From assembly GCA_963971535.1 (NCBI GenBank), contig OZ020590.1, positions 155,727,230-155,791,229 of the forward strand: a stretch of 64,000 nt of DNA, given 5' to 3'. This document shows positions 1 to 64,000 of the stretch, in pieces. Within the stretch, counting starts at the first letter, position 1, and each line of letters begins with the position of its first letter. The position numbers and the translations under genes were made by a program. Source of the stretch: Notolepis coatsorum. Taxonomy: Eukaryota; Chordata; Actinopteri; Aulopiformes; Paralepididae. The notes under the pieces were generated by a model. It saw nothing but the letters and a program-made list of their open reading frames with translations. It was not told the origin of the DNA and searched no databases.

Positions 1-2230
1 TAGTGCGCATGTGAGCCTAGATGTAATCAACTCTATGTCCTTGCCCTGTGTGTAGATGACTGCGTCATCGGCATACATCTGTACATTGAGTTCGGGACAC
101 ACATTTGGCAGGTCATTGATATACAGGGAGAATAGCAGGGGCCCAAGGATTGATCCCTGAGGGACACCTACAGGGTTGTCTAGATATGGGGACTTGGCGC
201 CATTGACCGTGACACATTGTTTTCGGTTTGATAAGTAGGATCTAACCCATTCTGTTGTAGCAGCTGAGAAATTGAAGTGAGTTAGTTTGGTTAGGAGGAT
301 ATTATGGTTGACACAGTCGAAAGCCTTGCTAAGGTCTAAGAAGACAGCACCAACATACTTGTTGCTATCTAGTGCACTCTTGACCTTTTCAACAAACAGA
401 CAGTTGGCTGACTCTGTTGAGTGAAGGGCACGGAATCCAAACTGCATTGGGTTGAGTGGGGTGGGGCACAAGTCGAGATGTTTAGTCATGAGATTCGACA
501 CCCACTTCTCTGCAACTTTGGATATGACAGGAAGTATACTGATGGGCCTATAATTGGTCACCAGTGCCTTGTTGCCAGATTTAAAGATAGGGGTCACCAT
601 GGCCATCTTCCAGGATGATGGAACTTCCCTGGAGGTGATTGATTGATTCACTAGTAGAGTGATGGGTTTAATGAGTGCATCAGAGTATATTTTGAGGAAA
701 TCAGTGTCGAGCCCGTAGGCGTCCTTGGCTTTGGAGCCTTTCAGAGCCAGAATGATCTTTTTCACTTCAGGCTCTGTTATCTCCTCCAGTTCAAAGAGGG
801 GCTGGGTGTTGGTTACTGGGTTTGGTAGGATACTGGAGGGGGCAAAGTGTTTGGTGCTGTCTAGAACACTATTTAAGAAGTGTTCGTTGAGGGTGCAGGC
901 CAGTACTGTGGGGTCTTTAACTAGTATGTCATTCACATTCAGTTCTAGGGGGTCTTTTTCCCGATTGTGGTGTTTGCCTAGGAGTTTATTCAAGGTTTGC
1001 CAGATTTATTTGCCGTTCCCTTTTCCTGCTTCAATTATACTAATAAAGAAGTTTGCTTTGGCCTTTCTGAGGGTCTGTGTGACCTTGTTCCTAGCATGCG
1101 TGAATCTCTGTCTGTCGATAGACAGTCCAGACTTTAAGCTCTGTTTGAGGAGTGAGTCCCAGTCTTTCAATTGCTGTCTGCAGCTGTGATCTAGCCATGG
1201 GAGGTGGGTTTGTTTTTTGACTTTTTGGCTCCCCTTCCTAGAGAAGGAGGCCATCGTCTCCTTGATTTTTGCTGTGAAGAGGGTGCAGTTTTTCTCTGTG
1301 GTATTGGAGGATAGTATCTCGTGCCAGTCAAGCTTTTTCACTGCATCCTCAAAGCTCTGTTGCAGGTTTTTTGGGATGTAGTTTGATGAGGTGGCAGATG
1401 TTTTGGATGTTTTTAGAAAGCGAGTTTTATTGAGTTTCCTGGTGAAACAGATGAAATTGTGGTCAGATATACCGGTCAACATGTTGTTGGTCTTAGTGAT
1501 TCTATCCGGTTGGTTGGTGAAAACTAGGTCTATTTTGGTCTGGGAGGTTTTGGTAATTCTAGTTGGCTGTTTGATTATTTGTTCAAAGCTGTGGGCATTC
1601 ATGGATTGTTTTAAGTTCTTTCTAGCCTGTTTACTGTCCCAATTGACATTGAAGTCACCTATGATTATTGTTTCCTTGTTGCAGGATTTTAGGACATGTT
1701 TTAACTGGTCGTAAAACTCAACTTTTGCATCTGGTTTTCTGTAGAGACATATCAGGGTAAATGACATTTGTTCAGCGAGAGTGATTTCCACACCAACAGA
1801 TTCTACACCAACACATTCAAAGTCAGTGGACCATTCCAGTTTTTTACAGGCAATTGTGTCTCTGATGTACAGTAGGACTCCCCCACCTCCTTTCCCAGTC
1901 TTCCTGTCATTCCTAAATACATTGTAGCCTGGCATGGATACTAGGGCTTCAGGGGATGACTTCTTTAGCCATGTCTCACTCAGACCTAAGCAATGTAAGT
2001 TAGAATCAAGTAGGAGGCGCTCTAGCTGTTCGCGTTCATTACCAACACTACGAATGTTGAGGTGACCACAAAAGAAACCCTTTGGTTTGCATAGTTCTGG
2101 CCTGGTTTAGGGTACCAAATAGTTTAGTCTTGCGGTGCTTTCTCAGTACATGGTTTCTACCTCTAGGTGCTACCTCAGGGTCTCCTCTGGCAGTGGAGAT
2201 GTGGGGTGACGGCTCAGTGTTTAGTTTTTT
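1..2230 (-). mobile_element. LINE (APE-type non-LTR retrotransposon), interrupted, 3' end off the left edge
   Basis: Read on the minus strand, 2090-1400 encodes an AP-endonuclease domain: HLNIRS near the start, GLSETW, a GDFNVNWD motif and a GISDHNFI motif. The region 1000-1 encodes a reverse transcriptase with FLDLSKAFDCV, GVPQGSILGPLLF and YADD (about 57-46). This is the layout of the second ORF of Jockey/CR1/L2-type LINEs. It is not intact. A TAA at about 1003-1005 separates the endonuclease part from the RT part, and the short leader peptide (2233-2048) is in a different frame from HLNIRS. It lies in the intron downstream of the klhl10 BTB/BACK exon, in the same orientation as that gene. 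The A/T-rich stretch 2231-2464 is intron sequence without a recognisable feature. Confidence 0.9.
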
Positions 2231-2464
2231 CATAAATGTTTTTATTTTATTTTATTTTCATACATAAAACAGAACATAACAGTACAATAATAATAATAAC
2301 AATGACAACAGCGACGACAACAATAATAACAGTAACATGAATCATAATGACCTTGACAAGAGACAGACAAACAAGAAAAAGTAAAATAATAAAAATTAAA
2401 TTAAAAATAAATGTGGCTCAGGCACTAGCAACCACGTTTGTGTATCCGTAATACAATTAGTTAC

Positions 2465-2951
2465 CTTGGGCAGCAGCAAAGGGATGTGTGTTTTACGCTC
2501 CTCACGGGAGTGGTCGATCCAACGGAGGACTGCCTCGAACACCGTCTCCTCGCTCTTCACGTTCAGATCATCCCTCTCGATGATGTCCACCAGTTGCTGC
2601 GGGGACAGCTCCACAAACTCCTGTGAGACGTGCAACATCTCCTCAAAGTGGCACACGGTGAAGAGATGGGCCTTGCGCCTCAGGTCAGGGCAGCAGTAGA
2701 TGTCCGTGAACCTCCAGATGCCGACACAGTTTTCCAGAGACAGCTGGCCTTCTACGAAGTCAGAGCACGCTCCTACTATGCCAGTGACGAGAAGCTGGTC
2801 TGCAGCCACCAGAAGCTCTTCCACGTTCTCTGCTGTCACCAGCACAAAGCGTGTGTAGGAGTACTCTATGATGAGCTGCATCATACCCGGGGACACCCCA
2901 GGGATACTGTAGACTGCTTTCTCTGAGTCGCTCCAGCGAGTGAAGAGGGCT
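2465..2951 (-). CDS. klhl10: Kelch-like protein 10, second coding exon (end of BTB plus BACK)
   Basis: This exon continues the BTB domain and encodes most of the BACK domain of a BTB-kelch protein. It begins ALFTRWSDSEKAVYSIPGVS and contains LIIEYSYTR, VEELLVAADQ, ENCVGIWRFTDIY and DDLNVKSEETVFEAVLRWI. The pattern fits KLHL10 better than other kelch-like proteins I can recall. The exon is bounded by an acceptor (CCCACAG before 2951) and a donor (AAG|GTAACT after 2465). It is 487 nt long and joins in frame to either upstream first exon, completing an AG|A arginine codon in the motif YFRALF. KLHL10 is known as a Cul3 ubiquitin-ligase adaptor of male germ cells; that role is family knowledge. 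The kelch-repeat exons should lie beyond position 1. LLPK is the last coding stretch; the open frame beyond it to 2396 is intron read-through. Confidence 0.85.
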
Positions 2952-3020
2952 CTGTGGGACACAGAGTATAGAGATATCTGATGAGTAAACAGTAAGCAAC
3001 ATTCTGTCCTGTGTAGTAAT

Positions 3021-3442
3021 TAGGGTTGACCCCTATTAGTCGAATAGTTGACTAATCGGTCGAAAGGAGCCGTAGTCGACTGCCAACCTCTTAGAAGCGT
3101 GGCTAACGCTAATGGCACGCATACCAGAGGCCAACTGCCTAAGAAAACAGGCACAGAGGCACTGAAAGAGGATTTCACCCATCTAATGAACACACTAGAC
3201 TAGACAAATATCAAGATGTATCCATCAGTGGACCATTGCATGCTTTTGCAGAGGACAAGAAGCCTTCAGTTGGCTCTTTCAGACATTAAGCACCCCCCAC
3301 AGCCCAAATGGAATGATAAAAAAATATATATATATATTATACTTTTTTTATTTTATTTTTTATAGTCGACTAATAGTCGACTAACGACACATTTTGGCCA
3401 ATCATAGTCGACTATCCAAATCCTTAGTCGGGGACAGCCCTA
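3021..3442. mobile_element. hAT-type MITE (family A, copy 1)
   Basis: The termini are TAGGGTTGACCCC and GGGGACAGCCCTA, with internal GTCGACTA motifs at both ends. It is flanked by an exact 8-bp duplication GTAGTAAT (3013-3020 and 3443-3450), the hAT signature. There is no transposase. Copies 2 and 3 are at 14934-15640 and 33441-33914. It sits in the intron between the klhl10 first and second coding exons. Confidence 0.9.
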
Positions 3443-3451
3443 GTAGTAATA

Positions 3452-3870
3452 TATTTTCACTGTAGAAGTAGGGTCTTAGCACAGTAGAAGTATAGTATAT
3501 TTTTACAGTAGAAGTACAGTATAGTATCTGTTTACAGTATAAGTACAGTATAGTATCTGTTTACAGTAGAAGTGCAGTATAGTATCTTTTTACAGTAGAA
3601 GTACAGTATAGTATCTGTTTACAGTATAAGTACAGTATACTATATGCTTACATTAGAAGTACAGTATAGTATCTGTTTACAGTAGAAGTACAGTATAGTA
3701 TCTGTTTACAGTAGAAGTACAGTATAGTATATATTTTACAGTAGATATACAGTATATTATCTGTTTACAGTAGAAGTACAGTATACTATATGCTTACATT
3801 AGAAGTACAGTATGGTATCTGTTTACTAACCAAGCTAACCTGAACCAAGCTAACCTGAACCAAGCTAAAC
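3452..3870. repeat. Minisatellite of about 29 bp, then 15-bp repeats
   Basis: There are about 13 imperfect tandem copies of a unit containing AGTAGAAGTACAGTATAGTA and ATCTGTTTAC. A few copies of a 15-mer CAAGCTAACCTGAAC follow, ending directly at the splice donor of the klhl10 first exon. The array recurs at 4584-4859 because of a tandem duplication. Confidence 0.85.
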
Positions 3871-3874
3871 GTAC

Positions 3875-4014
3875 CTGAAATAGTCACTGCAGTCACACAG
3901 GAGGGCCTTGTGGGCATTCAACTCAGTGCTGTTGACTTTAATAACCACATCACAGAGCCTTCCCTCCAGACGCAGCTCATTAAGGATTGTACAGGACATT
4001 GTTTCCTTTTCCAT
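3875..4014 (-). CDS. klhl10: Kelch-like protein 10, first coding exon, copy A
   Basis: Translation from the ATG at 4014 gives MEKETMSCTILNELRLEGR, then LCDVVIKVNSTELNAHKALL and CDCSDYF, the N-terminal half of a BTB domain. Human KLHL10 has the comparable NELRLEGKLCDVVIKVNG and HKNILC segments. The ATG at 4014 is the first after an in-frame TAA and is preferred to the internal ATG at 3999. The exon ends TTTCAG|GTACGT, phase 2, and joins in frame to the exon at 2951. A near-identical second copy lies 985 bp further upstream in the gene (4860-4999). Which copy is used, or whether both are alternative first exons, cannot be decided from sequence. Confidence 0.8.
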
Positions 4015-4127
4015 GTGGGGATTTTAAATTGTATCTACAGAATATATTCAAGCTTACAGACAAGTAGCCGGAAACAACAAGTGATATCTTCACTTGGTCT
4101 TCTGAGATCTGAGAGCTTCTGAGAGAA

Positions 4128-4373
4128 TTGTTGAATAATATACTGTACACAAATGTTCTAGGATGTGCTATTATGACATCATACTGTGACATCACAAATG
4201 TCCTAGAATGTTCTATTATGACATCATACTGTGACATCCCAAATGTTCTAGAATGTTATATTATGACATCATACTGTGACATCACAAATGTTCTAGAATG
4301 TTTGATTATGACATCATACTGTGACATCACAAATGTTCTAGAATGTTTGATTATGACATCATACTGTGACATC
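4128..4373. repeat. 45-bp minisatellite, about 5 copies
   Basis: The unit contains AATGTTCTAGAATGTT and ATTATGACATCATACTGTGA. A period of 45 is a multiple of 3, so long accidental ORFs run through it on both strands. It is the flank of klhl10 first exon copy A and is repeated beside copy B. Confidence 0.85.
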
Positions 4374-4583
4374 CAGTGATGGGAATAATGGCGTTATAAA
4401 TAACTTACTGCCAAAAAATGCGGTGCGTTACTATGATTGAAGCTGTTTTTTTTATCAGACAGATCTCTGCCCTGAGAAGCAATACTTTTTTTCCTTGGTT
4501 AGTGGGCAGTGCGCGATTGGCTGAGGTTGAGTAACATTTCATGGTAAGCCAATCAGAGGTAGAGGTGGGCGGGTGTTCGAAAG
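4374..4583. mobile_element. Truncated hAT element end inside the tandem duplication
   Basis: It begins CAGTGATGGGAATAATGGCG like the complete element at 5404 and follows it, with a gap of about 70 bp, to GGGTGTTCGAAAG. It then breaks off into the 29-bp minisatellite. The break marks the junction of the tandem duplication that doubled the klhl10 first exon. Confidence 0.8.
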
Positions 4584-4859
4584 TATCTGTTTAGAGTAGA
4601 AGTACAGTATAGTATATTTTTACATTCGAAGTACAGTATAGTATCTGTTTACAGTAGAAGTACAGTATAGTATCTGTTTACAGTAGAAATACAGTATAGT
4701 ATATTTTTACAGTATAAGTACAGTATATTATCTTTTTACAGTAGACGTACAGTATATTATCTGTTTACAGTTGAAGCACAGTATAGTATCTGTTTACAGT
4801 AAAAGTACAGTATGGTATCTGTTTACTAACCAAGCTAACCTGAACCAAGCTAAACTTAC
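4584..4859. repeat. 29-bp minisatellite, duplicated copy
   Basis: It has the same unit as 3452-3826, about 8 copies, followed by the same CAAGCTAACCTGAAC 15-mers up to the splice donor of first exon copy B. Confidence 0.85.
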
Positions 4860-4999
4860 CTGAAATAGTCACTGCAGTCACACAGGAGGGCCTTGTGGGC
4901 ATTCAACTCAGTGCTGTTGACTTTAATAACCACATCACAGAGCCTTCCCTCCAGACGCAGCTCATTAAGGATTGTACAGGACATTGTTTCCTTTTCCAT
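4860..4999 (-). CDS. klhl10: Kelch-like protein 10, first coding exon, copy B
   Basis: Over the coding part I see no difference from copy A: ATG at 4999, the same in-frame upstream stop and the same N-terminal BTB peptide starting MEKETMSC. It ends TTTCAG|GTAAGT, a closer match to the donor consensus than the GTACGT of copy A. It can join the exon at 2951 in the same phase, skipping copy A. If transcription begins upstream (right) of 4999, splicing from B to 2951 would give a normal KLHL10 N-terminus. Inclusion of both copies is not expected because copy A has no acceptor designed for it and would bring its upstream TAA. The duplication looks recent. Confidence 0.8.
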
Positions 5000-5112
5000 G
5001 TGGGGATTTTAAATTGTATCTACAGAATATATTCAAGCTTACAGACAAGTAGCCGGAAACAACAAGTGATATCTTCACTTGGTCTTCTGAGATCTGAGAC
5101 CTTCTGAGAGAA

Positions 5113-5403
5113 TTGTTGAATATATGCTGTACACAAATGTTCTAGAATGTGCTATTATGACATCATACTGTGACATCACAAATGTCCTAGAATGTTCTAT
5201 TATGACATCATACTGTGATATCACAAATGTTCTAGAATGTTATATTATGACAGCATACTGTGACATCACCAATGTTCTAGAATGTTTGATTATGACATCA
5301 ATACTGTGACATCACAAATGTTCTAGAATGTTTGATTATGACATCATACTGTGACATCACAAATGTTCTAGAATGTTTGATTATGACATCATACTGTGAC
5401 ATC
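5113..5403. repeat. 45-bp minisatellite, about 6 copies
   Basis: It has the same unit as 4128-4373 with one extra copy. Its last unit supplies the GTGACATC target duplicated by the adjoining hAT element. Confidence 0.85.
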
Positions 5404-5978
5404 CAGTGATGGGAATAATGGCGTTATAAATCACGGCGTTAGTTTTTTCAGTAACGAGTAATCTCTCTTCCAATCTTAATAACACTGTTACCGTTACTGC
5501 CAAAAAATGTGGCGCGTTACTATGATTGAAGCTGTTTTTTTTATCAGACAGATCTCTGCCCTGAGAAGCAATACTTTTTTTCCTTGGTTAGTGGGCAGTG
5601 CGCGATTGGCTGAGGTTGAGTAAAATTTCATGGTAAGCCAATCAGAGGTAGAGGTGGGCGGGTGTTCGAAAGAATCCAGAGTCTGACACACAGCGACAAC
5701 ACAAGCGACTCAGTCAATGACAGACCGCGGTTCCGTGTACGTTTTGATAGTTTGTTTGGCGAGCCCAAATAATCCAAAACTAATCCAACGAACAACACAA
5801 GCGAGCAGTCAACGACAGACATGAGCATTTTTTGTTCACTCTTGTGTTAGTTGTGTTGCAGCGCAGGACACTACAGTAGTGGAGGCTACAGCCTTATCAA
5901 CAGTGCTGCACTTCCTGGTTTAATAGCACAGTCTTCAGGTGTTCAGAGATATATATCTGTATGTCATGCATGTCTTAA

Positions 5979-6366
5979 ATGTCATGATTCCCAAACTTTT
6001 TTGGCCGTGCACCCCCTGTCACCTCCCGACCTAGCTTGCGCACCCCCCAATGGGTTTCTGCTAGAAAAAATTGTTGCTGGTCTCCGTGCACAGATTTAAT
6101 TTTTTATTTTATCTCTTCCCACGGCGACTATGGATAGGGAATTTCTTTATTTAATTAAAATGTTCACGACAACATGGATGCATGTACTCTGCCAGCATGT
6201 TTAATATCCATAATACTAAAGGTTTGACTAAGATTTTTATGAACTTTTATTGTAAAAAAATGTTTAAAAGATTATTTACCACCATTAGCCTTTTCATGTC
6301 ACACACCACCTAGAGGGCGCTCGCGCGCCACAAGGGGTGCGCGCACCACAGTTTGGGAACCACTGG
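5979..6366. mobile_element. hAT-type MITE nested in the 5404 element
   Basis: The inverted termini share TTCCCAAACT (left GATTCCCAAACTTTTT, right AGTTTGGGAACCACTGG). C-rich GTGCACCCC and GGGGTGCGCGC blocks lie inside both ends. The target duplication is not clear. Confidence 0.65.
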
Positions 6367-6379
6367 TTTAGATGATTAG

Positions 6380-6560
6380 ATTAGATTCTTATATCTGTAT
6401 GTTGTGTATGTCATAAATGTCATGAATTGAAAATGGGGGACCCTGATGTAAACAAGACGAAAGTCTCTCTCGTCTGCATCCCCTTAACAATTGTGTGTAT
6501 TGCGCTGTACTGTACCCATTCTGCAATCTGTTAATTAAAATGTTCAATCAATCAGTATAT
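6380..6560 (+). mobile_element. LINE 3' tail, TCAA-ended family
   Basis: It contains GGGGGACCCTGATGTAAACA, GCATCCCCTTAACAATTG, TACCCATTCTGCAATCTGTT and a tail of CAATCAATCA. Copies of the same 3' unit recur at 23238-23385 (minus), 31030-31216, 51935-52475 (several) and 54525-54680 (minus). It is a 5'-truncated non-LTR family whose coding part is not visible here. Confidence 0.7.
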
Positions 6561-7143
6561 ATTTGTTATTTATTTTTGGTATAGTGCTTAACAAGCATAA
6601 TTTAATGTTGCCCAGTTGTGGCCTGTTGAGGGGCAATACATATCAAAAGTTCCAAAACATCTATTGTGTTTGTATTTGTATGATCCACTATATAAACATA
6701 GTAATTATAATATCTACATACATGGCATTTGATTGGAGGCTAGTCTCACTTTGTCCCACAGCAACATTAAAATAGTTTAGATTTGTGTATGTTGTTTATG
6801 TAACAAATGTACTTGAAAGTAACACAATAGTTACTTTCTGAAGTAACTAGTTACTTTTATAATTTGTAACTGAGTAAGTAATTTAGTTACTTTTTGGAAG
6901 AAGTAACGAGTAACTGTAACTAGTTACTTTTTAAAAGTAACTTGCCCAACACTGGTGACATCACAACGGAACATGTTTGAGTTTCATTTGAATAATTTAA
7001 ATAATATGTTGACATTAAAAAAGAACAAATAAAATGATACAAAAAACTATAATAAAATATTGAAGTAAAATGTATAGAAATAAAGAAAAATAAGACAATG
7101 AAATAAAGATAATAATTCATTTAAAAGCTATTTTAAAAAGGTA

Positions 7144-7345
7144 AGTTTTGAGCAGTGCCAACCAAGTCTGCTGTCCTAACAGACTTGGGGTCTGTAGGGT
7201 AAGCACTTATTCCCTCCGCCCTGAACATTTATGGAGATGTATGGGCCTTTTAAGTCAGCTGGTCCAGGCCTTGAGGCTGCTGGTCTGGAGTCAGCTGGTC
7301 CAGGCCTTGAGGCTGCTGGTCTGGAGTCAGCTGGTCCGGCCCAAT
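7144..7345. repeat. Dispersed repeat followed by a 36-bp tandem repeat
   Basis: The segment with GGGGTCTGTAGGGTAAGCAC and TTATGGAGATGTATGGGCC recurs at 11949-12025. It is followed by about 2.5 copies of a 36-bp unit with CAGCTGGTCCAGGCCTTGAG. Confidence 0.7.
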
Positions 7346-7387
7346 TCCCTGGCTCTACTAAACCCACTGCCAGATTAAAAGCTCACT

Positions 7388-7469
7388 CTGTGTGTGTGTG
7401 CGTGTGTGTGTGCGTGACTGTAAGAGAAAGAAAGAGCATAATGTCTGTATTTGTAAGTATGTAGGCCTA

Positions 7470-7510
<41 letters not shown>

Positions 7511-7512
7511 TG
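7388..7512. repeat. (TG)n microsatellites
   Basis: Two interrupted TG runs (7388-7416 and 7469-7512) are separated by unique sequence. Confidence 0.95.
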
Positions 7513-8299
7513 TTCAGACATATGGCATGGGGGAGGAGCTAGGAGCAGGGTGCGAGCCCTCCACCCACAGTTGGACTGTCTGGACCCCTGCCACCCCCGC
7601 CAGTCTCACTGTCACTGGACCTCACAGACAGTAGCAGCAACAGCTCATCAATCTAACAATCCACCTCAAGGCTTCAGCTGACACTCCATCTAATGAAGGC
7701 TGAGGCCAGGGCGCAACCCTCTTCTTCCTCTTTTAAGGTACGTTTTACATAGTTGTGTTTTTTTATTATTATTATAAGTCATCTTATTATTACAATATCT
7801 ATATTGTATTTAGAGTTTTTGTTTAGAAAAAAGTTTTTCAAAAATAGATTATTGTGATATTGAGGACATTTGGGAGTAAATTCTTAAATAAATATGTATA
7901 TATATATATAAAAGATGGTCTGTTAACATGATATAAACCAAAATTAACAACAAATTGTCTCATTAAGAAAAGCTATAATTCAGAACCATATGTTGTGCAA
8001 AATCTGTCGACGTCCTTTTTGTGTACAATTACACTAAGGTACATCACCACTGGACATAGTTTCAAGTTTCTTTATTAGTTGACATAGAAACATGTAGATT
8101 CACTGGTTGTGTATGTGATTTGGGAGAAATACATTTTACTGTCCCGTATGTGATGTTGAAATAAGACATGTACTCTTTGATCTCTGATCGTTTATTTTAG
8201 TCACATCGTGAAATACTTTAGCTGTATTTCAGGAAGACTACTTTCGTTGTGGTAAACTTTGTAAATCACGGGAGAAAATATAGAACAGCTTGTATTGTA
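7513..8299. other. Unassigned intergenic sequence
   Basis: The first 200 bp have moderate G+C and the remainder is A/T-rich. A TTTCAAGTTTCTTTATTAG segment at about 8060 resembles reversed LINE 3' tails elsewhere in the window (11710, 47060). No coding exon or RNA gene was recognised. Confidence 0.5.
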
Positions 8300-8765
8300 T
8301 GTATTAATACTATGTGTACTGGTATGGTTTTTTTATGAAATTGTGTATGTGTACTGGTATTGGTCTTTATGCAATATAGTATGTGTACTGGTATTGGTCT
8401 TTATGGAATAGAGTATATGTACTAGTATTTTTTTTTTTTTTATTAAATAGAGTGTACTAGTATTGGTTTTTATGAAATAGAGGGTACTAGTATTGGTTTT
8501 TATGAAATAGAATATGTGTACTGGTATTGGTTTTCATGAAATAGACTTAATAGAGTATATGTACTAGTATTGTTTTGTATTAAATAGAGTGTACTAGTAT
8601 TGGTTTTTAAGAAATAGAATATGTGTACTGGTATTGTTTTTTATGAAATATAGTATATGTACTAGTATTGTCTTTTATGAAATATAGTATATGTACTAGT
8701 ATTGTTTTTTATGAACTATATTTCATTAAAAACAATACTAGTACATATATTCTATTTCATGCATG
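8300..8765. repeat. A/T-rich minisatellite of about 35 bp with an inverted terminal unit
   Basis: About 12 irregular units carry GTACTAGTATTG and TTTTATGAAATAGA. The last unit is reversed: ACAATACTAGTACATAT at about 8730 complements ATATGTACTAGTATTGT at about 8688, giving a hairpin of about 30-bp arms. Confidence 0.75.
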
Positions 8766-9660
8766 TACTGTTTTTTATATAGAATCTTTATATAGAAAAT
8801 GTGTACACCATTGCATTGTTTGTATATGTAGAATCAATCAATCAATCAATCAATCGATTCATATACATTAAGCTTTGGACCCGACTTCGTTTCAGGGATC
8901 CCACATCTAAGAAGATGTTTTTTTTGTTGTTGGATATGATTTAGTCCAGAATTCTGCAGTTGAAATAACAAAAGTAAAAGTGAAACGTATGAGCAAGAGA
9001 GTCACTTTTCCATGTTCTCTCATTGGGCTGTTATATTGGAACTCACTCCCTGGTTGAGAACCACTAATTTATGAGAGTTCTAAGTTCTAAGAGTCTTTGA
9101 GCAGATTCAAAAGCTTCCAAAGTTAGGGCCATGTAGACATATTTGTACAGAGCAGCCAATGTTTTGCGATGGAATTTCCCTGTTAGGGTTAGGGTAGACA
9201 TACCTGTGTCTTTTTTCGGTTATAAAAACAAGGAGGTACTATAGTTTATATTACTCAGGACCTCAATACCTTGACATTTAATCCGCCATGTAATCCACAC
9301 CAGAGTAACAGTAGCAGTAGTAGTAATAATAATCATAATCATCATCCTCTGAAAACAACAATAATAATTCAGAAAAGCCTATTATGCATTAAATTGCAAT
9401 AGACGTGACAGGATATCAAAAGATTGTTTTCTATTTTATAATCTAAATACTTAATCAATTAACATTTATATTACACAGATTACAGTTACATCCTTGTTGC
9501 CTCATCTTAACTAAATCTCAAAAAAGAAGTGGAGAGCCCTAAAGTATTTGAATTTTTTTTCACTGTAAAGTTATTCACCTGAGCATTCTATTACATGTCA
9601 TTTTTTGTTTTATGAATGAAAGCCATAATACCAACAACTCCACATAAATATACTGTGAAC
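8766..9660. other. Unassigned sequence with a short (AATC)n run
   Basis: An (AATC)n tract at 8829-8856 may be the end of a LINE tail. The remainder is A/T-rich with small triplet runs near 9320-9345. No gene was recognised. Confidence 0.5.
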
Positions 9661-9759
9661 CGCGGTGGTCGGCTGAGGCGTTCGTAGGCTCCCCTCGCCG
9701 CGAAAACGTTCTGCTAGAAAAGCTTTTACCACGTCGATGGATCCGCTGCCCCGGGCAGT
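9661..9759. other. G+C-rich block interrupted by a transposon, unassigned
   Basis: About 100 bp of markedly higher G+C and CpG than the surroundings are cut at the right by the hAT element at 9760. Sequence resumes at 10429. The minus strand is open across it, but no known protein was recognised. Confidence 0.35.
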
Positions 9760-10420
9760 CAGGGGCGTCATTTTAATTTTTTTCTTTTTTTTTCTTTTTA
9801 TAATTACAATTTTTTTTATGTTGATTTAGAATTCGAATGTCAACATTATGAACGAAGCTTCGAACTATTCGGTACAGCCCTAGCATGTTTTGATATTGTC
9901 AATTATCTCACTTTTACTAGGTGACTTTTACTACTAACTCAAATATGCCACAGAAAAAAAGGAAAATGGACATACAGACGTTTTTTAATCAAAGGGCAGC
10001 AGAGACAAGTGATACAGGGACACAGGTAAGGTCTGGCTTAGTGATTATAACAGTGCAGTTCAGCATTCAGTAACCCATACTTTTTGTGAACGTGTTTTTG
10101 ATACTACATTCTGTTGAACACACACCTCAAAACCGTACCTAAGGAAAATTGGCTCAATTGCAAGAAAAATAATAGACAGTTATTATATTACATTCTGCAT
10201 AAATTGTATGCATAATATTGTGGTTCCCTGCTTTAGTCTGTTGACACATTTCTATACTAAAAATGCTTGTGTCATACCTAAATGTCATATAAGTGAATTG
10301 TATAGAAACAACTCACCAAAAGTGACTATTGCGCAACTGATTTGATAAAAAAAAAATCCACCCTTCACCCCCCCCCTCCCTAATTGCCATACCTTGGCTT
10401 TTACTGAAATGACGCCACTG
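9760..10420 (+). mobile_element. Internally deleted hAT element with a transposase first-exon remnant
   Basis: The terminal inverted repeats are CAGGGGCGTCATTT and (reversed right end) CAGTGGCGTCATTT. Exact 8-bp duplications CGGGCAGT lie at 9752-9759 and 10421-10428. At 9948-10025 the plus strand reads MPQKKRKMDIQTFFNQRAAE followed by a GTAAGG donor. That basic K/R leader before an FF motif resembles the start of ZMYM/BED-type hAT transposases. The right 60 bp of a second MITE (9822-9882, ending ATTCGGTACAGCCCTA, family of 19293-19746) is nested inside. The rest of the transposase is missing. Confidence 0.8.
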
Positions 10421-10428
10421 CGGGCAGT

Positions 10429-11437
10429 GTACGTACTTGATGGCCTCAGATCAGATATTTGGTAAGGATCCCAAAAAGAAACATGATGCTGCTGCTATAG
10501 CATGTGTGCGGTGCCGTGCTGTAGCCTAAGTAGTGAAGGGCTCCAACAGAAGAAAAAAAAACACATTATGTTCAATCGTACAAGAATCAAATGAACTGAC
10601 CCCACGATCTACACACAAAAACAATTATCTAAGCCTCCCCTCTGGTAAATCAAGTCAGTAATCTTCTCAAATCCAACCCCCACCAGATTAATTTAGCGGA
10701 TCGGTATTAATCCCTGGGTGTGTAATAATAAGTTTCAGCGTGACTCAGATACTGGTGGGTGGTGACCTCCCAACCGCAGACGCATGAGACCTCCTGGGAA
10801 CATGATCTGTCAGTAACTACTGGACTAGGAACACTGAGCAGAAAGAAAGCTGGTAGAATTCTGTATCTATTTATGTTTGTGTTTGGAAATAATGAGAAAA
10901 TAACTAAAACTGTTGATTGCAGAAAAGAAGAAGGATAAGGCCTCATAGAACACTGAGGAGGTTAGACACCACAGAGAGAAAGAGAGATTTGGTTGGAGAT
11001 TTGCACCAGTTATGTCATACTCCCAGATGGCAGCCGAGTCCAGTAATCTTTGACGTTTGACTCGTGTATTGAATTGTATCTTGTCGGGGGGATCTGTTGT
11101 AACAAGGATATTATTAGAGCAGGTTGAATTAGAGGAGGATATTGTAAATTGTTCCCAAATTCCATTTAGGGGGAATGAAATTGCGTCCAAACCGAATTTA
11201 CATAATTTGATAATAATCTCAAAGCCTCCTGAATAACCCCCTGCTAATGCCAACTTGTCCTGCTGGTTACACCCCTGTTGATCCAACATGATTACCTACC
11301 ACACTTCATCTGCACACAGAGCTGTTAAAACGGTCCTGATGAGAGGGATACAGCGGCCTGTATCTCAGCCGCTGTCGCCGGAGACCGGGGGAGGTCCGAA
11401 ACGCTTAGGATTCCCACCACCGTGATGTTCAAGTGTC
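10429..11437. other. Unassigned intergenic sequence
   Basis: The longest open stretch is on the minus strand (11289-10867, 140 codons). Its composition shows no motif and I recognise no family. G+C rises at 11330-11400. An old LINE leader is possible but not supported. Confidence 0.4.
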
Positions 11438-12345
11438 AAGTTTTGTTTAATTTGTCACACAGGCACGTGCTCACATAGAGCCCAAGGGGTGCTCGAGCAC
11501 CTGCCCTTTTGAGCCTCGTAAAAAAGTGCCATTCAATTTTTTTTTTACCGTTGCGCATATAGATTGCCCTTCCAACTGAAACATTTCAGGATAGAATAAA
11601 ATATTAGGTAAAGAGAGAGAGATGCCACATATTCCATTGCAGTTTGCACGGCCTCCTCAGCGTGCCTCTCTGCAGACCTATATATTTTATGCATAGCGTG
11701 GGTGGTGTTTCAAGTTTCTTTAATAGTTGTCATACAGAAGTACAGAATACTTTTATACAAAATGCTTCTTACTGTTACGCTGATGATGATGATAGAAACC
11801 GCTGTGGCACATACAGTTGAATGCTGGTATTACACTCACTGAGGGACACGAAGAAGTCAAGTCCGATGGGATTTGGGAATCTCAAATACAAATCGGGATT
11901 GGAATAAAAAAGGCATTTATATTAAACAATACAGAATATACAGCACTTCTTGGGGTCTGTAGGGTAAGCACTTATTCCCTCCGCCCTGAACATTTATGGA
12001 GATGTATGGGCCTTTTAAGTCAGTGATAAAAGTGCCTTTCAAGGATAAGTGAGCTCCTGCACTGATTATTATAGTTCAATATTCAATATTTGATCACCAA
12101 AACCCCCCAAAAAGCATAAAAAGGGGGTCCCCGCCCAAAAAGGGCCCCCAAAAATCTGGCTTGCGCGCGAAGCGCGTTCTGTTCTAACACACACAGGTAG
12201 TGCCCTTTTCAGCCTTTGAGCACCTGCCCCTCTAAAGTCCTGTGCACGTCCCTGTTGTCACATATAAGGTACATGTACATTACAGTGAAATGCTTGGTTC
12301 TGTATGAGCCCCCTAAGATTGTGCTTCATACAGTAAAGGTAAAAA
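11438..12345 (+). mobile_element. LINE 3' tail split by a MITE
   Basis: TCAAGTTTTGTTTAATTTGT at the left continues after the MITE as CATATAAGGTACATGTACAT, ACAGTGAAATGCTTGGTTCT and ATTGTGCTTCATACAGTAAA. The same tail recurs at 19050-19165. The coding part is absent. Confidence 0.65.
11460..12254. mobile_element. hAT-type MITE with exact target duplication
   Basis: The termini CAGGCACGTGCTCA and (reversed) CAGGGACGTGCACA are followed inward by GAGCACCTGCCC blocks. The 8-bp duplication TTGTCACA (11452-11459 and 12255-12262) is exact. Inside lie a reversed LINE-tail piece (11710-11770) and a copy of the dispersed repeat of 7144 (11949-12025). Confidence 0.85.
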
Positions 12346-12429
12346 GAATAAAGACCAAACACTATACAAGAAAATATACAATATACAAAACAAAAAAAAT
12401 GCTAAAATGCTAAAACGAGGTAGAGATGT

Positions 12430-12605
12430 AGTGCAAATCTTAACAGAGCATGAGTTGAGGAGGACCTTTAAGAAAGTGAATACCAGGAAAGCAGCAGGAC
12501 CGGACGGCATCCCCAGACGGACGGACGCGTCCTAAAAGTCTGTGCCCACCAACTGCATGGCCCCCGGTATTCACTGACATATTCCACCTGTCCCTGTCGT
12601 TGCCG
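12430..12605 (+). mobile_element. LINE reverse transcriptase fragment
   Basis: The translation contains ELRRTFKKVNTRKAAGPDGI, followed after a small break by LKVCAHQL and a trace of an IFHLSLS-like motif. This is the start of the RT domain of CR1/L2/Rex-type fish LINEs. It is a short fragment with at least one frame change. Confidence 0.75.
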
Positions 12606-12609
12606 ACAC

Positions 12610-12909
12610 AGGAGAGAGACTGAAGAAACCTGCCGGGAGGCGTCCACGACGTCTCAAGACGCCCGGAGAGAGAGCGAGACCTCGTGCCTCGGCGACGGTC
12701 TCGACTGTAACCGCGCACGGCGCGGCGGGGTGATGCTGCACGATGAAACGCACGGTAGTACGCGGAACAGGAGGAGCCCCTCGAGAATGGAGCCGCGCAG
12801 GTACACCATCCCTCCTCCCGCGCACACTCTCAGAGCCAAACACCTCCTGGCGTACCTTCCCAGAAGACCGCCGGCAGACTCCGTGCGCTACGCTCCTTAC
12901 CCTAAGAAG
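12610..12909 (+). other. G+C-rich, CpG-rich block; possible upstream exon or promoter of the Kir gene
   Basis: This block is far richer in CpG than the flanks. An open plus-strand frame (ATG 12730, second ATG 12787) ends CCTAAGAAG|GTACAA at 12909. If that were a donor, splicing to the acceptor at 13323 would keep the frame (phase 0) into the Kir exon and extend the protein at its N-terminus. The donor is weak, and both strands are open because of base composition, so this is only a candidate. A CpG-island promoter with an untranslated exon is equally possible. Confidence 0.25.
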
Positions 12910-13344
12910 GTACAACACGTATCCGTCATACCCCAAACCCCAAAAGTGCGGCTCTGTGACTTGTTTTTACAAGAAGCACAAAGGAGGAGTTCTAGGCCTT
13001 CTGGATATGAGCTAGAGTCTGGTGTTGGCGGGATGGACCGTACTTAGAGTAAGTAGAAGAAATGCATTGTAGGTTTTGGTCTTTTTGTATGTTGATGATG
13101 ATGATAAGAGAAAAATAAAACCCCACCGGCCTTATCCTTGAATGTATTCTGGACTAAGTCATCTCGAACGACAAATATCTTCTCAGATGGGGGTCCCTGA
13201 GACATTTCATCACACGTGTGTATCTGACACGCGTATCAATGTGGGAGTCCTTGACATGGAAAAGAGAACCCCTGTCTTAGCGTTTTAGTGACACCACTTG
13301 TTTCTCCTCTTCCTCCCTCCCAGGCTGCCTCTATAAAGTCCACC

Positions 13345-14557
13345 ATGGTCGTGCTGGGTCCCAGAGGAGCCTCTCCGATGTCCAGCTTGAGCGCCAGCAG
13401 CTACGACAACTACCCGCCTCTCCCCCTCCCGCTGTGCGCGGAGGCCTCCCCTTCCCTCCGGACGCAGAGCGTCGGCCACCGATCCCTTCAGCAGGACTCG
13501 ACCGGCCAAGAAGAAACCCCCCCCGCCGCCGGCGGTCATTACGCCGTCCAAGCAGCGGTGGAGGAGATCCCCCCGAAGCCCCCGCGCTCGCACCGCGGCC
13601 GGCACCTCAAGCGCTTCAGCTCCAGGTGGGTCAACGGCGGTGGCGCTCTCGGGGGCATCTACGCCAACGGTTCGGCGGAGAACCCGAGCGGCGGAAAACC
13701 CCACAAACAACGCTGCAAGCTGCTGGGGGGCGGCGACGACCGGCCCGCGGCACACGGCGGCAACCAGCGGCAGCGCTACGTGACCAAGGACGGCAAGTGC
13801 CGGGTGAACCTGGGCCCCATCGAGGACAGGAGCCGCTTCCTGTCGGACATTTTCACCACGCTGGTCGACCTCAAGTATCGGTGGTTCCTGTTCGTCTTCA
13901 CCATGTGCTACATCGTCACGTGGGTGGCCTTCGCCGAGGTCTACTTCCTGGACGCCTGGCTGCGCGACGACGTGGCCCACGTCAACGACCCGACGTGGCG
14001 GCCGTGCTTCCAGAACGTGGACAGCTTCCTGTCGGCGCTGCTGCTGTCTGTGGAGAGCCAGAGGACCATCGGCTACGGCTCCCGGATGGTGACGGCCCAC
14101 TGTCCCGAGGGCGTGGTGTTCCTCATGGCCCAGTCCATCGTCGGGTCCATCATCGACGCCCTCATGGTGGGCTGCATGTTCGTCAAGATCTCCCGGCCGC
14201 AGAAGAGGGCCCAGACGCTGATCTTCAGCAAGCACTGCGTCATCTCGGACCGCGACGAGAAGCTGTGCCTGTCCTTCCGCATCGGCGACCTGAGGGCGAG
14301 CCACATGGTGGACGCCAAGATCCGGGCCAAGCTGATCAAGTCTCGGCAGACCAAGGAGGGCGAGTTCATCCCCCTGGAGCAGTCGGAGATCAACTTGGGC
14401 TACGACACCGGGGGAGACCGCCTCCTGCTGGTCGAGCCGCAGACCATCACCCACGTCGTCAGCGACACCAGCCCCTTCTGGGAGCTGGGCGCCGCGCAAC
14501 TGAAGAGGGAGATGTTCGAGATCATCATCATCCTGGAGGGCATCGTGGAGGCGTCGG
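13345..14557 (+). CDS. Inward-rectifier K+ channel, Kir3 (GIRK)-like, coding exon 1
   Basis: This exon encodes most of a two-membrane-segment K+ channel subunit. The exon begins after a long pyrimidine tract and CAG (13323); the ATG at 13345 is in strong context (CCACCATGG). Residues 1-142 form a Pro/Ser/Gly-rich leader, much longer than the usual Kir3 N-terminus. The conserved core starts at [10 protein letters not shown] (143). TM1 is about 180-203, the filter TIGYG is 241-245 and TM2 is about 257-280 with Asp271 at the rectification-controller site. The cytoplasmic domain carries [13 protein letters not shown] and GDLRASH, which keeps the Asp of the Kir3 Na+ site. The exon ends GCGTCGG|GTACGT, phase 1, at the EAS|G-MTCQ position where I recall GIRK genes also being split. 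Arg240 directly before the filter is odd. Paralog assignment is left open. Confidence 0.92.
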
Positions 14558-14597
14558 GTACGTGGCATTGCTTCTCTTCTTCACATAATGTTTAATT

Positions 14598-14700
14598 TAG
14601 GGCCGTCAGTTTATCGCGTTAATTAAGTAAGGGATAATGTAATGCGAGGTCATTGTCGCAAAATAATTTTTTTAATCGCCTGACAGCACTAGTTTAATTA
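14598..14700. mobile_element. MITE fragment
   Basis: GGGCCGTCAGTTTATCGCGTTAATTAA at the left and TTTAATCGCCTGACAGCACTA at the right are imperfect inverted ends, and the family recurs at 42736. It is about 100 bp into the Kir intron. Confidence 0.5.
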
Positions 14701-14933
14701 TAAAAGTCTCACCTTGTCTTCTATACCATACAATTAGATGCTACAAGTACCGTTTTTTCCATGACACGGGTTCCTCGCTCATCTCCGTCACACAAGCCCA
14801 CCTGGTTCCAGGAACCAAGTGTGAAAGATTTCAGCCTTGTTTTATACCTGGCACTGGTCTTAAAACAAAGTGGGTCTAAACAAAGACAAGGCGGTTCACT
14901 CCGCCACCATGTTAGTGTGAAGGTAGGGCTGAC

Positions 14934-15640
<707 letters not shown>

Positions 15641-15789
15641 CAAAAAGGTGGTTACACACTTAGTAGGCTGGGGATGAGGGGAATCACTGCCTGCAGCCAG
15701 CAGGACACTAGCCTTGGGCTTTCACCACACGCTGTAAGGGGGAAGACAAAGAGCCATGCACAAGGGGGAACTCAAAATAGTACCTGCTT

Positions 15790-16145
15790 GTTCATTTTTT
15801 ATTGTATCCTTTATTTATCCAGGAATGCCCCATTGAGATACAAGATATCTTCTTCCAGGGAGTCCTGACCGACACGGCACACAACAAGTTTCAACATAAA
15901 AACAAGGGCATTAAAAAAAAACATACAAATCAAATACAAATACAGAAGGTCATTTGTGCAGTGGCAAGAAGCATAATCAGATCAGCAATAGCATCAGGTA
16001 AAACAGTTACATGTTTCATGAAGGGCTAATCGTAGCGTACCTTTAAAAGCATTCACAGTAGGAAGTGCCTCTAGACAAAGTTTCACTTGCAGCGTAGTCC
16101 ATAAAAAGGGAGCATATAGTGGGAGAATGCAGCTTTACCAAGCTC
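15790..16145 (-). mobile_element. LINE 3' end
   Basis: This is the reverse complement of the segment at 25661-25998, with AGGAATGCCCCATTGAGATA, GTCCTGACCGACACGGCAC and CACAGTAGGAAGTGCCTCTA. On the minus strand it reads as the last residues of a LINE RT ORF (FKGMLRLALYE-like) plus its 3' UTR. Confidence 0.75.
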
Positions 16146-16855
16146 TGACTGCATCAAAGGAACATTTAAAAGCATCCCTTAAAAGCAAACCAACACCTGC
16201 CTGTTAATACCTACTCGGCTTATTAAAAACAACAAATGCTGGAGAAAGGGAAAGGTACAACCATGGGGGAGGCAGCTACTAAAAACAGGAAAGGGGTAAT
16301 AAAATATTTTCTGATCCTGGGTCAGCAAACAACGGCCCAACGGCTAATTTAACCACAACAGTGAAAGGCCACTGGGGAAATCCAGAACCACTGTGCTCTG
16401 GGTGTGTAGTAGGGATCTCAGTCGACCTGTCAAAGGAGAGCTGAATGAGTGGCATACGCATTCACAGTTCAACATCGAATACTAACATGGAAGCAGAAAA
16501 GAGCGCTACCTGGGGAGATATAATTGAGTCGGTGCCCATGTCAAGGTGCCGTCAAGCTGAGTATGTTGTCACGTAGTTGGGTTGGAAATAGCATCGACAA
16601 GGCTGAATAACTGTCATGAAGGATAGAAGGCGGTCGGTGTCATTGTGTGTTGTGAGACGTCCTCATCATGGACTGTCGGCCCATATGATGTCTCCTAGTT
16701 TTAAACCCCAGATGTCAGCCTAAAATGTCACCGTGATGCTATAGGGAAGCTCCTCAAAGGGACAGCAGACAACCTGGAGCCAAAATAGTAGTTCACACAG
16801 GTTCAGTCACATCAATAACAATCAATGGCATGACGGTCCGGTCAACCTGTGACAT
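16146..16855. other. Kir intron sequence, unassigned
   Basis: No exon, repeat family or RNA gene was recognised in this stretch. Confidence 0.5.
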
Positions 16856-17244
16856 AAACACACTCCTAACAGCATCTTCAGTAAACAACACACTCCTAAC
16901 AGCATCTTCAGTAAACACACTCCTAACAGCATCTTCAGTAAACACACTCCTAACAGCATCTTCAGTAAACACTCCTAACAGCATCTTCAGTAAACACACT
17001 CCTAACAGCATCTTCAGTAAACACACTCCTAACAGCATCTTCAGTAAACAACACACTCCTAACAGCATCTTCAGTAAACAACACACTCCTAACAGCATCT
17101 TCAGTAAACAACACACTCCTAACAGCATCTTCAGTAAACAACACACTCCTAACAGCATCTTCAGTAAACAACACACTCCTAACAGCATCTTCAGTAAACA
17201 ACACACTCCTAACAGCATCTTCAGTAAACACACTCCTAACAGCA
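16856..17244. repeat. 28-32 bp minisatellite, about 13 copies
   Basis: The unit is ACACTCCTAACAGCATCTTC plus AGTAAACA or AGTAAACAAC. Length variants alternate. Open frames on both strands are artefacts of the repetition. The array is interrupted by an L2 LINE and resumes at 18133 with three diverged units. Confidence 0.95.
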
Positions 17245-18132
17245 GTGTATCATTCCATCCTCCACCAAGGATGGAATGATCCATCATTTTCCTCCTATCT
17301 CACTGACAGACATCAATTCATCTCCCTCTCCGGCCACACTTCTTCCCACTCCTCAGTCACACAGAGGGTCACTCAAGTCTCAGTCCTCGGCCCCTGCTCT
17401 TCATCTGCTACATTCTCCCCCTCGGTCACATCATTTGCAAATTATACAACCTCAACTTCCACTGCTACGCTGACGACACCCAAATATACATCAGCACACA
17501 ATCCCCTCACAACCCTCCCCTCAGTCACATTGAGTCCTGCATTTCCGAACTTCAAACCTGGATGACTCATAACCTCCTCAAATTAAACAGTGACAAGACG
17601 GAACTCTTCATCATCGGCACCAAAACCACCCTCAGTACCATCACCCCCTCCCCCCTAGTCCGCAACCTCTGTGTCATCCTTGACCCCACTCTCTCATTTG
17701 ACCCCCATGTCCGCTCCATTGTCAAAACCTCATACTTCCACCACCGCAACATTGCCAAAAGTCGTCACTGCCTCTCCCCCCCTGCTGCTGAATCCCTCAT
17801 ACACGCCTTCATCTCCACCCGCCTGGACTACTGCAACTCCCTCCTCACTGGCATCACCTCCCGCTCCCTCCATAAACTGCAGCCGCCCACCTCCTCACTA
17901 ACACCCGGTCCCGTGAACACATCACTCCTGTCCTCCACTCTCTCCCCTCCAACCTGTTTTGATCGTTGTTACTGTGGCTTTATGTTTTTGTGTATCCTGC
18001 TGTTTTCCCTGTTTCCCCCGTGGTCTTATGTTCCTTTTGTTTCTTTGTTTTTCTCTGTTTCCCCGCCTAATGTCAGCGACTTCGGGTTCTTGAGAAGCGC
18101 TTTACAAATAAAATGTATTATTATTATTATTA
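17245..18132 (+). mobile_element. L2-type LINE, 5'-truncated, inserted in the minisatellite
   Basis: The translation shows SSYLTDRHQFISLSGHTSS, then YADDTQIYIS (about 17465), LLKLNSDKTELF, SPLVRNLCVILDPTLSFDPH and FISTRLDYCNSLLTGI, the RT and C-terminal region of teleost L2 elements. It ends GAAGCGCTTTACAAATAAAA plus (ATT)n. There are frame changes, and the last part of the ORF is deleted. Confidence 0.9.
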
Positions 18133-19030
18133 TCTTCAGTAAACACACTCCTAACAACATCTTCAAAGTAAACACACTCCTAGCATCATCTTCAAAAGAG
18201 ATACAAATACGACAATGAGTAAGAAATAGAAAGAATAAGAAATAGAAAAATAACATAAAACAGGTGAAGAAAGTTCTATGTTTTTCAATGTGTAAATAAT
18301 GTATATATATCGGTGGGTGACAGCATTTACTCAGACGGATCTATAGATATTGAAAGTAGCCAGCAGCCAGTTCTGTGTCTCCACGGTAGCAAGCAGGGTG
18401 TGTGGCTCCGAGGTCGTTCGGCAGCTTGTTAACATAAACACTGATAAGGACTGAGAGCAGGCAGGATTGGTCAGAGAGAACTATGGAGAGTTTGACATCG
18501 ATAGAACCATGCTAAAGGTGAAGATCAGTTGCCATGGCAGTGTGTCACATAGTAACGAGGAGAGGGGGCGGGCCTGTTGTTAGGGGGAAGAAGTTATGAT
18601 GTGAGTTTCTTCCGGGTAAGGTTAGATCTAGACATGAAGCAGACGCGAGCAGACGTGGATCAGAGACTTTCATCCCTCCCCACCCTCGCTGGGTGGGGGA
18701 GGGGAAATAGTGACACATCATCATTAGCTTCGGCTAACAGGAAATGGTGGTTGGCTACGACGAGAGAGAGAGAACCATTGGATTGAAGAGAATTAAGACT
18801 GAACAATGACAATACAGAATGGGTTACATCGGGTACAAGGCTATGTTTATTTTCATCTGAGGAAAGAGATCACGTTGCAGTGTCTTTTCTTATGACTAAC
18901 GGATGTACTAACAGGGGTTGATACAAACACAACGCAGAACAGAGTCACAAAGGAGATGATGAGATGAGATTGGCTGATTACAGAAAAATCGAACACAGGG
19001 TAGGTCGTGAAATCAGACTATCCTAGCTTA
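18133..19030. other. Kir intron sequence, mostly unassigned
   Basis: The first 65 bp are diverged minisatellite units. The rest shows no recognised exon or element. Confidence 0.5.
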
Positions 19031-19031
19031 A

Positions 19032-19101
19032 AAAAGCCCAGTTTAAGTTTCAAGTTTTGTTTTATAAATAAAACAAAACTTGAAACTTAAACTGGGCTTT
19101 T
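19032..19101. repeat. 70-bp near-perfect palindrome
   Basis: The arms 19032-19065 and 19068-19101 pair at all 34 positions around a 2-nt centre; the left arm contains GCCCAGTTTAAGTTTCAAG. It adjoins a LINE tail (GGTACATTACAGTGAAATGC at 19102-19165) like that at 12266. The arm includes the CAAGTTTTGTTT start of that LINE tail. Confidence 0.95.
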
Positions 19102-19292
19102 GGTACATTACAGTGAAATGCTTGGTTCTGTATGAGCCTCCTGAGATTGTGCTTCATACAGTAAAAAAAATAAGTAAAAGCTAAGGGTTGAGTAATTTCA
19201 ACCGGCGATAATTACTCAGACTATAATCACACCATCAACATCCCTATAGATGTCAGTTGGCCCGATGCTTGCTGGGATTTGACGCCATCCGC

Positions 19293-19746
19293 TAGGGCTG
19301 TACCGAATGTCATTTTTTAACATTCGAAGCATCGATTGAAGTATTCGAACGAAGCTTCGAATGTCTATAAAACAAAATGTAATTTTTTAACTAAATCCTC
19401 AAAGTGATTAATCTGATTAAATTAGTCTTTTTTCTTTTATTAAGTCAACTTTCTTTAATGAATATAACTCAGTTTCGTCAACATAAATAATCCAATAAGG
19501 GCACGGTTGGTATGAAAGTGATGGTGACGTCTTATAGTATAATATTATAATATTAGTGTAGCCTAATCTTTAACTGCAACTGTGAAGAAAACCCCCATTG
19601 GTTTAAACAGATTGAATAGACACAAAAAAAAGATTAAAATATATATATATATTTTTTTTTATTAAAAAAAAGAAAATTCGAATGTTGATTTAGAATTCGA
19701 ATGTCAACATTATGATCGAAGCTTCGAAGCATTCGGTACAGCCCTA
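19293..19746. mobile_element. hAT-type MITE immediately upstream of Kir exon 2
   Basis: The terminal repeats are TAGGGCTGTACCGAATG and CATTCGGTACAGCCCTA, with ATTCGAAGC motifs inside both ends. The flanks CCATCCGC (19285-19292) and CCAGCCGC (19747-19754) match at 7 of 8 bases. It ends 43 bp before the exon. A 3'-end fragment of the same family is at 9822-9882. Confidence 0.85.
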
Positions 19747-19789
19747 CCAGCCGCTGACCCTCGGTGCGGTCTCTCTCTCGTGTTTGCAG
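19747..19789 (+). promoter_or_regulatory. 3' splice-site region of Kir exon 2
   Basis: A branch-point-like CTGAC (19754-19758), a pyrimidine-rich stretch and TTTGCAG lie in the 43 bp between the MITE and the exon. The MITE therefore stopped just short of the probable branch site. Confidence 0.6.
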
Positions 19790-19965
19790 GTATGACGTGC
19801 CAGGCCAGGACCTCCTACACCGTGGATGAGATCCTGTGGGGCCACCGGTTCGAGTCCTGCATGTCCGTGGATAAGGGGGCGTTCCTCGTGGACTACAGCG
19901 CGTTCAACAAGACCTTCGAGGTGCAGATGTCCCCGCTGAGCGCTAAAGAGCGGAGCGCAGAATGA
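19790..19965 (+). CDS. Inward-rectifier K+ channel, Kir3 (GIRK)-like, coding exon 2
   Basis: This exon completes the channel. It starts GT ATG ACG TGC, giving [20 protein letters not shown], the most conserved C-terminal GIRK segment, then [14 protein letters not shown] and a short tail KERSAE before TGA at 19963-19965. Joined to 13345-14557 it gives 1389 nt, or 462 residues. The tail is short compared with GIRK1, which has a long C-terminus, so the extra length of this protein is all at the N-terminus. The exon is G+C-rich like exon 1. Confidence 0.92.
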
Positions 19966-20097
19966 ACCGGAAGAGACGCCCCTCCTCACATTAGAACAGA
20001 ATAGAATAGATCCTCTTACCATGCGAGGGCCCACATGCACTTTGGCGACCTCTAGCGGCTCGGGTGTGCATATTCTTTAATACAATATATATATCGA

Positions 20098-20103
20098 ATT
20101 AAA
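20098..20103 (+). terminator. Candidate poly(A) signal of the Kir gene
   Basis: ATTAAA is a common variant poly(A) signal and lies about 130 bp after the stop, directly before the inverted-repeat element at 20115. No AATAAA is nearer. Confidence 0.35.
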
Positions 20104-20114
20104 GCCCCTTTTGT

Positions 20115-20748
20115 TGCCGGTGTCGTGCCAAAATCTTACCGCTTGCCATAATCTTACCGCACCCACTCAGTCAGCGTTGGTTAATACTGCTGGAGCATTG
20201 GTTCATTTTGGTCCGATTTCCTTTGTGACTGCTCCCACGGGCCGAATATTGCCCCGATCCTCGCGAGATTAAATCCACGGGTACCTCTCGGCGTGCCGAA
20301 GCTTTTCCTAAATCACTTCCATCATCGAAAACGAGGGGAAAAGGTCGACCCTGAAAATGTCGCGTGATTTTAAAAACGAGCCTATTATGGGCTCCACGCG
20401 AGCTTTCTACCGTGGGTACATCTGGGCGTCCCGCAACTTTTACTCATTCACATGTAGCCCCGAAAATGCTTAGAAAAGGAAAGCCGAAAGCGTGGAATAA
20501 ACTCGCCGAAACGGAAAAGTGTCCCACGGGCGCGCCGTGATTCCGATCTGCGTGAAAATATTCACGGCCATAGAGGAGACCGTGTGACACCTTTTTGCAA
20601 CCGAATATGTGTCTCGAATTTACTCCCACGCGGCGCGCAAAATCACGCAAGGAAATCGGGCCAAAATGCTCCAGCAGTATTAACCAACGCTGACTGAGTG
20701 GGTGCGGTAAGATTATGGCAAGCGGTAAGATTTTGGCACGACACCGGT
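20115..20748. mobile_element. Non-autonomous DNA element with inverted repeats of about 110 bp
   Basis: The left end contains CCGGTGTCGTGCCAAAATCT, GCTTGCCATAATCTTACCGC, CACTCAGTCAGCGTTGGTTA and TGCTGGAGCAT, then GGTCCGATTTCCTT. The right end (about 20645-20748) is its reverse complement with few changes. Each arm also has an internal repeat of AATCTTACCGC. The centre is CpG-rich with CCCACGGG-like motifs. There is no coding region. The target duplication is unclear, so the superfamily is not assigned. High CpG content suggests a young insertion or a methylation-free site. Confidence 0.75.
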
Positions 20749-22157
20749 GACAAAATCCGTTCAGCGGTTCTCGAGTTACATGCCGATATGCGAGGCGTGC
20801 GCCGAAGTACACAGTGTTGTACAAATACAACACCGACTCCCGGGGCTCTAGCTCCGTCAATCATTTGGCGATCTTGGAAATTATTGGACAGGGTTGTAGC
20901 CAATGAGTGTGGCTTTCCAATGATACCCCACATGGGGATGTATGAATCAGGGTTCTAGGTGAAAAGTCACAAGCGAAAACAGGAAGAGAAAAACAATAGG
21001 TTCAGACCTATGTTACACTATTTCATTAGCACTAAAAGTGAATTCTCTTTATTGTATCAGAAACTTCAGAGTGTCATCTTTCAAACGAGACCAGGCTCAT
21101 GCATGTGCTATAAGTATAAAGTATAGTGTTTTGGTTTGCAAAAGAAGTAGGCAGTCCTCAAAAACTAAAACTAAAATGGCCAATTTTGGTGGCGCCTGTT
21201 TCCTGAGGGAAATTCAGCTCCACAGATCGCTCACAATAAATAAGTAAAAAATATAGAATACACAAAAAAAATTAAGAATACACAGTCAAAGATATACATT
21301 CTAAAATATACAGTCCAAAAATATACAGTAAAATGTACAGTAATATGTACAGTACAATGTAAAATGTACAGGAAGATATACAAGGATTTATACAGCCCTG
21401 AGTCCGGTGCAAAAAGATTACATTGATAAATACATTTTCATGTATTTCAAATTCAATTTAGTCTCTGATATAGTTTTATGGATATAGTCATTAAATTCAA
21501 TATTTTAAAATATGATCTACTATGCTTCGCTGGTAGATGCCTTAATGCTTAATAATGATATGTTACTCTGTGCTCAGTGAGGCAGTCTGGGTCACGACAT
21601 CGACAACAAAGAGGAATGTCAAATCAAAGTTTTCCTGAGTTTTCTTAGACCAATGTTGTTTCAAACGTGCAGTATTGAGGTGTAAAATGTAAGCGAGGAC
21701 TACAACTGCTTCAAGAATCAAAACCCCTCCTAACAGCATCTTCAAAGTTTCAGGTCAAGTCTTCCTATAATGTCTCCTATCTCAGGTCGGCCCAGTGCTT
21801 GCCGGGTTGTTTGTGTGTATGAATAGAATATCATAAGAGTGACTTTCATGATGTCAAGAGGGTGAGGATTATTTCATGTGAATACAGATGAAAGTGTTTT
21901 TTTTTGTTCTTTGATGTTGAAGAGTGTGCAATAACTGTTTGTAAATCAAGCAATTTTTGATTTTGAAGAGTGTGCAATAAATGTTTATCTGATTTACAAT
22001 ATATTTGTCTATTCTTATATTAGTTATTTGAATCCAAAAACCTGATGTTGCCCAATATTTCAATGCTGTATTTTTTAATTTATTTTTTAATGGTTCTAAC
22101 CAATGTAGTAGTTTATTGGAAGAGGTGAATGAGGAAATTATTTTTGGTAAATGTAAT
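20749..22157. other. Unassigned intergenic sequence
   Basis: 20749-21000 remains moderately G+C-rich and may belong to a larger version of the preceding element. 21250-21400 has small ATATACAGT-type repeats. No gene was recognised. Confidence 0.4.
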
Positions 22158-22184
22158 GGGGGGGGGGGGGGGGGGGGGGGGGGG
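22158..22184. repeat. G homopolymer, 27 bp
   Basis: An uninterrupted run of G on the plus strand, capable of quadruplex formation. The length may be uncertain in an assembly. Confidence 0.95.
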
Positions 22185-22439
22185 TGGAGAAAATAAAACA
22201 AAATACAGTATGTTATTGGTACAACTTTTAACAAATCTATGATTTTTGTAGTAATATTGTGTTGATTCCTTGTGATGTTGCCCGTCATTCTCTCGTATTG
22301 GGGCAGGTTGTTATATTAGTGGTTACTCAGACTGTAGGACTAACATAACTAACAGGGACCATGCCGACCCCCTGTGGTTGGGAAAGGATTGTCTCTATGG
22401 CCATAGCCTCTGGCGATAATAATCAAGACCAGCCACAAT

Positions 22440-22965
22440 AATTTTACTGTCCAACACTGAAACGTGCCATCCAATCCAACTTTATTTATAAAGTGCTTTA
22501 ACAGCCACAGGGGCACAAAGTGCTGTACAGAGGCAGCATATTAAAAAACTATAAGCAGCACTAAAAATAGATACAAAAAAACAAGAGTACCAAAAAGAGA
22601 AAAGAAAAGGGGTAAACATAGGCAGCAATACAAATTAAAATAGATTTAGATAGTTTTGATTGATTGATTGAGTACTTAAAAAATATTTAAAAGCAAAGGA
22701 CACAGTAACAAAACGATACAACAATAACACAGTAAAACAATAAGATCATAAAATCAACAAGCTACAGTACATGGTGTCGAAAGCCAGAGAGAAAAGGTGG
22801 GTCTTAAGGAGGCCTTTGAAACGGGACAGTGATGAGACCTGATCTGCAGCGGCAGCTCGTTCCACATTTTGGGGGCGACAACGGAGAAGGCACGGCCCCC
22901 CCTGAGCTTACGCCTAGTTGTAGGCACTACTGGGAGCAGCTGGTCAGCTGACCTGAGAGAGAGCG
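22440..22965 (-). mobile_element. LINE 3' end
   Basis: On the minus strand the residues RAFSVVAPKMWNELPLQI and then FKGLLKTHLFSL are visible, the C-terminal tail of L2/CR1-like fish LINE ORFs. The 3' UTR ends with AAAGTGCTTTATAAATAAAG-like sequence and TTGGATTGGATGG. The 5' part is missing. Confidence 0.8.
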
Positions 22966-23204
22966 AGAAGGTGGATAGACCTGCAACAGCTCAGAGAGGT
23001 GCCATCATTAGCACTGTTGAGGACAAGTCTCAAAACAAACTCGTCAATTTTGTGTTGAAATGTTCAGAACACCTTGAGCTTGTAAGACACGGTCTAATAT
23101 TTACCTTGGTTTCTATGGTAAAGAATCAAACAGCCACATTCAGGTCACAACCTCTACGTCTCTCATTTGGAGCCTGTGCCGCTTTATTCTCCTGAAGGGA
23201 GGAC
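22966..23204. other. Unassigned sequence
   Basis: A plus-strand frame continues here from the inverse of the LINE. No motif was recognised. Confidence 0.4.
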
Positions 23205-24195
23205 TTGCGATTCAAGAGTTTTATTTGTCACATACATGAATGAATGAATGAAAACTTTATTTAACAGATTGCAGAATGGGTACAATACAGTACGGCTCAA
23301 TACACACAATTGTTAAGGGGATGCAGACCAGAGCAAGACTTTCGTCTCGTTTACATCAGGGTCCCCCATTTTCAATTCATAGTGGGTCATACAGTGAAAT
23401 GCGGGTGGTCATGCCCGCTTCGATTGTGCAATAATACTAATAATAAAATAGACATAAAAAAAGATAATAAAAAGACATAAGATGGGCATGATAAAATAGA
23501 CATGCTAAATTCCTGAGAAGGCACTGGGTCCTATGTACACTAGTATACAATATACAGTTTTAACTATAATATGTCATTATGCTGTACTTACTATATCTAA
23601 ACTATACTATACAAGAACCACTTCGGTTCTACCTTAAAGTGACCTTCATTTTCCTCATTCCTTTAAAGTGACATTTTGTTTAAAGCGATTGTTTAAAGCG
23701 ATTGCAGCATGTGTGTTGGGTGTGTGTATGTGTGTGCTCATGTGTACTTGTGTGTGTGTGGAGAGTTCAGTGTTCTGATGGCCTGGGGGAAGAAGCTGAG
23801 CCTTAGTCTCTGTTCTTGTGGCATGTGTACGTAGGCGCTTGCCTGACCGCAGCAGCTTGAACAGGCTGTTGTTGGGGTGGTGGGGGTCTTTCATTATTCT
23901 GCAGGCTCTGGATTTACACCTCCCGTTAGGGGTGGTAGTGCAATACCCGTAGTACGCTCTGCTGAGCGCACCACTCTCTGGAGGGCCTTCCTGTCCTGTG
24001 CCGTGCTGTTTCCAGTCCAGGCAGTGATGTTTCAAGTCAGAATGCTCTCTACAGCCCGGAGTAGAAGGAGTGGAGTATCTTCCCCGATACTCTGAACTTC
24101 CTTAACTGTCTCAGGTGGTAGAGGCGCTGTTTCACCTTTTTTACCACAGAGTCTATGTGTGTTAGTCTCCCTTTAAAATATCTCTGTGGATAGAC
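23205..24195 (-). mobile_element. LINE 3' end with a nested LINE tail
   Basis: The minus strand encodes KVKQRLYHLRQLRKFRVSGK and later ARRIMKDPHHPNNSLFKLL-like residues in more than one frame, the C-terminal RT region of a fish LINE. The 3' UTR has ATTGTGCAATCGAAGCGGGC and the 3' end GTGACAAATAAAACTCTTG. A reversed TCAA-family tail is inserted at 23238-23385. A (TG)-rich patch is at 23710-23760. The same LINE 3' end occurs in plus orientation at about 51000-51280. Confidence 0.75.
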
Positions 24196-24351
24196 AGTAA
24201 ACACATCAATACATCTCTTTGGATTTTGGCCTTTTGTAATTAGGGATGGCCTAGTATCTGTGCTCATCTACTTGTAAAACGACCCTGATACTACTACTCA
24301 GTGCCATGTTTGTTCAGGAAAATTTATTTATAATATTTATATTGTTTTAAC

Positions 24352-24684
24352 TTAAAGGAGCTATGAGTGGTATTTACTGGTTTGCTAAAATAATAGCTCT
24401 ACATTCCGACAGCCATCACTGCTAGATTGTCTGGTCAGTAACATGGGTCTCCCAGTCCCTCTGCTCTGCAGTAAACACAAAATACATTTCCTGGTATCCA
24501 TTCTCATTTTATAAAACCAGGAGAGAACTCTATATAAAATATATAAAAACTAGTTTTAAGCAAATGTGTCCTTGAAACAAGCTAAATACTGGGAGACCCA
24601 TGTTACTGACCAAACAAATAGCAAATAATGTAGAGCTATTTAACACTTATTTTAACTACAAAATACCACTTAAAGCACCTTTAA
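24352..24684. mobile_element. MITE with TTAA target duplication and long inverted repeats
   Basis: TTAA flanks both ends (24352-24355 and 24681-24684). The termini AGGAGCTATGAGTGGTATTT and (reversed right) AGGTGCTTTAAGTGGTATTT are inverted, and AACATGGGTCTCCCAG pairs near the centre. The arms are about 110 bp. TTAA targets suggest Kolobok or piggyBac, and the AAGG-type ends favour Kolobok. Confidence 0.7.
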
Positions 24685-24884
24685 TCTGGAGTCAGAGAAC
24701 ACATCATATTATCCAGCTGCTGATCACAGAGGTGCACGTCTAAAAAGGGTTCGACTATCCCAGCTGGGCCAGGTGTAAACAGGTATTTCAGAAAATGTCC
24801 AGTAGAGGGCAGTAGCACTCGAGTTTCATGATCACAAGCAGGTCCTGTCTCTACTACAACATGTACAGACACTAACCATTATCA

Positions 24885-25130
24885 TCACAAGCGTCTCTAC
24901 AACAAGTAACAACATGTACAGACACTAACCATTACCATCACAAGCGTCTTTACAACAAGTAACAACATGGACAGACACTAACCATTACCATCACAAGCGT
25001 CTCTACAACAAGTAACAACATGGACAGACACTAACCATTACCATCACAAGCGTCTCTACAACAAGTAACAACATGGACAGACACTAACCATTACCATCAC
25101 AAGCAGGTCCCGTCTCTACAACAATATGGA
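24885..25130. repeat. 53-bp minisatellite, about 4.5 copies
   Basis: The unit contains CATCACAAGCGTCTCTACAA and GACAGACACTAACCATTACC. Confidence 0.9.
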
Positions 25131-25608
25131 CAGACATTATTCATATAAAATAATCATATATTAAACACCACGTTGCCTCTGATTGCTGTGTTTTGTTAGC
25201 GGGAGTGCCCAAAGGAGTCAAACATCTGAATATCTGTCAAACAAAAGTATAGCCAGATGCTGTGTGGCTGCTCAACCTGGAGAAAATGACAGGAAAACTA
25301 TGCTATGTTTTGGTTCCAGCGGCGGTTCGGTGGGGCCCGACACGGGTGGTCCCGGTTGTCGAGCGTGTCCGGCTGTATTATGTGTGTATTATTATGTTAC
25401 ACGTCAGTTGGACATACGCTGTGGGAGTTATGGCCTTTTGAGTGTGATGTTATTGTAGTGCGTGGCGAGCAGCGGGGGCCACAGGAACCAACCTGCCAGA
25501 CGCGCTGCTCTGGGACTCAGGAGGTTTATGTTACGAGCTGCACACGCTTCCAGCGGAGAGAGAAATAATACGAGGAATCCTTACAAATACAATAGGGTTC
25601 CAATCCTA
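25131..25608. other. Unassigned sequence with a G+C-rich centre
   Basis: 25300-25560 is G+C-rich and open in a plus-strand frame, but no protein family was recognised. Confidence 0.4.
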
Positions 25609-25616
25609 ATTATCAC

Positions 25617-26570
25617 CAGTGATGCCGCAGATTACTTGTAAAAAATAATCTGATTACTTGGTAAAGCTGCATTCTCCCACTATGCTCCCTTTTTATGGAA
25701 TACGCTGCAAGTAAAACTTTGTCTAGAGGCACTTCCTACTGTAAATGCTTTTAAAGGTATGCTACGATTAGCCCTTTATGAAACATGTAACTGTTTTACC
25801 TGATGCTATTGCTGATCTGATTATGCTCCTTGCCACTGCACAAATGACCTTCTGTATTTATATTTGAATTGTATGTTTTTTGTTTAATGCCCTGTTTTAT
25901 GTTGAAACTTGTTGTGTGCCGTGTTGGTCAGGACTCCCTGGAAGAAGAGATCTTGTATCTCAATGGGACATTCCTGGATAAATAAAGGATAATTTTTTTT
26001 TTTTTTATAAAAAAAAAAATACTGATTACTCCTTTAAAAAGTAATCTAGTTACTTTACTGATTACTTGATTATCAAAGTAACTTAGTTACTCTGAAAGTA
26101 AATAGGTTTACGAAGTCGTCGTCGTCCCCCCTGCTGCTGCCACGACATAACAAAACATCTCTCTCTCTCTCTCTACCAAATCCATTCTGAGACAACGGAC
26201 TCAGTGCGTACTCCGCAAGTCGCGCGTAACAGGAATCTCACTCTCACTCTCTCTCTCAAGTAGCCAAATTACACTATAAAACGAACTGGATAGTTGATTT
26301 AACTTCATGCAGAAGCCATTCTAAAATCAGCTATAAACGTAAACATGTGTGTGGCTGTGTGTGAGCGCACGTCCCATCTCCGGTCTAGCTGACTGTACCC
26401 CTGGCGCTCTCATCATCAGCATTATGAGATGGTAACTAAATAGTAACACGGCACAGCCACTTGGAAAAGTAACTGTAATCAGATTACTGGCTTGTAAAAA
26501 GTAAGTAAGTTAGATGACTATTTACTGAAAAAAGTAATCAGATTAGAGTAACTAGTTACTGGCATCACTG
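25617..26570. mobile_element. hAT-type MITE carrying a LINE insertion
   Basis: The ends are CAGTGATGCCGCAGATTACT and (reversed right) CAGTGATGCCAGTAACTAGT. The 8-bp duplication ATTATCAC (25609-25616 and 26571-26578) is exact. The interior is rich in GTAATC and AGTAAC motifs. A LINE 3' end is inserted at 25661-25998, and CT-rich microsatellites lie at 26155-26260. Confidence 0.88.
25661..25998 (+). mobile_element. LINE 3' end nested in a MITE
   Basis: It contains LWNTLQVKLCLEALPTVNAF-like residues, then AACTTGTTGTGTGCCGTGTT and ATCTCAATGGGACATTCCTG with an AATAAAGGATAA end. It is the inverse of 15790-16145. Confidence 0.8.
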
Positions 26571-26586
26571 ATTATCACTATAATAG

Positions 26587-26612
26587 TTGGGTCGCACACA
26601 CACACACACACA
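26587..26612. repeat. (CA)n microsatellite
   Basis: A short CA run, just right of the MITE's target duplication. Confidence 0.9.
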
Positions 26613-26629
26613 CTGTAGCCAAAGATATG

Positions 26630-26826
26630 AACAAACCTGTTGTGGTAAACAGACTGCATTTATACAACGTTTTCATCCAAAGTGCTTTATGCCTCACATT
26701 CTCTCACACATTCACCCACGGACGGCGGAGGAGGAGACCATGCAAGGTGCACCAACCTGCTCATCGGGCTCAAGGACACGTTGACACGCTGCCCACGAAG
26801 CGCTCTACCTCCTGAGCCACTGAGCA
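26630..26826 (-). mobile_element. tRNA-derived SINE (family S1), partial
   Basis: On the minus strand it starts at CAGTGGCTCAGGAGGTAGAG (tRNA-like head) and continues GTGTCAACGTGTCCTTGAGC to a tail resembling AAAGCACTTTGGATGAAAAC. Related copies are at 47560-47826 (most complete) and 48838-49126. The B-box half of the head is lost here. Confidence 0.7.
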
Positions 26827-26939
26827 TTCATGCCGCAACGTCATTGTACGAGCATGAATGTGTTTGTGTATGCTGCTCTAACGGCTGTTAGGAGGCATCT
26901 CGACAATTATTTACCTGAATCCATTTATCGTTCTTTCGG

Positions 26940-27060
26940 TGAGGAGAACAAGATGATAATAATAATACTTTATTTGTATAGCACCTTTCATGCAGAAACT
27001 GCAGCTCAAAGTGCTTCACAACAGAAAAAAGACATAAGGCATAAAATGAGCACATAAAGT
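26940..27060 (-). mobile_element. L2-like LINE 3' tail
   Basis: Reversed, it reads GAAGCACTTTGAGCTGCAGT and AAAGGTGCTATACAAATAAA plus (ATT)n, the usual L2 3' end in fish. 27061-27289 holds nothing recognised. Confidence 0.7.
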
Positions 27061-27289
27061 GCAGACATATAAAATCAGTTTTTCACATTAGGATCTAACA
27101 TCCCAACAGGCCACCTTGTGTATTATGGTTTGATTCAGTTTTAAATAGATAAAATAGACAGAGTAAAATAGTGCAGTGCAATAAAATTGTATCACACTTA
27201 CACTGGATGAGGGATGTTATGTCTCTTATACATATAGAGAAAATCAGATTTACAACACAAGGCCACACAGATACCTTCCACAAAACATG

Positions 27290-27996
27290 GCAGCCCTTCC
27301 TATCTAATTTCAAAACCCATATGACTCCTTCCAAACTTGGGACCCCATGACCCCCCTCCTTCCCCTATCTACCTTCCTGACACTGCTAGCCCACGTATGG
27401 CTGGGGAGATGGCATTGTGGTGGTCTGCTAAGGGTGTTCAATTTACTTTCCATTTTATTTGTTTTACCATCTGGAAATTACGCTACTATTTGCGCCGCCC
27501 CTGTGCCTCAAATAGATCCGCTATCAGCTCTATCTTCAATCTTTCAAAATGTTCAGTTGCTATCACTATCAGCTCTATCTTTAATCTTTCAAAATGTTCA
27601 GTTGCTATTGCATGCACTCATCTGTGTTTCACTACACACTTGAGTGCATGCTTACCAACTAAGTCTGCAACACTACTATCACCGACATCTAAGAAGGGAG
27701 ATCCCCCCTTGAATGGCCCTTCTAAGGTTTCTCTCCTCCACACTGCCTGTGGAGCATTTTTCCCTATTGTTAGGTTTTAGTGAGTTGTTCCTTACCTTCG
27801 CGTGGGGTATGTCTGGGAGCGTTGCATTCTTTCATTTATTTGCATTTATCTTAAATTTTTTGGACCTTATGGTGTTCTTGTTCTGTTCTTGACTTATTGT
27901 TATGTTTTCTTCTTGACTTGTTTAAAGAAGACCTGTACGGCCCATGGGGACATTAACGTGTGTTGTCGGGCCTTATAAATAAATTTGATTTGGATT
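27290..27996 (+). mobile_element. LINE 3' region
   Basis: This is a degenerate coding end with a threefold internal repeat containing CTATCTTCAATCTTTCAAAA (27525-27610). A 3' UTR follows with GAAGACCTGTACGGCCCATG and CATTAACGTGTGTTGTCGGG, ending AATAAATTTGATTTGGATTT. The same 3' end recurs at 46435-46592. Confidence 0.7.
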
Positions 27997-28654
27997 TACT
28001 AAAATGGAGAGTATTACTTATATATCATTATTACTGTCTTTCCTATTTATATTTTTTCTTGTTTTCTTTAAATTTTACTTCATTTCTTTTTGCGTAGCTT
28101 TGTCTGTCACATCTGTATTTATGTTTAATTTTTTTTTTTTTTTATTTTACATGTATGTTTGTCGTCGCCCTCATTAGGTGAGATGGGGTGGGATTAGGGG
28201 ATAGGAATGGGTTAGGAAATGGAAGTTGTATAATTTGGATAACTGAAATGTATAAATCTGTACAAATTCTTCCAATAAAAAAAGATAAATCTAAAAAAAA
28301 AAAAATTGTAGAATAGAATAGATTAAAAAAAAATATTTTACAGTGCAATAAAACTGTTCTGGATTACTGTTCAACAGTTCAAAGTCGTACAATGGTAAAA
28401 TTGTTGTGAATTACTGTTTCAACAGTTCAAAGCCGTCCCAAACATTTGTTCGGTATCCATAGTTCAAAACATGACAGTCTTCTCTTCTGCCCGACACCGT
28501 CCGTCTTCTCTTCTCAATACAATGCACATTTTAAGGCAAGATGATAAGTCGTTGTGACACAAAACGTACCGACATGTTCCGTGTCTCGAGAGCTCCGGCC
28601 ACTTTGGGCCTCCGTAAGAAACACCACGGACGATATCACCTGGAGGACAGCAGG
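27997..28654. other. Unassigned A/T-rich sequence
   Basis: 28140-28300 has a G-rich stretch followed by CTTCCAATAAAAAAAG, which could be an L1-like 3' end. No gene was recognised. Confidence 0.4.
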
Positions 28655-29114
28655 CCTTTAGTTTTTTTTTTATCTACTTTTTCTCCCATTTTCTATTTTT
28701 CTCCCATCCCAATTTTTGTATTGTCCAATTCTACCCTCCCCTGTCTCGAACGCTGTTAGGCCATGCCTCCCACAAGTCGGCTGCAATGTGGACGAAGCCT
28801 TGCATCACGTGTCCCCTCCGGTACACGAGGAGGCAGCAGTCGCATCTTTTCACCTACACAGCGCGATCTCTCAGCGGCGGGGGTCTGCGTGGGAGGGACA
28901 CGCCGCCCCATCGCTTCCTGATTCTGCTGCGCAGGCGCACCAACCGACCTGTAGGAGTCCGATCCCCACCCATCAGCTTTCCACCCCCTAATACTGCCAA
29001 TTGTGTTAGTATGAACGACCAGCCAAGCTGATAGCAATGCGGAGAGCTGGGCTCGAACCCAGCGTCTCCTGCATTGGTGGTGAGGGCCTTGCCCACTACA
29101 CCACCTAGCCGCCC
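28655..29114 (-). mobile_element. tRNA-derived SINE (family S2), near full length
   Basis: On the minus strand the head GGGCGGCTAGGTGGTGTAGT carries an A-box-like TGGTGTAGTGG. GGGTTCGAGCCCAGC is a good B box. The body continues with ATTGGCAGTATTAGGGGGTG and ends in an A-rich/T-rich tail. Partial copies are at 36135-36470 and 49550-49970. It lacks a tRNA 3' half and so is not a tRNA gene. Confidence 0.85.
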
Positions 29115-29549
29115 GACAGCAGGCCTTTAGTTTACATTTAGTCATTTAGCTGATTTAGCTTTCATCCAAAGCGACTTACACGTTCTGTAAGGGTTAAGCT
29201 AAGGGTTAAAGTTATATTGTTCGTCAAACAGTGTTACAGTCTTGAGTGCATAGTAGTATAGACACATTAGCATAGTAGGTAGTAGTATAGACATGGTAGA
29301 CTAAGGCTGTCAACGTGAACGCGTTATTAACGCACAATTCTTTTAAGGCCACTATTTATTTTACGCAAGATTCGCTTTTTTGCTTGTATGTCTAATTTTA
29401 CGTTATGTTTAAAAAATTATAAAAAAATTAAATACAAAAAAAAGATTCGCTTTTTTTTAATATATATAATTCTTTTTTTTTTAACTAAACTTCACTCAGG
29501 TGTATTATTGATACTCTCATTGATAGGCCTACTATGTTTGTCTTCAGAC
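29115..29549. other. SINE-tail-like and MITE-like fragments
   Basis: TTTACATTTAGTCATTTAGC and CATCCAAAGCGACTTACACG at 29130-29180 are the conserved tail shared by several fish SINEs. AAGGCTGTCAACGTGAACGC near 29304 starts a MITE-like A/T-rich fragment. There is no gene. Confidence 0.5.
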
Positions 29550-30155
<606 letters not shown>

Positions 30156-30905
30156 ACTCAGATAAGAACACAGACCTACAGTACTTCAGATAAGAACACA
30201 GACCTACAGTACTTCAGATAAGAACACAGACCTACAGGACTTCAGATAAGAACACAGACCTACAGTACTTCAGATAAGAACACAGACCTACAGTACTTCA
30301 GATAAGAACACAGACCTACAGGACTTCAGATAAGAACACAGACCTACAGGACTTCAGATAAGAACACAGACCTACAGGACTTCAGATAAGAACACAGACC
30401 TACAGTACTTCAGATAAGAACACAGACCTACAGGACTTCAGATAAGAACACAGACCTACAGTACTTCAGATAAGAACACAGACCTACAGTAGTTCAGATA
30501 AGAACACAGACCTACAGGACTTCAGATAAGAACACAGACCTACACAGTACTTCAGATAAGAACACAGACCTACAGGACTTCAGATAAGAACACAGACCTA
30601 CAGTACTTCAGATAAGAACACAGACCTACAGTAGTTCAGATAAGAACACAGACCTACAGGACTTCAGATAAGAACACAGACCTACACAGTACTTCAGATA
30701 AGAACACAGACCTACAGTACTTCAGATAAGAACACAGACCTACAGTACTTCAGATAAGAACACAGACCTACAGGACTTCAGATAAGAACACAGACCTACA
30801 GGACTTCAGATAAGAACACAGACCTACAGTACTTCAGATAAGAACACAGACCTACAGGACTTCAAATAAGAACACAGACCTACAGTACTTCAGATAAGAA
30901 AACAG
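30156..30905. repeat. 28-bp minisatellite, about 27 copies
   Basis: The unit is CAGATAAGAACACAGACCTA plus CAGTACTT or CAGGACTT. Two units have a CA insertion. One late copy follows at 31217. Units are contiguous with no spacers. Confidence 0.97.
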
Positions 30906-31029
30906 AGACATAAAAAAGCACCTACGAGAGGCCGCAATTCGAAACTGGCCCCGGTAAATGTCCAACCCCCCCCCACCCAAGCGCCCCAATGTACATATGT
31001 ATATATTGTATATATTCTTTTAGAAACTC

Positions 31030-31216
31030 TGTCTGTAAATAAACAGTACTGTATATCTGTATGTCATAAATGTTATGAATTGAAAATGGGGGACCCTGAT
31101 GTAAACAAGACGAAAGTCTTTCTCTGGTCTGCATCCCCTTTAACAATTGTGTGTATTGAGCCGTACTGTATTGTACCCATTCTGCAATCTGTTAATAACA
31201 TGTTCAATCAATCAAA
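31030..31216 (+). mobile_element. LINE 3' tail, TCAA-ended family
   Basis: It matches 6380-6560 with GGGGGACCCTGATGTAAACA and a CAATCAATCA end. It is inserted at the right end of the 28-bp minisatellite, since a minisatellite unit resumes directly afterwards. Confidence 0.75.
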
Positions 31217-31809
31217 ACAGTACTTCAGATAAGAACACAAGAGACCTACTTCAGTGGCAAATGACGGTCCGAGCCCCATTTATTGTTTTGTTTTTCTTAA
31301 AACATGTAAACATACAAGACTGTGACTTCCAAACAATAACATACAAGACATGGCGTTAACCAATAAAATTATGTAAAATAAAAAATATACTCGTATTATA
31401 TCCAAATGAATGTCACAAGTTTTGCGAAAGCTGGAATGCTTGACAACATCAATATTCTTAAATATATATATGTATATATACTGTATGTCTTATACATATA
31501 GACAGAATCAATATTTATGGATCATTCAATGGTTTCATACTGATTCACCTTATTATTACTTCATAGTAATTCTTCACCTTAATTAAAAGGTCCCCTCCAC
31601 TCAGAAACGTGTTTTCTCTACTGTTAACTCCTCTTGAAAGCATGATTTTGATTAACTCCTCTTAGAGGCATGACTTTTGACTATACAGATTATTATTTGT
31701 GCAGAACTTGTCACCAGAGCGTCCTTTTCACATGATTCCACTGTATAGCGGAGAGGGCGGTATCTCTGTACTTTCTAAATTCTGAGTCGGCTGTGCAACG
31801 CAACTAATC
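31217..31809. other. Unassigned A/T-rich sequence
   Basis: One degenerate minisatellite unit is present, then nothing recognised. Confidence 0.45.
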
Positions 31810-31817
31810 CTGTGAAC

Positions 31818-32118
31818 TAAGGATGTCCGATATTATCGGCCTACCGATATTATCGGCCGATATTGGCATTAAAATGTAATATCGGAAATGATCGGTTTTC
31901 AAAATAAAAATAAAAATAGTTTTCTTTTTTTACATTTATTTAACCTTTATTTACCCAGGCAAGCAAGTAAGAACTTATTACCTGAAATTATTCCGTTTTT
32001 TTTAGGGGGAAACCCTGCATATATCGGTATCGGTTGATATCGGTATCGGAAATTAAGAGTTGGACAATATCGGTATAGCGGATATCGGTAAAAAAAAAGC
32101 CAATATCGAACATCCCTA
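31818..32118. mobile_element. hAT-type MITE (family B)
   Basis: The termini TAAGGATGTCCGATATT and (reversed) TAGGGATGTTCGATATTGG enclose many TATCGG motifs. The 8-bp duplication CTGTGAAC (31810-31817 and 32119-32126) is exact. A second copy, broken by a piggyBac-like element, starts at 39429. Confidence 0.9.
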
Positions 32119-32126
32119 CTGTGAAC

Positions 32127-32776
32127 CCTATCATGGTGGATATTGGTCAGCTGGCCACACTGTCATCCAGGAAACACAAACTGCCAACGTGAAATGAGTA
32201 TTATAAGTCGATAAATCCAGTGATCCAAGAGTATGCATGAAAACAATTGTTTCCCCCCCCTCCCCCAACATAATCTCCTAGTTATAACAAGTTTGTGTAG
32301 CTGAGAAGTGCTGTGTTTGGGTGACATTTTGTAGTGTTTGAAAACACGTTTTTTGGCAAACCATTTAGGTGGAAAAAGAGAAACCGGCTTAGGGGACGAT
32401 GTGGGCTTCATAGATCCTTGTTTTTCTCTTAGAGGGTAAAGGTGTAGGGATGTTGCTAAGACATTTTCAGTAGTTGATTGAACATGTTTGGTGGAAAAAC
32501 CACACCAAGTACATTTTTATTCAATATCCAAAAACAATTTTAAGTGTTAAAAACACGTGTGGAGGGGATCCTTAACAGTCCGTTTCTGGCACATTGCACC
32601 TAACCTCAGGGGCTGTGTTTATAAAGTCTGAATACTGATCAGAGACTAGTTTACCTCAAAAGCTTAATCAAGTTTAGGGATGTACTGATAATACTGGTTT
32701 TGTATATCTGGTCCCATAATTCACATCATCGCTTCCCTGAGTAGGAGTGCTGATCTGGGGTCAGTGCCCAGAGACT
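32127..32776. other. Unassigned intergenic sequence
   Basis: No exon, RNA or repeat family was recognised. Confidence 0.45.
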
Positions 32777-33196
32777 AACAGACTGGATCTGACTCTAGAT
32801 CAGTGACCAGGACCACTTGCCTCCATGACCTTAATCAAACTAACAGACTGGATCTGACTCTAGATCAGTGACCAGGACCACTTGTCTCCATGACCTTAAT
32901 CAAACGAACAGACTGGATCTGACTCTAGATCAGTGACCAGGACCCACTTGTCTCCATGACCTTAATTAAACTAACAGACTGGATCTGACTCTAGATCAGT
33001 GACCAGGACCACTTGTCTCCATGACCTTAATCAGACTAACAGACTGGATCTGACTCTAGATCAGTGACCAGGACCACTTGTCTTCACAACCTTAATCAAA
33101 CTAACAGACTGGATCTGACTCCAGATCAGTGACCAGGACCACTTGCCTCCATGACCTTAATCAAACTAACAGACTGGATCTGACTCTAGATCAGTA
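32777..33196. repeat. 65-bp minisatellite, about 6.5 copies
   Basis: The unit contains CTAACAGACTGGATCTGACT and AGATCAGTGACCAGGACCAC. Confidence 0.95.
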
Positions 33197-33440
33197 CTCC
33201 CACTTTGAGGGGCTTTGTGAATAATGTGTTTGTGTATGAGTGCTAGGCCAAGAACCACATACGTACATAACACGCCAGAAACCACGGAAACCAACTTGAT
33301 CTCTTCCCTTCTTCACAATCAGAAGATCCTCAAAAGGATCCGCCTGGAGATCCTAGATCAGTCTCTGAAGCTTCATAAGCACAGGCCCCAGACCTGTACA
33401 GGCTTACAAGAAGAAGGCAGTTTGGGGAACGAGTACACAC

Positions 33441-33914
33441 TAGGGCTGACCCCTATTAATCGATTAGTCGACTAATCGGTTGAAAGGAGCCGTAGTCGAC
33501 TGGCCAACCTCTTAGTCGAATATAATAAAAAAATAAATAAAATTAAAAAAAAAGTATCATTCTTTCCAAAAGAAGAGGCCTAGAAGCGTGGCTAACGCTA
33601 ATGGCACGCATACCAGCGGCTAACTGCCTAAGAAAACAGGCACAGAGGCACTGAAAGAGGATTTCACCCGTCTAATGAACACACTAGACTAGACAAATAT
33701 CAAGATGTATCCATCAGTGGACCAATTGCATGCTTTTTCAGAGGACAAGAAGCCTTCAGTCGACTCCTTCAGATAATTAAGCACCCCCCACAGCCCAAAT
33801 GGAACGATAAAAAAAAATATTATACTTCTTTTTTTTGTCGACCAATAGTCGACTAACGGCAAATCTTTGCCAATCCTAGTCGACCATCCAAATCCTTAGT
33901 CGGGGACAGCCCTA
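33441..33914. mobile_element. hAT-type MITE (family A, copy 3)
   Basis: The ends are TAGGGCTGACCCC and GGGGACAGCCCTA, with an exact 8-bp duplication GTACACAC (33433-33440 and 33915-33922). The interior matches 3021-3442 and is slightly longer. Confidence 0.92.
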
Positions 33915-33922
33915 GTACACAC

Positions 33923-34429
33923 TACGGTCCCCCTTGTTGTCAGTGCTACGTCCTCCAGGAGGTAGACGGATGCGTTACTGTCTCCTTGGCTTCCTCCAGG
34001 AGGTAGACGGATGCGTTACTGTCTCCTCGGCCTCCTCACGCTCCCTGATGGGGCTGCATCCGTCCGCGTCGCGCCAGCGTTCTTCCCACCAACAGCGACT
34101 TACTTTGGTCGTTAACGCCCCCACTGTCATCAGTTACGTATCCGTGTGTACTACTGCCCTGCAGAAGCTAACCACGCAAACAGTGACACTGAGAAAGATG
34201 GCTTTAAAGTTCTTTGACTATTAGTATATCCAGTGCTTTTGTAGTTACTGCAATTCTTTATACTCTTTTTCTCTAGAAAACAGAGCAAGATTGACCCCTG
34301 AAACTTTGTCACAAGGTAAAACAGATATTGAGAAGTTCAATTTCACATCTAACTCGATTAGCAGTAGTTACTACGTGGACTAGCTCCCCCTCCTGTACAG
34401 GAATTCATCTACAAAAAAAAAAAAAAAAA
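33923..34429. other. Unassigned sequence with a 42-bp direct repeat and an A run
   Basis: A segment with CTCCAGGAGGTAGACGGATG is present twice (33952-34035). A run of about 17 A lies at 34412-34428. No gene was recognised. Confidence 0.45.
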
Positions 34430-34770
34430 CACTGGACTCTGCACCAGGTGCGACTGCATGGTCCAATGTAGACTGACCACGTTTGGCCAAAACGTCCTGT
34501 CCATAAAAGGCAGTCAAACATGGAACAGTCTCCCCATTTCCATAAGGGAAAGCCCCACCCTTGCTTCTTTTAGAGGGCAACTACAAAAAAATGGCTGAAG
34601 ACCAACCAGTCATGTGAACACATGTGACATGCTGTTATGTGTCCTGTTTTTATGTATTTGTACATTTCTTACGGTTTCTATGAGTCCTGTTTTTATGTTT
34701 GGGGACAACGGATGGAAATTAGCCTCGTGCTAAATCCGGCAATTTTTACACTCCAGTGTTCATTAATTTT
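34430..34770 (+). mobile_element. LINE C-terminus and 3' UTR fragment
   Basis: The plus strand reads TTFGQNVLSIKGSQTWNSLP followed by ISIREAPTL-like residues, the C-terminal end of a fish LINE ORF2. The 3' UTR has GGGGACAACGGATGGAAATT. It may be the missing 3' end of the LINE family at 1-2230, which is inference. Confidence 0.65.
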
Positions 34771-35399
34771 CATTAAAAATAAACTGCGGTTAGCTTCTGC
34801 AGGGTAAAACATTTAATCGTTTACCTGAGGAACGTCAGAGCGAGGGCTCTCCCTCCGGTCGGCGTTTCCACCGCTGCTCAAGACGTCATGGACATTTCAG
34901 GGTTTTCATCGTTGCGACCGCGACCCATCATCGCCCACTCCCTGTCGCTGCACTCCATAGGAATGAACCGCTCCCCTTTTGACGTCGCTGTTGGTGTGGA
35001 AACGGTGGCGTCGTCGGCAAACAGGACGACCCCTCGTAGTGCACATGGTCACTAAAATAAGGAACACACATTTCTCAAGTCGTAGTAACGTCTTTGCGAT
35101 ACTGGAGCGGGAGCGTCGCCCCGCGCTTTTTGCATACGAAGCGTTACGCCGCCTTCGTCGCGTTCACCTCGTCTCGTTTCTGGTGGGCGCGGTAACAATA
35201 ACAACAAAACCCGAGGCGGTTTGAAAAGGCAGCGAAAATGATCAAGATAAGAGTTTAGCACATATCCATGCTGCGGAGGTGAATACCTGCCCTACTGAAA
35301 GGCGACCGCAGTAACCGCGAGAGTCGTACATCTGGGAGAAAGTGTTTATCTACCGAGTGACCCACCAAAAGTATTGTTGGTACAAAGGTAGATCGTATA
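34771..35399. other. Unassigned sequence, moderately CpG-rich
   Basis: 34850-35200 is CpG-rich and open in several frames but has no recognised domain. It could be a decayed transposon. Confidence 0.4.
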
Positions 35400-35777
35400 C
35401 AGGGTATCTGCAGGTTTCAACGGGTTCAATTTAAGACCTTTTTTTAATACCACTTAGAGGAAAGTTTAATACCAATTTCATACTAGCAAAAAAATAAATA
35501 AAAAACACATAGCGACACTGAACTGGCGGCTGCACTTCCATACAAGCTCTCGCCAGACGCACAAAGCTCCCGGTAGTCCCGCAAAAAACCAACGACTTGA
35601 ATACAAAAACATTTAATATATTTCATATTATTATCTCCTGGCAGCCAGGCTGGCCCCCAACCAAACAATTTAATACCTGTGCAAATTATATTTAAGACTT
35701 TTTAATACCTTTTAAAGGCCTTAAATTGAGAATTATAAATTGAATACTTAACTTTTTAATACCCATCAGATACCCTG
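35400..35777. mobile_element. hAT-like MITE
   Basis: The termini CAGGGTATCTGCAGG and (reversed) CAGGGTATCTGATGG are followed by TTTAATACC motifs. No clear 8-bp duplication was found. Confidence 0.7.
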
Positions 35778-36134
35778 GTAATAATGCAATAATATGTTTG
35801 TACTTGTGTACAAGTATTAATATGTATAACACTTATGGCGGGACTGGAGATGAACCGAAAATGTATCTATTGAGAGACTGCCATCTAATGGTTAAATGCA
35901 TGCTTTTGCCATTATGCTAGCGGCTGATCTTGATGCCCTGTGGTGTAGATGTGTAATGACATCACAGGGCACCGAGATGACGCTACATTCGGCCGGTCCT
36001 CGTAAACTCGTATAGTCGGGAGTTCATGAGTTGTGTGACGTATCGCTGACCTTTCATCTTTTGCTATGCAGAGACACTTTATTATGCATATGGCGTATCA
36101 TAAAACATCATCAGAAATATCATATTGACATTGT

Positions 36135-36470
36135 AGGATTCCCTTTTCTTTTTTCTCCCATCCCCCAATTTATTCGTCGTTATGCCATATTCCTCCTGGT
36201 CATTGGGGAGGGTGTAGACTACCCTACTGTTGGTCTGGGGAGGGTGTAGACTACCACAACGCCTCCTCCGATATATGTGGAGCCGCCAGCTGCTTCTTTT
36301 CACCCGACAGCTAGGAGTTTCTCTGGGAGAGCGTAACATACACAGAGGTTCACGCTATCACCCCCAGACCCCCTCCCTGCTGAACAGGCGCCCCGACTGA
36401 CCAGTAGGAGTCACTATTGCAACGACTCATACTTTTATCTCCGACACGGCTATCCCAAATAAGTACAATG
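36135..36470 (-). mobile_element. tRNA-derived SINE (family S2), 5'-truncated
   Basis: It shares the TTTTCTCCCATCCCCCAATT tail region and the GACCAGTAGGAGTC body with 28655-29114. The tRNA head is absent. Confidence 0.7.
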
Positions 36471-36650
36471 TTGTGTTTCTTTTTCAAATGTAGCCAAGCG
36501 TAAAGACCATAACCCTATCAAAACAGCAGTCAAAGTGTATATTTTCACTTTTCAGCACTACGTTTGTTTACCAATGATTTAAAAAATCTCCGCGTATTGC
36601 ACCGGAAAACAGGACAGGAAGCCGTCATAAAATCGCTGTAGTCTTATTAA

Positions 36651-37574
36651 CACTTTGATTGCCCAACCCGAGTTTTGCCCAACCCGAGTTTTCTCGGGTT
36701 TACCCCCCTGCGGGTTGAATGCCCATCACGAGAATATTTGGTTTTTCTCTTTTTTTATTAGCGATCTGAATTCATATTTCATCAACCGAGTCTACCGTTG
36801 GAAATTAAGCCACCCCAGGCGCTCAGATGTGAAAAAAGCGCCCCCTATCGTCTCCCAGATGGTAATTCACCCTTTTGGATTGAACTCAATGAAAATGAAT
36901 GAGAAAAAAAAAAACCGGACTCCACATTTTACTTCTCACTCACGCAACCGGCGTCGATCAGCTTCACTCTGGAGCCTCAGAGCAGCAGGGATTATGTGTT
37001 TTTACAGTATACGGTGGGATCAATAAAAGGATAGATTTTTTCGAATGGCGATCAGGAATTGGAATAATCCATTTGGATACCATCTGATCTCAGGTAAGGA
37101 ATCTATGTTACCAGTCTTAGGATAATTGGACTCGTTTTCACGGAGATATAAGCGTTTCCCATATGTGTCCCCCAGGCTGTTTGACTGTCCGAGCGGTCAG
37201 GAACTAGGAGAATCGATTTTTATATGTGTACACATATACTATCGATAATCTAGCGTTTATTTGAAAACTATTCATAAATAGGCCGAAAAATGACAACGTT
37301 CTAGAATATTCCAGTAAAGGGCGATTATCATAGAATGTCTTATTTTTCTGTGGAAACGAGTGCTTTTCAAAATGCTAGAAAACAAAAATGAACCGATAAA
37401 AAAAACAATCCACTTTGACAATGTTGACTGGAAAATGAGTCTTTGATAAGCGACGGGCAGATTAGACACATAGCCATAATTTAAAACTTAGATTAGGCGA
37501 TATTAACGCTAACATTGAAGTGGTGCTGGGCATTCAAGGGGGTAAAAAGGAATTAAGCTTGGGCTCTGAAAGTG
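36651..37574. mobile_element. piggyBac-like MITE
   Basis: TTAA flanks both ends (36647-36650 and 37575-37578). The termini are CACTTTGATTGCCCAACCC and (reversed) CACTTTCAGAGCCCAAGC. A tandem GCCCAACCCGAGTTTT lies at the left. Open frames inside show no transposase DDD motifs. Confidence 0.7.
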
Positions 37575-37578
37575 TTAA

Positions 37579-38485
37579 CTTATTAACTAAAAGATTTTAA
37601 CAAAATAAAGAGCAGCAGCACTATTGCATAATGCTATGTATTTCTTTTAGGGGAGTAGGATTTGTTTCAGTTTTAGCACGATGTTTTATAGATGGCTAGG
37701 TTAAACACAGGTTTTAGGTATCAGAATTGGCCGATACTCGAGGCTGTGATATCGGTTTCGGACATGAAAAAGTGGTATCGTGCCACGATCCCTAGTCCTG
37801 GCTTTCTGACGTGACTCTGTGAACCCGTCTAGCCCATCCGAACGCCATCACCTTGGTCACCACTTGGTCACCACTTGGTCACGTGATCTATTTCCGACTT
37901 ACGAGTTGCAGAGGACGGACCAAATGCACCATTTCCCGCGAAAAGCAGATTGCAATAGCATGCAATTGACCATTAGGTGGCAGTCTCTAAATAGATGTAT
38001 TGTTGGTGTTTAGTTGCTCTTTAAAGTGATTTCCCACCGTTTCACTACTCGCAGTTACCGCTGTCCACCTCTATGCAACTGAATAAAGGCCTCGCACAGA
38101 AACTTTGTGCAGACCTTCTTCCGACATGGCCGCCTGTGACCATTACCAACTACTTTTGAAAGAAAATGTCTTAACTTATGTGCAGAGCACATGCGGTAGA
38201 GCAGGTAAAACATTTAAAAAGCATATCACTGTTCCACTGTGACGTCTTTACAAGATCCAGTAATAAAACACAGATTCACAAGTCTTGTCGATACAATTCT
38301 CATACGTCATCGTCGACACATAATAGCGCAACCGTTGCCTCTTCCAACATGGAGGAGAAATGGGCATCCCAGACATTCTTTGCGAGGCCTCTCGTAGGTC
38401 GCCCTGACCGCGCGGTGCTTACCGGCGCCCGTCACGTTACAACCTTCAGTCGGCGCAAAGTCCGAAAAAAAAAAAAAACACAGAG
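37579..38485. other. 3' flank of msantd2
   Basis: 37720-37795 is a fragment of a TATCGG-rich MITE. The remainder should hold the msantd2 3' UTR on the minus strand, including an A-run at 38467. No confident poly(A) signal was fixed. Confidence 0.45.
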
Positions 38486-39386
38486 TTACATAAATATCTC
38501 TTTGTTGTTGTACTTTAAGGTGTAACCCACGGCGACCTCCAGACACTCCACCAGCGAACCCGCCGAGAGGAAGTCCAGCTCCACCTCGACGAATTTTATG
38601 TAAACAGCCGACCCGCCGTCGTCTCCCGCCGCGTCCTGCCCCCCCATGACGCCGCTGTTCTCCTGCAGGAAGCGCGTGACGGCGGACGGCTCGCCCGGGC
38701 CGCACGGCTTCCCGAAGCTCTGAAAGTGCTGAAACAGACACTGCTGTAGGGTCCTGTCCTCCGCTATGCCCAGGTAGCAGTACGTGAGCCTAGTCCCCGT
38801 CTCCCCCCCTCCTCCTCCTCCGCCCTGAAGGCTCCCTGACGGCCACTGCGGTATGCTGTGGTCGCCCCGCGGCGACGCCGCCGCCGCCTGAGCCGCGCTG
38901 TTCGAGGCGTCGACGGCCGCCTCGTAGCCGATGGCGTAGAGTCCGTACGTCTTGGGGATGTCCCCGGGGAGGAGGTACTGCAGCGACGTGCCCCGGCCGC
39001 AGCCGGCCACCCGGGACTGGGCCACGGGCATCCAGTCCACCTCCATGTGCAGCTCCAGGCAGCGCGCCTCGCTGATGGTGATGTCCAGGCACTTGTAGTA
39101 GACGTTCTTCCAGTTCATCTTCTGCACCTTGGTCATGACCACGCGGCCCTCCGGCTTCTCCGGGTTGAAGTACTCGCGCAGCCGCTTGCCCAGCGGCACC
39201 TGGGAGCTGATCTCGGCGTGGTGGTAGCGCACGTCGTCGCGCCAGCGCGTGTTGTAGCCCACGCCGAAGATGGCCAGCTTGTTGGAGAGGTGCAGCCGCG
39301 AGAACTCCGTCCACGTCTGGAAGTGCTCCCACTTGAGCTGCACCGACTCCAGGATGCGCGTCACGTTCCGCATCACGTCCCGCTTC
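38486..39386 (-). CDS. msantd2: Myb/SANT-like domain protein 2, coding exon 4 (last)
   Basis: This exon encodes the conserved C-terminal half: [74 protein letters not shown] and [20 protein letters not shown], ending NNKEIFM and a stop at 38486-38488. It matches human MSANTD2 closely. The function of this region is not known to me. The acceptor is CCCCTCAG before 39386, and the first base completes a CA|G codon from exon 3. A fish-specific low-complexity insert (Ala-rich, then a run of seven Gly) lies where the human protein is variable. High G+C gives long antisense ORFs that are not genes. Confidence 0.93.
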
Positions 39387-39428
39387 CTGAGGGGAGGAGA
39401 TCATATCATTAATAATAATAATAAATAC

Positions 39429-40690
39429 TAGGGCTCGGCCGATATCGGCATTAAAATGTGATATCGGAAAATATCGGTATCGGTTTTCAAAAAAAAAAAA
39501 AAAAAAATTTTACATTTATATAAACTTTATTTACCGAGGCAAGCAAGTAAGAACAAATTCTGATTTTATTTATTGTCAAAAGTATGCATAATGTTGTGTT
39601 AATTCCACAACAAGAGATATGTAATGTTAATTACCTGAAATTATTCCGTTTTTTGGGGGGGGGGGGGGGGGACCCTGCATATATGGGTATCGGTTGATAT
39701 CGGTATCGGAAATTAACACTTTCTTCGCCAGGCTTATGTACATCATTATACCATCCTCTGCCAGCCCTATTTAACATGGAGAAGTTCCCCTTCTTTGCAG
39801 GGCTATAACTTTTTAAATTGTATTGCTAAATTGACATTACTATGGCCCATTCAACATCAAGTATCTATTGTTCAGGGTGTAGCAACGTTATACTTTTTCA
39901 TTCACATATTCATACTAAAATACGGTCTAAAGTATAAATATGTTTTTATCGTTTTCTGCAGCTTTCTGCAGAACGTGATTTATAGCCCTAAATGAATTAT
40001 ATTGATGATCAAATACAGTTTGATAGCGATTGGCGCGAGATAAAAAATGTCAAATGGACGTGCTTCTAGAAGTTACTACTTATCATCTGATGTTGACCGG
40101 ATGGGGGGGGGTCGTTTATAATTCCGTGGCCAACGTTAGATGATTCATCTAGTGTGGGTGATATGATCATTAGAGCAGTTTGTATCGAACACGGTAAAAA
40201 AAAACGCTGAAACTCACCGTAGCTTCCTCGTAGCGTTGGGCGATGAGCAAAAATATTCCTATTATGAGATATATTGAAATATGCGATCCATCGCCAGGTT
40301 GTATAATAGTATATACGTCCAAATCATGTTGTTTATCGAGTTATTGGTAACGGATTGCTATCCATTGTGTCTAGCTCGAGTCCCGGGACATATAGCGAGT
40401 GATCGGACCGAATTTGGATGAGCACCAGTTTCCGTTTCCGGTTTCCGGTTTGGGCGATCCGCCGATCGGCCACCAGATGGCGCTCTTGAACCGTTGGAGA
40501 GTTGAGAGGGGATCAACAGTAGATCTCAAGTCTGCGGGGGAGAAATATGATTGCGATCACAGATTTTTGAAATATTGATCTCAATGACGTGTTACGGCGT
40601 CATTGGCAGAATTAGCATGGCGGGGAATGACGAGGGAAGGCGTCCTTGGCGGCCATAGTGTTAAGAGTTGGACAATATTGGGGTGTGACG
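39429..40690. mobile_element. hAT-type MITE (family B) split by a piggyBac-like insertion
   Basis: TAGGGCTCGGCCGATATCGG at the left and TAAGAGTTGGACAATATTGG at the right match family B of 31818. The piece in between is the 39717-40660 insertion. The right end is truncated. It lies in the last intron of msantd2. Confidence 0.75.
39717..40660. mobile_element. piggyBac-like MITE nested in a hAT MITE
   Basis: TTAA is duplicated (39713-39716 and 40661-40664). The termini are CACTTTCTTCGCCAGGC and (reversed) CACTATGGCCGCCAAGG. Comparison with the uninterrupted family-B copy shows the exact insertion point at GGAAATTAAGAG. No transposase was seen. Confidence 0.78.
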
Positions 40691-40899
40691 TACTGTATAT
40701 TTTAGTTGATGAAATATTTGTGTTGACTAAATATTTTAGTTGATGAAATATTTTTTCATTTCAGTGTCACAGTATGACATCGATCTCCAAAATAATAAAA
40801 CAAATAAAAAGAAAAAGTTCAAATAATTTTTTTAGGGCCCTCGTCACTAGAGGCCCAAGGGCCGCGGCCCAAACGGCCCGGTCGTTAATCCGGCCCTGG

Positions 40900-41240
40900 T
40901 TTTGGGGATGTGTGTGAGAGTATGTGCAAAATAAAACATTGTTTTGTTTAAGGCAGCCTATATACTGTCATGGAGTCATACAGGTGTGTTTATATAAACA
41001 ACATACACCCCTCCTCCCCATGTATAAAAGTGCACATTGCAGCAGTTTTATATGTGATTGAAATTGGATCACATTGTAAAGTAACACCAAGTAGGCTGAC
41101 ACCATGACAACTGTATACGATAAAGACATAAAAAATATATCATATTGTAATTTGTACTGGGGGGGGGGGGGGGGCGGTTTAGTTTTTGGATGTGTGTGAG
41201 ATTATGGGCAAAATAAAGCAGCATTGTTTTTTGACGAAGT
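40900..41240. repeat. Dispersed repeat, also at 48085-48365
   Basis: The shared segments are GATTGAAATTGGATCACATT, ACCATGACAACTGTATACGA, TTTGGATGTGTGTGAGATTA and CAAAATAAA. Segment order differs slightly between copies, and a G homopolymer (41160-41174) interrupts this one. Superfamily unknown. Confidence 0.65.
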
Positions 41241-41329
41241 GCCCCTTTAATAGAGCTGGACAAGAGAGATGGAAAAGAGAAAAAGACAAAGAGACATAAT
41301 GAAGACAGCTGCTGTCCAGGTTGACTTAC

Positions 41330-41393
41330 TGGGTTTGTTCTGTGATCTCTGGTTGAATCTGGACCAGTCTGGCTTTAGGCACCGGGACTTCCT
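41330..41393 (-). CDS. msantd2: Myb/SANT-like domain protein 2, coding exon 3
   Basis: A 64-nt exon between an acceptor (TGTACAG before 41393) and a donor (CCCA|GTAAGT after 41330) encodes EEVPVPKARLVQIQPEITEQ plus TQ. Human MSANTD2 has DEIPVTKRTLKIKQE in the same place before KRDIMQN. The phases fit on both sides (G|AG from exon 2, CA|G to exon 4), which is why this short exon is accepted. Confidence 0.85.
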
Positions 41394-41695
41394 CTGTACA
41401 GAAAGGAATAGAAAAGAGGTCAACTTGTTGCTCCCAAGGTGCCGATTATTTTAATGAATCAATTCATCCAATTGATTACTTGTTATCAATTAGCCTAATC
41501 GGTGCATCTAAACCATAATTAAACAATTAAACATAAACATTAACACCATAGAAGGAGATGACCACTGTGACCATGTATCGCACATCTCTTTGCATTCATG
41601 AGGAAGTATTCCTCTGCATGGGATCACAGCTAGAATGCATGGGAGTCAATGAGCCTAAGACAGAAAACATCATGTGCTGTATATATACCGCATAT

Positions 41696-42002
41696 TAGGG
41701 ATGGGCATTTTAAAGAAAAATCCAGATCGATTGATCGCATGGCGCATGCTATACTCGAGTGATCGTGTATTACTCGAAAAGGGGAAAAAAACTAAAAATG
41801 TAATTAAAAAAATATAGATATTTTTTTTTACTTAATTTTGTTTATTCACGTATATGTTTAAGGAAACCAACAAACAGTTATAATCTTACACATACATGTG
41901 AAACAAATATGTAAAAAAAGATATATATAAAATTATACACAAATTATTTAAGATAGATTTTTCTCATAGATACGAGTAATCGATTACTCACGCCCATCCC
42001 TA
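41696..42002. mobile_element. hAT-type MITE (family C)
   Basis: The ends are TAGGGATGGGCATTTTA and (reversed) TAGGGATGGGCGTGAGTAA. The 8-bp duplication CCGCATAT (41688-41695 and 42003-42010) is exact. It lies in msantd2 intron 2. Confidence 0.92.
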
Positions 42003-42010
42003 CCGCATAT

Positions 42011-42735
42011 TATATATTTACCACATATATACATAACCATCTGTCTGACTCTGAATATACCTGCATAATATCCTCCTATACGTCACGGTGACCAATTGCA
42101 GCCACTCTTATTGTCTGGGACCAAATACGGCCACGCCCCACTCCCAGCAAAAAGTGGGAATCTCTAGAATGGGTTTGGGGCGGCGCTGTATACGGAAGTA
42201 GCTCTCAAGGTGACGATTAGACAACACTTTTTTGTTGTCAGTAGATGGCAGCATTGGTTTAAAATTAAAGGCTGAAAATGTTGAGAACTACAACACTGCA
42301 TTTCCCAAGAGCGTTAGCACAGGTCGCAGGTCACTGGGATGGGTCTATATTCTCCGACGTGATCTGAACAGCGTTAAACTATTACTGCAACCTCGGTATA
42401 GCGACCGCGAATGGCCAACTAATTATCTTAACAAAAGTGCGCTGGTAGCATTACATATGTTGTCTAAAGGGGGACATATGGTACAATTTAAGATTCTAAT
42501 GATAATCGGCATATAAAGGACAAGATAAAGCATCGTTAATTTGTAAGAAACCTCAATGAAAACGGCGCAGGGTGCTATTGTTATGAAAATGTGATAGAAT
42601 CCTATAAAAATGTGGACGCACTTGGCCTACGTTCCGTTAGGTACCTGCCTGTGACCTGCATGTAACGCATATAACTCTGTATGATGGCATGAACAATAAT
42701 GCTGTATAGCTGTATATGCATTATATATATATATA
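42011..42735. other. msantd2 intron sequence, unassigned
   Basis: 42232-42516 is open on the plus strand (94 codons) without a recognised motif. It may be part of an old MITE. Confidence 0.4.
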
Positions 42736-43335
42736 TCTATTAGTGCTGTCAGGCGATTCAATTTTTTTTATCTAATTAATTACAGGATTTGTAATTAATT
42801 AATTAATCTAATTAATCACATTTTAATCGCATAACCATTTTAGGCCTGATATTCTATAATCATATTTCAAATGGCATGAATTCAGTACTGCATCTACAGA
42901 ACCTTCTGTTTAATCATCTTCCATTTAGTCATTCGCTTAGATTTTTCAGGTCTGGTCAATTTTAGCATGGTGTTATTCACAGTCAAAGATAAAAAAAAAA
43001 TGTATTGATATTCTCATTTGGTTTATTACAATTTACTCAAGCCTAGTAACAGACACAGTATTTCTGACACTGAGATCCATAGATGTCCCTAGAATCAGAT
43101 ACCAAGAACATGCAAATGGACCATATTAAAAAAAAATCTGTTAATGTGTATTCTACGTTATTATGGAATGAATGAGATTAAAAAAAAATTAAAAAATCTA
43201 AAGAAATTTTTATTAATTATTTTGTTCAGTTTTTTTGTTAAGTATTGTGTGATTTTTTTGTGTATGGCAAACTGTAGTTTAACTGTGCACATGACAATAA
43301 AACAATCTTGAATCTTGAATCTAATCTAATCGGTT
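42736..43335. mobile_element. MITE fragment and LINE 3' end
   Basis: TAGTGCTGTCAGGCGATTCA at 42740 matches the inverse of the 14598 fragment. At 43200-43320 TGCACATGACAATAAAACAA and repeated CTTGAAT form a LINE 3' end. The remainder is A/T-rich. Confidence 0.55.
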
Positions 43336-43529
43336 TAACTTGTTTTCCAGCATCCTGCACTGTAGAGCCGTGTTGATAGTACGGTTTTGATGCTGTATTA
43401 GTTGGATTTACAGATTTGTTTAAGTATCATGAAGGTTGTGCATGCTTTATTGATCCGCTTTTAAATATATTGGTTGTGGCCAAACTCCCGCAACAATAGC
43501 CTTCTCAAAATCACCCAGCAAGATGACAC

Positions 43530-43617
43530 ACTGATTCAGACACACTCCTACTCAGACACACACTCCTACTCAGACAGACACACACTCCTACTCAAGACAC
43601 ACACTCCTACTCAAGAC
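43530..43617. repeat. Minisatellite interrupted by the 43618 element
   Basis: Units of CACACTCCTACTCAGACA and CACTCCTACTCAAGACACA are present. The array resumes at 44542-44585 on the other side of the insertion. Confidence 0.85.
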
Positions 43618-44541
43618 TAGAGTTGTTCTGATACCGATACCAGTATCGGAAATGACTCCGATACAGCCTAAAATGCTGGTATCGGTATCGGCGAGTACAC
43701 GTCAAATCTATGCTCCGATCCCATGACGTAATTTATCAACAATACGTGGGGTATCCTCCTGCTGAGAGTGAGCATTATAAAATAAACATGTTTTAATCTA
43801 CCGTGAATTAAAGTGTCAATGCTGTTTGTCATTTTAACAGCAGATACTTTCTTAAATGCCATCGTCCCGACAGAGCGGTGTGACGGGGAGCTCTGACGTG
43901 TTTGCTTGCTGGTGTTATTAGCATTAGCTGAAGAGCTAACCAAAAAGCTAGTTTTAGCTTAACGTTACCTTGGCTAAAGTTGGGGCTATTCATAATCCAG
44001 CAATAATGGCTGCAGACCTGCAAGCAAAGTACAGCAAGTTGGCAAAGGAGTATTCCAAGGTAAATCACTTTTTCACCAGTAACGTTACATTGTCTTTCCA
44101 TCTAGCTCACGTTAACGTGGCTAACCTAAGTGTTGTCACTGATCGACCTCTCGTACGCAATTAATGACATGTTGCGGACAGCCATACCGGTGACAATGTT
44201 TAGCTTTTAGTGCCAAAGGATAAGAGTCTGAGGCGGAGTCTCAAGAGAGAATGTTGAATATTTATTGTGCATTAAAAATCACAACATAAAGTTACTACTA
44301 GCCAGAGCCTCTGCTACTAGCTAACTGAACCGGAGCACCTGGATAGCAAGTGCAACAACGTATAACGTCTGTGCGGAACCAATGTCCCAACAACCTTTCC
44401 GTGGGTGAACTCATTGAGCATAGTTGTCAATTAATGATTATGTATGCACTGGTATCGGATCAGTATCGGTATCGGCCGATACCCAAAGCTTAGGTATCGG
44501 AATCGGATCGGGAAGGAAAAATTTGTATCGGAACATCTCTA
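43618..44541 (+). mobile_element. hAT-type element that appears to carry a host exon
   Basis: The ends are TAGAGTTGTTCTGATACCGA and (reversed) TAGAGATGTTCCGATACAA, with TATCGG-rich subterminal regions. The 8-bp duplication CTCAAGAC (43610-43617 and 44542-44549) is exact, and the minisatellite target continues on both sides. The interior is not transposase. It holds a 54-nt exon-like segment (44006-44059), G+C-balanced flanks with repeated GCTAGTTTTAGC and AACGTTAC motifs, and an opposing short ORF starting ATGGC at 43860. It lies in msantd2 intron 2. Confidence 0.85.
44006..44059 (+). pseudogene. ppp1r21: Captured first coding exon resembling PPP1R21 (KLRAQ protein)
   Basis: The translation is MAADLQAKYSKLAKEYSK, directly followed by a GTAAAT donor. 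Human PPP1R21 begins, as I recall it, MASAELQGKYQKLAQEYSK and then LRAQNQ. The match covers the whole exon, including its apparent end after EYSK. PPP1R21 is an endosomal coiled-coil protein; nothing of its remaining exons is present in the window. Because the exon lies between the ends of a transposon with an exact target duplication, capture of genomic sequence (exon plus some promoter and intron) is the simplest reading. It is on the opposite strand to msantd2. Alternatives are a chance match in 18 residues, or a chimeric transposon gene start. Confidence 0.6.
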
Positions 44542-44699
44542 CTCAAGACACACACTGACTCCGACACACACTCCTCCTCAGAGACGCAGAGGGCTGCCTG
44601 GATGTGCTCAGGATGGACAGCGAAGCAAATGCCAAGGGTCACATTACACTGACTGAACCCCAAAGAGCAAGAGAAGGAGAGGGAGTCTAACATGGAGCA

Positions 44700-45655
44700 G
44701 GACAATAGAGAAAGAACTCCTACAACAACACAAACACCACAGAGAAAGAACTAACTACAACCCAAACACCACAGAGAAAGAACTAACTACAACACAAACA
44801 GTAACACCACAGAGAAAGAACTAACTACAACACAAACACCACAGAGAAATAACTAACTACAACACAAACACCTCAGAGAAAGAACTCCTACAACACAAAC
44901 ACCACAGAGAAAGAACTAACTACAACACACCACAGAGAAAGAACTCCTACAACACAAACACCACAGAGAAAGAACTAACTACAACACACCACAGAGAAAG
45001 AACTCCTACAACACAAACACCACAGAGAAAGAACTAACTACAACACACCACAGAGAAAGAACTCCTACAACACAAACACCACAGAGAAAGAACTCCTACA
45101 ACACAAACACCACAGAGAAAGAACTAACTACAACACACCACAGAGAAAGAACTCCTACAACACAAACACCACAGAGAAAGAACTCCTACAACACAAACAC
45201 CACAGAGAAAGAACTCCAACAACACCATAGAGAAAGAACTCCAAACAACACCATAGATAAATAACTCCAACACCATAGATAAATAACTCAAAACAGCACC
45301 ATAGATAAATAACTCCAACACCATAGAGAAATAACTCAAAACAGCACCATAGATAAATAACTCCAACACCATAGATAAATAACTCAAAACAGCACCATAG
45401 ATAAATAACTCCAACACCATAGATAAATAACTCAAAACAACACCATAGATAAATAACTCCAACACCATAGATAAATAACTCAAAACAGCACCATAGATAA
45501 ATAACTCCAAACAGCACCATAGATAAATAACTCCAACAACACTATAGGGAAAGAATTCCAACACCATAGATAAAGAACTCGAACAACACCATAGATAAAG
45601 AACTCGAACAACATAAAGAACTACCAACACCATAGATAAAGAACTCCAACAAAAC
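44700..45655. repeat. Composite minisatellite
   Basis: The left half has units of AACACCACAGAGAAAGAACT with CCTACAACACA or AACTACAACACA. The right half has shorter units of CACCATAGATAAATAACTC with CAAAACAG or CAA. The antisense ORFs rich in YLWCC and IYG are products of the repetition. Confidence 0.95.
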
Positions 45656-46600
45656 CAATACCATAGAGAAGGATGAACAAAGACAGAAGGAAGTGGAGGG
45701 ACTGTGTTGCTGTCCTATTAGCCAGCCAGCAGTAGGAGTGAGTGAGTGACAGTGCAGTTCATTTTATTGGTTCAAAAACATCCACACAGTGACAATTGAT
45801 TTATCAGTTGTGTTAGCGACTGTTCCCATAGCAACCGGTCACACACTGGTCCCATGAATTCCTTTACATCCGAAAGCTTCCTGCATCACAGCGCTGCAAT
45901 CACAGCGCTACCTCGACATCACCTAAAGAACTCTGACCAGCTACTTCCACCGGGCCAATAGGCTACTGACGGAGAGACTCTGAACCATCGTGGTCATGTA
46001 CAAAATGTCTTGTTAAAGTTATATTGTACAGTATAGGATTATTTTAAGACTATTTGTTGTATTGCAATGTATTGTATTTGTATTTGGGGTGTAACGGTAC
46101 ACAGAAGCCACGGTTCGGTACGTACCTCAGTATTGGGGTCACGGCTCGGTACAACAGAAAAAAAATATTTATAATAATTATTATTAATAGAATATTTTTT
46201 ACATTTTTAAATGTATATATTATATTTATGATAATTATTATAATTATTATTATTAAATAGAATAATTTTCGATAGGCTTGCCATGGTAGTCAGTGATACT
46301 GGTGTCATTCTGTGTTCAGGCATCCACTTGCCTACTGCCCATTTAACAACTTATCCTTGCTAAGTTTCAGTTTCACTTCTAGAGAGAATTTAACTTCACG
46401 ACGAGACTGAATACTAGAGAACAGATGGCATTTATTTAACATTTTTTGGACCTTATGGTGTTCTTGTTTTGTTCTTGACTTATTGTGATGTTTCTTCTTG
46501 ACTTGTTTAAAGAAGACGTGTCCGGTCCATTGGGACATTAACGTGTGTTGTCGGGCCTCACAAATACATTTGATTTGATTTGATTTGAAAACAAGAATCT
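45656..46600. other. msantd2 intron sequence with TE fragments
   Basis: 46085-46270 starts GGGGTGTAACGGTACACAGA, a hAT-MITE end truncated into (ATT)-rich DNA. 46435-46592 is a plus-strand LINE 3' end matching 27848-27996. 45940-46080 resembles a LINE 3' UTR. Confidence 0.6.
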
Positions 46601-46712
46601 CACGTTTTCGGAATGTATATACATTCTAAAAGCTGTGACAATAAATCTATCTATCCATCCATCAATCACCTCCTCACGGTGCTCTTAGCCCCGACGCACC
46701 CATCCCACTCAC

Positions 46713-46968
46713 CGGCCTCCATGTCGCCCTCCTGGAAGGCGGAGGCCAGCACCTGGTTGCACCAGTCCTCCTGGGAGAAGTCCTCCAGGGTGCTGCCGTC
46801 CGACTCCATGTCCTGGTACAGGCCGCTGCTGTTGATGAGCACCGGGGCGCAGCTCTGAGAGTCCCAGCCTCCCTGGCCAAACACCTTCTCCAGCTGCTCG
46901 ATGGAGTAGCTGCTCTTCCTCTTCCCGACGCCGTGCTCCTTCACCCGGCTGTAGCAGCGACGCAGCGT
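46713..46968 (-). CDS. msantd2: Myb/SANT-like domain protein 2, coding exon 2
   Basis: The exon starts ACG CTG CGT after CCCCAG and encodes [20 protein letters not shown], then [36 protein letters not shown] and [19 protein letters not shown]. It ends GCC G|GTGAGT. The first 40 residues complete the Myb/SANT-like (trihelix-type) domain begun in exon 1, and the rest is an acidic linker matching human MSANTD2. 256 nt, phase 0 in and phase 1 out. Confidence 0.93.
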
Positions 46969-47049
46969 CTGGGGAAGAGAGGGAAGGCGCTTCATGAGGG
47001 CCGCGTCAAAGAGAGGGAACGCGCTTCAAGAGGGCCGTGTCAAAGAGAG

Positions 47050-47340
47050 GGGACACGCTTTCAAGTTTCTTTATTCGTTTTCAGAAATACAGAATACTTT
47101 TGTATAAAATAGAAAGTCAAGTACGTAAACAAGTGTAAACAAAACAAAAAATTTCAATATACATATATACAATATACAATGCAGAGTAGAGAAGGTAACT
47201 TGAGTACAATTACAGTACAATATACAGTACAATGCAGAAATGGATGCAGATGAGTGGAAGAGAGGGAACGCTGCTTCATGAGGGGGGCGTGGAAGAGAGG
47301 GAAAACAAAGCTAGATGCAGACAACGCTCGCTGCAATATT
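47050..47340. mobile_element. Reversed LINE-tail fragments
   Basis: TTTCAAGTTTCTTTATTCGT and AATACAGAATACTTTTGTAT recur at 11715-11760. A degenerate repeat of the exon-2 intron edge (AGAGGGAACGCGCTTCA) occurs four times at 47000-47300. Confidence 0.55.
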
Positions 47341-47559
47341 ATATATATATATATATTAACAAATTGTTCTAAATAAATAATAATGATTTTTATTTTTTAT
47401 TTTTAAGTACCGAAAAAGGTATCGTTGTGTACCGGTATCGATTCACATGTACTGATATCGGTTCAAAGGGAACTTCGGCAAAAATAAACTGATTTATTTT
47501 GCACTTAATCTCACACACATGTCCAAAAAGTCTAAACGGTTTTGTGCACGTTCCTTTAT

Positions 47560-47826
47560 ATAGGGGCGACAGTGGTTCGGGAGGTAGAACGTTCGTCTGG
47601 GAATCGTTAAGGTTCCCGGTCCGATTCCTGTTTCTCCCGGGCAGCGTGTCAAAGTGTCCTTGAGCAAGACACTTAACCCCTAATTGCTCCTGGTGAGCAG
47701 GTCGGCACCTTGCATGGTCGCCTCCGCGGGCGATGTGTGAATGTGTGAGTGAACGGATCAAATGTGAGGAACAAAATTGTAATGCGCTTTGGATAAAAAA
47801 CGCTATATACTGTAAATACACCATTT
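47560..47826 (+). mobile_element. tRNA-derived SINE (family S1), full length
   Basis: The head GGGGCGACAGTGGTTCGGGA continues through an A-box-like region to the B box GGTCCGATTCC. The central CAGCGTGTCAAAGTGTCCTTG and the tail GCGCTTTGGATAAAAAACGC plus TATATACTGTAAATAC follow. Minus-strand relatives are at 26630-26826 and 48838-49126. Confidence 0.85.
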
Positions 47827-48084
47827 ACCTTCCTTCATATTGACGGTTATCGAGAGTAAATTAGTTTGAATGTGGCCATCAGTGATGTCATCGGGGGTGT
47901 TGGATCTTTGTGCTGCATTAGTTACAGCTCAATGAATTGATGAAGTAGCAGCCCCTATAAGACATGGTGTTGCTATTTTTTCATCTACATCATTCCATTG
48001 AGCTGTAATTAACATAATGATGCAATGCCCCCGATGACATATTCAAACTGATTTACTCTCACCACCCACTGCCCAACTAAATTA

Positions 48085-48365
48085 ATGTGTGCAGTTAGCT
48101 GTTTTTGGATGTGTGTGAGATTATGTGCAAAATAAATCAGCATTGTTTTTTGGTGAAGTGCCCGTTTAAACATAGGATTCATCAATAATATACACCCCTC
48201 CTCCCCATATATAAAAAGTGCATGTTGCAACAGTTTTATACTGTATGCGATTGAAATTGGATGTGAAAAGATCACATTGTAAAGTAACACCAAGATGGCC
48301 AACACCATGACAACTGTATACGATAAAGACATCAAAAATTCCTCATATTGTCATTTGTACTGGAG
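48085..48365. repeat. Dispersed repeat, also at 40900-41240
   Basis: It contains TTTTTGGATGTGTGTGAGAT, ACACCCCTCCTCCCCATATA and ACCATGACAACTGTATACGA in the same family as 40900. Confidence 0.65.
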
Positions 48366-48399
48366 AAAACCCACCTTAAATACCGGCATTAGGCTGTAC

Positions 48400-48777
48400 C
48401 AGTGTTTCCCATTAATTACCTAGACTGTGGCGGGCCCGCCACAGTTTTATAATGAAACAAAAAATTATTAAAAGAAATAAAAAAATAAAAATATTTTTTT
48501 AAATATAAAGTTTGCCAATAGGGATGCATCAGTAGTATTGGCAGTGGTAGTGGTATTTTCTAAAAAATAAACCAGTTCAACACAGGTAACCACTTTTGCT
48601 TCATTTCTTTGATGGCTCAAATGTATGCTCTAGTCGATTTTGTGTTTTGAGCACAAAGTTCATCATAGATCTAGCCTCTTTCTTTTGCTCTCAAAGTTCA
48701 TCAGATATTTAGCTTTAAAAAAAAAAGGGCCCGAGATTCACCCACCACAGTCCCACTAAATCCTGTGGGAAACACTG
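48400..48777. mobile_element. hAT-type MITE (family D)
   Basis: The ends CAGTGTTTCCCATTAATTA and (reversed) CAGTGTTTCCCACAGGATT are followed by CTGTGGCGGG/CTGTGGTGGG blocks. The flanks GGCTGTAC and GGCTATAC (48392-48399 and 48778-48785) match at 7 of 8. Confidence 0.85.
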
Positions 48778-48837
48778 GGCTATACCTTCAAAACTAAGAG
48801 AAATAGTGATATATTTTTGGCTGCATCACCTATCCCT

Positions 48838-49126
48838 AAATGGTAAATGGTGCATTTACATACCAGCTTTTATCCAAAGCGATTTACAATTTGTGTTCCT
48901 CACATTTTACCCACTCACTCACACGTTCACACACAGACGGCGCCCGGAGGCGACCAGTCCGACCACGCAAGGTGCCGACCTGCTCATCGGGAGCCGTTAG
49001 GGGGTGGTTAAGTGCCTTGCTCAAGGACACTTTTTGACACGCTGCCCGGGAGAAGCTGCAATCAGAACGGGAACCGCTCACGATTACCAGACGACCAGCT
49101 CTACCTCCTGAGCCGCTGTTGTCCCT
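48838..49126 (-). mobile_element. tRNA-derived SINE (family S1)
   Basis: On the minus strand it reads CAGCGGCTCAGGAGGTAGAG, GGTTCCCGTTCTGATTGCAG and GTGTCCTTGAGCAAGGCACT, with tail AAATCGCTTTGGATAAAAGC and CATTTACCATTT. Confidence 0.85.
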
Positions 49127-49549
49127 TTCATGCCCCTATCTCTTACTTTCCTAAAAGCCTTGAGGGGAAAAACCTGTTCAACAAAAACATTTTAAATGGT
49201 GGAAAATCTGATGTGGTGTATTTTGGTACTAAAAGGCAAAGTAGCGTGACATCATGTGCAACGAGGGCAGCTGGTCAGGTTTCGTGTCAATCGAACTTCG
49301 TGAAGGAATAACAGCCTTTTAGATCATGACTTTCAATGATGCCACCACTATCTGGCCAACTGGTATAATATTTGATGTGTACACATAATAACAACGTACC
49401 AAATAACAATGTATCTAATAACAATGAACATAATAACAATGTAACAAATAACAATGTTCCTAGTAACAATGTACCTAACAACAATGAACATAATAATGTA
49501 CATAAAAACTATGTAAATGGTAACAATTAACTGCATCATTGAGCATCAT
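49127..49549. other. Unassigned intron sequence with a 15-bp degenerate repeat
   Basis: 49385-49515 has units of AATAACAATGTACCTA or AATGAACAT. There is no gene. Confidence 0.5.
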
Positions 49550-49970
49550 TTTTTTTTTTTTTTTAATCTTTTTCCCCCTTATTTTTCCTCCGATTTTCTC
49601 CCATCCCAATGTTAGTCGTTATGCCAATTCCCAATCCCCTTCCTGGTCGCTGCGCACTTACCCCCCACAGTCGGTCTGGGAGAGTGGAGGCTATCACGTG
49701 CTTCCTCCGACACACGTCCAGCCAATCAACCGCTTCTTTTCACCTGGCAGCGCGGACTCTCACTGAGAGGGTGTAACGTGTGGAAGGATCACACTACCCC
49801 CCTTAGATCCTATCCGCGCTGAGCAGGCGCCCCGACCGAACTGTAGGAGTCGCTGTTTATAACAACCCGGACCCACCCCGCCAGCTTCTCCCACCCTCTA
49901 ATACAGCCAATTGTATTAGTGTGAACGGCCAGCCAAGCTGGTGACAACGCCGGGAGCTGGATTCGAACAG
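49550..49970 (-). mobile_element. tRNA-derived SINE (family S2)
   Basis: The right end, GGGAGCTGGATTCGAACAG on the plus strand, corresponds to the B-box region of the S2 head. The body CCAATTGTATTAGTGTGAAC and the T-rich left end match 28655-29114. The first part of the head is missing. Confidence 0.8.
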
Positions 49971-50183
49971 AATTGAAAATCATTTCAATAGTCTCACAAT
50001 CTCACAGTAAACTGAAAACCAGCGAGAGAATAAATAATGATATAGCCTAAGTATATACAGTAGGCTAAAATATTAAATATTTTTATTTATTGCCATCTAC
50101 TTATTTTCCCCTTTATCCATATTTGCATTTCTAGTTGTTGTCGATGTGAATTTAGTTAAAAAAAAGTATCTAAGTTTATATAC

Positions 50184-50446
50184 CACTGGTACTCAACCTT
50201 TTTGCTTTGTGACCCCTTACACAGAGGGGTGCCTGTTTGTGAGGCATAGACAAAATAGTGAACCATGATTTTTATTACCCCCTTTCAGGATATTTAACTT
50301 GATTAATGACTAGAGGAGTTCTTTAGACTTCAAATCTTTATTATTTCTCAAGGGGGAGAACATCTAGCTTATCCAAAAGATTATAATATTAATAATGCGG
50401 CCAAAATCCTCTGGCAACCCCCAAGTTGAGAACCACTGTTCTATAA
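50184..50446. mobile_element. hAT-type MITE
   Basis: The ends CACTGGTACTCAACCTTTT and (reversed) CAGTGGTTCTCAACTTGGG are inverted repeats. The flanks are only roughly alike. Confidence 0.7.
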
Positions 50447-50534
50447 CAATAAAACAAGGCTGGAACACTTATCAAGTGAGCCAACGTGAAAATATTAAAG
50501 ACTTATGGGGCAGAATTTATTAGGCCCCACTCAT

Positions 50535-51345
50535 CATCACTAAGGCTACATTCAGACTGCAGGCAAAAGTGGCCCAAATCGGATTCATTTTGCTCATATG
50601 TGACTCAGATCTGCATTGTCATGACGGTGTGTGAACGGCACAAATCAATCACACAATCTGATCTTTTTAATTGTGATTTGGGCCACTGTGTCGTCATGTC
50701 ATGTGGTCCTAAATCAGATACAGATGGGATTTGTTTTAATCAGCTGGCCAGCCTCCACTTACTGCATTCAACTTATACAGTAAACCACAAACTGTGACCC
50801 TCCATGTTTACGTCCATCATTGTTATTGTTCATGTGCGTATTATATGCGGGTCAGTTCAGGAGCGTGACCAGTTCACACTGGAATCTGATATTGACAGCC
50901 AAAACAGGAGTGGTTCTTGTATAGTAAACAGATGGATATAGCAAGCTAGCATAAGGACACATAGTATAACTGTAGATGTATAGTGTATAGCATTGTATAG
51001 TAGTGGACATAAGACCCAGTGCCTCATCCGTAGCTAACATTGTATTGCACTATCGCAGGACCTTAGCATGTCTTACCATGCTTTTTGTAAACTGTATGTA
51101 CATATACCTGTTATGTCTTATTCTTATTACTTGTTTTATTGCACAAATGTCTTATTCTCATCCTATTCTTATTACTTGTATTATTGCACAATCGCTGCGG
51201 GCATGACCGCCCGCATTTCACTGTATGCTTGTATGCCATCATTGCCGTGACAAATAAAACTCTTGACTTGACTTGAAAACAAAATAATCAGATCTGAGCA
51301 ATACATCATAATTGAGCACAAAAGCTTGCAGTGTGAACGTAGCCT
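50535..51345. mobile_element. MITE with a LINE 3' end inserted
   Basis: The ends AAGGCTACATTCAGACTGCA and (reversed) AGGCTACGTTCACACTGCA are inverted repeats, with AATCAGATCTGAGC-like motifs inside both. A plus-strand LINE 3' UTR (51000-51280, with TGCGGGCATGACCGCCCGCA and ending GTGACAAATAAAACTCTTGA) is inserted. That LINE matches the one at 23205. Confidence 0.75.
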
Positions 51346-51688
51346 AATTCCACTGAGCTGGACCTTGTTGTGGAACCTGTGGTGGATAGTCCTGGTGTTG
51401 TCAACAGACCCCAGACAGCTTTAGCGAAGTGTGACTTGATGTTCATAATATAGCTAATGCCTAATGGTCAGTGTTTGCTGTATGTCACATAAAATCCTCG
51501 CCATATTATTGATTGGGAAGACCAGATTGTGTGTGTGTCACAAACCGTGGTGCAGCAACAATGCTTTGAGATGAGCATCGCAACAACATCAGTAAGCAGC
51601 ACACCTGTTACTAGAACCTCAAGCCTGGTTCAAAACCACAGTGAGTCTGAATCTTGCAAGCTGGGTCAGCAGCAAGATGACAGCTTGG

Positions 51689-51734
<46 letters not shown>

Positions 51735-51934
51735 AGAACTGGCATGTTTTTAGAACATGTACCTTTAATGTAATATGCAAATCTCACATTATATACCTTT
51801 ATTATGACTATATGGCCCCGGTGTACAGTGTCTTCATCAAATGTATATATACTCTCTTTTTTAGACTATTTTTGTATCACAAACAGTACTGTATTTGTAA
51901 ATCTGATATGTCATAAATGTATAGATGTAGCAGT
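51346..51934. other. msantd2 intron sequence with an (ATG)n microsatellite
   Basis: The (ATG)n tract is at 51689-51735. The remainder is unassigned. Confidence 0.6.
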
Positions 51935-52475
51935 ACTGTCTATCTGTATGTCATGCATGATTATGTTATGATGAATTGAAAAGGGGGGACCCTGATGTAA
52001 ACAAGATGAAAGTCTTTCTCTGGTCTTCTGCATCCCCTTAACAATTGTGTATTGAGATGTACTACTGTATTGTACCCATTCTGCAATCTGTTAATAACAT
52101 TTTCAATCAATCAATCAAGACCAGAGAAAGACGTTTGTCTTGTTTACATCAGGGTCCCCCATTTTCAATTCATAGTGACATTTATGACAACATACATGAC
52201 AGTTATGTTATGGCATAGGGACATACATGACATGTACCTTTTTAATGTACATGCAAATCTCACGTTATATATATATACCTATATTACGACAATATGGCCT
52301 CCTACATCTTCTTCTTCTTCTTCTTCTTCTTCCAGATTTACAAATACAGTACTGTTTGTGGTCTCTGGTCTGCATCCCCTTAACAATTGTGTGTATTGAG
52401 CTGTACTGTATTGTACCCATTCTGCAATCTGGTAATATAACATTTTCAATCAATCAATCAATCAATCAATCAAGC
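51935..52475. mobile_element. Cluster of TCAA-ended LINE tails
   Basis: Two plus-strand copies (51935-52115 and 52365-52475, each ending CAATCAATCAATCAA) flank a minus-strand copy (52120-52200). A (CTT)n run lies at 52305-52332. The last copy ends 25 bp from msantd2 exon 1. Confidence 0.7.
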
Positions 52476-52499
52476 CCCGGTTATTATTAATGTCAATAC

Positions 52500-52964
52500 C
52501 TTCATCCTCTCCCGGCACTGGGAGGGGGTCCTCTCGTAGCCCAGCTCCGCCAGGGCCCTGGAGACCCGCTCGTACATGGCGGGCCCGGGGGCCTTGCCGG
52601 AGAACACGGTGCCGGCCACCTCCAGCTGCTGCATGCGCGCCTCCGTCAGCCGCTCGTTGCCCCACACCGCGATCAGCGCGTTGGTCTCGGACGGCGTCCA
52701 GGACATGCCGCGGCACGCCGTGGAGCTCAGGAAGCCGTTGTTGGAGGAGGACGAGGCCGCCAAGCCGCCGCTCCGGCCCGCTACGTTCAGAGGCGAGAAG
52801 CGGTTCGGCGTGGACGGGTTGGACGAGTGGTACTGGTTGTTACTGTCACTTAGATTGTCCTCGGATTCGGGCGACGGCGCCTCCGTCTTCGGTATCTTTA
52901 TTAACAACGGCGGACTCGTTATCATCTCGAGAGAACGCTCGGCGTTTCTGCTGGACGCCGCCAT
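52500..52964 (-). CDS. msantd2: Myb/SANT-like domain protein 2, coding exon 1
   Basis: The ATG at 52964 is chosen because MAASS aligns with the human start and sits in a YY1-type AAGATGGCGGC. The open frame continues upstream to 53126 only through a G+C-rich promoter. Residues 1-85 are Ser/Pro/Asn-rich with [14 protein letters not shown], like human SPLKIPKMEVLSP. From [20 protein letters not shown] (about 84) the Myb/SANT-like domain runs through [20 protein letters not shown] and SQCRERMK into exon 2. The exon ends ATGAAG|GTATTG, phase 0. The four exons sum to 1686 nt, or 561 residues, close to the 559 I recall for human MSANTD2, a predicted DNA-binding nuclear protein. Confidence 0.93.
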
Positions 52965-52967
52965 CTT
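52957..52967 (-). promoter_or_regulatory. YY1-type motif over the msantd2 start codon
   Basis: AAGATGGCGGC on the minus strand is the YY1 consensus and contains the proposed start codon, an arrangement known from many vertebrate CpG-island genes. Confidence 0.6.
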
Positions 52968-53030
52968 TGCGCTGCCTCCTCCTCTGTTGCTAAGGGGAGG
53001 GGGAGGGGGGGGAAGGGTGGTGACGTGCCG

Positions 53031-53038
53031 TGACGTCA
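53031..53038. promoter_or_regulatory. CRE in the msantd2 promoter
   Basis: A perfect palindromic TGACGTCA lies about 70 bp upstream of the ATG, within a CpG-rich segment that also has GGGCGGGGCGGGG (about 53056). Confidence 0.6.
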
Positions 53039-53111
53039 CCGCGCTGGTCGAGAGAGGGCGGGGCGGGGCGCCTGAATGCCTTCTACAACAGAACTGCATT
53101 TCCGCGTCTCT

Positions 53112-53117
53112 GATTGG
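53112..53117 (-). promoter_or_regulatory. CCAAT box
   Basis: GCCAATCA in the minus orientation, about 150 bp upstream of the msantd2 ATG. An E-box-like GTCATGTGAC follows at 53132. Confidence 0.5.
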
Positions 53118-53214
53118 CCAGGTCATTTCTGGTCATGTGACATGTACGCCCAATCGTGGGACCGCAAGTTTCTGCAGGTGCAGAGGGTGCAGAGGTGAAT
53201 AGGGTAAAAAAATT

Positions 53215-54065
53215 AACTAATAGATATCACAATGAAACTTCCCCAGTTGATTACTTATATTAAGACAAGACTTTTTTGTATTACAAGTTTTCTGAAATTG
53301 TATGTTTAAATATGCAAATGAGGCATAATTTGCATATAATTCCAGGACAGAAATCTGAACATTGGATAAAGCCATTTTCAAAATTATAGTTTCATTTTGT
53401 TGACATATTAGAGCCAAAGGTTATTACAGAGGGGATTTTGGATATCTCTTTTTATCACTCCATAAATCAGAAAATACTCCATTCAGTCCATTTGTATGGT
53501 AAAATTCCATATTTCGCCATGTTTTTAGGAATAAAATGTGATATAAATCAGGGTATGAATGCGATATCAACAAACCCTTCTGTAAATACCTTCAGAACAT
53601 AGATATGAATAGAACTGGAAGGTTTGGTGTATGTGAGTGCTACTGAAGTGGAGATTTCTGGCTCAGAGTATGAGGAAAAACTCTTAAAACTCATTTTTGG
53701 GAAAACGCCTTCAAAGTTCTGTATTGTAAAATGCCATACTTTTTTTTTTAAACAGATATTTACAAACACAATACCTAATCAAACCATTAGTAATAGACAA
53801 CCTAAACACATGCCTGATAACTGAATAATAATAATAATGATGTTATTGAACTGAACAGAACTACACACAGGCTACAAACAGTGTAGTACAGTATAGTACC
53901 CCCTAATAGGCAAAAAATATTTGAATAGATATCACTATGAAACTTTCCCAATTTGTTATGTACATATAAACTAAGAAAAAATATATTGCAAGTTTTCTGA
54001 AATGTATGTTTATATATGCAAATGAGGCACTTCCCCATTAAATATGTGCACATTTATGGATGCAA
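53215..54065. repeat. Two diverged copies of an A/T-rich repeat
   Basis: AGATATCACAATGAAACTTC, CAAGTTTTCTGAAATTGTAT and TATGCAAATGAGGCA at 53222-53325 recur at 53925-54030. The sequence between is A/T-rich with inverted segments such as AGAACTGGAAGGTTTGGTGT. Probably a non-autonomous element; superfamily unknown. Confidence 0.55.
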
Positions 54066-54524
54066 TAAGGCAAAATGATGTAAAATAAACAACTAAATGT
54101 GTGTTATTGACGTTTTATTGTCACTAGGTTCATAGAAGACATGTTTAGGAAGCAAAATATAACAAAATCTCAAAATCAACAAAAAAAGTATATTTGACTA
54201 TTCACCTGCAGTGTCTCGCCTTAAGCTTAGGCGCTCGTTCGAAGTTGGTTAAGGTTAGAGTTTGTCTTAGAGCATGGCGATAGAACGCCAGGTAGTTTGC
54301 AGGCTGAAATAGGCGCAGAACTTGCTGTCCCACGATTGGTGCACATGTCACATGACCTGGCCAATCAGAGCGCAAAACTCGAACGCGGAAAAACGCAGTT
54401 CCGTCGTCGAAGGCATACACGCGGGCGGGGCAGAGCCGCTCGCCGCGCGCACGTGATGCAAAACGTGGACCGGATCACAGGATATTCTGGACGGGTGTCC
54501 CTGAGGCGTGTATATTTACTTCGA

Positions 54525-54680
54525 TTGATTGATTGATTGAAAACTTTATTAACAGATTGCAGAATGGGTACAGTACAGTACAGCTCAATACATACAATTG
54601 TTAAGGGGATGCTTGCAGACTTTCGTCTTGTTTACATCAGGGTCCCCCATTTTCAATTCATCATAACATATATGACACAC
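54525..54680 (-). mobile_element. LINE 3' tail, TCAA-ended family
   Basis: It begins (GATT)n and continues with AACAGATTGCAGAATGGGTA and CATCAGGGTCCCCCATTTTC, the inverse of 6380-6560. It is inserted in the left arm of the compound inverted repeat. Confidence 0.8.
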
Positions 54681-54784
54681 ACGACATAGATAGACAGTAC
54701 GGCATTCGGTTTGCGCGATCTGATTGGCCACTGACGTTTTTTTCAGCGCCAATCGCGTTACTCCTAACAATCGCGCCAGCAGGC

Positions 54785-54915
54785 TGTTACCCTAACCCTA
54801 ACCTTAACCAACTAACCCTAACCCTAACCTTAACCAACTAACCCTAACCCTAACCTTAACCAACTAACCCTAACCCTACTCTTAACCCTAACCTTAACCA
54901 ACTAACCCTAACCAA
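54785..54915. repeat. Interstitial telomere-like repeat
   Basis: Degenerate CCCTAA hexamers are arranged in a higher-order unit of about 32 bp with CCCTAACCTTAACCAACTAA. This is not a chromosome end, since unique sequence follows. Confidence 0.85.
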
Positions 54916-55445
54916 CTTCGAAAGAGAGCGACTTCGAAAGAGATGCCAAGCTTATAATTATTAACCAGTTTGTTAGGAGTAACGCGATTGGCGCTGAGAG
55001 AAACGTCAGTGGCCAATCAGATCGTGCAAACCGACCGCAGAAGTGAAACTCCGTTGGGGAAAATATCCAGGTGTCCCTGAGACGCGTGATTTAGAAACCT
55101 AGCCACATTTCTGGCAAACGCTCTCTGATTGGCACTGACTGACGCTCTCTGATTGGCCACTGACATGTTTGCCCAATCGCGTGACGAGCTGTGTCTTTGC
55201 CCATTTCCACGTCAAACAGCCTGCAAACTACCTGGCGTTCTAAGACAAACTCTAACCTTAACCAACTTCGAAAGAGTGCCTAAGCTTAACCAGTGTAGAA
55301 ACAGGCCTCGGGCGGCCAATCAGAGAGCGTCTTGCCAGAAATGCGGCTAGGTTTCGAAATCACGCCCCTGAGACAGCTCCTCTCTGATCCAAGCAGAGCC
55401 GCACGTGACGCAAAACGTGGACCGGATTGATAGGAATTCCGTCTC

Positions 55446-55920
55446 TTTTCAGAGCCATTCATTTTCAGTACCACTTCTGGCTTTTTAGAATTCAGCCACA
55501 TTTTGCAATGTTTTGACCTATGATTGGTATGTGTGTACAACTTAAAGGTGCTATAGATAAAACGTAAAAAAAAAAGTATTTAGAGTAATCATTAAATAAA
55601 AATAAGAATATATCTACAGAACTTTTAGAAAGGTGTGGAATAAACTTTTTATTTTGTATTAATTAATTTATAATTCAAATAACATTCTAAAGTCAATGTT
55701 GTTGTTTACATGTTGCATGCATGTATCCCCTCCCTGCTTTCCATTTCCCCACGTGGAATGCACCTGATTGGACAAATGACATGCTGCTGGTGCTCTAGTG
55801 CGACATCTAGTGCTGCATTTAAATAATGTAAAAGCAAGGCTCTGGGGCAAGAAGGACATGGAAGGTCAGTGAACAGCAAATTTTTTATATATTTAGTTAT
55901 TTAGATTGTAGAGGTATTAG
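55446..55920. other. Unassigned sequence, MITE-like
   Basis: ACTTAAAGGTGCTATAGATA at 55540 resembles the end of the TTAA-flanked MITE at 24352. GTGCTCTAGTGCGACATCTA at 55790 is a motif common in such elements. No gene was recognised. Confidence 0.45.
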
Positions 55921-56881
55921 TAATGTTTCAATGTAACCTTGGAGAGGTATTAGTAATGTTTCAATGTAACTTTGGAGAGGTATTAGTAATGTTTCAATGT
56001 AACTTTGGAGAGGTATTAGTAATGTGTCAATGTAACTTTGGAGAGGTATTAGTAATGTTTCAATGTAACTTTGGAGAGGTATTAGTAATGTGTCAATGTA
56101 ACTTTGGAGAGGTATTAGTAATGTTTCAATGTAACATTGGAGAGGTATTAGTAATGTTTCAATGTAACATTGGAGAGGTATTAGTAATGTGTCAATGTAA
56201 CATTGGAGAGGTATTAGTAATGTTTCAATGTAACATTGGAGAGGTATTAGTAATGTTTCAATGTAACATTGGAGAGGTATTAGTAATGTTTCAATGTAAC
56301 ATTGGAGAGGTATTAGTAATGTTTCAATGTAGCTTTGGAGATATATTAGTAATGTTTCAATGTAACTTTGGAGAGGTATTAGTAATGTTTCAATGTAACT
56401 TTGGAGAGGTATTAGTAATGTTTCAATGTAGCTTTGGAGAGATATTAGTAATGTTTCACTGTAACTTTGGAGAGGTATTAGTAATGTTTAAATGTAACAT
56501 TGGAGAGGTATTAGTAATGTTTCACTGTAACTTTGGAGAGGTATTAGTAATGTTTCACTGTAACTTTGGAGAGATATTAGTAATGTTTCACTGTAACTTT
56601 GGAGAGGTATTAGTAATGTTTAAATGTAACATTGGAGAGGTATTAGTAATGTTTCAATGTAACTTTGGAGAGGTATTAGTAATGTTTAAATGTAACATTG
56701 GAGAGGTATTAGTAATGTTTCAATGTAACATTGGAGAGGTATTAGTAATGTTTCAATGTAACTTTGGAGAGGTATTAGTAATGTTTCACTGTAACTTTGG
56801 AGAGGTATTAGTAATGTTTCACTGTAACTCTGGAGAGATATTAGTAATGTTTCAATGTAACTTTGGAGAGGTATTAGTAAT
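55921..56881. repeat. 33-bp minisatellite, about 29 copies
   Basis: The unit contains AATGTTTCAATGTAACTTTG and GAGAGGTATTAGT. Because 33 is a multiple of 3, one plus-strand frame stays open as repeats of MFQCNFGEVLV. Variants are only point changes at a few sites. I treat it as non-coding. Confidence 0.93.
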
Positions 56882-59800
56882 TGTTCTGAAGGATCAGATT
56901 AAACCGAATATATATATTTATTTATATATATTTAATTGTATTTGTATATCCCCTGATATCCCTTGTATATTCCTTGTACAATATGCATTGAATATCCCTT
57001 CTAGTCTACTGAACATCCCATAATAGTCTCCATTCTACCATTGGACGAGACCTTGGTGCCAGGTCGCCATACCCCTCAGACCAAGTTCAATCGTACCGCT
57101 CAACATGTATGGACAAGTCCTAGTTCCGCGTAGGAATATGTCTACCGCACCACTAATGGTACTATTTGTTCATAGTGCGTATATATACTGCGCTATTAAA
57201 GTAGAACTTTCCTTTTAGTCCAGTTCCTTACCCTCCAACAGAGTGACAGACGCAAAAGCCTCCCCGCGAACCACGTGTGGGCAGTAAGGCCAATTCGGCC
57301 CAGTATCGGCATTGAGACATCGTGTATATTAATATTTGAATAGTCATATTTGGCACTATATCGTCGAGTTGGACGTATTCTATTAAGCTAATAATAGTCT
57401 ATTCATATATAGTGCCTCGTGCGGTAAGAGTTCTATAGTAATCAGCACCCCCATCGTTTCGGGCATCAGCTGGACGCTTATCCAGGGTGGTTGACCCCAC
57501 GTGAAGCTGCACCCGAGGAGCTCCAGGCCAAAGAGCGAGTGGACCTGTATATTGGATTATTCTACCGACGACGGCTAGCCTTCCCCGGCTTGGATTATGC
57601 TTTGAGTACTTTGATTATTCTATGGATAAAGGCCAACACGGCGGTGTGTTGGAAATACCCCCCCCCGGAGAGGACGACAGGTGAGACGGCGCTCTGCACA
57701 GTGAGGTCGCCTCACGTCTCTCCGTCGTGGACCGGAGGACGCCGGCCACAGAGGGTCCAACTGCATTCATCTGTGGATCGAGGATCGTTGGGCACCGTGT
57801 CGCACAACTGTGGACTCTCCCAAGATACCCTCGGCCAGACGGGATCCAGCCAGTGACTCTCTAACCCCCCCCCCCCCTCCAGCTGTCCTACAAGCAGTCG
57901 GAACCTTCCCCTAGTGTATCCAGCTATATAATCATTCAAGTATCATCGCTATTGTTCCCTAAATATTCTAGGTTGTATATTTGCTTCCTGCGCAATCAGA
58001 GATTGGACATTCGATATTGATCTACCTACGAATACTCATTTGCCATAAAAGTGCATACTATTTCAAATCATAAATGTAATTAAGTGATCGTTGTACATAC
58101 CTTTTGCTATGTATTAAAACTCAAACTTTCGATTTGGTACATTTGTGTTGGATCCGTTTATCAGGTGGGAGTGTTCAACATATTCATACCTAGTACTGGG
58201 TGGCCAGAGTCTAAAGTACAAGAGGTAGTGGTAGTAAGTATCATATCTAACCATACAGTCAGGGAATTGTACCCCTCAGTTACAATTGGTCCTTCGAGCC
58301 GGAGGGTAATCAGTGTAATATTAATATAGTGTTATTAATATTAAAATGGCCTATGATGAACACTCCACGAAACGATCCTCCTAACCAACAACGCCCGCGG
58401 CGCAAACGACAGCTCCCTCAGTACCTAGAGGCTTACGCTGTCAGTCAACAACCTAGTCTTCTACCAACAGTAAACGCGGTAAAACTAGAAAGTAAAATTA
58501 TGTCTAACCCTAACGACCAGGCTACCCCGACCATAGAGGCCCCTATGGGTTCTAATGTAACTGACCAAGCTCACGGTGGGGACCAGGGGGAACCAGACAT
58601 GACTTTACACCCCGCCAATACCGAAGAAGTAGTCCCCGACGAGTCCCGGGAGGAAGACAACACTACCGAGAGAGAACTCGGCACGGAAGAAGATGAGGAG
58701 AGCACCGTGGAGATAGAGCTCCAAGACTCCGCACGGAGTACCCCAAGGGACGGCTCCCCTATACAACCGTCTTCTCCCAGCGAGGCAGAGAGGACACTAC
58801 AGCAGGCATTCCTCGTCAGCCTGAAAGCCTCTACTGAATGCGATAGACTCCAGGGTGAACGCGATCGATTGCAGATACAGCAACGGAGCGAAGAAGAGCA
58901 CATACGCCTGGAAATAAGACGCATTCAGATGGAAGAGAATATGGCAAGAGACCGGGCCGACGCCCAGCGCGCCGCCACCGGTGCCCAGAGAGAATCAGAT
59001 CTCACCAAGCGCGAAGACGAGCGCGACAGAGCACAAGCGCAACTAATAGAACAGCTGATCAGAAGGACAACACCCCCTCCCTCCACCAGAGGCTCCAGGA
59101 ACTCGTCTAGACATCACTCCAGGGCGGCATCCCCTAGCCGAGTAAGCGACCCTGAACTTGACCAACAGACGAGGTCTATACCCCCCGCAGACCCCCTTCC
59201 CCAACCGGTCCAAGCGAGACCCAGCCACCGGGAAGGAGCAGCATACACTGCGGAGAGGCTAAATCAGAGACTACAAGCCCTGGATGACCTAACGGAAGAC
59301 AAAGAGGAAGAGGAGGAGAACCACGCCCGACGACAGCACAGTACTCTACCGGACCAGGAGGTCCAGTACAGCCCAGGCTATACCCCCGCGGAGCTGCGCT
59401 ACAGACCCCCGACGCTATTCACGGGTGAGCACGACGCACGACCCGCACCGAGGAACAGCACCTGGACCAGCGGGCCATGGTACACAGCCGGTACCAGCCC
59501 ACGCCAAGGAGCAGGAGGAGACTCGCCTAGGAGGCCTCTCCCCCAACGCTCGCCGATGTATCAACAATCCGCGTCATACATTGGCACACCTATGGTACCA
59601 GACTTCACCCAGGAGAACCGGGCCCAGTATACGGAGCTCCGCATGTGTCTGGAGACAATGTTGGTGGATGTCATTGATGAACGCCATAAATACGCGATAC
59701 TACTGAAGCATTTAAAGGTACCCCGCGCGCACAACATAGCGCTCGCCTACGCCACTTCCACGACCCCATACACCGCAGCGCTGGTAGCGTTGGACCAGAG

Positions 59801-62800
59801 ATATGGACGTATATGGGATTACGTGATCCAGGAGATCAGGCACATCGACCGCCTACCCCCAGCAACAGACAATCGAGCACTGGACGACCTGTCCATCAGA
59901 GTGCAGTCCCTGGTAGGGATGCTGGGAGCGCAGAGGGAAAAGGGTAGGCATGAACTATACGCCAACTCAAATGTAGAGAGGATCTTGGAGAAGCTACCGC
60001 CCGCCCGACAGGAGCGCTTTAGGCGGCAGAGAGACCACCGAGACCCTAATGGCCCCGAACCGAACCTCCTCGATCTAGCCGACTTCCTGGCGAGAGAAGT
60101 CAGCAGCTTACGGCTAGATACATTCGGACAGAGCACCCCTGGCTCCAGAGAAGGAACCAGGAGACTAAATGATGGAAGAAGATCGGTGACTGTCATGCAC
60201 CAATCGGAGTCAGTGCCAAGCAGTAGGAGCCACAGTACCCCCTCAAGAAAGGAGAAGTGGAAGATAGTGTGCCCCTACTGTGAGAAAGAACACTGGCTGT
60301 CACAATGTGACTCATTCCCCAAGATGAATGCGGAGGAAGCGAGTCAATGGATAAAGTCCAACAGACGCTGTTTTCGCTGTGCGCGATCACACATGGCAGC
60401 CGAATGCCGCTTAAAGAAAAAGTGCAGTCGGTGCGATGGAGCCCATCTGGACATACTCCACGACAGTAACAGACGGCGGCCTCCACCCGCACCATCAAGC
60501 AGCAAAGCAAGCGTCATGTACATCGACCCCGCCAGCAGCAGCGGAGCCAGAGTGCTCTTAAAGGTAGTCCGTGTGACATTGAGCTACCAGAATAAAGTCA
60601 TGGACACTTACGCCGTCCTTGATGACGGGTCAGAGAAGACCCTTCTGCTCGCGTCCGCTGCGGCCCAGCTAGGGCTGCGGGGGAGCGAAAACCAAATGAC
60701 AATTCGGACAATAAGAAGAGATTTGAAAACGATAAAGGGCGAGAATGTCTCATTCTCTATCGCAGCAAGCGGCCAGCCCGAGCAACGGTACAGGATTACA
60801 GACGCTTTCACCAGCCAAGAAATAGGACTGTCGCGGTACACATACCCCGTAGCCAAGCTGATGGAGAAATATGTACATCTACGCAAGCTACCGATCCCAC
60901 TCATAGACGGTGCTACCCCGACACTGTTGATAGGCTCCGACCATGCAGACCTCATTGTCCCGATAGACCGGGTTCATACCGGACCCAGAGGCTGTCCTGC
61001 AGCAGTCGAGACCCGCCTAGGATGGACTCTCCAAGGCCCACTCGCCAAATCTCTCAACCGAACCACAGCCACTAGCTGTCTCCACTCCCGAGTCACAGAG
61101 GGAGACACCGCACTCCTGCAGCATGTAGAGAGGCTATGGACCTTAGAACAAATGCCCTTTAAGAACGAAAAGAAAGACATTCGCTCTAAAGACGACATCT
61201 ACGCCATTAACCTCCTCGAGACGGGAACAAAGAGAGTCCCAGTCAGCGGCGCGTTGAGATACGCCACGCCACTCCTGCGGCGGGAAGGGATGCCTACCTT
61301 TCACGCAAAGAAAGACGCCACAGAGCGGTACCTACTAAACACAGAGCGGCGCTTAGCCAAGGACCCCGCCCAAGAAAGTGTATACCGCGCTGAGATTGAG
61401 AAGCTCATCACAGCGGGACACGTCACAAAGATTGACATTAAAGAGGCCGACCAGACGACTGAATCGTGGTACGTGCCCCACCACAAGGTTCATCACAACG
61501 GCAAAGACCGCATCGTGTTTAACTGCAGCTACCAGATCGGATCCCAAAATCTGAATAAAGAGCTATTGCCCGGTCCTACACTCGGCCCCTCCCTACTAGG
61601 CGTACTACTCCGCTTCCGCCAGGACAAGGTGGCTATCAGCGGGGATATCAAAGGGATGTTCCTGCAGGTGAGATTAGTAGAGGAGGACAAGCCCCTGTTG
61701 CGGTTCCTATGGAGAGAGAGGCCAGGAGATGAGCACCCAGCCATCTACCAATGGGAAGTCCTCCCTTTCGGAACTACATGCAGCCCATGCTGTGCTACAT
61801 TTGCACTACAGAGACATGTCGCAGAGGACCCAGCAGCGGACGAAGAGGTCCGACACAGTGTGAAGAACAGCTTCTACGTAGATAACTGTCTACAAAGCGT
61901 TTCAACCCAGGAAGAAGCCGAGGCTCTCCTACTTAAACTCCGCGCCTCTCTGATCAAAGGCGGCTTTGATCTCAGGCAGTGGGCCAGCAGCGATCCGCAC
62001 GTACTGCGCAGCCTCTCCTCCGAGGACAAGGCAGCGAGCAGCGAGACCTGGATGGCCACAATCCCAGGAGAAGCCCAAGAGATGACACTAGGACTAGTGT
62101 GGCGCTTCAAAACAGATTCGCTCCACTATAGACACAAACCCCTGACCACGGAGCAGGGAAGGTCGACGGCAATACCGACCACCAGACGGAGTGTGTACAG
62201 AACACTCGCCCGACAATATGACCCGTTAGGATGTATACTACCGTACACCACCAGGGCAAAGATGATTGTACGAGCATTGTGGGACAAGGACCAGGGCTGG
62301 GACGACCCCATTCCCGCACACCTTGCATCCACCTGGAGAGAGTGGGAGATGGAACTCCACTCACTCCCAGGCGTTAATATACGCCGAAGCTACTTCCCAC
62401 CCACGGTGAGGCCAGAGACATGTAAAATGGATATACACGTCTTCAGTGACGCCTCCGAGGTCGCCTACGGATCAGTAGCCTACTTGCGGGCCCAAGAAGA
62501 GGGGGGAGAGATCTACACAGCATTCATCCTCGCCCGCTCGAGAATAGCCCCACGCAAGCAACAGTCTATCCCACGTCTAGAGCTCTGCGCAGCCCTCGCA
62601 GGAGCGCATCTAGCCACGCTCATCCAACGTGAGCTCACCATTCCGGTGCATAGAACAATCCTGTGGTCAGATTCCACGACAGTACTCGCCTGGATCAAAT
62701 CGGATTCATGCAAATACAAAGTCTTCGTGGGAGTCAGAGTCACTGAGATTCAAGAGTTAACCGGAGAGTTAACCGGAGAAGCAAACTGGCGCTATGTTGA

Positions 62801-64000
62801 TACAAAACACAACCCAGCTGACGTCATCACCCGGGGAATGTCCCTAGATGACTTAACCCGTCGTAACATCTACAGTGACGGACCAGCATTCCTCAAGCTC
62901 CCGGAAGGAGATTGGCCCACGCCCACCCCGAGGGAAGCAAGTGACGAGGAGGCTGAGAATAAGAAACCTATGTTCTGTGGATTGAGCACTGTTGTCTCCG
63001 CAGACCCCAACATAGACGATTGCATTACCATAGAGAGTGCGCAGCAACGGACATTCCTGCGGCACCACCCAGAGATTCAGTCCCCCGCTGATATGTCAGC
63101 AGCTGACTACGAGGAAGCAGAACTGCTTCTACTGCAACGAGCCCAGAGAGACTCGTTCCCCGATGAACTAGACTGTCTACAGGGAGGAAAGCCCGTCCCA
63201 TCAGACAGCAGATTGATTCATCTGGCCCCCGAGAGTGACACACATACCCTCATCAGAGTGGGTGGTCGCCTGCGGAGAGCCCCCAATTTACCGGATGACA
63301 TTAAGTACCCGATCGTATTGAACAGCCGACACAAGGTCACAGAGCTGATTATAAAGAAATACGACGAGGATGTACACCACGCAGGAGCAGAGAGAGTCTT
63401 CGCGGAGATCAGACGTCGTTACTGGATACTTCAAGGAAGAGAGGCGGTGCGACGCTTCCAGCGAACCTGTCTAGACTGCCGAAAGTGGCGCGCGCAGCCC
63501 AGCATACCACGGATGGCTGACCTACCTCCATGTCGCCTCCGACTCGGCGACAAGCCATTCCACTCAACAGGCATGGACTGTTTTGGCCCGCTGCACATAA
63601 AGAAAGGAAGAGGCACCGAGAAGCGGTGGGGTATTGTATTCAAATGCATGACCACCAGAGCGATACATATCGAGCTCCTTCCGACCATGAGCACAGACTC
63701 ATTCCTTATGGCCTTCCGAAGATTCACATCACGGAAAGGAAAACCGTCTACATTATTGTCCGATCACGGGACAAACTTCAAAGGCGGAGAAAGAGAGCTG
63801 AGGGAGAGCTTCCAAGCTATGGGCCCAGAACTTAAGACCCACCTCGCTCCAGCCCAGATTGACTTCCAATTCAACCCCCCAAACGCACCCCACTTCGGTG
63901 GAACTTGGGAACGAGAAGTACGTTCTATAAAGACAGCCCTGTACGCAGTACTTGGGGCCCAGACTGTGGCGGAAGAAGTCCTAATGACAGTCCTCACGGA
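56882..64000 (+). mobile_element. BEL/Pao LTR retrotransposon, looks whole, 3' part off the right edge
   Basis: This is an endogenous LTR element. The internal region carries, in BEL/Pao order, a gag-like region (about 58356-60180), CCHC-type zinc-knuckle motifs (60256-60470), an aspartic protease region (about 60560-60990), reverse transcriptase (about 61230-62100), RNase H (about 62420-62830) and the integrase zinc-binding and core domains (63200 onward). A probable 5' LTR with TG start, A/T-rich promoter-like stretches and short ORFs without meaning fills about 56882-58190. A primer-binding-site-like TGGGTGGCCAGAGTC follows at 58197. The LTR limits are inferred, because the 3' LTR is not in the window. 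The visible part looks whole, with no breaks noticed, which suggests a young insertion. It appears to have landed at the right end of, or within, the 33-bp minisatellite. Confidence 0.88.

Follow-up and report, generated by a model that had tools for sequence, protein, structure and literature searches.

The stretch of DNA analysed here, referred to as the window, comprises 64,000 bp from the fish Notolepis coatsorum (C21:155727230-155791229; assembly of 3.42 Gb in 4,787 contigs). A presumed msantd2-like gene lies on the minus strand, where a human MSANTD2 query matched three blocks (52715-52494, 46971-46753 and 39388-38642), the first of them within a frame that has a Myb/SANT domain. The mobile element described below is intronic, with the second block on one side and the third on the other (Table 1). 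It is antisense to the gene and therefore no new start is expected for the msantd2-like gene from this copy. Elsewhere in the window, a 33-bp minisatellite of approximately 30 copies (55906-56881) is spanned by a stop-to-stop open frame of 372 residues, and TACT is repeated perfectly almost 25 times at positions 15266-15364. A search of the window against Rfam gave 0 matches at the gathering threshold. Two TATCGG-rich stretches of the window (approximately 32021-32118 and 39420-39720) were considered as further copies of the element's family and rejected by eye only.

Table 1. Coordinates of features in the window and of the exons of the source gene on contig C23
Feature	Position	Strand	Basis
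msantd2-like gene (presumed)	38642..52715	-	tblastn with human MSANTD2; Myb/SANT domain in 52470-53132
Left target-site duplication CTCAAGAC, within minisatellite	43610..43617	.	sequence
hAT-a element, entire, 924 bp	43618..44541	+	inverted ends and duplication; ends common to copies elsewhere
hAT left end, TATCGG-type subterminal repeats, not ppp1r21-derived	43618..43768	+	motif scan; ppp1r21 stretch searched without match
ppp1r21 upstream DNA, captured	43769..43938	+	86% to L004:4937-4754
ppp1r21 5' flank, exon 1 and start of intron 1, captured	43946..44137	+	86% to L004:4369-4164
Exon 1 coding part MAADLQAKYSKLAKEYSK, 18 codons, phase 0	44006..44059	+	translation
Splice donor GTAAAT	44060..44065	+	sequence; identical in ppp1r21 gene
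Intron 1, captured, contiguous across the gene's present 1.3-kb repeat point	44136..44205	+	82% to L004:2842-2760
Foreign piece, approximately 203 bp, inserted into payload after capture	44206..44408	+	basal copy L076 without it; L079 with it
Intron 1, captured, final block	44409..44438	+	97% to L004:2705-2676
Junction where window copy is without approximately 148 bp of longer copies	44438..44439	.	reference L013 positions 822-969
hAT right end	44440..44541	+	98% to L013 positions 970-1071
Right target-site duplication CTCAAGAC	44542..44549	.	sequence
ppp1r21 exon 1	L004:4294-4241	-	human PPP1R21 match
ppp1r21 exon 2	L002:6370-6302	-	human PPP1R21 match
ppp1r21 exon 3	L002:5623-5462	-	human PPP1R21 match
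ppp1r21 exon 4	L002:3080-2976	-	human PPP1R21 match

The element is a non-autonomous hAT element of 924 bp, here assigned to family a. An earlier sequence-only reading had reported inverted TAGAG-TGTT ends and an exact 8-bp duplication set in a minisatellite, and both were confirmed. The left end TAGAGTTGTTC begins at 43618 and its inverse TAGAGATGTTC closes the element at 44541, whilst CTCAAGAC stands without mismatch on either side, where the minisatellite continues. The minisatellite unit itself contains CTCAAGAC, and so the duplication of this copy is weak evidence when taken alone; the point is settled by the other copies, described below. The ATG exon and GT donor named in the same reading are also present, as MAADLQAKYSKLAKEYSK followed by GTAAAT. 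Its statement that the similarity to ppp1r21 ends with the exon did not stand, as the ppp1r21 gene of the same genome matches the element on both sides of the exon.

This gene was found on another contig, C23. The KLRAQ family of PPP1R21 gave a single match genome-wide, on C23, and the human PPP1R21 protein, used as a query, identified four exons in order on its minus strand, with approximately 18 kb between exon 1 and exon 2. The same query matched the exon-1 copy in the window, with all else there at E values above 1. The proposed capture of a ppp1r21 start is thus borne out: there is one intact locus that matches the payload in its upstream DNA, in exon 1 and at the beginning of the intron, and the gene continues normally into exons 2-4 on C23 rather than from the window. 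The element and the 5' end of the gene align in four main blocks (25 mismatches in 460 aligned bases, 16 gaps), and five further blocks, all short, correspond to a tandem repeat on its upstream side. Several tandem copies of the unit TTATTAGCATTAGCTGAAAAGCTAGCTAG lie upstream of ppp1r21 at L004:4754-4370, and the element has one. The outer 151 (left) and approximately 103 (right) bases of the element were unmatched in the ppp1r21 stretch searched, and a search for hAT ends in the matched stretch of the locus found none. Exon 1 of the gene reads MAADLQAKYSKLAQEYSK, with Q where the element has K; the donor is identical. A 63-mer of the source type has a single exact occurrence genome-wide, which is that in ppp1r21; four other places differ from it by 3 mismatches. 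Moreover, intron 1 of the gene now contains a 1.3-kb repeat at a point across which the element is contiguous, and so the capture probably preceded this repeat.

Further copies of the element with the same payload, which the sequence-only reading had predicted, are abundant. A DNA search with the element produced 5,111 candidates, and the exon was covered in all 40 of those scored. A 36-mer from the exon start was found at 5,432 places genome-wide (2,701 + 2,731, at most 3 mismatches; reversed control 0), and a 38-mer from the hAT-a left end at 2,623 places at the same threshold. For comparison of copies, 73 were oriented and combined with the ppp1r21 gene to give 74 sequences; they include the 30 loci that ranked as most similar to the window copy (L006-L035), together with 40 of 100 listed places on contig C1 with an exact exon start (L036-L075). 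Divergence of the payload from the majority base in L006-L035 was 0.6-3% in 16 of 25 intervals and at most 7.7% in the rest, which points to a young family, in a sample that leans young because it was ranked by likeness to one copy.

Terminal inverted repeats of hAT transposons are short and start with YARNG, and the Ac-type target preference is for 8-bp duplications with T at position 2 and A at position 7. Both ends of family a, TAGAG(T/A)TGTTCC, are present in 36 of the 73 copies, and the ends TAGAGTTGTTCC / TAGAGATGTTCC in the copies fit the YARNG motif. Duplications of 8 bp, with no more than one mismatch, flank 30 of these 36 copies (28 exact, none in the other 6), with T at position 2 in 20 and A at position 7 in 21; the elements so flanked are 924-1,187 bp long. 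One duplication is common to L014 and L015 and another to L032 and L033, which are probably duplicated DNA. Non-transposon sequence therefore lies between the ends of one TIR element, its parental gene is on C23 with no element ends in the stretch searched, and the element is multicopy with distinct duplications, apart from those two pairs. By these tests the element belongs to the Pack-TIR class. A Helitron was rejected on the presence of inverted ends and 8-bp duplications; as described in the available part of Grabundzija et al. 2016 (PMC4778049), Helitrons are without inverted ends or target duplication and insert between A and T.

It is very likely that the window holds one copy of a highly multicopy Pack-hAT, in which the start of ppp1r21 was captured once, amplified and relayed to two further hAT families, c and d. 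A non-autonomous element of family a would have captured approximately 1 kb of the ppp1r21 5' end, reaching from upstream DNA through exon 1 and its donor into the start of intron 1. This Pack-hAT would then have multiplied by cut-and-paste, using hAT transposase supplied in trans by a putative autonomous partner, and so brought the exon to thousands of places. The interior of the payload would later have entered at least two more hAT families, c and d, with other ends. Both capture and exchange may have proceeded by gap repair or template switching, and nesting followed by deletion is a conceivable alternative for the passage from a to c and d. Intact copies may carry a working promoter and could serve as a 5' exon trap.

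The exon and donor were also compared across copies. MAADLQAKYSKLAKEYSK followed by GT is exact in 21 of the 74 sequences, source included (17/32 in L006-L035 and 4/41 in L036-L075); the gene itself falls outside this class, reading Q for K. Genome-wide, GAGTATTCCAANNNAAATCAC is found exactly at 4,485 places, which continue as AAG/GT at 1,392, as AAG/TT at 896 and otherwise at 2,197, the remaining places reading AAC/GT or AAC/GC among the 100 listed. The exon plus donor occurs without mismatch at 224 places, and a truncated exon exactly at 735. Variants were scanned in 58 of the 67 non-truncated copies, 9 being left out for poor ungapped fit. Those common to at least four copies occur at 14 of 106 positions, among them all of donor -1, +1 and +2 and one site in the remainder of the exon. 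This suggests repeated donor loss, in a pattern that is no test of it, because the C1 copies were picked by exact match at positions -4 to 31 and the donor classes were known before the scan.

The anatomy of the payload resembles that of the bat transposon HelibatN3, with a start codon, a coding stretch and a donor in phase, and the captured upstream DNA is a putative promoter. That the payload could seed new 5' exons is plausible, because the exon ends in phase 0 and the donor stretch is kept at 1,392 exact places. A bolder reading, which we consider unlikely, is that the gene start has become a mobile putative 5'-exon trap that persists beyond its first transposon, with a relay through three families and repeated disarming of the donor. 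Working copies would harm the genes they enter, and so successful lineages would have disarmed the donor, by changing GT to TT or to GC, by losing the exon's final G or by deleting its 3' half, with many disarmed copies remaining beside over a thousand whose donor stretch is intact. The donor-altered subfamilies are at most suggestive of such disarming. There is a reasonable probability, somewhat above even, that the same Pack-hAT has instead carried its promoter and donor unused, the donor changes being chance markers of the copies that happened to multiply. This opposes only the exon-trap part of the explanation preferred above. It fits with the exon not being specially conserved in a sample not chosen by exon, and with the 1,392 exact donor-intact places that remain, so that intact copies are not rare; the concentration of shared variants at the three donor positions, against one exon site, speaks the other way and is suggestive in a chosen sample. 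Clear selection for the exon within the element was rejected, as the sample not chosen by exon displayed no distinct conservation.

The payload is carried between three kinds of ends. Classified in this way, 41 copies of the C1 sample comprise 25 with a hAT-a end, 7 of family c, 3 of family d and 6 with none. Family c has ends of the TAGGGGTGCACCGATA type on one or both sides (L038, L043, L046, L050, L065, L068, L069), and family d has ends TAGGGGTG(C/T)AACGGTA (L059, L061, L064). Exact 8-bp duplications flank L038, L043, L046, L068 and L069 of family c and L059 of family d; by eye, L050 has a duplication with one mismatch and L061 a low-complexity one. In forced 60-base alignments, 31-41 positions are identical between ends from different families, approximately as many as between the two ends of one family (36, 38 and 40). 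These three kinds of ends might mean that families a, c and d each captured ppp1r21 independently from the gene, and we regard this as improbable. The c copy L065 and the d copies retain a junction between ppp1r21 intron and a foreign piece that is missing from the gene, and in L061 a hAT-a subterminal stretch, TGTATGCACTGGTATCG, is enclosed by hAT-d ends, which argues that the payload was relayed from the Pack-a element into d and c. Derived exon changes of family a recur in most copies of c and d. L061 still has the Q codon of the gene, and so its payload would have left family a early. At L055 (C1:18075900-18079100), a payload element lies within a 2,148-bp stretch delimited by TAGGGCTGGGCGATAT in inverted orientation and by CACCCATG as an exact duplication; this stretch may be another hAT that hosts the payload.

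hAT dimerisation domains are present in long open frames of the same genome. Frames of 659-660 residues with equal scores (e.g. C1:101600068, C1:198863266, C7:87077703, C7:126178309 and C46:65976222) suggest a recently active hAT. The 601 bases beside one 659-aa frame contain none of the three end kinds, and two short stretches of this 3' flank are similar to family c body sequence (57 bases at 84%, reverse, and 34 at 88%). An autonomous element with family a ends was not found among the hAT-domain frames and the 601-base flank examined.

The limits of the captured segment are common to several copies. Similarity to the gene starts at reverse coordinate 5064-5066 in L070, L013, L057, L061 and L076, and stops at 7386-7389 in L070, L013, L061 and L076; L057 was matched no further than 7235, and in L077-L079 the similarity begins further in. 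In L076 the gene sequence is uninterrupted, without the foreign 203-bp piece, whilst in L079 the piece is present with approximately 4 gene bases duplicated at it. The segment at 44206-44408 is therefore a later insertion, and a derivation from ppp1r21 was rejected, L076 passing that point of the gene without it; the origin of the piece was not found. Of the basal copies, L077 and L079 have no hAT ends and L076 and L078 a right end only, and thus the first capturing element is not seen whole. In the stretch read around L079 (C44:38901800-38904500) none of the three end kinds accompanies the basal payload, and this copy may be a fragment or lie outside a transposon. When the 74 payloads are arranged in a tree with the gene as root, L057 and a clade with truncated exons branch close to the base and the donor variants group together; many nodes are poorly supported and some long branches are misplaced (e.g. 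L039).

Two further accounts concern the relation between window and gene. That the window holds the real ppp1r21, or a conventional duplication of its 5' region with no transposon payload, would agree with the intact exon and gene-like surroundings, but is refuted by the later exons on C23, exon 1 alone being in the window, by hAT ends and duplications on either side of the piece, in this copy as in others, and by the thousands of copies (5,432 places). It is similarly far-fetched that an element landed at ppp1r21 and gave the gene its exon 1, for which nothing beyond the similarity itself was found, whereas the exon resembles human PPP1R21, the gene locus has no hAT ends in the matched stretch and the gene retains sequence that most copies are without.

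Pack-TIRs are a known kind of element. The available part of Tan et al. 2021 (PMC8277862) gives 370 of them in 100 animal genomes, with 208 hAT and 8 in zebrafish; four animal cases named there are multicopy, three of them from frog and one from alligator, in addition to Ssk-FB4 of flies. One of the frog examples, hAT-N8_XT, carries the CAPSL 5' UTR in three copies. As in those cases, a TIR element here holds a piece of a host gene from an unlinked parent and has multiplied with distinct duplications, but here there are thousands of exon places, subfamilies and passage into other hAT families. Rice Pack-MULEs, as summarised in the same part of that paper, are also TIR elements that carry gene fragments originating on other chromosomes, and roughly one in three is multicopy, but they belong to the Mutator superfamily of plants. 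By anatomy, the element would work like HelibatN3, its closest functional analogue, in which a NUBPL promoter, six codons and a donor were shown to act as an exon trap in bats (PMC4778049, available part); the same text cites a bat in which amplification of the promoters of 15 genes has given 4,690 copies. Both have a captured gene start, a short coding stretch, a splice donor and wide spread. HelibatN3 is a rolling-circle Helitron with six codons and demonstrated expression, whereas the present element is a cut-and-paste hAT with 18 codons. In the fungus Pseudocercospora fijiensis, a hAT likewise captured a host gene, histone H3, and amplified it to hundreds of copies, but all except the original are RIP-inactivated and no gene-start module is involved, according to the available part of Dhillon et al. 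2019 (PMC6710886). In the part of the literature searched, we found no report of ppp1r21 capture, nor of vertebrate hAT capture at such a scale or relay between hAT families. The scale for a vertebrate hAT and this relay look new.

Animal cut-and-paste gene captures are nearly always single-copy, as far as the available part of PMC8277862 extends, as against the thousands of places found here. Moreover, the source gene, intermediate states and passage between families are contained in one assembly, so that the course from capture through spread to decay can be followed in it. Should the intact copies be transcribed and spliced, they would constitute a natural experiment in gene remodelling by mobile gene starts, with the donor-intact and donor-dead subfamilies as built-in test and control groups. 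If the payload is still active, this transposon-borne piece could seed new gene starts.

Lastly, two local arrangements of copies were observed. Among the matches listed, nine perfect exon-plus-donor copies lie within approximately 0.23 Mb at C13:5028376-5257333, perhaps through local segmental amplification. At L023 (C6:62404770-62408553), one payload element seemingly lies inside another of its family in opposite orientation; L023a has the donor AAG/TT, yet is placed in a donor-intact clade of the payload tree, perhaps through conversion between the nested copies.
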